Shown: positions 1 to 64,000 of the stretch, piece after piece
How the letters are laid out: each line of letters begins with the position of its first letter
Position numbering within the stretch: the stretch's first letter is position 1
NCBI GenBank assembly: GCA_903824295.1
Contig: CAIJWE010000030.1
Span: 62,001 to 126,000, forward strand
DNA length: 64,000 nt
From: an uncultured Chlorobiaceae bacterium
GTDB lineage: Bacteria > Bacteroidota > Chlorobiia > Chlorobiales > Chlorobiaceae
Direction: 5' to 3'
Notes under the pieces: model-generated
Told to the model about the DNA's origin: nothing
What the model saw: the letters and a program-made list of their open reading frames with translations, nothing else
Databases searched by the model: none
Position numbers and translations under genes: made by a program

Positions 1-2024
1 ATCCCCTCTGAAACCTCATCACGGATGGTGCGATCGGCAAGATTGGCCACAATAACCACATTTTTGCCTACCATCTCTTCAGGAGTATAGTATTTGGCAA
101 TCCCGGCAAGCACCTGTTTTGTCACTGAACCAACCTGCAACTGAAGTTTCAGGAGTTTCGCCGCTTTATGAACTTTTTCGGCAGAGATGACGCGTGCAAT
201 CCTCAGGTCAACCTTGAGAAAGTCATCAAAGCTGATGACCGGTTTAAACTCCATCTTTTGCTGTTCCTCTCCAGTCTCACGCTTCAGGGCGTCAGCCAGC
301 AACCCCTCAATTTTTGCAAGTTCCGGCGCAATATCGCTCGCCTCTATTTTTGTATAAAGAATCTCGGACTTCTCCCTGATTTTGTGTCCCTGGTGAAGCC
401 CCGGCAAAAGAAGTTCGGCAACAAGAGATTTTCCGGCCGTTACCAGCTCTTCAATGCGCCCGTCAAAGCCGAGCATGGCATGAATGCGGTTGCAGGTTTC
501 GGGAATAACCGGAAAGAGGGCTATGGAGAGCGCATGACAAAGATTGAGCGAAAGAGCCATCGTTCTTGCAGCAGCCTCGCGGTCGATTTTGATCACTTTC
601 CACGGCTCTGACACGGTAAGGAAGCGGTTAGCTGCCCTCGCAATATCCATGCCGAGAGAGGCGGCCTCCCTGAAGTGAAACCCTTCATAAGCCGAATCAA
701 GCTGCTCAAGGCTTTCGGCCCAGTTGATTCCGAGCCCATTCCACTCTTCAGCAGTAGAGAGACAAGGTACCTCGCCACCAAAGCGGCTGTTGGTAAAATC
801 AACCGACCTCTTGATAAAGTTTCCCAAAGTATCGGCCAGTTCACCATTGGTTCGGTTCTGAAAGTCCTGCCAACTGAAATCAGAATCCTTGTTTTCAGGA
901 TAATTCATCGCAATGCTGTAACGGAGAGTATCTGCCGGGAATTTTTCAAGAAACTCGCCAAGATAGACGGCATAGTTCCTCGACTTCGAAAACTTTCGTC
1001 CTTCAAAGTTCATGAACTCCGAGGCTGGGACATTGTCGGCAAGATTATAGCGACCATCTTGACGTCCCTCATTCCATGCCATCAGGATTGCGGGCAGCAT
1101 CAGCGTATGGAAGACAACATTATCTTTGCCGATAAATTGAACGAGGCGGCACTCGGGGTTCTGCCAGTACTCTTTCCATCGCTCACGACGCCCCTGCTGC
1201 TCGGCCCACGCCTTTGTAAAGGAGATATAGCCAAGCACCGCATCAAACCAGACATAGAGCACCTTGCCCAAAGCCTCTTCATTCTCAAGAGGCACCTTGA
1301 TCCCCCACCCGAGATCACGGGTTATCGCCCGATCTTTCAGCCCCTGGTTCAACCACGTATGGGTGTAATTAACCACATTCTGCCGCCACGTTTCCTCATG
1401 CTCCTGCACATAGTTCTCAAGCTGATTCTGAAAACGACCGAGCGGGAAATACCAGTGCATGGTCTCGCGAAGTTCCGGTGTTGCATCCGAGAGCTTGCTT
1501 TTCGGGTTGATGAGCTCAAGCGGGCTTAAATGAGTACCGCACTGTTCGCACTGATCGCCGTTGGCCTCCGTATTGTTGCAGATCGGGCAGGTACCGGTCA
1601 CATAGCGATCCGAAAGAAAGCGGTCGGCCTTGCGGTCAAAAAAAAGCTTTTCGCTCTTTTTGATAAAAATTCCCTTCTCTTCAATGTCAAGAAAAAATTC
1701 CTGGGCTGTCTGGTGATGAAGCTCTGAGGTTGTTCTTCCATAATAATCAAAAGAGATGCCGCACTTCGAAAATGCCGCCATGTTCATCTGATGATAGCGG
1801 TCAACAACATCTCGGGGTGAAATACCCTCTTTTTCGGCTGTAATGGTAATGGGTACGCCGTGTTCATCCGAACCGCCGATATGAATGATATCCTCACCCT
1901 TGAGCCGTTTATAGCGGACATATAGATCAGCAGGAAGATAGACGCCTGCCAGATGACCAAGATGAACCGGGCCGTTGGCATAGGGAAGTGCTGTGGTGAC
2001 AAGGGTTTTTGTAAACTTGGGCAT
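1..2024 (-). CDS. metG: Methionyl-tRNA synthetase (C-terminus cut by window edge)
   Basis: Charges tRNA-Met with methionine in the cytoplasm. The reading frame runs from the ATG at 2024 off the left edge, giving about 674 residues. The N-terminus shows the class I HIGH-type motif HLGH after PYANGP. A zinc-knuckle-like cysteine set (CPIC, then CEQC) lies in the connective domain, followed by the KMSKS-type loop as KFSKS. Near the window edge a C-terminal tRNA-binding domain (Trbp111/EMAP type, DLRIARV) begins; the last residues are outside the window. It lies 5 bp downstream of the RicT-like gene and is probably cotranscribed with it. No strong Shine-Dalgarno is visible. The identification is firm. 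Confidence 0.97.
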   Translation of the reverse strand, partial: MPKFTKTLVTTALPYANGPVHLGHLAGVYLPADLYVRYKRLKGEDIIHIGGSDEHGVPITITAEKEGISPRDVVDRYHQMNMAAFSKCGISFDYYGRTTSELHHQTAQEFFLDIEEKGIFIKKSEKLFFDRKADRFLSDRYVTGTCPICNNTEANGDQCEQCGTHLSPLELINPKSKLSDATPELRETMHWYFPLGRFQNQLENYVQEHEETWRQNVVNYTHTWLNQGLKDRAITRDLGWGIKVPLENEEALGKVLYVWFDAVLGYISFTKAWAEQQGRRERWKEYWQNPECRLVQFIGKDNVVFHTLMLPAILMAWNEGRQDGRYNLADNVPASEFMNFEGRKFSKSRNYAVYLGEFLEKFPADTLRYSIAMNYPENKDSDFSWQDFQNRTNGELADTLGNFIKRSVDFTNSRFGGEVPCLSTAEEWNGLGINWAESLEQLDSAYEGFHFREAASLGMDIARAANRFLTVSEPWKVIKIDREAAARTMALSLNLCHALSIALFPVIPETCNRIHAMLGFDGRIEELVTAGKSLVAELLLPGLHQGHKIREKSEILYTKIEASDIAPELAKIEGLLADALKRETGEEQQKMEFKPVISFDDFLKVDLRIARVISAEKVHKAAKLLKLQLQVGSVTKQVLAGIAKYYTPEEMVGKNVVIVANLADRTIRDEVSEG

Positions 2025-2029
2025 AGACG

Positions 2030-3007
2030 TTATGTTTTAACAAACAGGGCGTTGAACTTGTTCAGTGGAAACCTGCGAGTCTGGTCGCTCTTCAGATAAC
2101 GAAGCCAGACAAGTTTTTTCTGGGCATCAATGCTTTCAACAACCGCAGGCCCCTCCGGCGTGTTGACCCTGCTGCCTGCAACAGGATAGGGTGACTGGGC
2201 AGAGGAGTTGGAGCGGCAGCCCTTTTCATGTTTCGAATAACCAAGGCAGCATTTCGGGCGATTACAGATCCCGGTGATATTGAAAGCATGGCTCTCATTG
2301 CCTGATATTTCGGAATATTGTGATTTTTCAGCAAAGGGATTGGCGTGGATTTTCGGGATCCAGCTCGAACAACAGAGGAGACAACCGCAAGGCCCAAAGG
2401 CATTTGCCCTTCTGGCCTCTTCGCGGGTTGTTATCTGCACCATCTGAATTCTTGCCTTGAACTCTCCTGCCAAGTCGCGCACAAGTGTCCTGAAATCAAC
2501 CCGGTGTGAAGAGGTATAATAGACCGACAGTTTCTGCTGGTCCATACGCAACTCCACATCGACCAGTTTCAGATCAAGTTCATGCTTTTTAATCTTGTTC
2601 AGGCACACTTCCCGTATCTCCAACTGTCGTTTTTTCAGCTCAACAATGGCACTATTATCGTTTTCATCAGCAACCCGCAGCACAGAAGTCCACTCCTGAC
2701 CGCTCTTGTCAAGCCCTTTAAGCTGGATTTTTTTTCGGGCAATCTGACCTGTCGAATAAACAACACCGAAATCATAACCGCCGTCAGACTCGATAATCAC
2801 CTGCATACCGATAGTAAACGGAGTTCCTGTATTGTTGATAAAAAACTCCCGCCTGCACCCCTGTAACTCAACCTCGCATATATCATCGGAAACACCATCA
2901 GGAAAAGCCCCGTATATGGTTTCCATCTCACTGTGCAGCAATTGTGAAAGCCGCAACCTTACGTTTGCATTATCACCTAAAAGACAACTGCATATAACAT
3001 TACTCAT
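2030..3007 (-). CDS. PSP1/RicT-like protein (YaaT family)
   Basis: A 325-residue protein of the PSP1 C-terminal domain family, whose Bacillus member RicT (YaaT) acts in a complex that modulates RNase Y and carries Fe-S clusters. The family signature is clear around residues 200-265: FGPCGCLLCC, and further on CNRPKCCLGY, matching the two cysteine-rich segments of RicT. The C-terminus has a small beta-rich KOW-like segment (TPEGPAVVESID). It sits 5 bp upstream of metG on the same strand. Its partners RicA and RicF are not seen here, so a role in RNA turnover is an inference from the family. Confidence 0.85.
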   Translation of the reverse strand: MSNVICSCLLGDNANVRLRLSQLLHSEMETIYGAFPDGVSDDICEVELQGCRREFFINNTGTPFTIGMQVIIESDGGYDFGVVYSTGQIARKKIQLKGLDKSGQEWTSVLRVADENDNSAIVELKKRQLEIREVCLNKIKKHELDLKLVDVELRMDQQKLSVYYTSSHRVDFRTLVRDLAGEFKARIQMVQITTREEARRANAFGPCGCLLCCSSWIPKIHANPFAEKSQYSEISGNESHAFNITGICNRPKCCLGYSKHEKGCRSNSSAQSPYPVAGSRVNTPEGPAVVESIDAQKKLVWLRYLKSDQTRRFPLNKFNALFVKT

Positions 3008-3255
3008 AACCGATCAATTTGGTATGTGGGAAACCACTTGTCTCTCTTTTTTTACATTTTCCGCCTTCAAGGTATGCAAATTTATACTCTTTTCACCATA
3101 TCAGAAAGAGTGAACTAAAAAAGGGGGACGTTGTTGATATTGTGTATTTGAACATCATTTAAAACAAAATCATTGCATCAATACAGGCCAAAAATATATT
3201 GGGTGGTTAATTGTTTGACAGAAAGAGCGCGCAAACCGCTCTCCTGCGGATGGAG

Positions 3256-4020
3256 TCATGCGTTGGGCAGGTGCAGAAGACGCCTTATGGCTTCAATACG
3301 TTTGTTTATTGATGGAGTACCCGTGATAACAATCCGTGCATCGTCAAGCGTACGGTTGATAATCATCTCCTTGAGTTCGTCAAGATGCGTCTCCGTCATT
3401 CGCTGCATATATGCGGTAAGAGCGTTCTGGCCCGGAAACTCCGTGGGCGTAACCAAAAGAGGCTCCCTGAAAGATAAAAAGAGTTCCGGTTTCTGTTCAT
3501 CAAGATATTCGATACGACTGACAACTGAAACAAGGTAAATCCCGGGAATCGTATCAAGGACTCGGGAAACAATTGAAGCCGTCCCCTTATAGAAAAAAAG
3601 CGGACGCTTGTCAACAGGCTCTATCTTGCCCTGGGGAAAAATCCACAAGGCATTCTGTCGCTCACTGTTGGCTGTCAATAATTCGGAGGCATAATGAATG
3701 GTGCTGACCGCACTTCTCGGACGGGAGCGATCAAGGGAAAACGCTCCTATGCGGGTAAAAAACCGATGCTTCCGCAATTGCTGATATTCAATAATGATAT
3801 GCAATTGCTGATAAAAAAACTCTTCGGTACAAAGTTGCGACCAGAAACCATCCCACCAGCATGAATGATTGGCGTAAAAAATAACCGGAGTACCATGCTC
3901 CATCTGCTGTACTCCGGAATGCATAAAAACGCGTACCGAGTTAAAATACCTGCGAAACTGCCGGCGGGAATACCAGCCAAACCACAAGGTATAGAGCCTG
4001 CTGCGACGAACTTTCAGCAT
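3256..4020 (-). CDS. 1-acyl-glycerol-3-phosphate acyltransferase family protein
   Basis: A 254-residue PlsC-type acyltransferase, expected to transfer an acyl chain to a glycerolipid or related hydroxyl acceptor at the inner membrane face. The H(x4)D catalytic motif is visible as NHSCWWD about residue 52, and the glycerol-phosphate-binding motif as FPQGKIEP near residue 130. The N-terminus is basic and hydrophobic, fitting membrane association. It starts 7 bp after the aminotransferase gene, at the end of the minus-strand housekeeping operon. Whether it is the main PlsC or makes a pigment or hopanoid ester cannot be told from sequence. Confidence 0.8.
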   Translation of the reverse strand: MLKVRRSRLYTLWFGWYSRRQFRRYFNSVRVFMHSGVQQMEHGTPVIFYANHSCWWDGFWSQLCTEEFFYQQLHIIIEYQQLRKHRFFTRIGAFSLDRSRPRSAVSTIHYASELLTANSERQNALWIFPQGKIEPVDKRPLFFYKGTASIVSRVLDTIPGIYLVSVVSRIEYLDEQKPELFLSFREPLLVTPTEFPGQNALTAYMQRMTETHLDELKEMIINRTLDDARIVITGTPSINKRIEAIRRLLHLPNA

Positions 4021-4027
4021 AAATGCC

Positions 4028-5236
4028 CTATTTGAACGCTCTCCTTATACGGTTTACCGCTTCCTCAAGTGAGGCAATCGACGCAGCATAGGAGAGACGG
4101 AGATTTTCAGGAGCACCAAACGCATCGCCCGGTACGGTTGCCACGTAGTGAACCTTCAGAAGATATTCAGCAACATCTGCAGAATCTTTCATGACAACAC
4201 CGTTGAAGGTCTGACCGAGCACTCCGCTGATGTCAGGAAACATATAAAAGGCTCCCTGCGGAAGAGCTGTCTTGAATCCGGGAATGCTGTTGAGAGCCTT
4301 ATACATGTAATCGCGCCTCTTTTCAAATTCAGCACGGCGCTCTTCAACAATGCCTTGATCACCCGTCAAGGCGGCAACAGCAGCTTTCTGGGCTATGGCG
4401 TTGGGATTTGAGGTAGTCTGCGACTGAATCTTGTCACAGGCATCAATAAACCATTTCGGCCCGGCAAGGTAACCGATTCTCCATCCGGTCATGGCATAGG
4501 TTTTAGACACACCGTTACTCACAATAACCCACTCCTTCATTTCAGGAATCCTTGCGGGAGAGAAGGGGCGGAGGTCACCATAGACAATCATGTCGTACAT
4601 CTCATCAGAAACCACAAAAATACCACGCCCTTCGACCACCTTCATCAAGGCCCGAACCTCTGCTTCACTGTAGACCGAACCCGTTGGATTCGATGGAGAG
4701 TTCAGGACAAGAATCTTTGTTTTTGGAGTAATGGCGCCCTCAAGCTGGGAGGGTGTCATTTTATATTCGCTTTCCAGAGTTGTATGAACAATAACGGGTA
4801 TTCCGCCTGCAAGACGAACCATTTCAGGGAAGCTCACCCAGTAAGGGGCCGGCACAATCACCTCATCACCCTCTTCGCAAAGGGCAAGAAAGGTGTTTGC
4901 CAGGGTCTGTTTGCCGCCATTGCTGACAATAATCTGGTTTTCCTCAAAATCGAGACTATTGTCGCGCCGAAACTTCTCGACGATGGCTTTTTTCAGCTCA
5001 GCAATACCGGAATTTGCCGTATAACGGGTAAATCCGGCATTGATGGCATCAATACCGGCCTGATTGACATGAGCGGGAGTGGGGAAATCCGGCTCACCAG
5101 CCGAAAGGCTGACGATATCAAGGCCTTCAGCCTTCATTTTACCAGCAAGATTGCTGATGCGCATGGTCTGCGATTCCTGCATGCTGAGTACCCTGCGGGT
5201 AAGATTTTGTTCTTCCGGAAGAGGTATATTTGGCAT
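4028..5236 (-). CDS. aspC: Aspartate aminotransferase (class I PLP)
   Basis: A 402-residue fold-type I aminotransferase that probably interconverts aspartate and oxaloacetate, and possibly prephenate. The PLP lysine lies in [17 protein letters not shown]; the substrate Arg and cofactor signatures SPSNPTGS and SDEMYD are present. Length and motif order match aspartate aminotransferases of the Igamma subgroup rather than HisC, which is separately encoded at 50165-51232. It lies 23 bp downstream of coaD and 7 bp upstream of the acyltransferase, so it is likely part of one operon. Exact substrate range is inferred. Confidence 0.88.
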
Positions 5237-5259
5237 ATATGAATGGTTTGTTATAATTT

Positions 5260-5763
5260 TTATCTGTTCTGTTCTTTACGTTTTTGGTGCATCATCTCCA
5301 GAACACAGGGATGAACAAATTTACTGACATCTCCGCCCAGCATGCCCACCTCTTTGATGATGGATGACGCTACATAGGTGTATTTGACATTCGGCATTAA
5401 AAAGACGGTGGTTACCTCAGGATAGAGCTGACGGTTCAAAAGCGACATCTGAAATTCGTATTCAAAATCTTTGACCTGCCGCACCCCCCTGACAATGGCT
5501 CTCGCCCCTAACTGACGGGCATAATCAACGACGAGACCGTTCTGCAACACCTCAACAGAGACTCCCCGATAATCGCAGGTAACCTCCCTCGTCATTATTT
5601 CCCGCTCTTCGGCTGTAAAAAGAGCACGCTTCTGGGAGTTCTCTGCAATAACGACAATAACTTCCTCAAAAATATTCAAGGCACGTTCAAGTACATCAAG
5701 ATGACCGTTGGTAAAGGGATCAAACGTTCCGGGATAAATGGCTTTCTGTTTCATCGGCTGCAA
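5260..5763 (-). CDS. coaD: Phosphopantetheine adenylyltransferase
   Basis: Adenylates 4'-phosphopantetheine to dephospho-CoA, the penultimate step of coenzyme A synthesis. The 167-residue protein begins with the nucleotidyltransferase signature [14 protein letters not shown] (the T/HxGH motif) and has the family's IVRGVR and [10 protein letters not shown] segments. Length is typical for CoaD. It starts 3 bp after rsmD, the common rsmD-coaD pairing of bacterial genomes. Confidence 0.96.
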
Positions 5764-5766
5764 AAA

Positions 5767-6303
5767 TCAATGCTGAAAAAAGGTCACTCTTGTCATACCA
5801 TAATCGCGATGAAAAGAGTAACGGGGCAAGTGCCTGAAATCGAGATGCGCGCTATGTTCGACGAGCAGGAACCCCTCCCGGGCAAGAAGAGCACCTGCAA
5901 ATATCCTTTCAATCAGGAGATCATAATCAGGCCATGAGTAGGGCGGATCGCAGAAAAGAAGATCAAACGAAGCCGTCGCACGCCCAAGAAATGCCGAAAC
6001 ATCCCCGTTGACAATCTTCACGTGCTCCTGAACCCCCAACTGAAGGGCCGTTGCCTTCAGCGCTTTAAGGGCATCAACATGTTGATCGACAAAGCAGACA
6101 TACCCGGCACCACGACTCAACGCCTCGAAACCAAGAGAGCCAAACCCTGCAAACAAATCAAGGATAGAGGCCCCTTCAAAATCCATCCTTGCCGTGAGCG
6201 TATCAAAAAGCGACTTTTTTACCCTGCTGCTGCAAGGACGAATCGCGAGCGAGGAGGAACTCCTGATTTTCCGTCCTTTATAGAGACCTGCCAGAATCTG
6301 CAT
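5767..6303 (-). CDS. rsmD: 16S rRNA (guanine966-N2)-methyltransferase RsmD
   Basis: S-adenosylmethionine-dependent methyltransferase that methylates G966 of 16S rRNA. The 178-residue protein opens with the family start (QILAGLYKGRKI), has the SAM-binding motif I LDLFAGFGSLGFEALSRGA and the amino-methylase motif CDPPYSW near residue 120. Length matches RsmD. It lies between the transketolase half-gene (8 bp gap) and coaD (3 bp gap). Confidence 0.94.
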   Translation of the reverse strand: MQILAGLYKGRKIRSSSSLAIRPCSSRVKKSLFDTLTARMDFEGASILDLFAGFGSLGFEALSRGAGYVCFVDQHVDALKALKATALQLGVQEHVKIVNGDVSAFLGRATASFDLLFCDPPYSWPDYDLLIERIFAGALLAREGFLLVEHSAHLDFRHLPRYSFHRDYGMTRVTFFQH

Positions 6304-6311
6304 GATGGGGG

Positions 6312-7229
6312 TCAGCTCAAAAAATCACCAAACCGTGTCTCGCCAAGAATGGCAAGCGCTTTTAGAGCATCCTCCCTGGAGGGTGGTTTTCCGTGCCAGT
6401 TGGATTTATCAGGCATACTTCCTTCAAAAAAGGGAACCCCTTTACCCATGATTGTTGTCGCAAGAATTACGGTCGGCTTCTGACGATCACCACACGCCTT
6501 GATTTTTTCGACGGTCATGACAAAATCCTCCATATCGTTGCCATCGCAATGACAGACATCCCATCCAAACGAACGCCATTTATCAGCAAACGGCTCAACG
6601 CTCATGATGGAGGTAACCTCACCATCAATCTGCAGATTATTGTAATCAACAATACCAATAATCTTTCCAAGCCCGTAATGAGAGGCACTCATCGCCGCTT
6701 CCCAAATCTGCCCCTCCTGGCACTCTCCATCACCCATGAGACAAAAAACATCACCTTCCCTGCCATCCAGACGCAGACCGAGTGCTGCACCGACTGCGGC
6801 AGAAAGGCCCTGACCGAGAGATCCTGAAGCAATTCTTATCCCCGGAAGCCTCGCCTCAGAGGTAGGATGACCCTGAAGATATGAACTGACCTGTCGCAGG
6901 GAGTTCAGTTCGCCGAGAGGAAAATATCCTGAACGGGCAAGCACACTGTACCATACCGGAGCAATATGACCATTGGAGAGAAAAACCATATCCTCATCAT
7001 GAAGCTTCCAGAACTCATGCGGCTTATGCCGAAGAACACGAAAATAGAGCGCAGTAAATATATCGGCCATGCCGAGCGAACCACCAGTATGACCGGAATT
7101 GGCCATAGCAAGCATTCTGATAACATCGCGACGAACCTGACGGGCCATCTCCTTGAGATCGTCAATGGAGGCAAGCTCAAGAAGCACGCCTTTTTTTTCA
7201 GCAGGATACATTTTTAACTCTTTTGCCAT
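6312..7229 (-). CDS. Transketolase, N-terminal (TPP-binding) subunit
   Basis: A 305-residue protein equal to the N-terminal third of full-length transketolase. The thiamine diphosphate motif is seen as GDGECQEGQ followed by VDYNN (GDG...NN), and the early active-site histidine region as NSGHTGGSLGMADI. A split transketolase needs a partner with the pyrimidine-binding and C-terminal domains; that gene is not adjacent here and does not occur in the window. In split systems the pair makes or uses C2 units in the non-oxidative pentose phosphate pathway. An isoprenoid (DXP synthase-like) role is less likely from the motifs. Confidence 0.88.
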   Translation of the reverse strand: MAKELKMYPAEKKGVLLELASIDDLKEMARQVRRDVIRMLAMANSGHTGGSLGMADIFTALYFRVLRHKPHEFWKLHDEDMVFLSNGHIAPVWYSVLARSGYFPLGELNSLRQVSSYLQGHPTSEARLPGIRIASGSLGQGLSAAVGAALGLRLDGREGDVFCLMGDGECQEGQIWEAAMSASHYGLGKIIGIVDYNNLQIDGEVTSIMSVEPFADKWRSFGWDVCHCDGNDMEDFVMTVEKIKACGDRQKPTVILATTIMGKGVPFFEGSMPDKSNWHGKPPSREDALKALAILGETRFGDFLS

Positions 7230-7308
7230 GGTATATCAACAAAATGCTTGTGAATGAAGAAAAAAAAGCCGGAAGTTATGTGGCTGGGGGATAAATAACA
7301 AAAAAAAC

Positions 7309-7953
7309 TCATTCATGATGCTGCTTTCTTTCCCTTACAAACTTCCATCCAGAATAAACAAGTACAAGAACAAAAACGATTGATACCGGAATACTGTAGA
7401 GTGCTGCATAACCGCCTATATCATGCCAGTTACTTCCCAAAAAATAACCTCCATAGAGCAGAAGCACGTTCCAGACAAAAGCGCTTGTCAAGGCGGCAAT
7501 TAGCACAAACGGCGCTCTGAGATGCAGCAAACCGGCCATCACCGAAATAACAGCCCTCGAACCAAAGAGGAATCGGTTCACCAGAACGGCGAGGTAACCA
7601 TGAGCGGCAAATTTCCGGCGAAGCAACTCCATATCCGAAGGAGGAAAAAACCGGTGGACACTTTTCGCCAACCAGTGCTGTACCGTGCTCTCCCCCGGGG
7701 CGTACAGCTTCAAGCCAAGATGCCGACTGAGCATGTATACGAGCATGAAACCGGCAGTAGAGCCAAGCGAAGAGTACACAAGCGCATCTGCGAAATGAAG
7801 CCCGCTCGTACTGATCAGATAGCCGATAAAGGCAATAGGAATATCTCCGGGTATTGGCGGTACAACATTTTCCAGAAAGGCGATCAAAAAGAGAAAGAGA
7901 TAAATAGCCGCAGGATCGGCATGCTGCAGCCAGAAAATTGCGGCATCAAGCAT
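7309..7953 (-). CDS. DedA-family membrane protein
   Basis: A 214-residue polytopic inner-membrane protein of the DedA (SNARE-associated/VTT) family. Members are linked to lipid flipping and proton-motive-force homeostasis. The N-terminal ENVVPPIPGDIPI segment is the family hallmark, and the central RFLFGSRAVISVMAG carries the conserved basic and glycine residues of the second re-entrant hairpin. About five hydrophobic segments are visible. It lies between purC (29 bp gap) and the transketolase gene (79 bp gap). The transported lipid is unknown. Confidence 0.88.
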   Translation of the reverse strand: MLDAAIFWLQHADPAAIYLFLFLIAFLENVVPPIPGDIPIAFIGYLISTSGLHFADALVYSSLGSTAGFMLVYMLSRHLGLKLYAPGESTVQHWLAKSVHRFFPPSDMELLRRKFAAHGYLAVLVNRFLFGSRAVISVMAGLLHLRAPFVLIAALTSAFVWNVLLLYGGYFLGSNWHDIGGYAALYSIPVSIVFVLVLVYSGWKFVRERKQHHE

Positions 7954-7982
7954 AACCGAGCCTCCGTTTTGTCCTATTGACC

Positions 7983-8693
7983 TCAGTCAAGATCAAGAAC
8001 CCGTCTCTGTACTTCGCTGTAGGCATCCTCCACGCCACCCAGATCAAAGCGAAAACGATCCTTGTCCATTTTTTCGTTTGTCTCAAGATCCCAGAAACGG
8101 CAAGTATCGGGACTTATCTCGTCGCCGAGCAGAATCTCGTTGTTGTGGCGACCGAACTCAAGCTTGAAGTCAACCAGTTTCAGTTTCCTGTCGGCAAAAA
8201 ACTCTTTGAGCAACGCATTAATGCTCTCTGCGCGATCTTTCAGAAAAGCAAGCTCATCGAGCGTGGCAACTCCAAGCGCAACGGCGTGAGCCTCATTCAT
8301 CAGGGGATCATCAAGATCATCATCTTTGAGATAGAACTCGACAATCGGAGTCTTGAGCACCGTTCCTTCGCTGAAACCGTAACGCTTCACCAGCGAACCG
8401 GCGGCAATATTGCGCACAACAACCTCTACCTTGATAATATCGAGATAACGGCACAGCATATCGCGATCAGAAAGCTTCTCAACAAAATGGGTACGGATCC
8501 CCTGAGCTTCAAGCAAGGTGAAGAGCTTGCATGAAATGGCGTTATTCACAACACCCTTTTCGGCAATACTCCCTTTTTTCTTGTTATTGAAGGCAGTTGC
8601 ATCATCCTTGAACTCCTGTACCACCAAATCAGCGTCATCCGTTAAAAAAACCTTTTTAGCCTTGCCTTCGTACAATTGTGTCGTCTTTTTCAT
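7983..8693 (-). CDS. purC: Phosphoribosylaminoimidazole-succinocarboxamide synthase
   Basis: SAICAR synthetase of de novo purine synthesis, joining CAIR and aspartate with ATP. The 236-residue protein begins with LYEGKAKKVF, the usual ATP-binding start, and has the signatures VVRNIAAGSLVKRYG, DFKLEFGR and GDEISPDTCRFWD. Length is standard for the bacterial single-domain enzyme. The start ATG at 8693 is the first in frame. Confidence 0.97.
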   Translation of the reverse strand: MKKTTQLYEGKAKKVFLTDDADLVVQEFKDDATAFNNKKKGSIAEKGVVNNAISCKLFTLLEAQGIRTHFVEKLSDRDMLCRYLDIIKVEVVVRNIAAGSLVKRYGFSEGTVLKTPIVEFYLKDDDLDDPLMNEAHAVALGVATLDELAFLKDRAESINALLKEFFADRKLKLVDFKLEFGRHNNEILLGDEISPDTCRFWDLETNEKMDKDRFRFDLGGVEDAYSEVQRRVLDLD

Positions 8694-8753
8694 GTAGCAA
8701 TAAAATTATAGTGATTGGTAATAGCAAACGCTAACCATTAACTTCCCGAACAA

Positions 8754-9164
8754 TCAGCACCCTTGCTGACTCTCCTGATCAGAAGCCGCCTGCTGCACCG
8801 CACCGGTCAGTACAATGGCAATCTGATCATCCGTCAGCCCCTTGTCTTTCAAAAAACTCATAAACCTGAACACTCCCAGATCCGACAGCATCGCCTTCGG
8901 CTGGTACTGCTCATCAAGCCCCCTTGCGCAACTGTACTCTTCAGAAGTCTTGATCCAGTCATCAATGAACTGTTCCGACTTGCCGTTCTCAAGAAAAAAA
9001 CCGGCCACAATTACTTTGACCTTGTCCATTGCCGGTTCCGGATGAGCCTGAAAAAGCAGTTGCATCTCTTCAGAAATCCTTGCCAGCACAATAACCGCCT
9101 CCCTGTCAAGGGTCTCCTCGAGGATATCTTTGGCCTGTTCCTTGACATCACTCTTCTGGGTCAT
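8754..9164 (-). CDS. Conserved-looking hypothetical protein
   Basis: A 136-residue acidic, mostly helical soluble protein that I do not recognise. It has no signal peptide or membrane segment. It starts at an ATG with GGGAAG placed 4 bases upstream, which supports translation, and its frame shows normal codon structure. It is the first gene of the minus-strand run that continues with purC 60 bp downstream. A few Cys residues occur (EEYSCARG, and QQGC at the end) without a motif. No function is proposed. Confidence 0.6.
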   Translation of the reverse strand: MTQKSDVKEQAKDILEETLDREAVIVLARISEEMQLLFQAHPEPAMDKVKVIVAGFFLENGKSEQFIDDWIKTSEEYSCARGLDEQYQPKAMLSDLGVFRFMSFLKDKGLTDDQIAIVLTGAVQQAASDQESQQGC

Positions 9165-9269
9165 AATGCTTCCCGGATTGTTGTAAAATAAAAAATTGAC
9201 AAACTGGAAAATCCCGATTAAGTTACAGAATCATTATGGGAAAGAAAAAAAATTAGAACGAAAGAGGCC

Positions 9270-10298
9270 ATGCGAAGAATGCTCTGCTGCCTTTTTATTT
9301 TTTTCACCGCTGCCTTATGGCTGCAAGGAGCTGTTACGGGAACCCCGAATCCTGAAAAAGCAGTGCTCTTGCTGTGGTGGAACGTCGAAAACCTCTTCGA
9401 TGCAGACAACGACCCGGCAACTGAGGATGACGATTTTACCCCGGAGGGAAAACTGCAATGGACGGAAAAAAGAGTCATGTTGAAACAGATGCGCATCCGT
9501 CACCTCCTCTCGGCAGTTGCCGCACATCCCGACTACAGAAAATATCCCGATATCCTCGGTTTTGCCGAGGTAGAGAACCGCAATATTTTTGAGGAGACGC
9601 TCTCCGGAATTCAGGGCGCCGGCTACAAAACCATTTATCACGAATCCCGCGATCCGAGAGGCATCGATATCGGCCTCGCCTATAATCCAAAAACAATGCA
9701 CCAGACAGGATCAAAAGCCTACAGTGTGCCGCTTGAAGGCAAGCCGACAAGAAAGATCATTGTTGCCGGATTTTCGGCAGCCAAGCGCCCCTTTCACCTC
9801 ATTCTGAACCACTGGCCTTCACGCTCCTTCGACTCCGAGTGGAGTGAACCAAAACGTATAGCCGCTGCAAAAGTTGCCCGACACATTCTCGACAGCCTGC
9901 TTGTCGGCAATCCGGGCGCTGATATTATCGTCATGGGTGACTTCAATGATGAGCCCTCCGACCGATCTCTGAAACAGGTGCTCCACTCAACATTCGATGC
10001 CGCAAGAGCCCGGGCTGACGGCCACGGGTTGCTTTACAACTGCTGGAGCGACTACGAGGGAATCGGCAGCTACTTCTACAACAACCACTGGCAACAGATT
10101 GACCAGATACTCCTCAGCCCCGGAATGCTTAACAACAGAGGGCTCTCATCGCAACAAGAGTCATTCCACTGCTTCTCCTTTTTCCGGCTTTTCGACTACT
10201 CCGGCAAAAAGCCCTGGGCCACCTTCGAAAAAAGAACATACAAGGGGGGCTACTCCGATCATTTGCCATTGCTCTTGCATGTCCGCATTCGAGATTAG
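9270..10298 (+). CDS. Secreted endonuclease/exonuclease/phosphatase-family protein
   Basis: A 342-residue protein of the EEP superfamily, metal-dependent phosphodiesterases acting on nucleic acids, nucleotides or phospholipids. A hydrophobic signal peptide spans residues 1-24. The catalytic series is visible: WWNVENLF (Asn), FAEVENR (Glu), LILNHWPSR (His), VMGDFNDEP (Asp/Asn) and the C-terminal YSDHLPL (Asp-His). Acting outside the cytoplasm, it could be a nuclease for phosphate scavenging; substrate is inferred only. It is transcribed alone, divergent from the hypothetical gene at 8754 and convergent with the CDF gene. Confidence 0.87.
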   Translation: MRRMLCCLFIFFTAALWLQGAVTGTPNPEKAVLLLWWNVENLFDADNDPATEDDDFTPEGKLQWTEKRVMLKQMRIRHLLSAVAAHPDYRKYPDILGFAEVENRNIFEETLSGIQGAGYKTIYHESRDPRGIDIGLAYNPKTMHQTGSKAYSVPLEGKPTRKIIVAGFSAAKRPFHLILNHWPSRSFDSEWSEPKRIAAAKVARHILDSLLVGNPGADIIVMGDFNDEPSDRSLKQVLHSTFDAARARADGHGLLYNCWSDYEGIGSYFYNNHWQQIDQILLSPGMLNNRGLSSQQESFHCFSFFRLFDYSGKKPWATFEKRTYKGGYSDHLPLLLHVRIRD

Positions 10299-10335
10299 AA
10301 ACAAACGAGAGGCTCCCTGTATTGCGGCTGCACGC

Positions 10336-11322
10336 TCACAGAGCATTATGCTTATTGTTGTCAGATATATTTTTCACTGTCCACTCAACGGTACGAATGA
10401 AAACAGCCTTGCGGACAGGGCACTCCCCTTTTTGACAGATTTCACAGGAAAAATCAAGACAGCCATCCGTGTGGACAAACAGCTCAATGCTGCCGCCAAA
10501 ATTGTCATTGACCAACTTGTTGAGTTTATCAATCTGCATATGCGCTTCGTGCACATTGAAGTACCAGGGAACAGTCAAATGGCAGTCAAGATGGAGCGTA
10601 CTCCCATACTTGATGATGCGCAGATTATGGAGATCAATCCACTCATTACTGCGATTGGCCTGCAGCAAACTGACCATTTTTGCCAGCAACTCCTCATCAG
10701 CCTCGTCCATGATACCCCTGAGAGAGTCGCGGATAATCTTGTAGCCGGTATAGACAATAAGAATTGCAAAAATCAAGGCAACAGCACTGTCGAGCCAGAC
10801 CACCTTTGTCAGGAACAAAATGACAAGGCCTATGATAATGCCTATGGTTGAGTAGGTATCTGACTGGAGATGTTTTCCGCTGGCAACAAGGGCAAGGGAG
10901 TTGTTTTTTCTCCCTTTTTTAACGGCAAGTGCGCCAACGAGATAGTTGATAATTGCCGTTGCCGAGATCAAAAGTATTCCGTAATCAAGCTGGGCAACCG
11001 GTTTCGGATCACCAAGATTTTTTGCCGCCTCATAGATGATAAGCAACCCGGCGCAGGCAATCAAAGTCCCCTCAATAGCCGCTGAAATAAACTCCACCTT
11101 TCCATGACCGTAGGGATGACTGGTATCTTTTGGTTTGGCAGAAATATAAAGACTGTACAGGCCGATAAAACCACTGGTGACATTCACCGTACTTTCGAGC
11201 GCATCGGTAAGAATGGCTACTGAATTGGTAAGGTACCAGGCGACCAGTTTGGTGATAAAAAGGACGACACCGGTAACAACGACAATTTTCTGAAAATTAT
11301 AGTTCTGTTTTGCTGGAGTCAT
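10336..11322 (-). CDS. Cation diffusion facilitator transporter with Cys-rich tail
   Basis: A 328-residue CDF-family antiporter that exports divalent metal ions. Six hydrophobic segments are followed by a cytoplasmic domain. The TM5 metal-site motif HxxxD is visible as HLQSD; the TM2 site reads TDALES, so the usual second Asp is Glu. SHPYGHGKVE follows TM2 as in the family. The C-terminus adds CLDFSCEICQKGECP, four cysteines in 14 residues, then about 25 further residues. This looks like a metal-sensing or Fe-S tail and is not part of the ordinary CDF domain. The gene lies 37 bp downstream of the P-type ATPase gene, possibly cotranscribed. Confidence 0.9.
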   Translation of the reverse strand: MTPAKQNYNFQKIVVVTGVVLFITKLVAWYLTNSVAILTDALESTVNVTSGFIGLYSLYISAKPKDTSHPYGHGKVEFISAAIEGTLIACAGLLIIYEAAKNLGDPKPVAQLDYGILLISATAIINYLVGALAVKKGRKNNSLALVASGKHLQSDTYSTIGIIIGLVILFLTKVVWLDSAVALIFAILIVYTGYKIIRDSLRGIMDEADEELLAKMVSLLQANRSNEWIDLHNLRIIKYGSTLHLDCHLTVPWYFNVHEAHMQIDKLNKLVNDNFGGSIELFVHTDGCLDFSCEICQKGECPVRKAVFIRTVEWTVKNISDNNKHNAL

Positions 11323-11359
11323 AATGATTGATAAACGTTATCTCTTAAGCTGCGTCACC

Positions 11360-13912
11360 TTACCCTCGTTCTCTGAAAAACCCGAAAAACTTGACCACTT
11401 CAAACCAGAGAACACTTCCGATTCCTGCAGAAAGGCAAAGCAAAAAGTCGGGGTAATGTAAGGCGGAAAAACGGAAAAGATGAATAAAAAAGGGAATATA
11501 GAGCACAATTCCCAAAAAAAGGAGCGCCCCGGCCACCACCGGAAAAAGCGCCCTGTTGGGAAAGCGCAGGGTTGCAACAAATGTCCGACTCCAGGAGCGG
11601 TTTGTCAGAATCAGTCCAAGATTGGAAATCATAAGTGTCGTAAAGGTCAATGCACGAACCTCCTGTTCACCATCCCCTTTTGCGTATGAGTACCAGAAAA
11701 CTGCGAGAACAACCGCAAGCACAATGACTCCCTGCATCAGACTGAGTACAACCATCTTCCGGCTGAATAACGGCTCCCTCGAGTTCCGGGGTAGCCGCTT
11801 CATGACATCCCTCTCCTCCCCCTCAGCTTCAAAAACAATTGAGCAGGCAGGATCAATAATCAGTTGCAAAAAAGCGATATGCGCCGGCAGCAAGAGAAGC
11901 GGTAAATGAAAAAGCACCGGAAAGAGCGATATGCCTGCGATGGGAATATGAATGGCAAAAATATAGGCAACGGCTTTTCGGATATTGTCAAAAATCCGGC
12001 GGCCAAGCCTGATGGCCTGCACAATCGAAGAAAAATCATCATCAAGCAAAACCAGAGAAGCTGACTCACGGGCAACATCGGTTCCTCGTCCACCCATTGC
12101 GATACCAATATTGGCCGCTTTCAGCGCAGGAGCGTCATTCACCCCGTCACCCGTCATGGCAACAATTTCACCATTGGCCTTGAGCGCACTGACCAGACGC
12201 AATTTCTGTTCAGGAACAACCCTTGCAAAAATATTCACCTCATTAATGCACTCTTGCAACTCCAGATCCGTCATCCCCTCCAACTCCGGGCCTGTAATCC
12301 ATCTATCAGCTTTTTCCAGACCAATCTGCCGGGCAATATTGCGGGCTGTACCGGGATAATCGCCGGTTATCATCACCACACGAACACCCGCGCTGTAACA
12401 CTCTGCTATGGCTGAGGGTACCGTGGGACGCACCGGGTCAGCAAGCCCGATAAGACCAAGAAATTCAAAAACAAAGTCATGCTGCAGGCCGGGCAAAACC
12501 GGTTGCTTAAAAAATGCCCTTGCCACTCCCAATACCCGCAGCCCCTGATCAGCCATTTCACTGACACCGCAGGAGAGCCGCTCTCGCTCATCATCATCAA
12601 AATGACAGAGATCAAGAATAGCTTCGGGGGCGCCTTTAGCCGCAATGGTATAATGCTCATTTTCCGATGATTTCCAGACACGAGAAAGAGAAAGCAGCTC
12701 TTTGGACAGAGGATACTCATGCACCAGCAACCAATCCTTGTGCAAATGTTCTGTCTCGGTCAGATAGGTATCACCGGCCTCTTTGATCGCCGTTTCCATA
12801 GGATCAAAAGGGTCAAGCTGACTTGCAAGAATAGCAAATTCAAGAAGTTCATGAAACTCTTCAGGAATCGAGTTCCGTGAAACATCTCCGACATCAAGAA
12901 AAGCTCCACCGGCAAAAAACTTGCTGAGCGACATGCGATTCATGGTAAGCGTACCGGTCTTGTCGACACAGAGCACCGTGGAAGAGCCAAGCGTCTCGAT
13001 GGCAGGCATCCTGCGGGTAAGTACCTGTTTTTTTGAAATGCGCCAGGCTCCCATGGCAAGAAAAATGGTCAAAACCACCGGTAACTCTTCAGGGAGTGTG
13101 GCCATGGCAAGGGTAACGCCGGCCAGCAATCCGTGAAGCCAGTCGCCTCGGGTAAGGCTGTAGAAAAGGACGACCAGAATGCAGAGCGAGAGGCCTGCCA
13201 GGGCAAGATGGTGCACCCATCGACCCGTCTCCTTCTGCAAGAGCGTCTCCTCCGACTCAACAGACTGCAACACCTTGCCGATTTTTCCGATTTCGCTCTT
13301 TGTGCCAGTTGCAACAACCCTCGCAATCCCCTGCCCCTGAACCACCAGTGTCCCCGAATAGATAAACGGCAAATCGTCTCCTCCCGGATGAAGCTCTTTT
13401 TCCACCCGCATCTCATCTGATTTTCTGACAGGAACCGACTCGCCGGTCAAAAGGGATTCATCAACCATCATATTGAGACACGCAAGAAGCTGTGCATCGG
13501 CAGCAACACGGTCGCCCTCATTGACAACAAGGATATCACCCCGCACCACCTCACGCCCCGCAATACGCCGTTCTGCACCATCCCTGACAACCTGGGCCCG
13601 AGGGCTCGAAAGATCGCGGAGAGCATCCAGCGCATGTTCGGTCTTTCGCTCCTGATAAAGGGTGAGGCCCATGACAAAAAAAACAAAACCAAGAAGCATC
13701 AGTGCCTCCGGGACATCACCAAGCAGCAGATAGAGTACTCCACAAGCAACCAGCAAGAGAAACATCGGCTCGCGGACAACTCCAAATGCAAGCAAAAAAA
13801 GAGAGCGGTGCTCCGAACCGGGCAACTCATTATATCCTTCCGCCACCAATCGTTCTGCGGCTTCTGCTTCTGAGAGGGAAGCAAACCCTTCAGGCGTCAT
13901 TGTGTTTTTCAT
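11360..13912 (-). CDS. P2-type cation-transporting ATPase (probable Ca2+)
   Basis: An 850-residue P-type ATPase. It has the actuator-domain motif LLTGESVPV, the phosphorylation site DKTGTLT, the nucleotide-binding KGAPEAIL, the hinge TGDGVNDAPALKAANIGIAMG and about ten hydrophobic segments, as in P2 pumps. The TM4 ion-binding motif reads PEELP where SERCA-type Ca2+ pumps have PEGLP, so calcium is probable but not certain. No N-terminal metal-binding domain is present, which separates it from the CopA gene at 41049. It is followed by the CDF transporter on the same strand. Confidence 0.88.
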   Translation of the reverse strand: MKNTMTPEGFASLSEAEAAERLVAEGYNELPGSEHRSLFLLAFGVVREPMFLLLVACGVLYLLLGDVPEALMLLGFVFFVMGLTLYQERKTEHALDALRDLSSPRAQVVRDGAERRIAGREVVRGDILVVNEGDRVAADAQLLACLNMMVDESLLTGESVPVRKSDEMRVEKELHPGGDDLPFIYSGTLVVQGQGIARVVATGTKSEIGKIGKVLQSVESEETLLQKETGRWVHHLALAGLSLCILVVLFYSLTRGDWLHGLLAGVTLAMATLPEELPVVLTIFLAMGAWRISKKQVLTRRMPAIETLGSSTVLCVDKTGTLTMNRMSLSKFFAGGAFLDVGDVSRNSIPEEFHELLEFAILASQLDPFDPMETAIKEAGDTYLTETEHLHKDWLLVHEYPLSKELLSLSRVWKSSENEHYTIAAKGAPEAILDLCHFDDDERERLSCGVSEMADQGLRVLGVARAFFKQPVLPGLQHDFVFEFLGLIGLADPVRPTVPSAIAECYSAGVRVVMITGDYPGTARNIARQIGLEKADRWITGPELEGMTDLELQECINEVNIFARVVPEQKLRLVSALKANGEIVAMTGDGVNDAPALKAANIGIAMGGRGTDVARESASLVLLDDDFSSIVQAIRLGRRIFDNIRKAVAYIFAIHIPIAGISLFPVLFHLPLLLLPAHIAFLQLIIDPACSIVFEAEGEERDVMKRLPRNSREPLFSRKMVVLSLMQGVIVLAVVLAVFWYSYAKGDGEQEVRALTFTTLMISNLGLILTNRSWSRTFVATLRFPNRALFPVVAGALLFLGIVLYIPFFIHLFRFSALHYPDFLLCLSAGIGSVLWFEVVKFFGFFRERG

Positions 13913-13978
13913 AGCATCTGTCTTGATAACAACCGCCAGACTAAGCCTTTGCCAACATCAGAATTGATCAGCGACTCT

Positions 13979-14545
13979 CTACCGCACAACGTTCACCCTG
14001 CCGGGCCTGCGCAGTTCTGCCTCCGGCCAAGGCATAGCGCTATAACCAAAAACGGCCGCAGCATGGGGCTGGTAGCCTTCCGGAACACCAAGTCCAAGGT
14101 CTCTGAAAGCCGCAGCTCCTTCATCGTTGCCGCCAAGCATCACCACAGAATGAACCCAGCAGGATCCAATACCGAGAGAAGCAGCCGCAAGCAACATGTT
14201 TTCCATAGCCAGCAGACAATCCTGAAGAGGCGTAATAGCCTCGCAATCTCCAGAAACAATCAAGAGTGTCGGTGCGTGATAAAACACATGATAGCCTTCA
14301 CGCGATGCCACTGCACGTAAATCCGCATTGTCGGAGTTCAGAAAAAGCCTCTTGCACTGCAGTTGGAGCTTTTCAAGTAAATCAGGATTCTGCAGCACGG
14401 TAAAATGCCACGGCTGCTGCCCCATGGCGGTCGGCGCATACTGCCCTGCCAGAATAATCTCCTGCAGCTCCTCTTCCGCAATTTGACGAGGCTGATAGGC
14501 CCTGATACTCCTTCGGTGAAAAATGGTCTGAATGGTCTCGTTCAT
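13979..14545 (-). CDS. Nitroreductase-family flavoprotein
   Basis: A 188-residue FMN-dependent oxidoreductase of the nitroreductase superfamily. The N-terminal HRRSIRAYQPRQI and the FMN-contact segment YAPTAMGQQPWHF are typical, as are the central AAASLGIGSCWV and the C-terminal glycine-rich region. Natural substrates in this family include quinones, nitroaromatics and flavins and cannot be assigned here. It lies 66 bp upstream of the P-type ATPase on the same strand. Confidence 0.88.
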   Translation of the reverse strand: MNETIQTIFHRRSIRAYQPRQIAEEELQEIILAGQYAPTAMGQQPWHFTVLQNPDLLEKLQLQCKRLFLNSDNADLRAVASREGYHVFYHAPTLLIVSGDCEAITPLQDCLLAMENMLLAAASLGIGSCWVHSVVMLGGNDEGAAAFRDLGLGVPEGYQPHAAAVFGYSAMPWPEAELRRPGRVNVVR

Positions 14546-14778
14546 GACTAATCTCCCCTGATGATTTTATATTGACAGGCAAGCCAACTTCGATAAGAGA
14601 AAATAACCATCTTTCAATCCAGATGGAGCTGAGGCAACCTTCACAGAAAAATGCAAGTATCAATATAATCAGGGTTTTTGATATTTTTCAGCCGAAAGGG
14701 AGCGGTGACCTTTTTGTGAACAGCAATTTTCATCTCTTCGAGCTTGCATCCACTGCCAAAGTTGCTTATCAATGACTT

Positions 14779-16047
14779 ATGAAAATAAAAACAGAACAAC
14801 ATAGAGTGGGTGCAATAAAAAAATTGTGGGGCTCGCTCGGACCGGGCCTCATTACCGGAGCAAGTGATGACGATCCATCGGGCATTGCAACCTACACCCA
14901 GGCTGGAGCTGCGTTTGGGTCGCAGTTGCTCTGGAGTGCCATTGTCACCTACCCGTTAATGGTCTCAATTCAGGAGATGTGCGCCCGCATTGGTCTGGTT
15001 ACCAACCACGGACTGACCGGCACAATAAAACACTATTATCCGAAATTTTTTCTCTACGGCATTCTCTTCATCAGTTTTCCCTCCATTACCCTCAATATCG
15101 GTGCCGACATTGCCGGAATGGGAGCTGTAGGCAACCTCCTCTGCCCGGCGATTCCAGCATTTTTTTTTTCACTGGCCTTTACACTTCTGATTCTCTACAG
15201 CGTTATTTTCTGGTCATACCATAAAATTGCCCTTATTCTGAAATGGCTCTGCATCAGCCTTGTCAGTTACATACTGATCCCCTTTCTGATCGGTGTTAAC
15301 TGGACTCACGTACTGAAAGACACCTTTCTGCCAACCTTCACGCCAGACAAAGCCTATTTTATGGCGCTGGTCGGAATTCTTGGCACCACGATCTCACCCT
15401 ACCTCTTTTTCTGGCAGGCTTCAATGGAGGTTGAAGAACGCAATGAAAAAAGGCTGATTGTGGATAAAAAAAATATGGACAACATGGAGGCCGATGTAAA
15501 AGGAGGGATGCTTTTTACCAATGTGGTCTTTTACTTCATCATTCTGGCGGCAGGAACCGTCTTGTTCAATGCCGGCATTCACAACATCAATACTGTTGAA
15601 GAGGCGGCCCGGGCACTGCGACCACTTGCCGGAGATCAAGCCTACCTCCTGTTTGCTCTGGGAGTCATCGGCACAGGATTTCTGGCCATTCCGGTACTTG
15701 CCGGGTCATTGAGCTACATGATGGCTGAAACCTTCGGCTGGAACGAAGGATTTGATAAAAAATATTATGAGGCACCGGGATTTTATATAACCATGGCGCT
15801 TTCACTCATTGTCGGTCTGCTTATTCACTTCATTGGCATAAGCCCCATTCAGGCATTGATCTACACCGCCGTACTCTACGGAGTTACCGCCCCGGTACTT
15901 ATTGCATTGATCCTGCATATCTGCAATAACAAAAAAATTATGGGAAAATATACCAACAACGGCTGGTCCAATTTTTTTGGGATTGCTACCTTTCTTCTTA
16001 TGACGGTTTCATCGCTCTTCCTGCTCTGGTATACCCTTGGCAACTGA
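14779..16047 (+). CDS. NRAMP-like divalent metal transporter with altered metal site
   Basis: A 422-residue inner-membrane protein with about eleven hydrophobic segments and the NRAMP fold signatures: GPGLITGASDDDPSGIATY in TM1 and ILGTTISPYLFFWQAS in TM6. Canonical NRAMP Mn/Fe importers carry DPGN in TM1 and MPH in TM6. Here these read DPSG and SPY, so the metal-binding Met, and the Asn next to it in space, are replaced. Proteins with this variant are widespread and usually annotated as divalent cation transporters; the substrate may be Mg2+ or another ion rather than Mn2+. It is transcribed alone, with 231 bp upstream holding no clear riboswitch. Confidence 0.82.
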   Translation: MKIKTEQHRVGAIKKLWGSLGPGLITGASDDDPSGIATYTQAGAAFGSQLLWSAIVTYPLMVSIQEMCARIGLVTNHGLTGTIKHYYPKFFLYGILFISFPSITLNIGADIAGMGAVGNLLCPAIPAFFFSLAFTLLILYSVIFWSYHKIALILKWLCISLVSYILIPFLIGVNWTHVLKDTFLPTFTPDKAYFMALVGILGTTISPYLFFWQASMEVEERNEKRLIVDKKNMDNMEADVKGGMLFTNVVFYFIILAAGTVLFNAGIHNINTVEEAARALRPLAGDQAYLLFALGVIGTGFLAIPVLAGSLSYMMAETFGWNEGFDKKYYEAPGFYITMALSLIVGLLIHFIGISPIQALIYTAVLYGVTAPVLIALILHICNNKKIMGKYTNNGWSNFFGIATFLLMTVSSLFLLWYTLGN

Positions 16048-16115
16048 AAAAATGATGAATCAGGAAGAAAACAGAGAAAGGCGACTATGGAACATCTCCA
16101 TAATCGCCTCTTGTG

Positions 16116-16188
16116 TCGGGGTGGCGGGACTCGAACCCACGACCTCTGCGTCCCGAACGCAGCACTCTACCAACTGAGCCACACCCCG
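16116..16188 (-). tRNA. tRNA-Pro (CGG)
   Basis: Reads on the minus strand as a full cloverleaf. The acceptor stem CGGGGTG pairs with CACCCCG and the discriminator is A. The D-arm is GCTC/GAGT. The anticodon stem CTGCG/CGCAG encloses the loop TTCGGGA, giving anticodon CGG. The T-arm contains TTCGAGT. The CCA end is not encoded. It lies 18 bp from the tRNA-Arg gene. Confidence 0.96.
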
Positions 16189-16206
16189 AAATATCTTTTT
16201 ATCCTG

Positions 16207-16279
16207 TGCCCTTGGGCAGATTCGAACTGCCGACCAATAGTTTCGGAAACTAGTACTCTATCCACTGAGCTACAAGGGC
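16207..16279 (-). tRNA. tRNA-Arg (CCG)
   Basis: Minus-strand cloverleaf with acceptor stem GCCCTTG/CAAGGGC and discriminator A. The anticodon loop TTCCGAA gives anticodon CCG. The T-arm is GGCAG-TTCGAAT-CTGCC. The top anticodon-stem pair is a C-T mismatch. CCA is not encoded. It lies just upstream of tRNA-Pro in the direction of transcription. Confidence 0.95.
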
Positions 16280-16394
16280 CTGCCGACAATTCATGGAATC
16301 GAATCAGGGAATTGAAGATAAGAATTTCTCAAGAAAAGAAAAGACAAATTTCAACCCGGAAATCATCGGTTCACAACACGATGGAAGCATGACA

Positions 16395-19300
16395 TCAAGC
16401 CTCTTTCTTTGCTGTTTTCGGAAGAGTGATAATAACCGTGGTGCCACGCATTGGAGCGCTTTTAATCCTGATATTGCCGTTCATCTCCTTGATAATGCCA
16501 TAACTGATTGAGAGGCCGAGACCAGTCCCTTTTCCTGACTCTTTGGTTGTGTAGAAGGGGTGCATGATGTACTCCATATTCTTTTCGCTGATGCCTATGC
16601 CATTATCCTCCACGCTTACCACCACTGAATTGTTCACAGCAAAGGTGCGTATGAGGATCTTCATTTCAAACGATGATGCATTGAGCTGTTTTTTCTCTTC
16701 AAGAGCATCCATGGAGTTCTTGATAAGATTGAACATCACCTGCTCAAACTTGTAGATGTTGCCGGTCACAGGAAACCGCTCCTGCTCAGGTTTGAAGTCG
16801 AGGGTGATTGAACGGTGTTTGCACTGCTCGGAGACCATCAGGAGGGCATTGCGAATGCTTTTATTGATATTGACATCCGAAGAGATGTAGTTGTTATCGG
16901 TGCTTGAAAACGAGCGGATGTTGTCGATAATGGTCTGGGCCCTGATGATGTTTTCAAATATCTTATCAGATGTTGTCTGGATCTCCTTTTTGCTGCTCCA
17001 GTTGTTTCTGGAGGCCGTCATCAGCAGTTTATCAACCATCAGCCCGATATTATTGATCGGCTGGTAAATTTCATGCGCAATACCGGAGGCCATCTCGCCA
17101 AGGCTTATAAGTTTTTTTGCATGGAAGAGCTCGTTTTCGATGATCTTGCGTTGTGAAATATCACGGATAATCATCATGTACGACGATGGTGCACTATTAT
17201 AATCCTGGATTAGCGCAGCGCTGATCTCTGCCGAATAAACCGTGTTGTTTTTCTTTTTCAGCAAGATCTCCCTGTTTTGAACCAGCCCTTCGCGGAGCGT
17301 TACATCAAAGATCTCTTCAATGACCTGCAGATTACCGGGGTAAACAATGGTTGAGAATGGCAGTCCTATAAGGTCTGATTTTTTGCTTGCACCAAATATT
17401 TCAAGGCCGATATCCGAAATGCTGCTTATGATGCCATTGAGATGGGTCGTGATAATGCTGTCGGGTGAGGCTGATATCAGGGTCTGGTATTGCTTGTCTA
17501 ACTGACGTCTCGCTTTTTCAGCTTCATTATATTCATTCTGCTTTGTGATAAAAACAGCCAATGATTCTATATTTTTGTTCTCCTCATAAATAGGATATGC
17601 TGAAATTTGGTAGATGTACTCTGCCCCCAGAGTGTCACCGCCCTGACACTCCTGATATTTATCCTTGAAATGAACAGGTTCTCCTGTACTGAAGACATGT
17701 TCAAACTTTTTCTTTCTCTCTTCACTGAGCTCTTCTGGAAAAAGTTTATGAAAATCGTGTCCGGTCAAGCTTAGTGCTTTTATTGCATAGAGATCTCTGA
17801 ACTCATTATTTTCATCAAGTATTTTACCGTCTATTGTTATGGAGCAGAGCGGCTCCATGCCGGAATTCAAAAGGTTGGTCAGGTTATTACTATTGATGAG
17901 AGTAGTGTTCTCTTCGCTATCGTGTTCGGTTATATTGGTGCTGATGCCCATATACCGCCTTACAACGCCGTCATCACTTTTCACCGGTAATCCCTGACAG
18001 CTTACCTTCCGGACAGCACCGTCAGCATCCAGGAGATGATAAACGACGTTAAATACTTTGCCCTCAGCAATGGCTTGCTGCGTCGCCTGCATAGTAATCT
18101 CACGGTCTCCGGGTGCAATTGAATTCAGCCAACCCTCACAGGATGGGTTCTTTGAATACCATCGTCGATCGCAAAACAGCCAAGCATCATCACTCCATAT
18201 CATCTCCCCGCTCACCAGATCCCACTCCCAGTTACAGGTAGTCATCATCTTTACAGGTTTCAGCACCAAAACAAAGTAGCCTTTCTGCTGACTGTAAGCG
18301 GTAATATCAAACCGGCGGTTCAGTTTTTTAAAGTGGAATTCAAATTGTTCGGCAACACCGGTATCGGAAACACGTCCCAATCGATCGATAAACAACAGCT
18401 CGGCTTCAGTGATATCCGATATTCCTTCAAAAAACTTTCGACCTTCAAGCTCTCGTCTTCCGAATAATTTTTTAAAATTCAAGTTAACGACTTCATAAAC
18501 AAAATCAGCCGGACGATCGCCGTCATAGATCAGACGGCAGTAGGCAAACCCATTCAGCATATTGTTGAAGAGGTTTCGATAATGTATCCGGTGGTCAAGC
18601 TGCACATTCTCGGCCAGATTAAGCGATGTAATATCGGTGTTGGAAATCAGCAGTCTTGTAATTGTGCCCTCTTTATTCGGAACAGGATAGATCGTGTGGC
18701 GGTATCTGCGCTCTCTCCGTTCATCTTCAAAAGCAAGGCGCTCACCGGTGCCAAGTACCTCGTTCAGCTTTTTTTTCCATTCCGCGGCATGCTCACGAGA
18801 AAGGTGACTGTCGATGGTTGTGCCCAAAATAGTGGTCTGTTTTGTATTGAGCCACATCATGAACGCCTTGTTGGCGACCTGAATGGTACCATCATGATCA
18901 AGAAGAGAGATCGGTTCCGCAAAAGCGTCAAAGAGAGCATCGAACGATTTTTCATCCTTGTCAGGGTCAAGTATTGTCAGCAGCAACTCTTTCACTGATG
19001 CGGATTCAGCCGCATGGAGCATACGAAGCCTGAACGCTGTAAGCGACTCATATTTCTTACGGTCGGTGACGTCATGAACAATGGAATAGAGACACTCCTC
19101 TCCGGAAATATTGATCATGTTGCTGAAGACATCTACATCACGAATAGAACCGTTTGCGCGCCGGTGACGAAATGAAACGTGGTTCTGCTTCAAAGTTCGG
19201 CTTTTTTCCATCTCCTTGTTTACCTCTTCGGGAGAAAGTGTATTGATCTCCTGAATACGCATGCTGCGGAGTTCTTCAATCGACCACCCATAATAATCCG

Positions 19301-20195
19301 CTGCAGCAAGATTGGCGTCCATGATATTGCCTGTATAGGGATCAATCAGCATCATGATTGCTGAATGACCTTCAAACAGGCTTCTGAATCGCTCCTCACT
19401 TTGCCGCAGAGCCTCTTCAGCATGCCGGCGCTCCGTGACATCATGGATGATGGCATAGAGAAGCTCGTTTCCTGCAACAGGGATAAGATTGCTGAATACT
19501 TCAACATTGCGTACAGAGCCGTCTGCCCGCCGGTGCTCAAATAAAAAATGGTTCTGCTCTGCAGTCCGGCATTTCTCCATATTCCTCCTCACCTCATCTG
19601 GAGTGGCACTGGTGATCTGCTGTATACGCATCCGCATCAGCTCTTCAGTTGACCAGCCGTAAAACTCCGCTGCGGCATGGTTGGCATCCATGATTTTACC
19701 CGTATCAGGGTCAATAAGAATCATAACCGCAGAGTGGCTTTCGAAGAGCCGCCTGAATTGCTCTTCATTTTTTCTTAGAGTCTCTTCGGTCTGCTTGCGC
19801 TCAGTGATCTCATCGAAGATTGCGATGCACTCCCCTTTCTGATGACTGTAGACGGAAATGTCATACCATTTGTTCAATGCTTTCAGGTAAATCTCGAATT
19901 GATCAGCAATCCCTGATTCAACCACCTTTCTGTGCTTTTCGAGAAACTCTGGATTTGACTCGGTAACACCTTGTAAAACTTCAGTCATTCTGAGGCCGAT
20001 CACATTTTTCAGTCCGGTCAGCTTCTCATAACTTTTGTTGACTTCGAGATGAAGAAAATCAACAACACCCCCCTCTTCAACAATCATTCGGCAGTGTGCA
20101 TAACCACTCCGCATGAAAATGATGGGGTTCACGGGATGAGTTGTGCCAGCGATCAAAGCACCTGAGGCTTCATGATTTCTAAACATTCCTGCCAT
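16395..20195 (-). CDS. Multi-PAS sensor histidine kinase
   Basis: A large soluble kinase (1266 residues from the ATG at 20195) with a series of PAS/PAC modules and a C-terminal transmitter. The H-box reads IAHEIYQPINN, the N-box FNLIKNSMDAL, then VEDNGIGI and GKGTGLGLSISYGI. Two adjacent PAS modules (residues 143-262 and 265-383) are near-identical in plan. An earlier module (residues 25-135) and a later one share a GYAHCR/GFAYCR-type start. No membrane segment is seen, so signals are probably cytoplasmic. The frame extends upstream to an ATG at 20294, but those 33 residues lie inside the degraded kinase at 20200-20573 and are out of its frame, so 20195 is preferred. No response regulator is adjacent. 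Confidence 0.9.
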   Translation of the reverse strand: MAGMFRNHEASGALIAGTTHPVNPIIFMRSGYAHCRMIVEEGGVVDFLHLEVNKSYEKLTGLKNVIGLRMTEVLQGVTESNPEFLEKHRKVVESGIADQFEIYLKALNKWYDISVYSHQKGECIAIFDEITERKQTEETLRKNEEQFRRLFESHSAVMILIDPDTGKIMDANHAAAEFYGWSTEELMRMRIQQITSATPDEVRRNMEKCRTAEQNHFLFEHRRADGSVRNVEVFSNLIPVAGNELLYAIIHDVTERRHAEEALRQSEERFRSLFEGHSAIMMLIDPYTGNIMDANLAAADYYGWSIEELRSMRIQEINTLSPEEVNKEMEKSRTLKQNHVSFRHRRANGSIRDVDVFSNMINISGEECLYSIVHDVTDRKKYESLTAFRLRMLHAAESASVKELLLTILDPDKDEKSFDALFDAFAEPISLLDHDGTIQVANKAFMMWLNTKQTTILGTTIDSHLSREHAAEWKKKLNEVLGTGERLAFEDERRERRYRHTIYPVPNKEGTITRLLISNTDITSLNLAENVQLDHRIHYRNLFNNMLNGFAYCRLIYDGDRPADFVYEVVNLNFKKLFGRRELEGRKFFEGISDITEAELLFIDRLGRVSDTGVAEQFEFHFKKLNRRFDITAYSQQKGYFVLVLKPVKMMTTCNWEWDLVSGEMIWSDDAWLFCDRRWYSKNPSCEGWLNSIAPGDREITMQATQQAIAEGKVFNVVYHLLDADGAVRKVSCQGLPVKSDDGVVRRYMGISTNITEHDSEENTTLINSNNLTNLLNSGMEPLCSITIDGKILDENNEFRDLYAIKALSLTGHDFHKLFPEELSEERKKKFEHVFSTGEPVHFKDKYQECQGGDTLGAEYIYQISAYPIYEENKNIESLAVFITKQNEYNEAEKARRQLDKQYQTLISASPDSIITTHLNGIISSISDIGLEIFGASKKSDLIGLPFSTIVYPGNLQVIEEIFDVTLREGLVQNREILLKKKNNTVYSAEISAALIQDYNSAPSSYMMIIRDISQRKIIENELFHAKKLISLGEMASGIAHEIYQPINNIGLMVDKLLMTASRNNWSSKKEIQTTSDKIFENIIRAQTIIDNIRSFSSTDNNYISSDVNINKSIRNALLMVSEQCKHRSITLDFKPEQERFPVTGNIYKFEQVMFNLIKNSMDALEEKKQLNASSFEMKILIRTFAVNNSVVVSVEDNGIGISEKNMEYIMHPFYTTKESGKGTGLGLSISYGIIKEMNGNIRIKSAPMRGTTVIITLPKTAKKEA

Positions 20196-20199
20196 TTGT

Positions 20200-20573
20200 C
20201 TACTCTTGTTTTTCTGATCTGCGGTCAAGGATCGCCGCAGTGCATTGTTGAGGTAATGTGATGATAAACGTGTTACCTCCTTCTGTCGGACCATCTACGG
20301 TGAGGGCGCCTTCATGTTTCCTTAGAACCTGCATGGGCAACCGGACGTATACTTTTTGCTTCGTCATGCGCATAACCAAATCACACCATACGTTATCCAC
20401 CTGTCTCAACGACAATGCGACAGATATGATGCAACAACTCCTCTTCATTTTGAGCGCGAAAGCACCTGATTGTCCTGGTTGATCGCAAGAAGTGCGCGGC
20501 TCAACCGGTGAAGTTCATCCTCCCTATTTCTACACATACGAACCACTGAAAGAGATTGTTTAACTGGCTTCAT
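20200..20573 (-). pseudogene. Collapsed GAF-domain histidine kinase
   Basis: Remains of a sensor kinase. From the ATG at 20573 one frame reads LHRLSRALLAINQDNQ, the usual start of a GAF sensor protein. A frameshift near 20455 moves it to a frame reading NEEELLHHICRIVVETGG, then a stop, RMV, a stop, and FGYAHDEAKSIRPVAHAGS. In intact GAF domains the two stops are normally Tyr and Trp codons. Directly after this, a third frame gives KHEGALTVDGPTEGGNTF and IITLPQ, the very end of a HATPase domain, stopping at 20200. Hence most of the GAF domain and the whole transmitter except its tail are deleted. It lies 4 bp upstream of the intact multi-PAS kinase. Confidence 0.82.
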
Positions 20574-20856
20574 CTCCTAAAAATGCAGATTATTTTTCTT
20601 ATCGGCTATCATGAAGATTTGAAAAAATAATAATTGAGCCGCGTTGATGTATTTAACCGGTGCTTTCGAAGCTTTACAGGCAGCACGACAGGCCTCACCA
20701 ACAGAAAAAACGTCGTAACAAAGAGAGCTTTTCCCCAAAAATCGTTCTCAGCTTCAGAAAAATTAGTAAATTCAGGCGTATTAGCTTGTTTTATTTATAA
20801 ACAACGACTAACGGCATTTCTGAACAAAAGAACCTTCAAAAATCAATTTCTTTTCA

Positions 20857-22245
20857 ATGCGTAATAACAATAAAAAGGTTCTGTTATTTACTGCCATCTC
20901 ATTTTTTCTGTTACTGACTGAATCATACTTTTCAAGCCAACTATCCTCTTATTGGTCGTTATTCAGTAATATCGATATCCTGTCCGATATCAAACCGTCA
21001 GAAGTGCTCTCACCAAAATCAGCCAGGAAAACTCTGTTATCAACGAAACCGTCTGATTATCCTGACTCGCTGAAAGTTCGTGAGGTAAAGAACGTGAGTT
21101 TACCGTTCAACCAATATCTTCTTCCCGGTGTTATTGTTGATTTTAAGGCCGACACCACTCAGCCGGCACTTCCAAAAGTGATGGAAAAACTTGCTGCACT
21201 CAAAAGAGGAGAAAAAGTCAAGCTCAGAATCGCCTGGCTTGGAGATTCGATGATCGAGGGCGACCTGATCACACAGACTGTCCGGGAGTTGATGCAAAAT
21301 CAATTTTCAGGACAGCATGGTGTTGGCTTTGTTCCGTTCAGGTCAATAACTGCAGGATACAGAATTAGCGCTGCTGCAAGATCATCAGGGGCGTGGCTGG
21401 ATGACAATTTTAAAAACCGATTATACAAAGACCCTCTTTTTTTTTCCGGTCATGTTTTTTATTCTAACAGTGGTAAGCTCACGTTGAAGGACAACACCGT
21501 GAAGGATTCAGCGCAAATAGTTGAAAAATGGCTGATTTGCGGTCCAGTTGATTCCAACGCTGTTATCACGGTGAACAAGTCAGCCCGATCAATTGCAGCT
21601 CCATCTCTTTTCAATAGAGTCCTGATTGACAAGGCACCCGGTGCGTCAATTGATGTTACCGTTCCAACAAAACGTATGGCATTGTATGGCTTGAGCTTTG
21701 AACCTGAATATGGGGTCATGATCGATAATTTTTCATTCCGGGGAATCAGCGGCTTTGAACTTGAGAAATTCGATACCAAGTTTCTTGATACCATTTCTCA
21801 AAGCGGCACTTATGACCTGATTGTCATACAGTACGGTGTTAATGTTATGTTCAGGCCGCTTGATAAAAACTATGATTACTACTTTCGCGGTATGGATCCT
21901 GCTCTGAAAAAGCTCAGGCAACATCTCCCGAATACAGAATTATTGATGATAAGCTGTTTTGACAGGGCTTTTCCTTATGGGCAAAAATGGAAGACTGCTG
22001 TAGGACTGGATTCGCTGCTGAAAACACAGGCAACTCTTGCATATAAAAACGGAATTCCATTTTTCAACCTTTACCAGACAATGGGTGGAAACGGGACGAT
22101 TGTTAAATGGGTTGAGGGCGGTGAACAACTTGCTGCAAAGGATTATATCCATGCATCCCCAAAGGGTGCCGTTATTCTTGGCAAAAAGCTTTACAACGCA
22201 TTTATGAATGATTTCCAGAAAACGGCCAGCAAAGCAACGTATTAA
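20857..22245 (+). CDS. Membrane-anchored SGNH/GDSL-like protein
   Basis: A 462-residue protein with an N-terminal hydrophobic segment (residues 8-24) and an extracytoplasmic domain. The block-I motif of SGNH esterases/acyltransferases is seen as WLGDSMIEGD near residue 130, and a late block with HASPKGA carries a histidine where block V is expected. Its stop codon overlaps the start of the MBOAT gene (TAATG), so the two are translationally coupled. By analogy with AlgJ/AlgX and PatB it probably transfers or removes acyl groups on a surface polysaccharide. This function is inferred from family and context. Confidence 0.72.
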   Translation: MRNNNKKVLLFTAISFFLLLTESYFSSQLSSYWSLFSNIDILSDIKPSEVLSPKSARKTLLSTKPSDYPDSLKVREVKNVSLPFNQYLLPGVIVDFKADTTQPALPKVMEKLAALKRGEKVKLRIAWLGDSMIEGDLITQTVRELMQNQFSGQHGVGFVPFRSITAGYRISAAARSSGAWLDDNFKNRLYKDPLFFSGHVFYSNSGKLTLKDNTVKDSAQIVEKWLICGPVDSNAVITVNKSARSIAAPSLFNRVLIDKAPGASIDVTVPTKRMALYGLSFEPEYGVMIDNFSFRGISGFELEKFDTKFLDTISQSGTYDLIVIQYGVNVMFRPLDKNYDYYFRGMDPALKKLRQHLPNTELLMISCFDRAFPYGQKWKTAVGLDSLLKTQATLAYKNGIPFFNLYQTMGGNGTIVKWVEGGEQLAAKDYIHASPKGAVILGKKLYNAFMNDFQKTASKATY

Positions 22246-23732
22246 TGATGAATTTACTTGCAATTGATGGGGCTGCTTTTTTTCGGCAGTTTCTTTATGA
22301 TCCTGAAAACCCGCTGCTTTTCAACAACGGTTTTTTTGTTTACTTCTTTTTTCTGCTCATCCTTCTCTACTACCTTTTCAGGGAGAGATATACTGCAAGA
22401 ACAACAATCCTCTCTTTTTTTTCACTCTATTTTTTCTACAAAGCGAGTGGAAGTTTTGTATTGCTTGTTATCATTTCTGCCATCATCGATTTCTTTCTTT
22501 CCAATCTCATCTTTCGACAAAAAAATCTTGTCGTTAAACGCTTTCTGCTCTCATTGAGTATTGTCATTAATCTCGGTCTTCTTTTTTACTTCAAGTACAC
22601 TAACTTTTTTATTGAAATATGCAACGATTCTCTCAATGCAGGTTTTAATCCACTGAATATTATTCTGCCTGTTGGTATTTCGTTTTATACGTTTGAAAAC
22701 CTCAGCTACACGGTTGATGTCTTTCAAGGAAAGATCGAGCCTGAAAAAAAGTTTTTAAATTATCTTCTTTTCCTCTCCTTTTTTCCAAAACTGGTCATGG
22801 GTCCGATTGTCAGAGCCAGTGACTTTATTCCGCAACTCAAAAAGCCCTATGTGGTAACCGACCGTGACTTTGCTGATGGATTTTATCTTATCATCACCGG
22901 TTTGTTCAAAAAAGTCATTATATCGGATTATATAACCGTTAATTTTGTCAACTACATCTTTGATACTCCATCTCTTCATACTGGTGTAGAGTGTCTCCTT
23001 GCTGTCTATGGCTATGCGATTGTTATTTATTGCGATTTCAGTGGATACAGCGATGTCGCCATAGGGATCGCGAAATGGCTTGGTATTACCATTCCTGCAA
23101 ACTTTAATTCACCCTACAAAAGCACTTCAATCACTGATTTCTGGAGAAGATGGCATATCTCGCTTTCAAGTTGGCTCCGGGACTATCTCTATATACCTCT
23201 TGGCGGCAATCGCCATGGAACTCTCCGTACCTATACCAACCTCTTTATCAGCATGTTGCTGGGTGGGTTATGGCACGGCGCAAGCTGGAACTTCATTGTC
23301 TGGGGTGGATTGCATGGCGGTGCACTTGCGGTGCATAAGGTATGGTGCCATATCAAGAAAGAGAGCCCTGGAAATGAGCGGAAATGGGCGAAAATTTTGT
23401 CAATCATCTTAACGTTTCACGTTGTCTGTTTTGGCTGGATATTTTTCCGTTCATCGAGTTTTACTCTGGCATTCCAGATGATTCGGCAGATCGTATTCGA
23501 CTTCTCATTCGATGGATCAATACCGTTTATAGAAAATTATGGCCCTGTGGTTATGATGATCGCTTTCGGTTTTATTCTGCATTTTCTGCCGGCAAGCGTC
23601 GTTGAATTTGCCAAAACAAAAGTGGAAAAACTGCCCCTTGCCGGCAGTGTGCTGGTTTTTCTGGCGTTTCTCGCCATATATGCCTATTTTAAGACATCAG
23701 AGCCCATCATGCCGATATACCTTCAGTTTTGA
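22245..23732 (+). CDS. MBOAT-family membrane O-acyltransferase
   Basis: A 495-residue polytopic protein of the AlgI/DltB/PatA type, which moves acetyl or other acyl groups across the inner membrane for O-acylation of exported glycans. Signatures visible are LPVGISFYTFENLSYTVDV, DFWRRWHISLSSWLRDYLY, and the catalytic-histidine region GGLWHGASWNF. About eleven hydrophobic segments are present and the length is typical of AlgI. It is flanked on both sides by SGNH-type genes on the same strand, giving an acylation cassette. The acceptor polymer is unknown. Confidence 0.93.
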   Translation: MMNLLAIDGAAFFRQFLYDPENPLLFNNGFFVYFFFLLILLYYLFRERYTARTTILSFFSLYFFYKASGSFVLLVIISAIIDFFLSNLIFRQKNLVVKRFLLSLSIVINLGLLFYFKYTNFFIEICNDSLNAGFNPLNIILPVGISFYTFENLSYTVDVFQGKIEPEKKFLNYLLFLSFFPKLVMGPIVRASDFIPQLKKPYVVTDRDFADGFYLIITGLFKKVIISDYITVNFVNYIFDTPSLHTGVECLLAVYGYAIVIYCDFSGYSDVAIGIAKWLGITIPANFNSPYKSTSITDFWRRWHISLSSWLRDYLYIPLGGNRHGTLRTYTNLFISMLLGGLWHGASWNFIVWGGLHGGALAVHKVWCHIKKESPGNERKWAKILSIILTFHVVCFGWIFFRSSSFTLAFQMIRQIVFDFSFDGSIPFIENYGPVVMMIAFGFILHFLPASVVEFAKTKVEKLPLAGSVLVFLAFLAIYAYFKTSEPIMPIYLQF

Positions 23733-23759
23733 TATGCTGGAATACTCAAGGATACAACC

Positions 23760-25238
23760 GTGTTGATCACCTGTAACCAACAAAAAAAATTTAAGATGCG
23801 AGCACGATCACCATTTCTGATTTTTCTTCTTTTGCTCCTTGTTGTGACACCACAAACTGCCCAAACAGGTACTGCACATAAAAAACATGCTGCAACTCAT
23901 GTACACAGAAGGCATGCAAACGTTCCTGTACACAAAAAACGCTCTCGGGCTTCTGTACACAAAAGGCATTCGGCCGCTTCTGCGCACAGAAGACATGCTG
24001 CGACTCTTTTACACAAAAGGCACACAGCAGCTTCTGCTCACAAAAAACGTTCAATCACGGCAAGAGACAAAATGCTGGCATACCGCCCGATACAACGAGT
24101 CGAGGTTATGACGGACAGCCTTCGCCACACACTCATCAACAGCGAAAATAACCGCATCACCAACCCGGGCCAGCTTGCCAGATTAAAAGAAAAGCTGAAA
24201 CAAGCCGTTTCATCACGAAAAAAGGTTGTACGAATGGTTCATATCGGTGATTCACATATCCAGGCCGACATGATGACAAGGGTATTGAGATTGGGATTGC
24301 AATACCGTTACGGTAATGCCGGCCGCGGAATTGTTTTTCCCTGGCAGATGGCAAAGACGAACGGGCCGTCTGACATATTTTCATTTTCAAATAATGCATG
24401 GTTATCCGGTCGTCTGTCCGTAGAGAATAACCCGGCAACATGCGGGGTTTCTGGATATGGACTACAGAGTAACGTTTCGGATTGGACACTTGAAATCGGA
24501 TCTAAACCTGAACGGGGGGAAGAGGACGCTTTTGATATTGTGCGCTTGTTTACCGGAAAAAATACAGGTTGCCTCAACATCAGGTACAACGGAACGGAAG
24601 AGAGCGAGGTGTGTATGGAACCCCGCAACAGTTTCGATATGGCAGAAATCGCACTTCGTATGAAAACCAATACCATATCTCTTTCCGGCAAGTCGCCGGA
24701 TTCCACTGCGTTTGCTTTTTACGGTGTTTCATTCGAAAAGAAAAAGGCCTCTGGCGTAATCTATCACTCGATAGGGGTTAACGGTGCAGAATACTCATCA
24801 TTTAACAGTGACCCTTTTTTCTTTGATCAAGTCGGAGCGCTGAACGCCGATTGCTACATCATCTCGCTTGGAACCAATGAGGCACAGAAACAGAATTTGA
24901 ATGTCGAGGATTTTACCTTGCAGGTCAGAAACTTGTTGAGGAATCTCAGGCGGATATCCCCCAATGCCGTTTTTATCATAACCACCCCGCCACCATCATT
25001 TTTACATGGTGTTGCACTCAATCCGAAAATCAGAACGGTTACAGAGGTGCTGGTAAAGGTGAGTGATGAAGAGAATATCAGTTTATGGAATTTCCATGAT
25101 ATTATAGGCGGCAGGGACGGCCTTGCCATGATGCAGTCTTACGGGTTTTACCGCCCGGATGTGCTCCATTTCAACCGGACGGGATATGAGTTACAGGGCT
25201 TCATGTTGCTTTCTGCATTGCTTAAAAGCACCTTATAG
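23760..25238 (+). CDS. Exported SGNH-like protein with basic tandem repeats
   Basis: A 492-residue protein. The start is taken as the GTG at 23760, which has AAGGA seven bases upstream; the ATG at 23796 lacks such a site. A hydrophobic export segment (about residues 17-31) is followed by seven 9-residue repeats rich in His, Lys and Arg (residues 40-102). An SGNH-like domain then follows: HIGDSHIQADMM (block I, Ser), SLGTNEAQ (block III-like, Asn), and a C-terminal PDVLHFNRTGYEL (Asp-His). It is the third gene of the SGNH-MBOAT-SGNH set, 27 bp after the MBOAT gene. Probable polysaccharide O-acyltransferase or esterase. Confidence 0.75.
   Translation: MLITCNQQKKFKMRARSPFLIFLLLLLVVTPQTAQTGTAHKKHAATHVHRRHANVPVHKKRSRASVHKRHSAASAHRRHAATLLHKRHTAASAHKKRSITARDKMLAYRPIQRVEVMTDSLRHTLINSENNRITNPGQLARLKEKLKQAVSSRKKVVRMVHIGDSHIQADMMTRVLRLGLQYRYGNAGRGIVFPWQMAKTNGPSDIFSFSNNAWLSGRLSVENNPATCGVSGYGLQSNVSDWTLEIGSKPERGEEDAFDIVRLFTGKNTGCLNIRYNGTEESEVCMEPRNSFDMAEIALRMKTNTISLSGKSPDSTAFAFYGVSFEKKKASGVIYHSIGVNGAEYSSFNSDPFFFDQVGALNADCYIISLGTNEAQKQNLNVEDFTLQVRNLLRNLRRISPNAVFIITTPPPSFLHGVALNPKIRTVTEVLVKVSDEENISLWNFHDIIGGRDGLAMMQSYGFYRPDVLHFNRTGYELQGFMLLSALLKSTL
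23877..24065 (+). repeat. 27-bp tandem repeats encoding basic 9-mers
   Basis: Seven imperfect 27-bp units, each coding for His followed by two or three basic residues and five small residues (pattern H-[KR]-[KR]-[HR]-[AST]-x4). They form the segment between the export signal and the SGNH-like domain of the gene at 23760. Confidence 0.85.
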
Positions 25239-25285
25239 ATGAGATGATTGGTCGTGCGGTTTGATTCAGTATTGCTCCACCGGCT

Positions 25286-26299
25286 TTACACCTCAACAGC
25301 ATAATAATCCCGATACCAGGCTACGAAACGGCAGATGCCCTCCTGCACGGTAGTCTTAGGCTTGTAGTGGACATCCTCCATCAATTGGTCTACATCGGCG
25401 CAGGTGTCGGGCACATCACCGGGTTGCAGTGGAAGAAACTCTTTTATGGCAGTTCGGCCAAGCTGGCCTTCAAGGGCTTCAATATAATCCATAAGCTCGA
25501 CAGGAGTGCTGTTGCCGATGTTGTAGACTCTCCATGGAGCCTTGCTCGTACCAGGATCAGGTTTGAGACCTGACCAGTCGGGATTGGGTTCGGCAACGTG
25601 GTCAAGCGTCCTCAGCACCCCTTCCGTAATATCATCAATGAAGGTAAAGTCCCTGCGATGCTTGCCGTAGTTGAAGACCTGGATGGGTTTATTGTTCAGA
25701 ATAGCATCGGTAAAGAGAAAAAGTGCCATATCAGGCCTTCCCCAGGGTCCGTAAACGGTAAAAAAGCGCAGTCCGGTGGTAGGCAGATTGTAGAGGTTGC
25801 TGTAGGTGTGCGCCATCAGCTCATTGGCCTTCTTGCTTGCTGCATAGAGGGATAGTGGATGATCGACATTGTCATGCACAGAAAATGGCATGGTTTCATT
25901 GGCGCCATAGACCGAACTTGATGAGGCATAGACGAGATGCTTCACGTCATTATGGCGGCACCCTTCAAGAATATTGAGAAACCCTACAATATTGCTTTCA
26001 ATATAAGCATGCGGATTCTGAATGGAGTAGCGTACACCCGCCTGGGCAGCAAGGTTGACTACCCGCTCAAACTCGCCGTTCTTAAAAAGCTCCTCCATCG
26101 CCGAACGGTCAGCAAGATCAGCCTTCACAAAGGTAAAACCTGCAAAAGAGGTCAGCATCGAAAGCCGCGCCTCCTTGAGTGAGACATCGTAGTAATCATT
26201 CATATTATCGACACCGGTCACCAACTCTCCCCTTTCGAGCAGCCGTTTGCAGACATGAAATCCTATAAATCCGGCGGCACCGGTCACCAATATATTCAT
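25286..26299 (-). CDS. NAD-dependent epimerase, UDP-glucuronate 4-epimerase type
   Basis: A 337-residue extended short-chain dehydrogenase. It opens with the NAD-binding [18 protein letters not shown], continues with [14 protein letters not shown], which is characteristic of UDP-glucuronate 4-epimerases, and has the catalytic ASSSSVYG and YAASKKANE (YxxxK). It should interconvert UDP-glucuronate and UDP-galacturonate for surface polysaccharides. It is convergent with the SGNH/MBOAT cassette and may serve the same polymer. A dTDP-glucose dehydratase is a less likely alternative. Confidence 0.9.
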
Positions 26300-26617
26300 T
26301 GTACTTGATCAGTAATGGATTTGCGACCGCGATATGAGCAGCCCTTGAAAAGTTTGACCTGTTTTCTGCACCCATAATAAAAACATTTTACCGCATCGAC
26401 AAGCCAAAAAAGGGAGTAAAAATGACGACCATTGTTGACAGGCTGCAATGACAAACAACACGATGAGAGACCTTTTATAAAAAAACTGATAAAAACGCAA
26501 AAAGCTTCTCGATATTTTAATATTATTAGGTATACTTAATTAAATTCCGAAATAATTTAAGTGAAAACTGGTTGTCCGAATATAATATTTCCATAAACAA
26601 CAAGAATCCATACCTGT
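26300..26617. other. AT-rich divergent intergenic region
   Basis: 318 bp between the divergently transcribed epimerase and ATP-grasp genes. It is strongly AT-rich, especially 26500-26560. It must hold both promoters, but I see no pair of -35/-10 boxes good enough to call, and no coding remnant or RNA. Confidence 0.6.
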
Positions 26618-28066
26618 ATGATTCGCTTCTTTGAGCGCTACGAAGCCGAAACCTCGCAGTTTTTCGACGAGGTTATCTCAAAAGAGGGAGCTCCCCGGCC
26701 TCATTACGACAAGATGCTTCACCGCTTCGGCCAGTTTTCAGCGGATGATATCAAGGCGCGTCGGGAGATTGTCAATATTTTTTTCCGGAATCAGGGCATC
26801 ACCTTTACCGTCTATGGTGAGGAGGAGGGTGTAGAGCGACTCTTTCCATTTGATCTTATTCCGAGGGTAGTGCCTGCCAACGAATGGCAGACCATCGAGA
26901 GGGGGCTTACGCAGCGCATTACGGCACTCAATACCTTTTTGCACGACATCTATCATGGCCAGAAAATCCTCAAAGACAAGATCATTCCTGCTGAGCTGAT
27001 TCTCGGAAGCCAGCATTTCAGACGAGAATTTGTGGGGGTCAATCCACCTCTCGGCATCTACATTCACGTTACCGGCAGCGATATTATTCGCGACGGCGAG
27101 GGCAACTATCTGGTGCTTGAAGACAATCTGCGCACCCCGAGCGGCGTCTCCTATATGCTGCAGAACCGACAGGCGATGAAACGCGCCTTCCCGGTGCTCT
27201 TCGACAAATACAAAATCCGACCGATTGAGAATTATCCGCAGGAGCTGCTCCGTACGCTGCAGGAGATCGGCCCGGTTTCGCGTCGTGATCCGAACGTCGT
27301 AGTGCTGACTCCCGGCATCTACAACTCTGCCTATTTCGAGCACAGCTTTCTGGCTCGCCAGATGGGCGTTGAGCTGACTGAGGGAAAAGATCTTGTGGTC
27401 AACAACAACAAGGTTTATACCAGAACCACCCGGGGACTTGAACGGGTTGATGTCGTCTACCGGCGCGTTGATGATGCCTTTCTTGATCCACTTGTGTTCC
27501 GTCCGGACTCGAAGCTCGGTGTTGCGGGTCTTGTTAACGCATACCGCAAAGGCAATGTGACGCTGGCCAACGCCATCGGTTGCGGGGTGGCTGATGACAA
27601 GGTGATTTACAGCTTTGTACCCGAAATCATCAAATACTATCTCGGTGAAGATCCGATTTTACAGAATGTGCCGACCTGGCTGGCCAGCAACCCTTCCGAC
27701 CTGAAATATATTCTGGCTAACCTCGGTTCACTGGTGGTGAAGGCTGCCAATGAATCGGGAGGCTACGGCATGTTGATCGGGCCAGAATCGAGTATTGAGC
27801 AGCAGGAAAATTTTGCAGAGATGATTGTTGCCAATCCACGGAACTACATTGCCCAGCCAACCATTTCGCTGTCTCGCCACCCAAGCTTTTTCAATGATAC
27901 CGAACTCTTTGGGTGCCATATCGACCTTCGTCCTTATGTTTTGTACGGTAAAACTGTTACTATAGTCCCCGGAGGATTGACAAGGGTGGCTCTCAAGCGT
28001 GGTTCACTGGTGGTCAACTCCTCTCAGGGAGGTGGAAGCAAGGATACCTGGGTTGTCGACGAATAA
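26618..28066 (+). CDS. Circularly permuted ATP-grasp type 2 protein
   Basis: A 482-residue protein of the DUF404/DUF407 family, a circularly permuted ATP-grasp enzyme. The family start [13 protein letters not shown], the nucleotide-binding segments [19 protein letters not shown] and [17 protein letters not shown], and the C-terminal [12 protein letters not shown] are visible. ATP-grasp proteins of this group are predicted to form peptide-like amide bonds. It is first of three closely spaced genes with an alpha-E protein and a transglutaminase-like protein, the usual arrangement of this conserved but biochemically little-known system. Confidence 0.93.
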
Positions 28067-28086
28067 ACACTAATTTCTTACTATTT

Positions 28087-29160
28087 ATGTTAAGCCGTGT
28101 TGCCGAATCACTCTTCTGGATGAGTCGTTATTTTGAAAGGGCAGAGAATACTGCGAGGTTTCTCGACGTCAATTTTAACCTGCTGCTCGATCTCAATAAA
28201 ATTACTCATATCGAGAACCCGAGCTACTGGGTGGCGCTTATTCTTGTCACCAGCGACAAGGAGCGTTTCAACAACCTCTATGATGAGTACTCAGCCCGTA
28301 CCGTGACCGATTATCTGGTCTTCAACAAGAGCAATCCGAACTCCATCACCTCTTGTATCGGACTGGCGAGAGAAAATGCACGCAGCATCATCGAGAGCAT
28401 TTCAAGCGAAATGTGGGAACAGGTCAATAACCTCTACCACTATCTGCAGAATGTGACGCCGCAATTCGTGCAGAACGATCCCTACGGCTTCTACAAGGAG
28501 ATCAAGAATGCCTCGCATCTCTTCCAGGGCATTACCGATAACACCTTCTCGCACAACGAGGGTTGGGACTTTATACAGATTGCCAAGTATCTTGAACGCA
28601 CTGACAATATTGCCCGGCTTATTGATGTGAAATACCACATGCTGCTCTCCGAAGCGCAAAGCCAGCCTGAACTCGTTGCCGGCTCGGAAGATATCATTCA
28701 ATGGATGGCCGTACTCAAGAGTTGCAGCGCGCTCGAAGCCTTCCGCAAAGTCTACCTTTCAAAAATTGATCCCGACAACATCCTGCGTTTTCTCATTCTC
28801 GACCGTACCTTCCCGCGAAGCATCAATTTTTCCGTCTGTGCGGCTGAAGATGCCCTGTGGCGAATATCGGGGAGCTCCCGTCACCGGTATGTCAACAACG
28901 CCGACCGGCTGATTGGCAAGCTGGAGGCCGAGCTGAGTTATACGGCCATTGAGGATATCTTTGCGAAAGGGCTGCACCTCTACCTTGAAGATCTGGAACA
29001 GCGGCTGGTGAAAGTTGGAGAACAGGTTCACCTCACCTATTTTGCCTACCACACTCCGGAAATTGAGTCATCAGACATTGAGGAGGCCCTTCCCTTTACC
29101 GGAATTGCCGGTGGAAGAGCCAACTGGAGCCAGGCACAGCAACATCAGCAACAGCAATAA
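28087..29160 (+). CDS. Alpha-E domain protein (DUF403)
   Basis: A 357-residue helical protein of the alpha-E family. The start MLSRVAESLFWMSRYFERAENTAR is the family hallmark and RVAE.. / ERTDNIARLIDVKYH repeats the same helix-pair pattern in the second half. The C-terminus ends in a Gln/His-rich tail. It starts 20 bp after the ATP-grasp gene and 21 bp before the transglutaminase-like gene. Its proposed role is partner of the ATP-grasp ligase; no activity has been assigned from sequence. Confidence 0.93.
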   Translation: MLSRVAESLFWMSRYFERAENTARFLDVNFNLLLDLNKITHIENPSYWVALILVTSDKERFNNLYDEYSARTVTDYLVFNKSNPNSITSCIGLARENARSIIESISSEMWEQVNNLYHYLQNVTPQFVQNDPYGFYKEIKNASHLFQGITDNTFSHNEGWDFIQIAKYLERTDNIARLIDVKYHMLLSEAQSQPELVAGSEDIIQWMAVLKSCSALEAFRKVYLSKIDPDNILRFLILDRTFPRSINFSVCAAEDALWRISGSSRHRYVNNADRLIGKLEAELSYTAIEDIFAKGLHLYLEDLEQRLVKVGEQVHLTYFAYHTPEIESSDIEEALPFTGIAGGRANWSQAQQHQQQQ

Positions 29161-29181
29161 CCCGACGTAAACCACAAGAGC

Positions 29182-30000
29182 ATGATTCTGAAAGTTGAGC
29201 ACTCTACACTGTTTGAATATGACAATCCAATCTATGAAACAGCGACCGAAGTAAGGCTCCACCCCGACAATAACCCTGCGGCTCCGCAGCGCTGCGCGAG
29301 CTTCAAGCTTCAGGTCGATCCGCCTGCCACGCTTTTTGAATACACCGATTTTTATGGCAATAATGTCAACCATTTCAACCTGCTCCAAAGTCATAAGCGT
29401 GTTAAAATTGTTGCGACTTCGGTAGTCGAGACCGGCATGGGGCACGCTGATGCCTGCGAGAATGAGGATATCTATCTGATGGATTTTTCATGCCAGAGCC
29501 GCTATGTCCATTTCGATAATGCCATACGTGAATTCACAAGCCGTTTTGCCGCCAATACCGACAGCTTTCAGCTTGCTGAATCGATCTGCCGCCACATCAA
29601 CGATACCTTCATCTACGAGCCGGGAGTGACGGATGTTCACAGTACCAGCGCGGTGGTCATGGCTCTCGGACGGGGCGTCTGCCAGGATTTTGCTCATATC
29701 CTGCTTGCCGCCTGCCGCTACCTCGGCCTACCCGCCCGCTACGTCAGCGGTTACCTCTACGGAGGCAGCAAGCCCGATGGACACGATGAGGCGAGCCACG
29801 CCTGGTGCGAAGTCTACTGCGGCAAGGAAAAGGGGTGGATTGGCATGGATCCGACTCATAAAACCCTCTTTGTCGATCAGCGCTACATCAAGATCGGTTC
29901 AGGCCGTGACTATGATGACATACCTCCTGTTCGCGGCACCTACAAAGGCAATGCCGTTGAAAAACTGACCGTAGCGGTAAGGGTAAGCTCCATGGAGTAG
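29182..30000 (+). CDS. Transglutaminase-like cysteine protein
   Basis: A 272-residue protein with an N-terminal beta domain (bacterial transglutaminase-like N-terminal region, residues 1-90) and a papain-like transglutaminase core. The catalytic Cys lies in LGRGVCQDFAHIL, the His in ASHAWCEVYC, and the Asp in WIGMDPTHK. No signal peptide is seen, so it probably acts in the cytoplasm as a peptidase or amidase on the product of the ATP-grasp ligase. It closes the three-gene operon. Confidence 0.93.
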   Translation: MILKVEHSTLFEYDNPIYETATEVRLHPDNNPAAPQRCASFKLQVDPPATLFEYTDFYGNNVNHFNLLQSHKRVKIVATSVVETGMGHADACENEDIYLMDFSCQSRYVHFDNAIREFTSRFAANTDSFQLAESICRHINDTFIYEPGVTDVHSTSAVVMALGRGVCQDFAHILLAACRYLGLPARYVSGYLYGGSKPDGHDEASHAWCEVYCGKEKGWIGMDPTHKTLFVDQRYIKIGSGRDYDDIPPVRGTYKGNAVEKLTVAVRVSSME

Positions 30001-30171
30001 ATCTGTAAACGCCATATCACAAAAAAAGAGTTTCAAAACTCCGTCGCGATCACTACATTAATGCGCAGAAACGACAAGACCATTTTTGCAGCAACAAACG
30101 CACGTTAGTGATCTCCATGCAGGGATGTGGTATTGTTGTTGCGCAATTCACTCATAAGCAGAGGGGCTTTC

Positions 30172-31161
30172 ATGGCACAAGGGCAGGCGCACAGCGTCCG
30201 AAAATGGTGGTATATTTTATTGATATCCTGCTTGATGATCGCCACTGTGCTTATGATTCTGACACCCTGGAAGAGTGGACATATCGCTGCTCACCCTCAG
30301 CCGGCTCAAAACTATACTGAGGCATTACACCTCGTTGAACTCCTCAGGGCAGAAGAGCCTCAGGAAATGGATCCGCTCAACCGGGCCAAATTGATGACCC
30401 ACGGAAATAAAACTGATCGCGCCATCATTCTGGTTCATGGCTATACGAGCGACCCGCAACAGTTTCAGGAATTGGGAAGCCGTTTCTATGCGTTAGGCTA
30501 TAACGTTCTTATAGCTCCACTTCCGCACCACGGTCTGGCTGACCGGATGAATGATACACATGCTCTCCTGACAGCCGAAGAGCTGGCAGCTTATGCCAAC
30601 AAGACGGTGGATATTGCCCAGGGACTTGGTGAAAAGGTGATCATGATGGGTATTTCCGCTGGCGGGGTCACCACCGCATGGGCGGCACAAAACCGGAGCG
30701 ATGTCGATCTGGCAGTCATCATCTCCCCTGCCGTGGGATTCAAAAAAATCCCCACACCATTGACCGCTGCCGCAATGAACATCTACACCCTCCTGCCTGA
30801 TGCCCTCGAATGGTGGGATCCAGTGCTGAAGGAGAATGTTCTTCCGACGCATGGCAATCCCAAGTATTCAATGCACGCCCTGTCGCAGATCCTCCGTCTC
30901 GGGTTTATTGTTCAGGCGGACGCACAGCTCAACCCTCCTGCCGCAAAAAAAATGGTTATCGTCTTCAACGCCAATGACCTTATGATCAATAACGAGATGA
31001 CGATGAAAATGGTCAACCAGTGGAAGGAGCACTATGCAAGCCTGACCACTCTGGAATTTCCTGCCAACCTGAAACTCCCCCACGACATCATCGACCCGGC
31101 CCAGCCCGACCAGCGAGTCGATATCGTCTATCCGAGACTTCTGGAAGTGGTCAACTGGTAA
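30172..31161 (+). CDS. Membrane-anchored alpha/beta hydrolase
   Basis: A 329-residue alpha/beta hydrolase with one N-terminal membrane segment (about residues 12-30). The ATG at 30172 is chosen because AGAGGGG stands five bases upstream; an in-frame GTG at 30127 is possible. The oxyanion region ILVHGYTSDPQQF, the nucleophile elbow MGISAGG, an Asp in NANDLMINNEM and a His in LPHDIID make up the expected triad. It resembles carboxylesterases and monoacylglycerol lipases; the substrate is unknown. It follows the transglutaminase gene after 171 bp and is probably separate. Confidence 0.82.
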   Translation: MAQGQAHSVRKWWYILLISCLMIATVLMILTPWKSGHIAAHPQPAQNYTEALHLVELLRAEEPQEMDPLNRAKLMTHGNKTDRAIILVHGYTSDPQQFQELGSRFYALGYNVLIAPLPHHGLADRMNDTHALLTAEELAAYANKTVDIAQGLGEKVIMMGISAGGVTTAWAAQNRSDVDLAVIISPAVGFKKIPTPLTAAAMNIYTLLPDALEWWDPVLKENVLPTHGNPKYSMHALSQILRLGFIVQADAQLNPPAAKKMVIVFNANDLMINNEMTMKMVNQWKEHYASLTTLEFPANLKLPHDIIDPAQPDQRVDIVYPRLLEVVNW

Positions 31162-31212
31162 GCGGAGCGTCGGAGCTCCTTTGCCAGTCTCAATTTACTC
31201 CAATCCTGATAA

Positions 31213-31446
31213 CCTGTTTCGCTGTTTGATTCTTCAAGAGGGAACACACGCTGGGCAAGAGCTCAAACTGAGCGGAAGGAGGAATTGTCTGCCCTGTTGC
31301 TGGTCGAAAATGTCGAGCTTCATGAGGGTCTTCGTGTTGGCGTTGTGTTGGCGCTTAAAAAGCTTGCAGAAAGGCTTGGTATCCGCAAAGCGCTCGCCAA
31401 TACCCACAAGGGAAAGCTTGCTCTGAGGCAGATCATGGCACCGGTA
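31213..31446 (+). pseudogene. Transposase fragment, IS1634-like
   Basis: An open stretch with the segment LKKLAERLGIRKALANTHKGKLALRQIMA, written here in part: LAERLGIRKAL followed by GKLALRQIMA. It is the conserved early helix region of IS1634/ISNCY-type transposases. There is no start, and the rest of the gene is missing; the frame runs into the end of the glycosidase gene on the other strand. It marks an old insertion between the hydrolase and the GH16 gene. Confidence 0.6.
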
Positions 31447-31449
31447 TGT

Positions 31450-32511
31450 TTAACGCAATGCCTTAATGCTAAAGTCGTTGTTGCTGAAGTCGTAATAATC
31501 TTTGCTGAGAGTGGATTTGATCTTTATCCTGTAGTTGCTTGCAACGGGAAGCAAAGAAGGAACGACCCAGGTGTAAGTCCCCGTATTTGACGCATGAGCA
31601 TGGATCGTTTGATAGAAAACCCCGCCTTTCCACAATTCTATGGTAACAGGGGACGATGCTACGTCCCCGTACCGGTTCCACAATATCGTTCTTGAGGTGC
31701 CTTTTGTCCATACAATTCCCGAAGAATCGGGGTTGATGACGAGAACGAATGGGGCATGCCATACATAGTCAACACTCATCGTGGATACAACTGGAGGAGG
31801 ATTCCCTCCCCATCCCGTATTTCCTGTGCGATGGTTAAGGATGATCGTACCTTTGGCCGACGGCACAGCCCTTGTCTCCTCATCGCACTTCACCCCATTG
31901 ACATAGTACTTCACCGTGGTTTTGTACCAGTCAAAGCCATACTCGATAAAGGTCTTTGTGGGATCTGCCGGTAGCGAGCAGATTTTCTCATAGTTGCCGG
32001 GATGCGTCACAAAATGAACCGTCTTTGACTCATGCTCGTTGGTCAGGATTTCAACATCAATCTCCTGCCCGGTCGCCGTGTTGTAGAAAAAAAAGCTGTT
32101 CACTGAACCTTGCTGGGTTGTACCGGAGTGAGCTCCGGCTTTGATCCTTACACGGTATGAACCATACCAATAGTCACTCCTAAAAGATTCAATTTGTGCA
32201 CCTTTCTGTTGCAGGTTACCGGGAACTTGCAGATAAAGGTAACCATTCGAGGCTGAAGCAAGAGTCGGGGACAAGGAGCATGACGACCAGTTCCAGGAGG
32301 TCCTGGCCCATCGGCTATTCGATGAGTATCCACATTGAGTGGAAGAGCTTGGTGCACCGGGGCACGAAGGAGTGCTTGTAAACGACCAGTCAATCCCGTC
32401 ATAGAAATTGTCGTAGGTCAGCACGTCCGCCAACACCAAACCATGAAGCCCACATACCGACGGGCTAAACAGGAGGCTCAGGAACCCAACAAGTAACAGA
32501 ATGTTCCGCAA
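31450..32511 (-). CDS. Secreted GH16 glycosidase with Kre9/KNH-like domain
   Basis: A 353-residue exported protein. A signal peptide covers about residues 1-28. The glycoside hydrolase 16 domain follows, with the catalytic EIDVE (GQEIDVEIL) near residue 152 and FIEYGFDWYKTTVKYYVNG typical of beta-glucanases and related enzymes. The C-terminal ~95 residues (from PDSSGIVWTKGTSRTILW to the end) match the Ser/Thr-rich Kre9/KNH Ig-like domain. Likely substrates are beta-1,3/1,4-glucans or similar polymers. The SUMF1-type gene is just upstream on the same strand. Its isolated presence suggests a surface or biofilm glycan role. Confidence 0.85.
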   Translation of the reverse strand: MRNILLLVGFLSLLFSPSVCGLHGLVLADVLTYDNFYDGIDWSFTSTPSCPGAPSSSTQCGYSSNSRWARTSWNWSSCSLSPTLASASNGYLYLQVPGNLQQKGAQIESFRSDYWYGSYRVRIKAGAHSGTTQQGSVNSFFFYNTATGQEIDVEILTNEHESKTVHFVTHPGNYEKICSLPADPTKTFIEYGFDWYKTTVKYYVNGVKCDEETRAVPSAKGTIILNHRTGNTGWGGNPPPVVSTMSVDYVWHAPFVLVINPDSSGIVWTKGTSRTILWNRYGDVASSPVTIELWKGGVFYQTIHAHASNTGTYTWVVPSLLPVASNYRIKIKSTLSKDYYDFSNNDFSIKALR

Positions 32512-32606
32512 ACGTCCTCCTTATGCACATGCCCGTTAGAATACCGAATTCCTCGAACCCTGAAGATAACCGTATTTCAGCAAAGGCGGTATAAATTGCC
32601 AAGTGA

Positions 32607-33605
32607 CTACGGAACCAAAACCAGACGGAAGCCAATAAAGTAGCTCCGGCGCTGGGGAATGCCGCAGTTACGATATGCCGACCGAGAGCAGTCGGCGTCG
32701 TTGCCCCAACTCCCGCCACGAAGCACACGGTACGATCCTGTTGGCGGCCCTGCAGGATTAAAAGCCCTCTCTTTCGCTTTACGGCTGTTATAATAATTTT
32801 CACCATACCAGTCACTGCACCACTCCCAGACATTGCCGTGCATGTTGTACAACCCCCATGCATTGGGCAAAAAGCTGTTAACCGCAACGGTATTTCGCGG
32901 ATACACACCTGTCAGATTGTTGTTTTTGTCGGAACAATTGCTGCCATAGTTTGCCTGGTCGGCTGCCAGGATCTCTCCCGTATTGAAAGGTGTTGTACTT
33001 CCTGCACGGCAGGCATATTCACGTTCGGCCTCTGTTGGCAAACGAAACTGTTTTCCCGTTTTTTTCGAAAGCCATTTGCAATAAGCCACAGCATCATTCC
33101 AGCTCACATGCACAACCGGATGATTCTCTTCACTCTGAGGGCGCAAACTACCCGATACTCCATAACGCCAGTTTACTCCTTTCCCTGCGTTCACTTCACA
33201 ATTGCAGATGATAACGCTGAAACCCGTATTATCAGCATCTGTCCGGTACCCTGATGCTGCCTCAAATCTTCTGAAATCGGCAACGGTTACGGCATATTTG
33301 CTCATCAAAAAGTCGCTCAATCTAACCCTGTGCTGGGTTTCATCGCCTTGACGATCAACCTCACTCTCCGGGCTCCCCATCGTAAACTCGCCGCCGCGGA
33401 TCAGTACAAAATTTGCTCGCTCAAATAATAGTGCTGCCGATTTCGCTTGCAATACTCCGCTGAAAAGCATGAACAATGCAAGAAAAAGAGCCGTAATGAT
33501 GAATCGAATACCCTTTGGTTTTATCTTTTGCACCGGATTATGGATTGTATGAAAGCACATAATTGCTGACTTGACTTGACGCATGAGACAATTGCAAAGA
33601 TTCAA
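32607..33605 (-). CDS. SUMF1/formylglycine-generating-enzyme-like exported protein
   Basis: A 332-residue protein with an N-terminal hydrophobic segment (residues 30-50) and a SUMF1 domain: GGEFTMGSPESE, PVVHVSWNDAVAYCKWL, RLPTEAEREYACRAG, MHGNVWEWCSDWYG and RVLRGGSWGND. In true formylglycine-generating enzymes two copper-binding cysteines follow the RGGS motif (RGGSxxCxxxxC). Here only the second position has a Cys (DADCSRSAYR). Oxidation of sulfatase cysteines is therefore doubtful, and no sulfatase is present. It may be a non-catalytic binding domain. It lies 95 bp upstream of the GH16 gene. Confidence 0.85.
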   Translation of the reverse strand: MNLCNCLMRQVKSAIMCFHTIHNPVQKIKPKGIRFIITALFLALFMLFSGVLQAKSAALLFERANFVLIRGGEFTMGSPESEVDRQGDETQHRVRLSDFLMSKYAVTVADFRRFEAASGYRTDADNTGFSVIICNCEVNAGKGVNWRYGVSGSLRPQSEENHPVVHVSWNDAVAYCKWLSKKTGKQFRLPTEAEREYACRAGSTTPFNTGEILAADQANYGSNCSDKNNNLTGVYPRNTVAVNSFLPNAWGLYNMHGNVWEWCSDWYGENYYNSRKAKERAFNPAGPPTGSYRVLRGGSWGNDADCSRSAYRNCGIPQRRSYFIGFRLVLVP

Positions 33606-33629
33606 TCTTCGTACGCAGAAGGCAACCGA

Positions 33630-33827
33630 TTACCAATGCTCCTTCAGCGTGTGTATTGGGAAAATCGGAGCTTGATTGTTACGAAATTGCAACACATTCC
33701 AAAACGCTGATATGAAAATAATTGTCAGCCAAGCAATTATGCTTTCCCAAGTATAGCGTTTTTTTATAGAGACATCTTCATCACTGCGAACCACCAGATT
33801 TGCGGATTTTTGAGTAGTAACCGACAA
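33630..33827 (-). CDS. Small single-pass membrane protein (uncertain)
   Basis: A 65-residue frame with one clear hydrophobic segment (IIAWLTIIFISAFWNVLQF) preceded by a charged N-terminus. The only possible upstream start is a TTG at 33827, because a stop lies two codons before it; GTG inside the frame is an alternative. It is 24 bp upstream of the SUMF1-type gene on the same strand, so it may be a small partner. I do not recognise it, and it may be chance. Confidence 0.35.
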   Translation of the reverse strand: MSVTTQKSANLVVRSDEDVSIKKRYTWESIIAWLTIIFISAFWNVLQFRNNQAPIFPIHTLKEHW

Positions 33828-34573
33828 AGAAGACTACTTGATCACGATTCAATACGATGTTCATCTTATCCGTGGCGTTTGACTATTATCAATGTTACGG
33901 TTAAAAAAACTGATATCATTACTACGCAAAGATCTTGAAAATTCAACAATCAGTTTTGACGAAAAATTCCAAACAACATACGTGCATAGAGAAGTTTGTT
34001 TCGCCAAATCATAAATCTTCTGTTACGTGTGACACTGCGGCAGAAAAAGCAATGCGCTGAACGGCTGTGGCGCAAAAGCGGAGCAAGGGCGATACTCCGC
34101 GCACACCGGTGGCGGCGACCAAAGAGCGATGCGCTGATGTCCTGCTGCGTGGGCAGTGAGCTTGCAGCAAGTGAGCGGTGCTGCGGCTCATGAGCGCATC
34201 GCTTCTTGCGGAGTTGGCTGGCTGCGGCAAGTGGCTTGCACGAGTTGAGCGAAGTGTGCTTGAGGTTTGGTGGCTTGGTGATTTTGTGGTTGATGTTGGG
34301 CGACGGCAGGACTCTGCGTGTGATGAAATATTCCGCCGAACTCTTTAGTTTTTATTGTTTTAATGCGTAACTTTGCCCATTACTCAGCATTGATTGAGTA
34401 AGCAAAAGTCTGTACAGATACAATTGTAACCATACCCATACCAAGGATGAATATTACTTAAGACAGATCATTCTAAACATTGTCAGACCTGTTTAGAAGC
34501 CAAAATAAAAACCATTTATATGTACAGTAAATCAATCTGATATTAACAAGGAATACATGGAGAACAAAAAAAC
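33828..34573. other. Long noncoding region with GC-rich patch
   Basis: 746 bp without a supported gene. 33828-34020 and 34340-34573 are AT-rich. In between, 34040-34320 is clearly richer in G and C, with many GCGG, TGCGG and GCTTGC-type words on the plus strand. No frame shows protein-like conservation. It holds the inverted repeat at 34125-34203. Confidence 0.6.
34125..34203. repeat. Long imperfect inverted repeat in GC-rich noncoding DNA
   Basis: The arm AGCGATGCGCTGATG (34125-34139) is matched by CATGAGCGCATCGCT (34189-34203), 14 of 15 pairs, with a 49-base loop that itself contains GC-rich short repeats. It could form a stable stem in RNA or cruciform DNA. There is no U-tract, so it is not a simple terminator. 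Confidence 0.55.
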
Positions 34574-34807
34574 ATGAACGATCAACCAAAGAATCCATTA
34601 CATGGATTAACTCTTGAAAAGATACTCTGTGATCTTGTAGATTTCTATGGCTGGGATGAACTGTATAAAATGATAGAACTTCGTTGTTTTTATAATGATC
34701 CAAGTATTAAGTCCAGCTTGAAATTTTTACGAAAAACAAATTGGGCGAGGGCAAAAATTGAAACGATATATCTAAACTTGCAAAAAAACGGTCAGGTTTT
34801 CGACTGA
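34574..34807 (+). CDS. VF530-type small DNA-binding protein
   Basis: A 77-residue protein that matches the VF530/DUF2132 family over its full length: [12 protein letters not shown] at the start, [24 protein letters not shown] in the middle and [11 protein letters not shown] near the end. The Vibrio member is a small helical protein with proposed DNA-binding ability. It is transcribed alone, 89 bp upstream of the copper efflux genes, with no sign of linkage to them. Confidence 0.9.
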
Positions 34808-34895
34808 GCAATCCGATGCTGAACAGCCGTTCACAGTCAGGTTCAGGCAGTTTGTACAAGCTTACTGAACAAACAACGATGGTAATCGACTTTTC

Positions 34896-36206
34896 ATGAA
34901 ACGATATTTTGCGCTTGCCTGCCTGATGCTCTTCTCTCTCGGCCATGCTCCTGTAACAGCGGAAGAGAGAAACGTACAACCAGAAAATATGACGGCACTT
35001 GTTGCTGCCGCAGTAACCAATAATCCGGAACTGAAGGCCTCTGAGTCACGCTGGAAGATGTTTGCGAGCCGGGTAAAGCAGGCTGGAGCGCTTGACGATC
35101 CGATGGTCATGCTGAAGGTGCAGAACACACCTGCCAGTGATCCCCTTGTGTTCAACAAGGATTCACAATCTGCAAAGGTCATCGGCATCTCACAGCAACT
35201 CCCCTTCTGGGGCAAACGCGGCCTTCGGCGTACTGTTGCCCGATACGAAGCCGACTCTTACCGCTGGGCTTTCGAAGAGCGCAAACTTGAGTTGACGCGG
35301 ATGGTCAAGGAGAGCTGCTACCAGCTCTGGGCCGCCGACAAAGAGCTGGCGATTGTCAGCAAAAACCTGCAACTGCTGAGCAACTTCATAACCATTACCG
35401 AGTTGAAGTACTCGGTCGGTCAGGGCGCACAACAGGATATCTTCAAGGCCGGTCTGGAAAAGTCGAAAATGGTTGCAATGCAAATTACCCTGGAGCAGCA
35501 GCGAAAAAGTCTGGAAGCAACACTCAACTACCTTCTCTCTCGCCCGCCAGATACCCCTGTTGGCCCTGTCGCCGATTTTATCCTGCCACCGCTCACGCTT
35601 TCGCGGGAGCAACTGAACGCAAAGGCCATTGAAGGGCGACCGCAGGTAAAAAGTTTGACCTGTTTGGCCAATAAGGCTGATGCCTCACGCCGTCTGGCAC
35701 GAAAAGAGTTCTACCCTGACTTCAACTTCTCTCTGGAGTATATGATTCGTGACGCCGTATCGACGGAGATGGCCACCGATCCGGGCGACAACATGGTGAG
35801 CCTTGGCGTCACCTTTAACCTGCCGATCCAGTGGGAAAAACGACAGGCAATGGTGGCCGAATCAACTTTCGAGAGCGCAATGGCGGCTGAAGAGCTTCAT
35901 GCTTTGAAAAACAGCATCTCCTACACCATCAACGAAACCCTTGTCCAACTGGAGCGCCGCCGCAAACTTGTTGAGCTATACAAGGGCGGCCTTATCCCCC
36001 AGGCAGAGCACTCCCTCCAGTCGGCACTTATCGGCTACCGGGTTGGCAAGGTCGATTTTCTCACACTGCTCGACAGCCGAATGAACCTGTTTAATTACGA
36101 GCGGGAACTCTATGAATCGCAGGCGGAGTATATGATGAAGCTTGCGCAACTTGAAGCGGCAACCGGAAGCGATCTGAAGGCAACATTCGCCCCCTCATCA
36201 CGATAA
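34896..36206 (+). CDS. TolC-family outer-membrane efflux protein (CusC/CzcC type)
   Basis: A 436-residue outer-membrane channel with a signal peptide (residues 1-23). Two long helical repeats of the OEP type are visible, each with the Leu-rich NLQLL/LVELYKGGLIPQAE pattern. With the next two genes it should form a tripartite pump that moves metal ions out of the periplasm. Its TAA stop overlaps the ATG of the adaptor gene, so translation is coupled. The metal is assigned from the partner genes. Confidence 0.88.
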   Translation: MKRYFALACLMLFSLGHAPVTAEERNVQPENMTALVAAAVTNNPELKASESRWKMFASRVKQAGALDDPMVMLKVQNTPASDPLVFNKDSQSAKVIGISQQLPFWGKRGLRRTVARYEADSYRWAFEERKLELTRMVKESCYQLWAADKELAIVSKNLQLLSNFITITELKYSVGQGAQQDIFKAGLEKSKMVAMQITLEQQRKSLEATLNYLLSRPPDTPVGPVADFILPPLTLSREQLNAKAIEGRPQVKSLTCLANKADASRRLARKEFYPDFNFSLEYMIRDAVSTEMATDPGDNMVSLGVTFNLPIQWEKRQAMVAESTFESAMAAEELHALKNSISYTINETLVQLERRRKLVELYKGGLIPQAEHSLQSALIGYRVGKVDFLTLLDSRMNLFNYERELYESQAEYMMKLAQLEAATGSDLKATFAPSSR

Positions 36207-37447
36207 TGACCATCATGACCCTGAACAAAAAAATTCTCATTCCGCTGCTGGCTCTTCTTTTTGCGGTTACAGCGGGTGGCGGCTGGTTCCTGTGGCAGCA
36301 GCAGACCGACAAGGCGAATGCCACAAAAGCGATTGCGCCGACACAGCTCTACACCTGCTCCATGCACCCCTTTATCATCAAGGAGAAGCCTGGCCTCTGC
36401 CCAATTTGCGAAATGGAGCTGATCAAAAAGATTCAGGAAAGTTCTGCCCCTGTTGCCCAGACGGTGGAGCAGGTTTCACTCTCGCCCGTCCAGCGGGTGA
36501 TGGCCAATGTCGCGGTTGCGGAGGCAACAACAGAGAGCCTGAACAAGGAGATCAATGCCGTCGGCATTGTGCAGTACGATCAATCGCGACAGGCGCGAGT
36601 CACCGCATGGGTTTCCGGGCGTATCGACAAGCTTTATCTCAACAGTGTGGGGGCGATGGTAAGCAAAGGGAGCCCGGTAGCAGAGCTCTACTCCCCCGAT
36701 CTCCTGGCAACGCAGGAGGAGTATCTGCTGGCTCTCAAAAGCCGCGACCAGTTAAAGGGCTCGCCGTTCCCCTCCATCGCTCAACAGGGCGAAGGGCTTG
36801 TGGCATCGGCCAAAGAGCGGCTGAAGCTTTTGGGAGTCACTAACGGCCAGATTGCAAGTTTGGAAAAAAGCGGTAAACCCCTCTACAGGCTTGCGATCTC
36901 CTCCCCTTTCTCCGGCGTCGTCATCGAAAAAATGGTGCAGCAGGGGCAATATGTTGCTGCCGGAGAGCTCCTCTTCAACATCGCTGACCTCTCCCGTGTC
37001 TGGGTTGAGCTGGAGCTCTACGAAAACGAATTTTCAACTATCCGGATCGGCCAAGAGGTTGAAATCCGCTCGCAATCATCTCCCGGGAGCCTTTTCAAAG
37101 GCCGCATTGCCTTTCTCTATCCTTTTCTTGATCCAAAAACCAGAACCCTCAAGGCACGGGTGGAGATGGCCAATCCCGGCATGAAACTCAAACCCGAGAT
37201 GTTTGTCAATGCAGTTATCGAAATACCAATGCAACCGGCCGTTGTGGTTCCTCTCACCGCAGTCATTGATACCGGAAAGCGGCAGGTGGTCTGGGTTGAA
37301 CGCTCACCGGGAGTGTTTGCATCGCGTAACGTCCAGGTTGGGCAACGCAACAGCTTGATGGTTCAGATTCTCTCCGGCATCGAGTCAGGCGAGCGGGTGG
37401 CGGTCTCTGGTGCTTACCTTATTGACTCTGAATCCCAGTTAAAATGA
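36206..37447 (+). CDS. RND efflux periplasmic adaptor with metal-binding domain (CusB-like)
   Basis: A 413-residue membrane-fusion protein. An N-terminal membrane anchor (residues 9-29) is followed by a heavy-metal-binding domain with Cys51, His54, Cys65 and Cys68 (CSMH and CPIC). Next come barrel-sandwich, helical hairpin and beta-barrel parts of the HlyD/CusB type. The extra metal-binding domain is typical of copper/silver adaptors. Start and stop overlap with the flanking genes (TAATG and ATGA). Confidence 0.92.
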   Translation: MTIMTLNKKILIPLLALLFAVTAGGGWFLWQQQTDKANATKAIAPTQLYTCSMHPFIIKEKPGLCPICEMELIKKIQESSAPVAQTVEQVSLSPVQRVMANVAVAEATTESLNKEINAVGIVQYDQSRQARVTAWVSGRIDKLYLNSVGAMVSKGSPVAELYSPDLLATQEEYLLALKSRDQLKGSPFPSIAQQGEGLVASAKERLKLLGVTNGQIASLEKSGKPLYRLAISSPFSGVVIEKMVQQGQYVAAGELLFNIADLSRVWVELELYENEFSTIRIGQEVEIRSQSSPGSLFKGRIAFLYPFLDPKTRTLKARVEMANPGMKLKPEMFVNAVIEIPMQPAVVVPLTAVIDTGKRQVVWVERSPGVFASRNVQVGQRNSLMVQILSGIESGERVAVSGAYLIDSESQLK

Positions 37448-40400
37448 TAGAAAAAATCATTGAATATTCTGCCCGCAACAGGGTTATCATCCTGATGTTT
37501 TTCGGGCTTGTCATAACTTGGGGTATCTGGTCAATTTACAAGACTCCAGTTGACGCTATACCCGACTTGTCCGACAATCAGGTAATCGTTTTTACCGACT
37601 ACCCGGGCCGTTCGCCGCAGGTGGTCGAAGACCAGGTCACCTATCCTCTGGCCGTCAACCTGCAGGGGCTGCCGCAGGTTCGTGCCGTGCGGGCATCAAG
37701 CGCTTTCGGCTTCTCGATGATCTATGTCATTTTCGACGACAAGGCCGATATCTACTGGGCCAGAACCCGTGTGCTTGAACGGCTGAACTACGCCGCATCG
37801 CTCCTGCCCTCGGGCGTCGTGCCCACCCTTGGCCCTGACGGCACCGGTGTCGGCCACGTCTTCTGGTATACCATTGAGGGGAAGGGGTACGACCTCGAAC
37901 AGCTCAGAACCCTGCAGGACTGGTTTGTACGCTACCAGCTCAACACCGTGCAGGGTGTGGCCGAGGTAGCCTCCATCGGCGGTTTTGTGCGTGAATACCA
38001 GATCGACTTGGACCCCAACAAGCTCTTTGCCTACAACATCAAGGTTGGCAAGGTGATGGACGCCATCAAGGCCTCCAACAAGGATGTGGGAGGCAAACTG
38101 ATTGAACAGGCCGACGCGGAGTACCTGATCAGGGGAAGCGGCTATGTCAAGTCAAAGGCTGACCTGGAGAACATCGTCGTCGGATCCGACATGCGCGGTA
38201 TCCCCGTCTACCTCCGCAACCTTGGCACCGTCCAGATTGGGGGCGCCATCCGTCGCGGCCTGCTGGAGATTAACGGCAAAGGTGAGGCGGTTGGCGGCAT
38301 TGTGGTGATGCGCTATGGCGAAAATGCCAAGGAGGTGATCGACCGGGTCAAGCAGAAGATCACGGAACTGGAGAAGGGGCTGCCTCCCGGAGTGCACATC
38401 AGGGTCTCCTATGACCGCTCCGACCTGATTATGAGGGCCATCGAGACGCTGAAGACAAACCTGCTGGAGGAGTCGATCGTCGTCTCTCTGGTCATTCTCC
38501 TCTTCCTGCTTCACTTCCGCAGCGCCCTCGTCATTGTGCTCACTTTGCCGATTGCGGTTCTGATTGCTTTTATCACCATGAAGCTGATGGGCGTGAGTTC
38601 CAATATCATGTCGCTTGGAGGCATCGCCATCGCCATTGGTGTGCTGGTGGATGCGGGGGTGATTATGGTGGAGAACTGCTATCGCCATCTTTCAGAGACC
38701 GCGCCGGAAGAGCGCGAGGCCAGGCGGCTGGAGATTGTCATCAGTTCCGCAAAGCAGGTGGGACGGGCTATCTTCTTCTCCCTCCTCATCATTGTCCTCT
38801 CCTTTGTGCCGGTCTTCATGCTTGAGGGACAGGAGGGCAAGCTCTTTCACCCTCTCGCCTTTACCAAGACCTTTTCCATGATGGGGTCGGCCATGATTGC
38901 CATCACCCTGGTGCCGGTGCTGATGTACTACTTCATGCGGGGCAAGATGCGACCTGAAAGCGCCAATCCAGTCTCAACATTTTTTATCAGGCTCTATTCA
39001 CCAGTTATCCGCTGGGTGCTGCACTGGAAAAAAACGACCATCGGCCTCAACCTTGTGGCACTCGCCGAGGCCGTGCCGCTCTTCATGAATCTTGGCTCGG
39101 AGTTCATGCCCCCACTCGACGAAGGGTCGCTGCTCTACATGCCGGTAACGCTGCCCAACGTCTCAATAACCGAGGCCAAACGCCTTATCGAAGTTCAGGA
39201 CAAGATCATCATGGGCGTGCCGGAGGTGGAGCATGTACTCGGCAAGGTGGGCCGCGCCGAAACCTCCACCGACCCCGCGCCGGTCTCCATGTTTGAGAGC
39301 ATCATCATCCTCAAACCCAAAGAGCAGTGGCGAGAGGGCGTCAAAAAGGCGGACATCGTGGCCGAACTGGACTCCAAATTGCAGCAGATCGGTGTGCGCA
39401 ACGGCTGGACGCAGCCCATCATCAACCGCATCAACATGCTCTCCACCGGCGTGCGCACCGACCTCGGGGTGAAAATTTTCGGCAATGACCTCAATGTGCT
39501 GAAAGAGCTGGCGCTTCAGGCGGAAACCATTCTCAAGCCGATCCGGGGCGCCGCCGATGTGGTGGCCGAACGGGTGACCGGCGGCAACTACCTTGATATC
39601 GACATCGACCGCGAGGCGGCGGCGCGATACGGGGTGAGTGTCGGCGACATTCAGGATGTGATTGAGACCGCTCTCGGCGGCGAAATGCTCTCTACGGCCG
39701 TTGAGGGACGAAACCGCTTCCCCATCCGCCTCCGTTACCTGCGCGACTACCGCGACAACATGCCGGCAATCGGCCGCATTCTTGTGGGCAGCATGGATGG
39801 CGCCCAAGTGCCGCTCTCGCTCGTCACCAGGATGAACATCTCCACCGGTGCGCCGGAGATCAACAGCGAGGGAGGGCTTTTGCGCTCCCTGGTCTACCTC
39901 AACGTCCGTGGTCGCGACATGGGAAGCTTCGTAACCGAGGCCAAACAGGTGCTCGAACAAAAACTCAAGCTGCCAGCAGGCTATTATGTTGCCTGGTCAG
40001 GGCAGTGGGAGAACCAGATTCGGGCCAAAGCGCGGCTGCAGGTACTTATTCCACTCGGAATGGTCATCATCTTCATCCTGCTCTACTTTACCTTCAAGTC
40101 GGTGCTTGAGGCTTCGATGGTGATGCTCTCCGTCCCCTTCGCCCTCGTTGGCGGGGTCTATCTGGTTTCGGCTCTTGATTATAACCTTTCGGTTGCCGTC
40201 TGGGTCGGCTTTATAGCGCTCTACGGCATCGCGGTTGAAACGGGAGTGGTGATGGTCATCTACCTGCATGAGGCGCTCGATAAAAAGCTGATTAACGGCC
40301 CGTGCACCGGGCAGGATATTGAGGATGCCGCCTTTGAGGGTGCGGTGCTTCGCCTGCGCCCGAAACTGATGACGGTCGCCGTTGCTCTTTTGGGGCTGAT

Positions 40401-40581
40401 TCCGATTCTCTGGTCAACCGGTACCGGAGCGGATGTGATGAAACCGATTGCCGCGCCGATGATTGGAGGCATGATCTCCTCCGCCGTTCATGTGCTTATC
40501 ATGACGCCGGTCATCTTTGTGCTGATGAAAAAACGGGATTTGAAAAAAGGGCGCCTGCACCATTCGGGGATGAAGCACTGA
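37444..40581 (+). CDS. Heavy-metal RND transporter (CusA-like, Cu/Ag type)
   Basis: A 1045-residue inner-membrane proton antiporter of the HME-RND family. It has twelve hydrophobic segments in the 1+5 / 1+5 plan with two large periplasmic loops. The TM4 motif reads AIAIGVLVDAGVIMVEN, close to CusA (monovalent Cu/Ag) and unlike the DFG..DGAVV motif of CzcA-type Zn/Co/Cd pumps. The family start KTPVDAIPDLSDNQVIV is present. Its ATG overlaps the adaptor stop. It should pair with the CusB- and CusC-like proteins. Confidence 0.95.
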   Translation: MIEKIIEYSARNRVIILMFFGLVITWGIWSIYKTPVDAIPDLSDNQVIVFTDYPGRSPQVVEDQVTYPLAVNLQGLPQVRAVRASSAFGFSMIYVIFDDKADIYWARTRVLERLNYAASLLPSGVVPTLGPDGTGVGHVFWYTIEGKGYDLEQLRTLQDWFVRYQLNTVQGVAEVASIGGFVREYQIDLDPNKLFAYNIKVGKVMDAIKASNKDVGGKLIEQADAEYLIRGSGYVKSKADLENIVVGSDMRGIPVYLRNLGTVQIGGAIRRGLLEINGKGEAVGGIVVMRYGENAKEVIDRVKQKITELEKGLPPGVHIRVSYDRSDLIMRAIETLKTNLLEESIVVSLVILLFLLHFRSALVIVLTLPIAVLIAFITMKLMGVSSNIMSLGGIAIAIGVLVDAGVIMVENCYRHLSETAPEEREARRLEIVISSAKQVGRAIFFSLLIIVLSFVPVFMLEGQEGKLFHPLAFTKTFSMMGSAMIAITLVPVLMYYFMRGKMRPESANPVSTFFIRLYSPVIRWVLHWKKTTIGLNLVALAEAVPLFMNLGSEFMPPLDEGSLLYMPVTLPNVSITEAKRLIEVQDKIIMGVPEVEHVLGKVGRAETSTDPAPVSMFESIIILKPKEQWREGVKKADIVAELDSKLQQIGVRNGWTQPIINRINMLSTGVRTDLGVKIFGNDLNVLKELALQAETILKPIRGAADVVAERVTGGNYLDIDIDREAAARYGVSVGDIQDVIETALGGEMLSTAVEGRNRFPIRLRYLRDYRDNMPAIGRILVGSMDGAQVPLSLVTRMNISTGAPEINSEGGLLRSLVYLNVRGRDMGSFVTEAKQVLEQKLKLPAGYYVAWSGQWENQIRAKARLQVLIPLGMVIIFILLYFTFKSVLEASMVMLSVPFALVGGVYLVSALDYNLSVAVWVGFIALYGIAVETGVVMVIYLHEALDKKLINGPCTGQDIEDAAFEGAVLRLRPKLMTVAVALLGLIPILWSTGTGADVMKPIAAPMIGGMISSAVHVLIMTPVIFVLMKKRDLKKGRLHHSGMKH

Positions 40582-40661
40582 GTACTGCGGGCAGGCTTTT
40601 TTCTCTCTCATTTCGAACGGTAACAGCAAAATGCGTGTTATGAAGAGCTGTTACCGCGTCA

Positions 40662-41036
40662 ATGAATCAAAAGAAACCAATGACAATGAACAGAATACCA
40701 CTCTTCACGATAGCACTGATGACGCTTGCCGTACCTCTCTCCTCCTCTTTCGCCGTTGCTGGTGCCGAGAACTTTTCGGTCGGCTATACAAAAGCGCATG
40801 ATATCGCACCGAATACCTTTACGGTCAAAAAGGGTGAAAAGGTCCACATTGAGATTAACCCCACCGATACTGCCACCGGCTGCATGAGCGAAATCATGAT
40901 TCCCGGACTGTGGGACAAACCGCAACCGCTGGTAAAAGGCAAAAAGATTGTCATGGAGTTCACACCGCAAAAGAGCGGCGCCTACAAAATAACCTGTGCC
41001 ATGGGTGTGAAACGCGGCGTGCTCAACGTCCAGTAA
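40662..41036 (+). CDS. Periplasmic cupredoxin-like copper protein
   Basis: A 124-residue exported protein with a signal peptide (about residues 1-33) and one cupredoxin-like domain. Likely copper ligands are in ATGCMSEIMIPG and in the C-terminal ITCAMGVKRG (Cys and Met), the pattern of the cupredoxin_1 family rather than a true His-Cys-His-Met type 1 site. It lies between the pump genes and copA (12 bp upstream), so it probably binds Cu(I) or Ag(I) in the periplasm and hands it to export. Confidence 0.85.
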   Translation: MNQKKPMTMNRIPLFTIALMTLAVPLSSSFAVAGAENFSVGYTKAHDIAPNTFTVKKGEKVHIEINPTDTATGCMSEIMIPGLWDKPQPLVKGKKIVMEFTPQKSGAYKITCAMGVKRGVLNVQ

Positions 41037-41048
41037 CCCTTTTTTTCA

Positions 41049-43313
41049 ATGACCTCCCGGAGCTACAACGTCAAGGGGATGCACTGCGCAAGCTGCTCGG
41101 CCATTGTCACCAAAAAGCTCTCCAAAGTTGAGGGCGTCAGTGAAGTCAATGTCAATCTGGCAACTGAAAAGGCAACGCTCGAATTTGACGGCAACCCGCT
41201 GACGCCTGAAGCGCTCAATGAGGTTGTCAATAAATACGGCTACTCTCTTGAGGCCGAACCGCCCCCTCTCGGGATGCAGGCAGCGGTAACCGACTCGGCC
41301 AACAAGCGGGCAGAAAAAGAGGAGGAACTGCTCAACCAGCTCCGTCAGGTGCAATTCGCCCTGCCCGTCGCTCTGCTGGTTTTTATGCTTATGATGTGGG
41401 ATATCGGCTCAATGGGTTTCCAGGCTCTTCCCCATCTGCCCGTCTCCATGGAGCTGCTGAACATCCTCTTTATGCTGATTTCAACATGGATGGTCTTCCG
41501 CACCGGCAAACCATTCCTGCACGGCATTGTCATGTTTTTCCGAAGCGGGGCGGCCAGCATGGATACGCTGATCGGTATCGGAACCGTCACCGCCTGGCTC
41601 TACAGCGCACTCATCACACTCATCCCGGCAGTGAAAGCCTTTCTCCGCGCACCCGACTCCACCTACTTCGACGTGACCATTGTGGTGATCGGATTTGTGC
41701 TGCTCGGCAAATATCTGGAAGCACGCTCAAAAATGAAAACCGGTGAGGCCATCGAAAAGCTGATAGGCCTCCAGGCAAAAACGGCCCTTGTTGAGAGAGG
41801 GGGAAAAGAGATGACCATTGGGGTTGAAGAGGTGAAAAGAGGCGACCTCGTCATTGTCAAACCCGGCGAAAAGCTCCCCGTTGACGGGACGATTACAACA
41901 GGATTTTCATCCATTGATGAGTCGATGGTGACCGGCGAGGCCATCCCGGTAGATAAAAAAGCTGGCGACAAGGTAATCGGGGGCACCATCAACCGGCAAG
42001 GGGCCTTCACCTTCACCGCTTCAAACGTCGGCCCGGAGAGCGTGCTTGCCCGCATCATCAGCATGGTCGAAGAGGCGCAGGGGTCGAAAGCGCCCATACA
42101 GCATATTGCCGACCGAGTGGCAGGAATCTTTGTCCCCGTAGTGCTCGCTCTTGCCGCACTCACCTTTCTGATCTGGCTGACGGTCGGCTCCTCCTACCTT
42201 GGCTTTTCTGTAGCCCTCTCCTACGCCGTCATGGGGCTGGTGGGCATTCTGGTCATTGCCTGCCCCTGTGCGCTCGGGCTCGCAACACCGACCGCTATCA
42301 TCGTCGGCATCGGCAAGGGGGCTGAATACGGTATCCTCATACGCAATGCTGAAAGCCTCGAAAAACTCAGCTCCGTCGATACCGTCGTTTTCGACAAAAC
42401 CGGCACCATCACCACCGGAAAACCCCGTATCAGCGACATCCTGGTGCTCGACCATGTGAGCACTCGCGCCTCCCTTCTGCAACTCGCCGCAAGCGTCGAA
42501 AAACGCTCGGAACACCCGCTCGCACAGGCCATTCTGGAGGCCGCAAGAGAACAGGGGCTCACCCTTGATGAGGTGACCGATTTCAGGGCCCTCGAAGGCA
42601 TCGGCGTCTCGGCACTCATCGGCCTCCGCCCGGTCAGCGTCCGCAAGCCGCTTGAGGGTGAAAAAAAGGGGGCTGAACTGCAACAACTCCAGCAAGAGGG
42701 CAAGACAGTGGTCATGATTGAAGAGGGTGGCATCAGCCGGGGACTGATAGCCCTGAGCGACACCGTCAAGGAAGAGGCAAAAGAGGCCGTTGCGGCACTG
42801 CACCTCCAAAGAATCAAGGTGATCATGCTGACCGGCGACAACCGTTCAGCCGCTAACTACATGGCCCGACAGGTCGGCATTGACGAAGTGATCGCCGAAG
42901 TGTTGCCTCAGGAGAAGGCGATCAAAATCAGGGAGTTGCAGGCAGCAGGCAGAAAGGTGGTGATGGCCGGAGACGGCATCAACGACGCCCCGGCGCTGGC
43001 ACAGGCTGATGTCGGCATTGCCATGGCCACAGGAACCGATGTCGCCATCGAATCGGCCGGCATTACCCTGCTCAAAGGTGACCTCAATAAGGTTGCCCAG
43101 GCCATCACCCTCTCACGCGCCACCATGAGGGTGATCCGCCAGAACCTCTTCTGGGCCTTCATCTACAACATCATCGGCATCCCCCTGGCCGCCGGTGCGC
43201 TCTTTCCCCTCTGGGGCATATTCCTGAACCCGGTCTTTTCCGGTCTTGCCATGGCTGGCAGCAGCGTCTCCGTAGTCAGCAACTCGCTGCGGCTGAAACG
43301 AAAAAAACTGTGA
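41049..43313 (+). CDS. copA: Copper-exporting P1B-type ATPase
   Basis: A 754-residue P1B-type ATPase. It has one N-terminal HMA domain (GMHCASC, Cys13 and Cys16), the TM6 ion motif Cys405-Pro-Cys407, the phosphorylation Asp449 (DKTGT), SEHPLAQ and the hinge GDGINDAPAL. Eight hydrophobic segments fit the P1B-1 Cu+ class. It exports Cu+ from the cytoplasm to the periplasm, where the tripartite pump can take over. It follows the cupredoxin gene by 12 bp. No copper-responsive regulator gene was found in or next to the cluster. Confidence 0.95.
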   Translation: MTSRSYNVKGMHCASCSAIVTKKLSKVEGVSEVNVNLATEKATLEFDGNPLTPEALNEVVNKYGYSLEAEPPPLGMQAAVTDSANKRAEKEEELLNQLRQVQFALPVALLVFMLMMWDIGSMGFQALPHLPVSMELLNILFMLISTWMVFRTGKPFLHGIVMFFRSGAASMDTLIGIGTVTAWLYSALITLIPAVKAFLRAPDSTYFDVTIVVIGFVLLGKYLEARSKMKTGEAIEKLIGLQAKTALVERGGKEMTIGVEEVKRGDLVIVKPGEKLPVDGTITTGFSSIDESMVTGEAIPVDKKAGDKVIGGTINRQGAFTFTASNVGPESVLARIISMVEEAQGSKAPIQHIADRVAGIFVPVVLALAALTFLIWLTVGSSYLGFSVALSYAVMGLVGILVIACPCALGLATPTAIIVGIGKGAEYGILIRNAESLEKLSSVDTVVFDKTGTITTGKPRISDILVLDHVSTRASLLQLAASVEKRSEHPLAQAILEAAREQGLTLDEVTDFRALEGIGVSALIGLRPVSVRKPLEGEKKGAELQQLQQEGKTVVMIEEGGISRGLIALSDTVKEEAKEAVAALHLQRIKVIMLTGDNRSAANYMARQVGIDEVIAEVLPQEKAIKIRELQAAGRKVVMAGDGINDAPALAQADVGIAMATGTDVAIESAGITLLKGDLNKVAQAITLSRATMRVIRQNLFWAFIYNIIGIPLAAGALFPLWGIFLNPVFSGLAMAGSSVSVVSNSLRLKRKKL

Positions 43314-43390
43314 GAGCAATGTTCTTTCAACAGTCTTCTTAATCCATTTTTTTCCTGAACAAGGAATTGCAAACTTCCCCGCAAAACATT

Positions 43391-44035
43391 ATGCAAATAC
43401 CTCGTACCATGACAATACACAGAATGATAACCATGTTGATGGTTGCCTGTTCATTTCTTCTCTATCCAATAACCTCGCCAGCCTCGGCACCAACACTCCA
43501 CGATTCCATATCTGCTGAACAGTCCATGCTTTTAAACGGCGAGCCCGTTGTTGTGCTTGCTGATCTTGGAGACGGCGTTACCGGCGTAACAGGGCATATT
43601 TTTATCGCCGCATCACCAAAAAAAGTATGGGAGGTTTTGACCGATTACAGGAATCACAAAAATTACATACCAAAGCTCATCGTCAGTGATTTGCTATCGG
43701 ACAATGGGGTTGATACCGTGATTTTCCAGACCGCAAGGAGCAGAATATTTATTTTTCAGAAGACGGTGAATTTAACTGTGAAAATCCATGGTGAATACCT
43801 GAAACACCTCTATTTTCAGCAGATAACCGGCGATTTCAAAGTCTATCATGGAGAATGGACTCTGGAAGAGTACCGGCACGGTCAGGGAACATTTATTACC
43901 TATCAATCCGAAGTCAAACCGGACTTTTTTGCACCACAGTTTGTCGTCAAATATGTTCAGAAACATGATTTCCCTGCTGCACTCCTCGCAATGAAAAAAC
44001 AGGCGGAGTCATTAAGCGCTCCTCTTTCAAACTGA
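43391..44035 (+). CDS. Exported SRPBCC (START/cyclase-like) protein
   Basis: A 214-residue protein with an N-terminal signal peptide (about residues 12-32) and an SRPBCC lipid/ligand-binding fold: GHIFIAASPKKVWEVLTDYRNHKNYIPKL is the usual start of polyketide-cyclase-like members, shown here in part as AASPKKVWEVLTDY. The first ATG at 43391 is used; a TTG at 43367 also lies in frame but sits directly on an AAGGAA. It may bind a hydrophobic compound in the periplasm; ligand unknown. It is 78 bp after copA and could be cotranscribed. Confidence 0.72.
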   Translation: MQIPRTMTIHRMITMLMVACSFLLYPITSPASAPTLHDSISAEQSMLLNGEPVVVLADLGDGVTGVTGHIFIAASPKKVWEVLTDYRNHKNYIPKLIVSDLLSDNGVDTVIFQTARSRIFIFQKTVNLTVKIHGEYLKHLYFQQITGDFKVYHGEWTLEEYRHGQGTFITYQSEVKPDFFAPQFVVKYVQKHDFPAALLAMKKQAESLSAPLSN

Positions 44036-44161
44036 GCAACTCTTTTTTGACACTGACGTAGCAGGCTCGCTGTGTGTCAGTGGTCATCCAACGTGGCTAC
44101 GGCTGAAGGTAAAAAGGCTGTAGCGGGGGTTTCCAGGCCACTGCTGGTCGTCTGCACATCG

Positions 44162-44536
44162 TCAGCCGCTTGTCATGGCGTACACCACATCACCAAGTTC
44201 ACGGCGGAAGGCGTCATTTTCGACGAAGAGCTTATAGAACTGGGTATCGTCTTTCAGTATGAGCTGCATCACCTTGCCGAGTGCTTCGTCGTGTACCATG
44301 CGGGCGGTGTGCGGGGTGTTTTCCCGGGCGTTCCGATAGGCTGTGCTTTCGGCTACTTTCGGCGCAATGTCGTCAATGATGCGTTTGGTCGGTTCGAGCA
44401 CGGCGTCCATGCGGCGGATGACACACATGGGGAGAATGACGTCGGGGTATTTGCCCCGCTTGAAGAGGTCACGGAGGACATCGTCGGCAATGCCCCAGAT
44501 AAAGGATACTATTTTGTTATGAGTGACTTCGTTCAT
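44162..44536 (-). pseudogene. HsdM-HsdR deletion scar (type I restriction remnant)
   Basis: A 124-residue open frame made of two unrelated ends. Residues 1-50 match the start of a type I DNA methyltransferase HsdM: FIWGIADDVLR and the HsdM_N hallmark VILPMCVIRRMDAVLEPTK. From about residue 52 the protein reads RIIDDIAPKVAEST, MVHDEALGKVMQLIL and DDTQFYKLFVENDAFRREL, which is the C-terminal end of the type I restriction subunit HsdR. A deletion thus joined the first gene of an hsdM-hsdS-hsdR operon to the last in frame and removed all catalytic parts. Neither activity can remain. The ATG has GGAGAG close upstream. Confidence 0.72.
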
Positions 44537-44795
44537 TGCTCTCCTTTTATTAAATACAACTCAACTCTTGTCATGATTTTTCTTGAAAGCAGGTAAGCGG
44601 GTATTGATGAATCAGGTGAACAAGAACGTACAACACTTTTATACGATTTGGAAGTAAGATGATATTTTTTCAGCAATTCAGGAGAGGATACCGAGCGCTC
44701 GGAGTTGTAGAAGTCAAGAGCTGGAGATAATGCAACTTCTCCAATGAACCCTTTTCGGGCATTGAAGAGGAAAAAAAGCAAAAACAAAACAAAGA

Positions 44796-45338
44796 ATGGA
44801 AGAGATACGAGGAATCAAGAGTCTTGAAAAAGAGGGCTATTATGAGCAGTGCAGCTTTATCCAGTGCAATTTCAACGGCGCAGATCTCTCGGGTGTCAGG
44901 CTGGTCAATTGCCGGTTTGAGGGGTGCGATTTCAGTTTGGCGAAACTCAAAAACAGCAGCTTGCAGGAGGTGAAATTTGTGAACTGCAAATTGCTGGGCG
45001 TACAGTTCAGCGATTGCCGCAAATTTATGCTGGAGGTTGATTTTGAGAGCTGCATCCTGAAACTGTCGCTCTTTTCGGGGTTGAAGCTGAAAAACACACG
45101 CTTCAAAAACTGCGATATGCAGGAGGCTGATTTCAGTGAGGCGGACTTGAGCGGGGCACAATTTGACGGCTCTGATCTCCATCAGGCAATATTTTTTCAC
45201 ACCAACCTTGAGTCTGCGGATTTCAGGGCGGCCTTCAACTACTCGATAAACCCTGAAAGCAATCGCCTGAGAAAGGCGAAGTTTTCAATTCCTGGGGTGA
45301 CGGGTTTGCTCGATACCTACGGCATCATCGTTGAGTGA
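44796..45338 (+). CDS. Pentapeptide-repeat protein, Qnr/McbG-like
   Basis: A 180-residue right-handed quadrilateral beta-helix protein with repeats of the A(D/N)LxX type (CNFNGADLSGVRLVNCRFEG in part). A non-repeat loop lies near residues 70-90, and the C-terminal segment NYSINPESNRLRKAKFSIPG plus LLDTYGI is characteristic of Qnr and McbG proteins, which mimic DNA and protect gyrase. A gyrase-protecting role is possible; a chromosomal house-keeping role is as likely. It is divergent from the hsd remnant. Confidence 0.85.
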   Translation: MEEIRGIKSLEKEGYYEQCSFIQCNFNGADLSGVRLVNCRFEGCDFSLAKLKNSSLQEVKFVNCKLLGVQFSDCRKFMLEVDFESCILKLSLFSGLKLKNTRFKNCDMQEADFSEADLSGAQFDGSDLHQAIFFHTNLESADFRAAFNYSINPESNRLRKAKFSIPGVTGLLDTYGIIVE

Positions 45339-45350
45339 CCCCTAAACAAA

Positions 45351-45372
45351 GGAGCCGCATTGCTGCGGCTCC
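45351..45372. terminator. Intrinsic hairpin between pentapeptide gene and hppA
   Basis: Perfect 9-bp stem, GGAGCCGCA (45351-45359) with TGCGGCTCC (45364-45372), four-base loop. It lies between two convergent genes and can serve both; the T-rich side is better on the minus strand (CTCCTTTGTTT). Confidence 0.8.
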
Positions 45373-45422
45373 TGTTACTTGCTCCCGAGTCAAAAAATTG
45401 CCCGGATAAAAAAACAAGCGGT

Positions 45423-47855
45423 TTAGTGTTCGTCCACCTTGATTCTCATGGAGAAGAAGGAGCGGTGTACAAACACAAGCGAAAGAGCAAAGAAAATTGC
45501 GGCGGCTGTCAACGCGATCTCTGGAGCGAGCCCAATGGCAAGCTCGACGGCAAGCAGACCAAAGAGTGTGGTGAACTTGATGATCGGGTTGAGGGCAACC
45601 GAAGAGGTATCCTTGAAAGGATCACCGACCGTGTCACCGACAATTGATGCATCGTGCAGTTCGGTTCCTTTGGCGTTGAGTTCGGTTTCAACAAGCTTTT
45701 TGGCATTGTCCCACGCGCCACCGGCATTGGCCATGAAGATGGCCTGGTAAAGACCGAAAAGGGCGATGGAGATCAGGTAGCCGATAAAGAAGAACGAATC
45801 GAGGCAGGCAAAGGCAAGTGTCGTGAAGAAGACGGTAAGGAAGATGTTGAGCATACCTTTCTGCGCAAACTTCGTACAGATTTCCACAACCTTTTTGCTA
45901 TCCTCAATTGAGGCTTTCTCTGCGCCTGAATCAAGCTTCATATTCTTTTTGATGAACTCAACCGCATAGTAGGCACCGGTGGTAACGGCATTGATGGATG
46001 CACCGGTAAACCAGTAGATGACCGCGCCACCCATCATGAGTCCGAGCAGGAACGGAGGCGACAGGATGGAGAGCTTGTCGAGGTTGTTGACAAGGCCGTT
46101 GGTAAGGATCATGATGATGGAGAAGATCATAGTCGTCGATCCTACAACAGCGGTACCGATAAGCACCGGCTTGGCGGTTGCCTTGAAGGTGTTTCCTGCA
46201 CCGTCGTTGGCTTCAAGGTAGCGTTTCGCGTTAGTAAAGTCAGGCGAAAAACCGAACTCACTCTGGATGTTCTGTTTGATGTTCGGAATGGTTTCGATCA
46301 GCGAAAGCTCATAGACCGACTGAGCGTTATCGGTCACCGGGCCGTAGGAGTCAACGGCGATAGTGACCGGGCCCATGCTGAGAAATCCGAAAGCAACAAG
46401 ACCGAAAGCAAAGACGGAAGGAGCGAGCATCATTGCTCCGAGACCAAGGGAACTTACACCGTAGGCTGCTGCCATAAGAACGACAATGGCAAGGCCCATC
46501 CAGTAAGCGCTGAAGTTACCAGCAACAAGACCTGAAAGGATGTTCAGGGCTGCTCCACCCTCTTTGGTGCACTGCACGACGTTGCGGACGTGGGCACACT
46601 CTGTGGAGGTAAAGCGGTTGACCAGTTCAGGAATGAGCGCACCGGCAATGGTACCGCAGGTGATGATTGAAGCGAGCTTCCACCACATGGTGCCGTCACC
46701 AAGCGTGCTGATGAGATACCAGGATGCGATGTAGGTAAGAATGATGGAGACAATCGAGGTAAGCCAGACAAGCGTAATAAGCGGCTTCTCGAAGTTCATT
46801 TCGGCGGCATTGCTGTACTTCATTTTGGCATAAGCGGCATTGACCCAGTAGGAAGCCGCACTGGCAAAAATCATGACCAGACGCATGGCAAAGATCCAGA
46901 CCAGCAGCATGACCTGCACTTCAGGAGCCTTGATGGCAAGCAGGATAAAGGAGATCAGGGCTACACCGGTAACGCCGTAGGTTTCAAAACCGTCGGCAGT
47001 CGGCCCAACCGAGTCACCGGCGTTGTCGCCTGCACAGTCGGCAATAACACCAGGGTTGCGGGCGTCATCTTCCTTGATTTTGAAGACGATCTTCATGAGG
47101 TCGGAACCGATATCGGCAATCTTGGTAAAGATACCACCGGCAATACGAAGTACCGATGCACCGAGGGACTCACCGATGGCAAAGCCGATAAAGCAAGGTC
47201 CGGCAAAGTCAGCAGGTACAAAGAGAAGAATGCAGAGCATGACGAACAGCTCGATGCTGATGAGCAGCATACCGATACTCATGCCTGCGCGGAGCGGAAT
47301 AGCGTAGGTTGGAAAGGGCTTTCCCCCGAGGCTTGCAAATGCCGTCCTTGAATTGGCAAAGGTGTTGATCCTCATGCCGAACCAGGCAACGATGTAGCTT
47401 CCGAGAATACCGATAAGACTGGCAGCAAGAATGGAGGCAACTTTAATGGTCTCCATCTGACGGAGCCAGCCGAAGTAGGCGACAATGATGGCGCCGATAA
47501 GAACCCAAAGCACAAGAATGAATTTACCCTGCGTCACAAGGTAAGTTTTACAGGTCTCATAGATCAGTTCGCTGATCTCGCGCATGGCACTGTGAACAGG
47601 AAGTTTGCGGATACCGATGTACTGTACCACGCCAAAGATCATACCGAAAAGGCAGATTACAAGACCCCACATCAGAAGAGTGTTGCCGGGAATTCCGCCC
47701 TGGACGATCCCGTCAAGAAACGATTGTGAGTGCAAATCAGGCAAGAGTAAATCAGCCTCGCTTGCATAGGCGTTTGGTGCCTGCAGCAAGAGTCCGAGAG
47801 CTCCCAGAACCGATACAGCTCTGGCTGGCCATGTGACGTTGAACGGTTTTTTCAT
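45423..47855 (-). CDS. hppA: Ion-translocating membrane pyrophosphatase
   Basis: An 810-residue membrane-bound pyrophosphatase that couples hydrolysis of pyrophosphate to ion pumping. About sixteen hydrophobic segments are present. The substrate-site loop reads DDARNPGVIADCAGDNAGDS where most members have VGDNVGD. A Lys occupies the K+ site in GAGNTFKATAKP, which in this family means K+-independent activity, usually with H+ transport. The second Asp-rich motif SIVGDTVGDPFKDTS is intact. In an autotroph it recovers energy from biosynthetic pyrophosphate. Whether Na+ or H+ is pumped cannot be decided from the motif alone. Confidence 0.95.
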   Translation of the reverse strand: MKKPFNVTWPARAVSVLGALGLLLQAPNAYASEADLLLPDLHSQSFLDGIVQGGIPGNTLLMWGLVICLFGMIFGVVQYIGIRKLPVHSAMREISELIYETCKTYLVTQGKFILVLWVLIGAIIVAYFGWLRQMETIKVASILAASLIGILGSYIVAWFGMRINTFANSRTAFASLGGKPFPTYAIPLRAGMSIGMLLISIELFVMLCILLFVPADFAGPCFIGFAIGESLGASVLRIAGGIFTKIADIGSDLMKIVFKIKEDDARNPGVIADCAGDNAGDSVGPTADGFETYGVTGVALISFILLAIKAPEVQVMLLVWIFAMRLVMIFASAASYWVNAAYAKMKYSNAAEMNFEKPLITLVWLTSIVSIILTYIASWYLISTLGDGTMWWKLASIITCGTIAGALIPELVNRFTSTECAHVRNVVQCTKEGGAALNILSGLVAGNFSAYWMGLAIVVLMAAAYGVSSLGLGAMMLAPSVFAFGLVAFGFLSMGPVTIAVDSYGPVTDNAQSVYELSLIETIPNIKQNIQSEFGFSPDFTNAKRYLEANDGAGNTFKATAKPVLIGTAVVGSTTMIFSIIMILTNGLVNNLDKLSILSPPFLLGLMMGGAVIYWFTGASINAVTTGAYYAVEFIKKNMKLDSGAEKASIEDSKKVVEICTKFAQKGMLNIFLTVFFTTLAFACLDSFFFIGYLISIALFGLYQAIFMANAGGAWDNAKKLVETELNAKGTELHDASIVGDTVGDPFKDTSSVALNPIIKFTTLFGLLAVELAIGLAPEIALTAAAIFFALSLVFVHRSFFSMRIKVDEH

Positions 47856-48156
47856 TGTTCTTTTTTTTTCACTGTTTTTTTAAATCAAGAAAAAAAATAC
47901 TATCAACAAAACCTTGAAAACAGATGTGCCTGTCAAGAACAGGACTCCTCAATTTGCAACTTTTTTCATGAATCTCAATGCCTTTTGAGGAACTTCACAT
48001 CTCTGTAAGCCTTTTTTATCTCAATGTTTTTGCAGGAAGAGGCAAAAGAAACGGTTGTTACAGATTTTGCGGCTCCTCTCCGTATATTCTTACCATTCAG
48101 TTTTGCACTTTTTGACCTCAATTCCGGATTCACCCTCCGGATTTACTCTTTGTACT
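47856..48156. other. Divergent intergenic region hppA / pth
   Basis: 301 bp with many A- and T-runs near hppA. It must contain the hppA and pth promoters, but no convincing boxes, RNA structures or gene remnants are visible. Confidence 0.5.
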
Positions 48157-48729
48157 ATGAAACTTATCGTGGGTCTCGGGAATCCAGAATCCCAGTACGC
48201 GGGCACACGGCACAACATCGGCTTTTGTGCTGTTGAAAAACTGGCTGACTCTTTCGGGGCTAAATTCGGCAAAGGAAAGGGAAAATACCTGGCGACCAAA
48301 ATCACCCATCGGCGTGAACAGATCATCATTATCAAACCGATGACCTATATGAACCTCTCGGGTCACGCGGTCGTTGCGGCAATGAATTTTTATAAAATCG
48401 TGCGGAATGATATTCTGGTGATTTGCGATGACCTCAACCTCCCTTCAGGCTCCATACGCCTTCGGGCAAAGGGATCAGCCGGCGGGCAGAACGGCCTGAA
48501 ACACATTATCGAATCGCTCGGAAGCGAGGAGTTCGCCCGCCTGCGGATAGGAATCCGGGTGGATGAACAGCCGTTAAGTTCTTTTTCGTCGTTTGTGCTT
48601 GGAAAATTCAGTGCTAATGAGGGGGCCGTGATGGAAAAAATCCTGCCGGTCTGCCGGGATGCCGCTCTTGATTTCGCAATCAACGGCATTGAACATGCCA
48701 TGAACCACTACAACAAGCCTGTTCTTTAG
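48157..48729 (+). CDS. pth: Peptidyl-tRNA hydrolase
   Basis: Releases tRNA from stalled peptidyl-tRNA. The 190-residue protein starts at the ATG at 48157 with KLIVGLGNPESQYAGTRHNIGF (catalytic His20 region) and has DDLNLPSGSIRLRAKGSAGG with the family Asp, plus GQNGLKHI. A longer frame upstream (from 48055) adds 34 residues not found in Pth and is rejected as the start. The 3' end overlaps the hydrolase gene on the opposite strand by four bases. Confidence 0.97.
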   Translation: MKLIVGLGNPESQYAGTRHNIGFCAVEKLADSFGAKFGKGKGKYLATKITHRREQIIIIKPMTYMNLSGHAVVAAMNFYKIVRNDILVICDDLNLPSGSIRLRAKGSAGGQNGLKHIIESLGSEEFARLRIGIRVDEQPLSSFSSFVLGKFSANEGAVMEKILPVCRDAALDFAINGIEHAMNHYNKPVL

Positions 48730-49556
48730 CAGGCTACAAGGCGGACTGCCTGTTTTTCAGCAGAATTGAGGGCCGACATTTTCTTCAAAAAGAGAATTGC
48801 CCGGGCATTGAACTCCTTTGGCTGATCGACGTTACAAACATGACCGGAATTTCCAATCACCTCAAGCGACGAGTTGGTGTGTTTTGTAATGATATAGCGA
48901 ACAGCGGGAAGAAACATGTGGTCTTCCTCACCCATGAGGTAGAGCGTCGGGATGGCCGTATCCTTCTCTTCAAAATATTTCAGCAGGGGCGTGATCTCAT
49001 AGGTAAGGGTATACCAGCGCATAAACTCTTTCTGGGCAACCTTTTTGGCTTCATTGACAAAGAGAAGCCTTGAACGTTTATGCCGCTCACTCGGCATGAT
49101 AATCCATGCAAAAAAGCTGTAAAGCCACATATAAGGAACAACCCGCTTGAACATGTTTCCGACGGTAACAAGAACTTTGGCGCGAATATTCAGCCTTATG
49201 ATGGCGCCGCCCATAATCATGGAGCTCACCCGTTCAGGAGCAATTTCGCTGAGGTTGCGAATAATGATCGTTCCGAGGGAAATGCCTATGAAGTTCGCTT
49301 TCTGTATATGCAATGAGTCAAGGACATCAAGGATATCGCGGGTAACATCTTCAAAATCGTAATAATGTTTATCTTTGGGGCCAGCAACGCCTTTTGACTT
49401 GCCATGTCCCCTCAGATCGACAAGAAGAACATTGAAGTGACGGATAAACTCTTTTATCTGCAAAAACCATATTGAAGAACTGCCGCCAGCTCCGTGAACA
49501 AAAACAACCCAAGGAGCATCAGGGTCACCTAACTCGTATGTCTTGTAATGAAGCAT
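48726..49556 (-). CDS. Alpha/beta hydrolase
   Basis: A 276-residue alpha/beta-fold hydrolase without signal peptide. The oxyanion HG motif (FVHGAGGSSSIWF), the nucleophile elbow GISLGT, the acid in MGEEDHMF and the histidine in NSGHVCNVDQP are all visible. The protein resembles esterases and haloperoxidase-like hydrolases. It lies 63 bp downstream of the SpoU-type methyltransferase gene. Substrate unknown. Confidence 0.85.
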   Translation of the reverse strand: MLHYKTYELGDPDAPWVVFVHGAGGSSSIWFLQIKEFIRHFNVLLVDLRGHGKSKGVAGPKDKHYYDFEDVTRDILDVLDSLHIQKANFIGISLGTIIIRNLSEIAPERVSSMIMGGAIIRLNIRAKVLVTVGNMFKRVVPYMWLYSFFAWIIMPSERHKRSRLLFVNEAKKVAQKEFMRWYTLTYEITPLLKYFEEKDTAIPTLYLMGEEDHMFLPAVRYIITKHTNSSLEVIGNSGHVCNVDQPKEFNARAILFLKKMSALNSAEKQAVRLVAC

Positions 49557-49619
49557 CGAAGAACGCGGTTATAAGCATTTAGTCCTCAAGTAAACAAAAC
49601 AAATACAAAAAACAAAAAG

Positions 49620-50162
49620 TTACAGCGCTCTTCGATAAATTTGTACCAACTCAAACAAAACAATCCCGGCAGCGACGGCAACATTCAGTGAATGTTTTGT
49701 ACCGTACTGGGGAATTTCAAGTACCTCGTCACATAACTGGAGCAACTCCTCTTCAAGACCATCAACCTCGTTGCCAACAATAAGACAGATTGGAAAATCA
49801 GAGTGAGTGAGGGCCGCACAGGGGCGGCTCCCTTCGGCAATTTCAAGTCCGCAGATTCTCACGCCGTTGTGCTTCATTCGTTTAAGGAGCTCCTGCGGAT
49901 CGGCATGATACTCCCAGGCAACCGTATCCTGGGCTCCCAGCGCCGTTTTGTCAATCTCTTTCCTCGGCGGAGTTGCCGTATAACCTGAAAGAATGATTTT
50001 TTCGATCCCTGCGCCGTCAGCCGTGCGAAACATTGAACCAACATTCCACATGCTGCGGATATTGTGAAGCATCAGAACAATCGGATGCTTCGGCGAGCCG
50101 CAATAGTGCTCAACACTCAATCGGGCCATCTCTGTACCATGCAACTTTCTGAACTGCGGCAT
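49620..50162 (-). CDS. SpoU/TrmH-family RNA 2'-O-methyltransferase
   Basis: A 180-residue SPOUT-class methyltransferase. Motif 1 is NIRSMWNVGSMFRTAD, motif 2 CLIVGNEVDGLEEELL and motif 3 YGTKHSLNVAVAAGIVLFE, the full trefoil-knot set. The protein lacks the long N-terminal domain of RlmB. Target (tRNA or rRNA ribose) is not resolved. It starts 2 bp after hisC and is likely cotranscribed with it. Confidence 0.92.
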   Translation of the reverse strand: MPQFRKLHGTEMARLSVEHYCGSPKHPIVLMLHNIRSMWNVGSMFRTADGAGIEKIILSGYTATPPRKEIDKTALGAQDTVAWEYHADPQELLKRMKHNGVRICGLEIAEGSRPCAALTHSDFPICLIVGNEVDGLEEELLQLCDEVLEIPQYGTKHSLNVAVAAGIVLFELVQIYRRAL

Positions 50163-50164
50163 GA

Positions 50165-51232
50165 CTACAGCGACCTGAGTTTTTCAATAAGGCGCTGATT
50201 CTCATCAACGAGACCGACATTGAATCTCAGGCAGTTCTCCATGAGGTGGTAACCAGAGACATTTCTCACCAGAATACCCTGACTCTTGAGGCTGTGAAAG
50301 AGGGCTGCCGCATCACTGACCCTGATAATCAAAAAGTTGGTATCACTCAAAAAGGGCTCAACACCATTACTATCGAGCAGTGCGGCATACAGTCTTTCGC
50401 GTTCATGAAGGATATAGGAGACCGCATCGGTAACGAGAGAGTAATTCGCCAGCACCTTGGTGAGCGTTATCTCGGCAAGCCTGCTCGATGCAAAAGGAAT
50501 TTTCGGCTTGGCGATTTCGGCCATCAGCAATGGATGTGCAATCGCAAAACCGATACGGATTCCAGCCAGTGCAAGAGCTTTGGACATGGTGCGAAGCACC
50601 ACAAGATTGGGCAATTCGTCGATCAGTTCAAGAACGGAGCGCTGCCGGGAAAACTCAATGTAGGCCTCATCAACCAGTACGATGGCATCACAAGAGTGTG
50701 CAATCAGACGGATCTCCTCAAAAGAGAGAGACTTGCCGGTGGGATTGTTCGGCGTAGAGAGCACAATAAAGTCAACAGCCTCATCTTGCGCGGTACGAAG
50801 AATCGCCTCTATGTCAAAATCAAGATCCGAACGCATAGGGACAAAGACAATCTCCGACTGCAGAAGAAGTGCTATTTTTTCGTAAAGTGAAAACGAGGGA
50901 TCGGGAATCAGCACCTTCCTGCCAGGGCCAAGACAGGCAAAAAATATGGTATAGAGCATCTCGTTTGATCCGTTGCTCATCATCACTGAATCGGGCGAAA
51001 TGCCAAGAAAATCAGCATAAGCCTGCATCCCCCGGTAGGGAAGAATATCCGGATAGCGGTTCCATGGCTCCCTGATAAACTCTCCCATAATCTCCTCCTT
51101 GAGCCACATCGGCACATCAAAGGGACTTTCGTTTTGATTCAGCTTTATTTCAGCCTGCTGTCCCCCCTCAACACGGTAGGCGGCAATATTTTTCAATGCT
51201 GGATTAAGCAGGTGCCCAATATCTCTCTTCAT
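50165..51232 (-). CDS. hisC: Histidinol-phosphate aminotransferase
   Basis: PLP enzyme of histidine synthesis, converting imidazole-acetol phosphate to histidinol phosphate. From the ATG at 51232 it has 355 codons including the stop. This start is preferred over an ATG at 51304 because the extra 24 residues are not family-like and AGAGAG precedes 51232. Signatures: IKLNQNESPFDVP near the N-terminus, STPNNPTGKSL, VDEAYIEF and the PLP-lysine RTMSKALALAGIRIGFA. Confidence 0.94.
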   Translation of the reverse strand: MKRDIGHLLNPALKNIAAYRVEGGQQAEIKLNQNESPFDVPMWLKEEIMGEFIREPWNRYPDILPYRGMQAYADFLGISPDSVMMSNGSNEMLYTIFFACLGPGRKVLIPDPSFSLYEKIALLLQSEIVFVPMRSDLDFDIEAILRTAQDEAVDFIVLSTPNNPTGKSLSFEEIRLIAHSCDAIVLVDEAYIEFSRQRSVLELIDELPNLVVLRTMSKALALAGIRIGFAIAHPLLMAEIAKPKIPFASSRLAEITLTKVLANYSLVTDAVSYILHERERLYAALLDSNGVEPFLSDTNFLIIRVSDAAALFHSLKSQGILVRNVSGYHLMENCLRFNVGLVDENQRLIEKLRSL

Positions 51233-51419
51233 GCTGACTCTCTCTGTTTGTTGCGGTAAAGCGTTCAAAACAGCAGGATGAACCGCAAAAAACGGCACCT
51301 GCACTCTTTTCTTTAAAAAACATCTTTTTCAAACAATTCAATGAAAATAATCAGGACAATCCTCATTTTTTTTATAAATTAAAACAAGACAAAAAAAATC
51401 CAATTACAATGGAGGCGAA

Positions 51420-51854
51420 ATGAAAAGGATAAAAAAATCGGCACTTGATCTTCTTGATGATATTTATTCTCTTGCTTACTGGATGACAGGAAACGAGGAG
51501 CTCTCTCAGGAACTTGTTCACAGCACGTACTACGCTGCGAACACTCGGAGTGAGGAGAGGGAGTTGCTGAGAACGTTCAGAGAGTGCTATGTAGCCAGGT
51601 TCGGTCAGCAGACTGATTTCTGTACAACCGACAAGTACTGCAGGAGCGACCTTCAATTTGTCGATTCACTCAGGCAGTGGGCCGCAGATATAAAACTCTC
51701 TGTTCTTTTGAGCGAAATATCAGGCATGAAACACAACCAGATTTCAGAGATTGTCGGAAAGCCTGTTGAAACCGTAAGGCTATGGCTTTTATGGGGAAGG
51801 GCTCTTTTGTCAAAAACAAATCTTGTTGACATGGGTCGTCTCAAGGCAAGTTAG
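51420..51854 (+). CDS. Short sigma-70-like (ECF-type) protein, atypical
   Basis: A 144-residue protein with an ECF-like plan. Residues 9-40 (DLLDDIYSLAYWMTGNEELS and ELVHSTYYAA) resemble sigma region 2.1-2.2. Residues 95-130 (LLSEISGMKHNQISEIVG then ETVRLWLLWGRALL) resemble the region 4 helix-turn-helix. The middle is shorter than in usual ECF sigmas and region 2.4 is hard to recognise. A strong Shine-Dalgarno (GGAGG) precedes the ATG by four bases. No anti-sigma gene is adjacent. It may be a divergent sigma factor or a derived regulator. Confidence 0.6.
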   Translation: MKRIKKSALDLLDDIYSLAYWMTGNEELSQELVHSTYYAANTRSEERELLRTFRECYVARFGQQTDFCTTDKYCRSDLQFVDSLRQWAADIKLSVLLSEISGMKHNQISEIVGKPVETVRLWLLWGRALLSKTNLVDMGRLKAS

Positions 51855-52108
51855 CCTTGCAGAGTAGCGGCAGCGTAAAATATCAGATCTTGAACGGCAG
51901 CCGGCAATTGCCGGCTTTAATGGTTTTATAAAAGGCGGAATTAATATACGGTTAAAAGTCTTTGATTTTTCAATGAAGCGACCACGCGCAAGCCTCTCAG
52001 TATAATATCTGAGCATCATTAACCTCGCCATTCAAGAAATCATAAAATAGTGCACACCCTCCAGAAACATGACCTGCGTCTCATGCAGAGCCGCAACAGC
52101 GGAAAAGA

Positions 52109-53741
52109 ATGAGCCGGGAAATCTGTAAAAAATCATGCAAAAAAAATACTCCGGCATGGTATGACTCTTTTCCTGAATCAGTCTTCGTCATAGATTGCGA
52201 AGGAACGATTCTTGACGCCAACGAAGCCTTTGCCGACAGGTTTCAGAAGAGCCCGCAAGAGTGCATCGGTAACAACGTCTACGATCTGCTTGCACCTGAA
52301 ATTGCATCTCATCGGAGGGAAAAGGCCAAAGAGGTGTTCGGCACCAAAAGAATGCTCTCCTGGGAGGACAAACGAAACAATTGTATCGTGCACCACACCA
52401 TCTATCCAACCCTATCCCGGGACGGTGAGGTCACGCACCTTTTGATCATCGCCCAAGATGTGACAGAGCTGAAAATGAATAATGAGCAGGCAATCAGTAA
52501 AACAATTATCGATGCTATTCCTGGTACCTTTTATTATTGCCGCAAAGCTTGCCAGTGAGGAACTCGAAAAAACGCAATACCAGCTTCAGCAGTTCCAGAA
52601 AATGGAGGCGGTGGGCCAGCTTGCAGGAGGTATTGCCCACGACTTCAACAACATGCTGGCAGTTATTCTTGGTCATACCGAACTGGTTTTAGAGCATCTT
52701 GACCAGATGGATGCAACCTACTCCAATCTGAAGATCATCCACAAGGCAGCATCCCACTCGGCCGAACTGACCCACCAGCTTCTCGCATTTGCCCGAAAAC
52801 AACAAGCCGTATTGAGGATTATCAAAATGAACAGCATTGTCGAAAAGATGCTGCCAATGTTGAGACGACTGGTCGGTGAAAATATTGCAATAGTCTGGAT
52901 AGCGGAAACAAGGCTCATGCAGGTCAAAATCGATCCCACACAGATTGATCAGATTCTTGTCAACCTCTGTATCAATGCCCGTGATGCCATAGCCGGTATC
53001 GGAAGTATCACCATTGAAACCAGCATGGTTCATCTTGATATGATTGATGAATCGCTTGATCAGCTTTACCTTGTGCCCGGCGACTTTGCCGCACTTACCG
53101 TCAGTGATACTGGCTGCGGTATTAAAAAAAAGGATATGCCCCATATTTTCGAGCCTTTTTTTACGACCAAAGAGGTGGGAAAAGGTACCGGTATGGGACT
53201 TTCAACCGTCTATGGTATCGTAAAACAGAACAACGGCTCTATCGAATGCGAAAGCAAATCGGGAGAAGGAGCCCTTTTCAAAATTTTGCTGCCCCTCTGC
53301 AAAGAGTCTGTTGTTCAAACTCGGAATGAGCCGCAGCAAAAGGCAGAACAAGAACAAAGCCACGGAGCAACAACAATACTTCTTGTCGAAGATTAGCCTG
53401 ATATTCTGAAACTTTGCCAGCTCATACTTGAAAGCAAAAAATACAACGTGCTCACAGCCGCTACACCAAGAGAAGCTGTCACCATTGCGGAGAAATACGA
53501 AGGCCCGATAAATCTGCTCCTGACCGATGTGATTATGCCCGAGATGAATGGCAATGAACTCTCCCAAAAGCTGCACGCAATGCTCACCAATCTCAAAACG
53601 CTCTTTATGTCCGGTTATACAACAGAGATTATTTCCCATCATCAAATAAACAGTGATGAGGCAAACTTTATACAGAAGCCTTTTTCGGCAAACACGCTCT
53701 TGAACGCGGTACAGAAGTCACTGCACCCCTCACGCGTATGA
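52109..53741 (+). pseudogene. Broken PAS - histidine kinase - receiver hybrid protein
   Basis: One hybrid sensor kinase in three pieces. 52109-52558 encodes a PAS domain (PAWYDSFPESVFVIDCEGTI in part) and the beginning of a second (IIDAIPGTFYY), then shifts out of frame near 52540. 52555-53393 continues in another frame with KLASEELEKTQYQLQQFQKM, the H-box GGIAHDFNNMLAVILGH, and GTGMGLSTVYGIVKQ. At 53394 an in-frame TAG stands where receiver domains have the acidic Glu (LLVED-stop-PDILKL). After it the receiver continues in the same frame to 53741 with LLLTDVIMPEMNG and the Lys in FIQKPFS. The second PAS domain is missing, so a deletion caused the frame change. Upstream starts are not restored. 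Confidence 0.85.
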
Positions 53742-53811
53742 CCTCTTTTGTTTTATTGCCCGTCTCTTTTATATTCGATGTACCTCCATTTAAATTTCTA
53801 CTTTTTTCTTC

Positions 53812-54816
53812 ATGATCATTATCACCGGCGGTGCAGGATTTATCGGCAGTGCCATGCTTTGGGAGCTCAACCGCAACGGTGAAGAGGATATCATTGTCGT
53901 TGATGATCTCGGATCCACTGCTACCGAAAAATGGCGCAACCTGTCAGGACTTCGTTTTACCGATATCATCTCCGTAAAGCTTTTTGCTGAGCTGCTTGAA
54001 AGAAACGCGCTTGAAGGGATTTCAGCCATCATCCATATGGGGGCGAACAGTTCAACAACGGAAACTGATGCCGACCACTTGCTCGACAACAATTTCGGCT
54101 ACTCAAAAAAAATTGCATCTTTCTGTATGAAGCGTGACGTCCGGCTGATCTACGCCTCAAGCGCAGCTACTTATGGTGACGGATCGAACGGGTACAATGA
54201 CGCCATTGGAGAACTCTCCACACTCCGTCCCCTGAACATGTACGGATACTCCAAGCAACTCTTCGATTGCTGGGCAGTGAAGCACCACCTCCTCGACCAT
54301 GCGGCTGGCCTGAAATTTTTCAATGTCTACGGCCCGAACGAGTATCACAAGGGAGATATGAGCAGCGTCGTCTACAAGGCGTTCCATCAGATCGGCGAAA
54401 AAGGATCGTTGAATCTCTTTCAGTCGCACAGACCCGACTACCGTGACGGTGAACAGTTGAGGGATTTTGTCTACGTCAAGGATTGCACAAGAATTATGGC
54501 CTGGATGATTGAAAACCCTTCAGTGGCAGGAATCTTCAATGTGGGCTGCGGAACACCGAGAAGCTTCAACGACCTTGCGGAAGCGACCTTCTCGGCGCTC
54601 AACCGTCAAACTGTCATCAACTACATTCCCATGCCGGAAACCCTGCGGGATAAATACCAGTATTACACCTGTGCAGATATTACAAAACTCCGGCAGGCAG
54701 GATTCAATGAAACACTCACACCTATTGAGGATGGTGTAAAAGAGTATGTGCAGCACTACCTCTCCATGGAAAATCCATATTTCGATTACAAGGAGCCCGA
54801 CTCTCACATTGCCTGA
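53812..54816 (+). CDS. hldD: ADP-L-glycero-D-manno-heptose 6-epimerase
   Basis: NADP-dependent epimerase of lipopolysaccharide inner-core heptose synthesis. The 334-residue protein starts with the Rossmann motif ITGGAGFIGSAM, has the HldD-specific IIHMGANSSTTETD and YASSAATYGDG, and the YxxxK at NMYGYSKQLFD. Length matches HldD. It implies that this organism makes heptose-containing LPS. It stands alone between the broken kinase and the ferredoxin genes. Confidence 0.94.
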   Translation: MIIITGGAGFIGSAMLWELNRNGEEDIIVVDDLGSTATEKWRNLSGLRFTDIISVKLFAELLERNALEGISAIIHMGANSSTTETDADHLLDNNFGYSKKIASFCMKRDVRLIYASSAATYGDGSNGYNDAIGELSTLRPLNMYGYSKQLFDCWAVKHHLLDHAAGLKFFNVYGPNEYHKGDMSSVVYKAFHQIGEKGSLNLFQSHRPDYRDGEQLRDFVYVKDCTRIMAWMIENPSVAGIFNVGCGTPRSFNDLAEATFSALNRQTVINYIPMPETLRDKYQYYTCADITKLRQAGFNETLTPIEDGVKEYVQHYLSMENPYFDYKEPDSHIA

Positions 54817-54877
54817 CGTTTATCAACAGTGCCTGATTGAAAAATTGAGCTGATTTTCATAATGTAAACGAGAAAAA

Positions 54878-55066
54878 ATGGCACATCGAATTAGTGATAC
54901 ATGCACCTATTGCGGAGCATGTGAACCAGAATGTCCGGTCAATGCAATATCTGCCGGTAACGACTCCTATGTTATTGATGAATCTGCCTGTATTGACTGC
55001 ATCGGCTGGCATAATGAAGCGGCCTGTGTTGAGGTTTGTCCGGTCGACTGTATTATCCTGGTCTAA
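54878..55066 (+). CDS. 2[4Fe-4S] ferredoxin, Chlorobium type
   Basis: A 62-residue low-potential ferredoxin. Nine cysteines are placed at residues 9, 12, 15, 19, 38, 41, 50, 54 and 58. The first motif is CTYCGACEPECP; the second has an eight-residue insert between Cys41 and Cys50, as in Chlorobium and Allochromatium ferredoxins. Such proteins take electrons from the type I reaction centre and feed reductive-TCA enzymes and nitrogenase. A close paralogue lies 147 bp downstream. Confidence 0.95.
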   Translation: MAHRISDTCTYCGACEPECPVNAISAGNDSYVIDESACIDCIGWHNEAACVEVCPVDCIILV

Positions 55067-55213
55067 GCATGCTCTGCCAGGAGTTGTACCGCTCAAAATA
55101 AGGCGCTAAGTAGTGCTCCATTTTTTTTGAGCTAAAAAAAATCTTATATTGAACAAAGTTTACCCGAATCGTTCTTTCCTTTTTTTTACAACCAATTAAG
55201 CGAGGAAGTCACT

Positions 55214-55402
55214 ATGGCACTTTACATTACTGAAGAATGTACCTACTGCGGAGCCTGCGAACCAGAATGTCCGGTCAATGCAATTTCTGCTGGCGATGAT
55301 GTTTATCAAATCGACGCAAATGCCTGCACCGAGTGTGTAGGATACGCTGATACTCCGGGCTGTACTGCTGTATGCCCTGCTGAGTGCATTGTTCAGGCCT
55401 AA
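55214..55402 (+). CDS. 2[4Fe-4S] ferredoxin, Chlorobium type (second copy)
   Basis: A 62-residue paralogue of the previous gene with the same nine cysteine positions (9, 12, 15, 19, 38, 41, 50, 54, 58). The first 30 residues are nearly identical; the region after Cys41 differs (VGYADTPGC against IGWHNEAAC). A good Shine-Dalgarno, GAGGAAG, lies five bases before the ATG, while the first copy has none as strong. A terminator follows at 55418. Confidence 0.95.
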   Translation: MALYITEECTYCGACEPECPVNAISAGDDVYQIDANACTECVGYADTPGCTAVCPAECIVQA

Positions 55403-55417
55403 GAAAAAAATCACCAT

Positions 55418-55452
55418 AAAAAAGCGGAAGGAGAAGTGCCGTCCGCTTTTTT
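55418..55452 (+). terminator. Intrinsic terminator after the ferredoxin genes
   Basis: Perfect 11-bp stem, AAAAAAGCGGA (55418-55428) with TCCGCTTTTTT (55442-55452), loop of 13, ending in a U-run. It also suits the convergent Dabb gene. Confidence 0.88.
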
Positions 55453-55468
55453 ATCTTTACACCTGTCT

Positions 55469-55771
55469 TTACACCTCATAATCAGCAATCCGGCGCTCTG
55501 AACTTGCCCCACCGATAAAGGGCTTTAGTTCCGCATGTTCCGGGTTTACCTGATAGGCTTCGAGAGCCTGACGATCGACAAATTCACTGTACAACACCAC
55601 ATCACAGGAACTGTCGGTTCTGCTAAAGTCAAATCCTACCTCAAGCGCAGTCATACCGGAAATTTTTCCCCGCAACGCCATAAGTTTTTCTTTGATAAGA
55701 GTTGCATTGGTTTGCAAGTCATTGCCGTGTGCCACCTCTTTGAGTCGCCACATGACGATATGTTTAATCAT
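55469..55771 (-). CDS. Dabb (stress-responsive A/B barrel) domain protein
   Basis: A 100-residue protein of the Dabb family, dimeric alpha-beta barrels. The start MIKHIVMWRLKE and the central DVVLYSEFVDRQALEAYQ with the histidine in NPEHAELKPFI are typical. The length is full for the family. Molecular function is not known for most members. Confidence 0.9.
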   Translation of the reverse strand: MIKHIVMWRLKEVAHGNDLQTNATLIKEKLMALRGKISGMTALEVGFDFSRTDSSCDVVLYSEFVDRQALEAYQVNPEHAELKPFIGGASSERRIADYEV

Positions 55772-55814
55772 TATGCAATTTCATTTTAACCTGATTATTA
55801 CCGCAAAAAAAACG

Positions 55815-57122
55815 TCATGACCCGCGGTTTTCATTGATAATCACTGGGGGATAAACAGTTGCAACTCTCCTTCTGTTTTTCCTGACTGGTTTTGATACAA
55901 CAACGTCATGATTTTTCACTCTGTGACCGTATTTCAACCCGGCAACTATCGATCGCTTCGACTTTCCGCTGGCTCTCAACTCGGCAACTACATGATGCCT
56001 ACCCCTTCTGCTGCCTCTCAACTCGTCAACGGTATTATGTTGCGACCGCCGGCTGCTTCTGTGTCGGGCAATCAGATGTTTCGTCGACTTGCGCCCTGAC
56101 GTTGACCTGCTGTACTCTCTGCGGTCAACCCTGTCGACAGATGCTGTAACCGTCGCAGCGCCTGAGTCACCCCGAAATATCCGGGAGAACCACTCTGCAT
56201 TTGGCTGAGTTGATGAAAACGCTGTATCAAAGATATTTGCCGCAACATTCCACCGGTCTGTTTTTGCATTCAGCATCACGAGGAGAATATCCCGGTTATC
56301 CTTGATGGCCCTCGCAATCAGACACCGCCCTGCCCTGCTGGTATATCCGGTTTTGATACCAACAGCATAGGGATATTTATCAAGAAGCTTGTTGTGGGTT
56401 TTCAGGCAATAGAACTTGCGGGTCGTCTGCTCCATAAAAACCGCCTCATCCAGCATCGCGACCTGATTGAAAACAGGATTTCTAATGGCATATTCCGTCA
56501 AACGCAAAAGATCATTCGCAGTAGAGGTGTTGCCGACATACATACCATTGTCAAAACCTGCCGGATTGGTAAATCTTGAATTTCTCATACCGATCCGCTG
56601 CGCCCTGTAGTTCATGGCTGCAACAAACGCATCAACATTACCGGAAAGATGGATGGCTATGGCAAATGCAGCATCGTTACTTGAATTGACCAATGCGGCC
56701 TTGACCAGATCAATCAGCTTGATTCTATCCCCCTGGTTAAACCCTGCTTTTGAAGGCTCAACCATTGTCGACTCTTTTGTAATCACAACATCCTCTTCAA
56801 GCCTTCCGCTTTCAATAGCCATGATGCAGGTGAGTATTTTTGTAAGGCTTGCCGGAGAGATCGCCTTATCGATATCCTTTGCCATCAAAGGTGCAGGACG
56901 CCCCCTCTCTTTGACAAGATATGAGCTTATTGGAGCCTGAAACTGCGGCTCTTCATCTATTGCCTGCGCAGGAAGAGGTAAGGAAAAAAGCATGACCGTC
57001 GCAAATACAAGGATCACGATGGCCTGGAAAAAAAACAATCCGCTAAAAAAAAGTTGCCGGCGGCTATTGGAGGGCTGCTGGCGTTGAAGGGGCGACCTGA
57101 ATATAAGGAGTTTGTCTGTCAT
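55815..57122 (-). CDS. D-alanyl-D-alanine carboxypeptidase with basic repeat tail
   Basis: A 435-residue penicillin-binding protein of the DacA/PBP5 group that trims the terminal D-Ala of peptidoglycan stem peptides. An N-terminal signal or anchor segment covers residues 28-54. The active-site motifs are Ser92-x-x-Lys95 (SLTK), Ser147-x-Asn149 (SSN) and Lys257-Thr-Gly (KTG). After the catalytic domain, where PBP5 has a beta domain and amphipathic anchor, there are instead five 14-residue repeats rich in Arg, Lys, His and Ser (residues 344-413). The strongly basic tail may bind LPS, teichoic-like polymers or the membrane surface. Confidence 0.92.
   Translation of the reverse strand: MTDKLLIFRSPLQRQQPSNSRRQLFFSGLFFFQAIVILVFATVMLFSLPLPAQAIDEEPQFQAPISSYLVKERGRPAPLMAKDIDKAISPASLTKILTCIMAIESGRLEEDVVITKESTMVEPSKAGFNQGDRIKLIDLVKAALVNSSNDAAFAIAIHLSGNVDAFVAAMNYRAQRIGMRNSRFTNPAGFDNGMYVGNTSTANDLLRLTEYAIRNPVFNQVAMLDEAVFMEQTTRKFYCLKTHNKLLDKYPYAVGIKTGYTSRAGRCLIARAIKDNRDILLVMLNAKTDRWNVAANIFDTAFSSTQPNAEWFSRIFRGDSGAATVTASVDRVDRREYSRSTSGRKSTKHLIARHRSSRRSQHNTVDELRGSRRGRHHVVAELRASGKSKRSIVAGLKYGHRVKNHDVVVSKPVRKNRRRVATVYPPVIINENRGS
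55884..56093 (-). repeat. 42-bp tandem repeats encoding basic 14-mers
   Basis: Five imperfect 14-residue units at the C-terminus of the carboxypeptidase, with the pattern basic cluster - xVxxLR/K - small. The clearest two are RRSQHNTVDELRGS and RRGRHHVVAELRAS. Confidence 0.8.
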
Positions 57123-57371
57123 GAGAGATGATTCTGAACTTGAGAGGAACTGTTTTGACGAGAAATTTTACGCCTTGTTAAAGTACTGACTAAAAATCAA
57201 AGTATCCCCAATTCAAACAATAAAAATCAAGGGTAACGATTTTTTCAAGATTAACTGTTCCCGCAAATAACCGTAATAAAAAGTGATTTTTGTACAGTTC
57301 ATTGTACATATTTGCACCACAAAAAGCAAAAAGAATCCATAACTATTTTTATTGAAATAATTTGCTGGATA

Positions 57372-58484
57372 TTACCCGGCAAGGTTTCCTGATTCGGAAA
57401 TTTTAGGTTTCGGAGTCTGGATATGTGATGCATCCATATTCTTGATCTGCATAACCAGTTGTACCGTATTGGTCACCAGTTCCCTGACTGACCGTTTCAC
57501 ATAGCGGCTTTTGAAAAACGAGTTGTAATTGTTTTCGGTATCCTCAGCAATCCATCCTCTGCTCCAGCCAAGAAAATTAAATGGAGGCAAGGTAAAACCA
57601 AGGTCAGTGAAAAACGAATTGAGATTTCCGGCTACCCCCTGAACATTATCCTGTCCGCCAGTAATAATGAACGAAGCCACCTTATTTTTGATCAATACCT
57701 TGTCATGAAGAGTTATCTGATTCTGTACCGTGTTAAGGCGTTCAGCCATTTTATAATAAAGCGATGACGCATTACCCCACCTGATTGGTGTGGCGAGGAT
57801 TACGGCATCCGCCCACAAGACCATTGCTCGGTAAATTTCATTCATCCCGTCCTCTCCATCCATTTCCGATATGGAACAGGGCCAGGTACAGGCTTTCTCA
57901 TGACGGCTGTAGTACCCTTCACAATGCCTGAAATTCAAATCTCTTATCCTGATCATTTTCGTTGAAGCCCCAAACTCGGAGACTGCAAAATCGAGAGCCT
58001 GCTGCAATGCGGTTTCAGAGGTAGAGGGGCGGGGCAGAGCACGATGCATATTGGTCGTGGAAATACCAAGCACATTAAGACTCTTCTCCGTGGTCTGATA
58101 ATCAAGTTTTCTGAGATCGGCAACAGGATCCAGGTCGTGGAATGCCTTGAAAGCCTTTGTGACGGGCTCTTCCGACACCAGGATCATGCCGTTCTCAATA
58201 ACGACCTCATAGAGCGCCTGTCGATCCTTATAACCATGAGGGGCCTGGCCGCCCTTCAGGCTGTACTGCCACCCATGCCAGGGACAAGCCACGTAAAGCT
58301 CTCCGTCGTCAAGCGTCTGGATAAATCCCTGCCCGAGATCACCCCCCCGGTGAACACAGGTGTTCTCAAGGGCGGTAATGACACCTCTGTAATGAAACAG
58401 GGCAATGCTTTTTTTGCCAAGCCTGACTGATTTATGACTGTTTTCAGGCAGTTCCGATAAAGGAATGAGCGGAATGTATGACAT
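57372..58484 (-). CDS. Rieske - flavodoxin-like fusion protein
   Basis: A 370-residue soluble fusion. Residues 5-110 form a Rieske [2Fe-2S] domain with Cys43-x-His45 and Cys67-x2-His70 (CVHRGGDLG, CPWHGWQY), of the assimilatory nitrite reductase/ferredoxin kind. Residues 130-320 form a flavodoxin-like NADPH-dependent FMN reductase domain: LGISTTN, ILATPIRWGNASSLYYKMAERL and IITGGQDNVQG. An electron route from pyridine nucleotide or FMN to the Rieske centre (or the reverse) is likely. I do not know a characterised protein of this exact order. It is transcribed alone, with 248 bp of AT-rich DNA towards the carboxypeptidase gene. Confidence 0.88.
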   Translation of the reverse strand: MSYIPLIPLSELPENSHKSVRLGKKSIALFHYRGVITALENTCVHRGGDLGQGFIQTLDDGELYVACPWHGWQYSLKGGQAPHGYKDRQALYEVVIENGMILVSEEPVTKAFKAFHDLDPVADLRKLDYQTTEKSLNVLGISTTNMHRALPRPSTSETALQQALDFAVSEFGASTKMIRIRDLNFRHCEGYYSRHEKACTWPCSISEMDGEDGMNEIYRAMVLWADAVILATPIRWGNASSLYYKMAERLNTVQNQITLHDKVLIKNKVASFIITGGQDNVQGVAGNLNSFFTDLGFTLPPFNFLGWSRGWIAEDTENNYNSFFKSRYVKRSVRELVTNTVQLVMQIKNMDASHIQTPKPKISESGNLAG

Positions 58485-58574
58485 GATCTCTCTCTGTTAA
58501 ATAATCGCTGAAAAAATCATCATGAATCATCAGATAGCACAAGGAACCGTAAAAGGAAAACCGGCAAAAGTCAT

Positions 58575-59201
58575 TCAGCGTTCCGAAATTGCCAGTTTAA
58601 TGGCAAGAGCAACAAATACCACTGCTGCTATTCTGTTGACTGCTTTCTGTGCAAACAGGGAGTTCCGGAACTTGTCGCCAAGTCCACCGGCAAAAAAACT
58701 GATGGCGCTGAAAACCAGGAGAGTTGCCATAATAAATAAAGCTCCAAGCATGAAGAACTGCACCATCATCGAACCATGACGCGAATCGGCAAACTGTGGC
58801 AAAAAAGCCATAAAAAAAAAGGAGACTTTGGGATTGCTCAGGTTCATGACAATTCCCCGCCGATAGAGCCGCCCCCTGGAGAGAGAGGGTAACCGCTCCT
58901 GTTCACCTGTTGAAACGCCTGCTTTGATCGCCTGCCAGGCAAGATAAAGGAGGTATGCAGCGCCCAAAAACTTCAGGATGGCAAAGGCAAACGTCGAAGA
59001 GTGCACAATGGCGGCAAGACCAAAAGCAACGGCAACCGTATGACCAATCAGCCCTGTAGCAAGACCGAGTGTTACAAAAAGACCCGCCGTCCGGCCATTC
59101 TGGGCCGATTGAGCCAACACAAACAGGTTGTCAGGGCCAGGAGAGAGGGCAAGAAGAACCGATGTTGAAAAAAATGCCAGCAGCACGTTATAGTCAATCA
59201 T
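58575..59201 (-). CDS. LysE/RhtB-family amino-acid exporter
   Basis: A 208-residue inner-membrane protein with about six hydrophobic segments. The family start ALSPGPDNLFVLAQS and NLSNPKVSFFFMAFLPQF are diagnostic of the LysE/RhtB superfamily. These proteins export amino acids such as homoserine, threonine or lysine with the proton gradient. The substrate is not predictable. It lies 90 bp upstream of the Rieske fusion gene, same strand. Confidence 0.92.
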   Translation of the reverse strand: MIDYNVLLAFFSTSVLLALSPGPDNLFVLAQSAQNGRTAGLFVTLGLATGLIGHTVAVAFGLAAIVHSSTFAFAILKFLGAAYLLYLAWQAIKAGVSTGEQERLPSLSRGRLYRRGIVMNLSNPKVSFFFMAFLPQFADSRHGSMMVQFFMLGALFIMATLLVFSAISFFAGGLGDKFRNSLFAQKAVNRIAAVVFVALAIKLAISER

Positions 59202-59447
59202 GAAGCTTCTTCATTTGTGTTGAAACAACCGGTGCAGAATTCAAATCGCAGTAAAACCATATATAATTTTTCAAAATCAATTTTTATTTCTCCATTCCGA
59301 AAACAGTTTGTTCTGCCAGAGTGGTCGCCGCCCGGCACAGAAAACGAACCACATAATAACAGGAATCTTCGAGTAATTTCATGAGTATATTTTCTCCGTT
59401 CTAAACGGCATTGATCTGTACACTACCTCGAGAAGAATTGGTGCAAT

Positions 59448-59492
59448 AAAAAAGCCAGCAACCCGTAGATAGAAAGGTAAACTGGCTTTTTT
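59448..59492 (-). terminator. Intrinsic terminator of the Cyc2-like gene
   Basis: Perfect 11-bp stem, AAAAAAGCCAG (59448-59458) with CTGGCTTTTTT (59482-59492), loop of 23, lying 70 bp past the stop of the minus-strand cytochrome-porin gene. The U-run is good on both strands. The rest of the 361-bp gap 59202-59562 shows nothing else. Confidence 0.85.
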
Positions 59493-59562
59493 ATGATTGA
59501 ATTGAGGCTATCCTGCTTTTATGAAACCCGATAAGCCCTGCATAACTGATGGAATAAAGAGA

Positions 59563-60834
59563 TCAGAATGCACTGTAGAGCATAACCGTCGTCTGCTGGT
59601 CACCACTACCGGCAGCAACGTTAGCATCTGCCTTGTCACCGGAATAGATGCTGTGATTCACCTGCAAAACCATATTTTTGGCTATCTGATAGTTTGCGCC
59701 GAAAGAAACCGCATTATATGCGTCGTTGCCACCTTCGCCAGTGTTGGCTGCTCTGTAGCCAAGCCCGACAGAAAGCGTTGACGGGATAACACCCAGTTCC
59801 GTTGCCACGGTAAATGCATTCTTGCTGTCAGCCAAGCTTGCATTATAAACATTAGCTACGCCATCAGCGATGCCATTAGATTTCGCAGCACTACCATAGG
59901 TTGCATAAACGCCAAGGGGAAGACCTCCAACCTTGCCCTGTGCCTGAGCATCAACGGACCATGCATCTGCACGTTCTAATGTTGGATTAGCTTTCAGGCC
60001 AGTCTGTGAATTGCCAGTCCAGATCTGGAAGCCAGCACCAAGATCCCATTCACCAAATTTTTCAGGTGTGACAACGCCTCTGATATAACCGAGGAACTGG
60101 CCGGAAGAAAAACTCGATGCGTCGTCACGGAGATATGGCGTGTAGCTGACATAACCGTATTTATGATAGGCAACAAGAGCAAGGCCTGTTGTTTTGCCAT
60201 CGGTACCAAGATACTGCTGGGCGGAGGTCTCACCGCGATGCTCAAACGCGCGACTGAAACGCAGTGCGCCTGTGTTCAAAAGCTCAAATCCGAAGGCCGG
60301 GCCCTGAGCATCCGTGTAGAAGGGAATCGCGCTTAAAGTGATAGCTTTTGTTGCAGGAAAGACAAACGGGATTTTTATACCATTTAACCCAACCTCTCCT
60401 TTCTTTCCCTCTTCTGCGGCCGTCTTGAGTAACCCTATTTCAGCCTGAAATCCGATGTTCTTTGCCACTTTTCCGCCAAGGGAGAGAAATGCTTCATCCG
60501 GTATCTGGAACTGGCCTGTATTCTTTTCAGTATCTGCCGTACCGTTTGTCTTCTGATACCTGAACTTGGTTATAAGCCCGGCATTAAGTGTTGAAGGAAG
60601 CGAGAGCTTGGTATCCTCAATGGTACCCTGCTTACCGCCCTGAGTGTATCCGTTGGCCTTGAACGTGCGGCCATAGGCGTTGAGTAATGGAAAACGCTGA
60701 AAATGGCAGGCCGCACATGATTGACTGGTTTGTCTTGCAAAGACAGGGGTTGCCGATCCCTCCTGGGGTGATGAAAGTGCCACAAGTGACAGGCAGCCTG
60801 CACTAAAAAGCATCGTTTTTTTGAACATATTCAT
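59563..60834 (-). CDS. Fused monohaem cytochrome - outer-membrane porin, Cyc2-like
   Basis: A 423-residue exported protein. Residues 1-28 look like a signal peptide. A single c-type haem site, Cys40-x-x-Cys43-His44 (SCAACH), follows, preceded by FARQT and followed by FPLLNAYGRTFKANGYT, the arrangement of Cyc2 outer-membrane iron oxidases. The remaining ~350 residues are beta-rich with alternating aromatic residues and end in a terminal Phe, the usual outer-membrane beta-barrel signal. Cyc2 of Acidithiobacillus and Mariprofundus oxidises Fe(II) at the cell surface, and homologues occur in iron-oxidising Chlorobium. The gene lies 174 bp downstream of a c5-like cytochrome gene and has its own terminator. 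Confidence 0.78.
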   Translation of the reverse strand: MNMFKKTMLFSAGCLSLVALSSPQEGSATPVFARQTSQSCAACHFQRFPLLNAYGRTFKANGYTQGGKQGTIEDTKLSLPSTLNAGLITKFRYQKTNGTADTEKNTGQFQIPDEAFLSLGGKVAKNIGFQAEIGLLKTAAEEGKKGEVGLNGIKIPFVFPATKAITLSAIPFYTDAQGPAFGFELLNTGALRFSRAFEHRGETSAQQYLGTDGKTTGLALVAYHKYGYVSYTPYLRDDASSFSSGQFLGYIRGVVTPEKFGEWDLGAGFQIWTGNSQTGLKANPTLERADAWSVDAQAQGKVGGLPLGVYATYGSAAKSNGIADGVANVYNASLADSKNAFTVATELGVIPSTLSVGLGYRAANTGEGGNDAYNAVSFGANYQIAKNMVLQVNHSIYSGDKADANVAAGSGDQQTTVMLYSAF

Positions 60835-61008
60835 AGATTTCTATTGTTTATAGTTATGGTTGAAATATTGGCAATACACCGCCAAATGAATAAAAAAAAC
60901 AGTTAAAGCAAAGCAGGATTGTTTCCCTGTATGATTTCCATAACCTATAAACTATTCAACGGTCTGGAAGTGTTGAATAGGCATGAAAACTTCTTTATAT
61001 GCAAATAT

Positions 61009-61377
61009 TCACTTTGGCTCGATAAGGCATTGATCAACCATATAAGCCACAGCATCAGCGCTCTCGGCAACCGTCAAGGATTCCATTCCTCCCTTGGCTG
61101 GCATATTGTTAAAACCATCAACTGCATGCTTGACAAGATGCTCCATCCCGTGGACCATTCTCGGCTTCCAGTCTGTCAAATCACAAAATTTCGGCGCGTC
61201 CATAACACCGCTGTCATGACAATTAGAACAAACCCGTTCATAGATCTCTTTGCCTTGAGCAATATTATACTTGGCTCGCAAAGCAGCTTTTTCGATAGGA
61301 GCAATCCCTTCAGCACTGACAATTTGCGCCGAACAGATAAAAACAAAAAACAGAGTGGTTACAGCAAAAAATCGCAT
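61009..61377 (-). CDS. Periplasmic monohaem cytochrome c (c5-like)
   Basis: A 122-residue class I cytochrome c. The ATG at 61377 is taken as start, with GGAG eight bases upstream. A signal peptide spans about residues 1-22. The haem site is Cys50-Ser-Asn-Cys53-His54 and the sixth ligand is Met92 in NNMPAKGG, as in cytochrome c5. Two more cysteines (65 and 117) could form a disulfide. It precedes the Cyc2-like gene on the same strand and is a natural electron carrier from the outer membrane to periplasmic or photosynthetic acceptors. Confidence 0.88.
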   Translation of the reverse strand: MRFFAVTTLFFVFICSAQIVSAEGIAPIEKAALRAKYNIAQGKEIYERVCSNCHDSGVMDAPKFCDLTDWKPRMVHGMEHLVKHAVDGFNNMPAKGGMESLTVAESADAVAYMVDQCLIEPK

Positions 61378-61838
61378 AGTGATTGTCTCCAATGTTTAAA
61401 CGTTTATCTCTTATTTATTAATAAATTATTTGATCAGAACAGCAACAAATCCACATTGTGACAAGCGCTCCACAAGATTTGATTCTGGAGGAAAAAGATC
61501 ACACAGAAAACAGATACATACGTAAATCATAAAAAAAATGCCCAACCTCTTGAAAAATATGTTAGACAAATATTGAGGTGTTTTGGACAGGATTACAGAA
61601 CGTCTTTTCGCTGATCTCTTATGAGTTATTTTCAGTACGTTTGTTCATAATCTTATTGAAATAGGTCTCCTGAAAGTAAATCAATCAGTCATGCCTCTTT
61701 TATAAGCGCTTCACAAGAATTGATTCCGTAGTAAATAAAGGCCAGACATCAAGGAGTCAGGTTTGGATGACTTGAGATCCGGAATATGTCAACAAAGAAG
61801 TCGCTTTTTTTGAAAAAAATTATTCTTTTTTGTCCGGG
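61378..61838. other. Noncoding region between cytochrome gene and IS element
   Basis: 461 bp, AT-rich, no gene. It contains two copies of a degenerate 30-bp word: one starting at 61462 (AAGCGCTCCACAAGATTTGA) and one starting at 61706 (AAGCGCTTCACAAGAATTGA). A related word occurs near 63553, just before a transposase remnant. Confidence 0.55.
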
Positions 61839-62807
61839 TTAAGCACTACTTCCCGGAGTACACTCCATTGCTTGACTGACCGAGACCTGCTCTGCTCTTT
61901 TCCGATAGCCTTGTCTTTTGCTGCCGGAGTACACTCCATTGCTTGACTGACCGGTGCGCATCTGTTCCGGTGTTACATACCCGATCGTAGAGTGCAAATG
62001 CTCGGTATTGTACCAGTGCACAAATTCGGCCAGCCATAACCTTGCCTCATTCAGATCTTCAAATCGACCAGGATAATTCACCCGGTACTTCATCGTTTTA
62101 AACAGCGATTCAATAAACGGGTTGTCATTACTTGTTCTCGGTCGACTATGCGATACATCAACCTTCAACTCTCGGAGTAATGCCATCAGGGTAATGCCTT
62201 TCATGGGGCCTCCATTGTCTGCATGCAGAGCCTTTAGCTTGACCTTCCGGCCATTCAGGATGCGCTCAAACAGATCCCTGCTATGACTGCCACTCTCTTC
62301 TTCATGAACCGCCCAACCGACAATACTCTTGTCAAAAATGTCGGTAACCACATAGGCATAGAAAAAAAGACCTTTTACACTCCGTGCCATATACGTGATA
62401 TCCCATGTGTATACCTGATCCGATGCCGTCGCTACTCTTTCGGGCGGTTTAGCATGCCCTTTCCGTACCCTCAAATTGCTCCGGTGGTGCAGCATATCAC
62501 TTTCTTTCAACACCCGGTACACTGTCCGGACCGATGCCAAATAGCAGTTTTCATTGAGCAACAGGGCAACAATCTCATAGGGATTCAGATCCCGAAATCG
62601 CGGTGCGTTACATTGCGCAACAATTTCTTTTTTCATCTCAGGCGACAACTTTCTGACAACACGCTTCTTTGATCCTTTGCGTTGATCCTGTAACTCTCCA
62701 CGTTTCCACCGTTGCAGGGTTCGCAGAGAAATACCCACAACCTCGCACGCCTTATGATACCTCGCTCCATTGCTATGCGCCTCCTCTATCAAAGGAATAA
62801 TCTCCAA
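61839..62807 (-). CDS. IS3-type transposase, DDE catalytic subunit (orfB)
   Basis: A 322-residue integrase-fold transposase. A helix-turn-helix (VVGISLRTLQRWKRG) is followed by the HTH_21-like region and the catalytic core: Asp in YTWDITYM, Asp in LHADNGGPM, and Glu in NDNPFIESLFKTMKY. The first possible start in this frame is the TTG at 62807. The frame is open for about a dozen codons upstream, to a TGA inside orfA. Relative to orfA it is in the +1 frame, so a -1 slip on the A-run near 62875 would not lead into it. Its last ~25 residues come from a local duplication. Confidence 0.92.
   Translation of the reverse strand: MEIIPLIEEAHSNGARYHKACEVVGISLRTLQRWKRGELQDQRKGSKKRVVRKLSPEMKKEIVAQCNAPRFRDLNPYEIVALLLNENCYLASVRTVYRVLKESDMLHHRSNLRVRKGHAKPPERVATASDQVYTWDITYMARSVKGLFFYAYVVTDIFDKSIVGWAVHEEESGSHSRDLFERILNGRKVKLKALHADNGGPMKGITLMALLRELKVDVSHSRPRTSNDNPFIESLFKTMKYRVNYPGRFEDLNEARLWLAEFVHWYNTEHLHSTIGYVTPEQMRTGQSSNGVYSGSKRQGYRKRAEQVSVSQAMECTPGSSA
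61853..61953. repeat. 30-bp direct repeat in the transposase 3' end
   Basis: Two identical 30-bp copies at 61853-61882 and 61924-61953, 71 bp apart. Because 71 is not a multiple of three they are read in different frames: the upstream copy in the gene gives QSSNGVYSG, the downstream copy SQAMECTPG. Confidence 0.9.
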
Positions 62808-62823
62808 CCGATGCGCATCAAGG

Positions 62824-63309
62824 TTAGCCGTCCTTTTGATCCGTCATAAGAGCATCGAGCTTTTTTTTTAACAGAAGAAGTGCTGCTGCCTCAGCCAAAG
62901 CCTTCTCCTTACGTTGAAGCTCTCTCTCAAGCTCTTGGTTTCTCTTCTTTAAGGCTTTAAGCTCCTGATCCTTTTTGTCGTTTTTCTTCTCAATCATCTC
63001 TCGGAGTTCCTGATCCCAGATCGTTAAGTGTTCTGAATGCAAACCACGTTCTCTGAGAAATCCACCCAGTTGTTCGTTATCAATGCTGGCAGCTTCAAGC
63101 ACCAACTGGTATTTCTCTTTCGGGGTCATGAATCGTGGACTGCTCTCTTGACTGCCGTCTGGTAAGATACCCGATTCACTCTGTTTGATCCAATTCCGAA
63201 TTGTCTGATCATTAATGCCGGTTTCTCGGCTTACCGCCACGATACTTTGCGCATCAGGTGGCAAGACTTTTTTCAGCACACTTACCCTCACTGCTTGGGA
63301 ATATCCCAT
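62824..63309 (-). CDS. IS3-type transposase, DNA-binding subunit (orfA)
   Basis: A 161-residue protein with two helix-turn-helix segments (around residues 15-45 and 60-95, the first with ETGINDQTIRNWIKQ) and a C-terminal coiled coil rich in Lys and Glu (KKNDKKDQELKALKKRNQEL). An A-run (nine A on the coding strand, 62871-62879) lies near the 3' end. The start ATG at 63309 has AAGGAGG nearby upstream. Confidence 0.9.
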   Translation of the reverse strand: MGYSQAVRVSVLKKVLPPDAQSIVAVSRETGINDQTIRNWIKQSESGILPDGSQESSPRFMTPKEKYQLVLEAASIDNEQLGGFLRERGLHSEHLTIWDQELREMIEKKNDKKDQELKALKKRNQELERELQRKEKALAEAAALLLLKKKLDALMTDQKDG

Positions 63310-63585
63310 AATTCGCCTCCTTGTTGGACGCGAAATCTATATTAACACATAGGGATGCAGTGAAAACATATAGTAAATGATAACAACTGTTAACCTTAAT
63401 ATAAAAAAAACTTTAATCTTTTTTTAAGAATCATCATAAAACGCGTAATACACAACTGTAATACGTATTTTATCGCGCAAAAGAAAAGGGATGTATCGAT
63501 TTATTTTCAATTGTTGTGTTTTAAAGGGCTTGATCATTGACTGGCAAGTGCCAAGCGATCAACAAGAATTGGTTGAGCAATAAAT
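63310..63585. other. Noncoding region beside the IS element
   Basis: 276 bp, AT-rich up to 63520. It contains the orfA upstream region and probably one IS end. I see no gene. From 63541 it holds CTGGCAAGTGCCAAG and the AAGCGATCAACAAGAATTGG word related to those at 61462 and 61706. Confidence 0.4.
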
Positions 63586-63903
63586 ATGCCAGAACTCAGT
63601 ATCGTTAACGACTTATTGAGCTGCCAGCACCTAAATCTTGACGAAATCCCATGAGCCGGAGCGCAACGGATAATTTCTGTCGCCATGGAGGCAGAAATCC
63701 AGGCATACATGGAGCAGCCTCAGCGGGCTCACCAACAATAACGTTTTATTCCGGCCGATGAAAAGCTGTTCGGGGAACTACCTGTCGGCTATTCATCAGC
63801 ATCCCTTACCTGCATGAAGCATATCTGGTTGGAAGAGCGCAATGCAGTGAAGATGCGTGAGCTGAGTTTTCAAACTTGCAGAACGGGCTCTGGTTCTCTG
63901 TAA
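63586..63903 (+). pseudogene. Decayed transposase fragment (IS256-like start)
   Basis: From the ATG at 63586 the frame reads MPELSIVNDLLSCQHLNLDE, a stop, AGAQRIISVAMEAEIQAYME, a second stop, and then 45 residues with no recognised match. The segment around RIISVAMEAEIQAYME resembles the start of IS256-type (mutator-like) transposases. At least two stops interrupt it. The 63904-64000 end of the window continues the same decayed sequence. Confidence 0.5.
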
Positions 63904-64000
63904 GCGGTTACGCGGCTACACCCCATGCTATGCGGTATACCTAAAGACTGGGCTTGTGTTTATACTTCACGCGGGCTTGGCTGCCTGCCGTGACTGGGCA

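Follow-up and report, generated by a model that had tools for sequence, protein, structure and literature searches.

A Cyc2-family cytochrome-porin gene and an adjacent c5-like cytochrome gene in a Chlorobium-type green sulfur bacterium

Fe(II) oxidation is an activity of the cytochrome-porin Cyc2 from Mariprofundus ferrooxydans PV-1, which has been examined biochemically (PMC8406198), and Cyc2 has been defined by the motif AXPXFAR[Q/K][T/Y], a single CXXCH, a PXL element and a length over 365 aa (Keffer et al. 2021, PMC8406198). The Cyc2 of Chlorobium was assigned to Cluster 1, in which campylobacterotal relatives are also placed (PMC8406198, PMC12442345). Of the species-level groups of Chlorobium, about 40% carry Cyc2 (PMC8125076), whose function in the Chlorobi is still untested in culture (PMC9342728). 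In C. phaeoferrooxidans, a described photoferrotroph, Cyc2 is present and the usual oxidative sulfur pathways are absent (PMC5374249). The locus described here very probably encodes a Cyc2-family cytochrome-porin, apparently of the neutrophilic Cluster 1 type, together with a dedicated periplasmic cytochrome of the c5/c-555 type, in a Chlorobium-type green sulfur bacterium.

The source genome (2.85 Mb, near-complete) encodes the FMO bacteriochlorophyll protein, the gene for which shares a contig with the cytochrome-porin and cytochrome pair, and DsrA, results identifying the host as a Chlorobium-type green sulfur bacterium with a sulfur-oxidation pathway. No match to SoxB was obtained in the source genome. 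Both genes are on the minus strand, at the coordinates given in the original prediction, with the cytochrome-porin gene located 174 bp downstream of the gene encoding the small cytochrome (Table 1). A six-frame search of the window, the entire 64-kb stretch of DNA that was analysed, revealed one occurrence of the extended Cyc2 motif, and CxxCH sites in open frames of more than 101 codons were found in these two genes only.

Table 1. Positions of the gene pair and its elements in the window.
Feature	Position	Strand	Details
Cyc2-type fused cytochrome-porin gene	59563..60834	minus	423 aa; signal peptide, haem site, putative outer-membrane barrel
Codons for residues 28-52: Cyc2 motif, haem attachment site and PxL (ATPVFARQTSQSCAACHFQRFPLLN)	60679..60753	minus	
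c5/c-555-class monohaem cytochrome c gene	61009..61377	minus	122 aa from ATG; signal peptide, CSNCH, Met in NNMPAKGG
Intergenic gap between both genes	60835..61008	minus	174 bp; 60-379 bp in Chlorobium homologues

The deduced sequence of the cytochrome-porin revealed ATPVFARQT at residues 28-36, in accord with AXPXFAR[Q/K][T/Y], just upstream of the haem site. The full stretch reads ATPVFARQT-SQS-CAACH-FQRF-PLL, with PxL located 4 residues past CxxCH. The original prediction had assigned the Cyc2 plan to this protein on the basis of a single CxxCH (Cys40-Cys43-His44) joined directly to a beta-barrel-like region, FPLLNAYGRTFKANGYT following the haem, and a C-terminal Phe. The CxxCH, FPLLNAYGRTFKANGYT and the terminal Phe, which is residue 423, were all confirmed. 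With a length of 423 aa compared to the Cyc2 minimum of 365 aa, the protein has every published sequence feature of Cyc2 (motif, single CxxCH, PxL and length), and it shares a clade with Chlorobium homologues as described below, results upholding the Cyc2 assignment. None of the Pfam and NCBIfam models matched the cytochrome-porin. The signal peptides of this protein and of the small cytochrome were judged by eye. The dN/dS values versus the nearest relatives were ~0.09-0.19 for the cytochrome-porin and 0.11-0.25 for the small cytochrome, indicating that both genes are under purifying selection. Since homologues span the full length of the cytochrome-porin and dN/dS is low, the open reading frame is not a product of chance.

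Homologues were sought in 86 Chlorobiaceae genomes, 65 of which belong to the same genus as the host. Full-length homologues of the cytochrome-porin were present in 22 of the 86 genomes counting that of the host, all 22 within the 65-genome genus, and those in 21 of the 64 other genomes of the genus were 54-78% identical to the host protein. The 22 proteins and a homologue from a Campylobacterota MAG, the latter 45% identical to the host protein, formed a single clade designated group I (SH-aLRT 97-99, group 99*). As published work puts the Chlorobium and the campylobacterotal proteins alike in Cluster 1, membership of this clade would place the host protein there indirectly. The clade includes a 57-59%-identical homologue in genome G025 that has the same neighbour gene. 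Profile comparison matched the protein to proteobacterial and campylobacterotal homologues over 357 columns (E 2e-39), a span that reaches into the barrel region. The proteobacterial homologues were encoded on plasmids of Acidithiobacillus, Ideonella, Caballeronia, Paraburkholderia and Methylocystis. A scan of viral contigs for further cytochrome-porin homologues returned none. The homologue in a Helicobacteraceae MAG (CANMJR010000019.1, L002 8001-9245) is far closer to Chlorobium Cyc2 than are other Campylobacterota homologues and is without the upstream c5-like neighbour, and its origin would be either inter-phylum transfer or mis-binning.

The closest known system is the Cluster 1 Cyc2 of C. 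ferrooxidans, C. phaeoferrooxidans KB01, Chlorobium sp. N1, Ca. C. masyuteum and C. luteolum, to which the host protein is homologous over its full length and with which it has the motif, haem site, length and genus in common, the host differing in that it keeps DsrA, has one group II paralogue (see below) and has an IS3-type element upstream of the pair. The fused monohaem plan and consensus motif are also those of the Cyc2 of M. ferrooxydans PV-1 as set by the published description (PMC8406198), although PV-1 belongs to another phylum and its electron sink is respiratory, not photosynthetic. The MtrAB, MtoAB and PioAB porin-cytochrome complexes share with Cyc2 the task of electron passage over the outer membrane; however, they enclose a decahaem protein in a barrel of 26 strands whereas the host protein has one haem fused to a putative small barrel. 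No multihaem gene is located next to the pair in the window. At two loci of other genomes (L041 and L050; G026, G025) a large multihaem ORF lies downstream of cyc2 at a distance of ~1.2 kb and contains 14-16 CxxCH sites.

A second family of fused monohaem cytochrome-porins, designated group II, is commoner and widespread in the Chlorobiaceae, where it comprises three subgroups and is exemplified by L004 1501-2850 / L128 4225-5574 (G000:C85) and 57 relatives. The host genome encodes one group II paralogue, as do most genomes of its family. The group II pattern is AxPxFARKY or AxPxWARKY followed by CxxCH and GEAFxNNGYR. Thus, the Cyc2 motif is not fully discriminating, and searches based only on the motif would count group II as Cyc2. 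Three Cyc2 homologues have been reported for Trout Bog Chlorobium (PMC12285243), some of which may belong to group II. The occurrence of AxPxFARKY and CxxCH in group II also raises the question of whether the host protein is a group II cytochrome-porin that shares only the haem motif with Cyc2, an identity with a negligible probability that was ruled out by the tree and motif tests. The host protein is a member of group I (99*) and contains PxL, a feature of all 23 group I sequences and of none of the 58 from group II, and the detectable homology between Cyc2, including the host protein, and group II is limited to ~134 N-terminal columns comprising the haem region.

The small cytochrome matched PF13442 with 50.3 bits (cut-off 27), and the best PDB matches were 8hn3 and 4j20 (cytochromes c-556 and c-555) with E values of 7e-18 and 2e-17. 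The original prediction described the neighbour as a signal-bearing cytochrome c with a Met ligand, in agreement with the CSNCH site and with Met92 in NNMPAKGG, which is invariant in 20 relatives. By these sequence features the protein is classified as an exported class I cytochrome c of the c5/c-555 type that likely functions as a periplasmic electron carrier. It aligned over the whole domain with the green sulfur bacterial cytochrome c-555 (PDB 4j20) and cytochrome c5, with CxxCH and MPAKGG in common, yet it is a separate paralogue linked to cyc2 and contains an additional pair of cysteines (Cys66, Cys117). Elsewhere, the host genome encodes at least five other c5-like domains.

Of the 22 group I loci, all but that of G051 (21 loci) have a c5-like gene directly upstream of the cytochrome-porin gene and on the same strand, at a distance of 60-379 bp. 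In contrast, a c5-like neighbour was found within 400 bp at 2 of 58 group II loci, for which the flanks were shorter than those for group I. This contrast is the best evidence that both genes work together. The plasmid-borne homologues of A. ferrooxidans, Ideonella, Caballeronia, Methylocystis and Acidiphilium also adjoin genes encoding c-type cytochromes. An adjacent c5 cytochrome is reportedly discussed in a 2020 paper on Chlorobia cyc2 in ISME J. Transcription of the pair as one transcript found no support in promoter and terminator scans, the results of which were at chance level.

An outer-membrane barrel fold, for which the original prediction expected 16 strands, is likely for the cytochrome-porin, as judged from indirect evidence. 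Matches to Porin_4 were obtained for 9 of 23 relatives and to the YadA anchor for 14, the C-terminal residue is aromatic in 23 of 23, and period-2 hydropathy is in excess (p = 0.02). A simple count of amphipathic strands was not above that of shuffled sequences, a profile search with the cytochrome-porin matched no porins in the PDB, and AlphaFold2 supplied with three sequences returned a mean pLDDT of 27. The only invariant His among the 23 relatives is that of CxxCH, and there is no invariant Met beyond the start. Lys59 is invariant in the 23 relatives and its counterpart is also invariant in distant homologues; Tyr63 is a further invariant residue close to the haem site. The distal position could therefore be vacant or occupied by Lys or Tyr. 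The presence of one haem only, with no conserved His or Met as distal ligand in the 23 relatives, would also be expected if the protein were a solute or metal porin of the outer membrane whose haem is sensing or structural, with no net import of electrons. This alternative is very unlikely, since adjacency to a soluble carrier is kept across the genus and adjacency to c-type cytochromes is found in other phyla, and electron import by a cytochrome-porin and its carrier is the preferred interpretation.

The surroundings of the pair were also inspected. An IS3-type element on the minus strand (window 61839-63309), composed of an HTH_Tnp_1 ORF and an rve integrase ORF, lies between the pair and the genes found upstream of it in the relative locus L001, and a 30-nt exact direct repeat (61853-61882, 61924-61953) is located at the end of the element. 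Mobility of the pair as a bare cassette had been suggested by the finding that only the pair itself matched L001 near the end of the window; the idea was dropped for this genome pair because the upstream genes of L001 lie just past the window end with the IS element between. In G028 the genes found downstream in the window are on a different contig from cyc2, indicating that the position of cyc2 varies across the genus. Three copies of a 23-nt motif (AAGCGCTTCACAAGAATTGATTC) were located, two of them upstream of the c5 gene (61463-61485, 61704-61726) and one beyond the IS element (63553-63575). The motif was not found in relatives and is possibly a regulatory site or a remnant. A single ORF at 57372-58484 on the minus strand of the window encodes an N-terminal Rieske [2Fe-2S] domain and an FMN-reductase/flavodoxin-like domain.

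A pathway is proposed in which the single haem plugging the barrel would be reduced by dissolved Fe(II) or by some other reductant that is small or located at the outer surface; as in the original prediction, iron as substrate is inferred from what is known of Cyc2. On the periplasmic side, the barrel haem would donate the electron to the Met-ligated small cytochrome, which would in turn deliver it to the photosynthetic reaction centre, either replacing cytochrome c-555 or by way of it. Dissolved extracellular iron can probably serve the host as an electron source. Among genomes of the genus that are ≥90% complete, DsrA is missing in 9 of 20 with group I Cyc2 versus 4 of 29 without it (Fisher p = 0.02, kinship uncorrected), a distribution that fits, although it does not prove, iron as an alternative donor. 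Since the host has DsrA, iron is not its sole possible donor. The same cytochrome-porin and carrier could instead accept electrons from a different extracellular source, be it reduced humic matter, sulfur species, an electrode or a second cell, and not from dissolved Fe(II). This alternative is consistent with DsrA being encoded by the host and by half of the Cyc2-bearing genomes, and with the discussion of Trout Bog Chlorobium with Cyc2 homologues as electrotrophs cycling dissolved organic matter (PMC12285243). It is nonetheless considered unlikely, as DsrA is missing from all four genomes whose Cyc2 proteins are nearest to that of the host (G063, G028, G024 and G042), as it is for the usual oxidative sulfur pathways in the photoferrotroph C. 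phaeoferrooxidans, and dissolved iron is retained as the probable donor.

The Cyc2 of Chlorobium has already been described, and the host pair is a sound further example of a known system. A tentative proposal, which may well prove incorrect, is that cyc2 and c5 constitute a fixed two-gene uptake module feeding the reaction centre via its own c-555 paralogue, while group II proteins combine this haem plug with a barrel of another kind that serves a different substrate. If so, motif-based searches would overcount iron oxidisers among green sulfur bacteria. The contrast with group II indicates that a criterion based only on the haem motif is not strict enough. Cyc2 is the marker used for iron-driven photosynthesis in green sulfur bacteria, and the near-constant c5-like neighbour adds a further marker that can be checked, as well as a specific candidate for the periplasmic step that is still missing.
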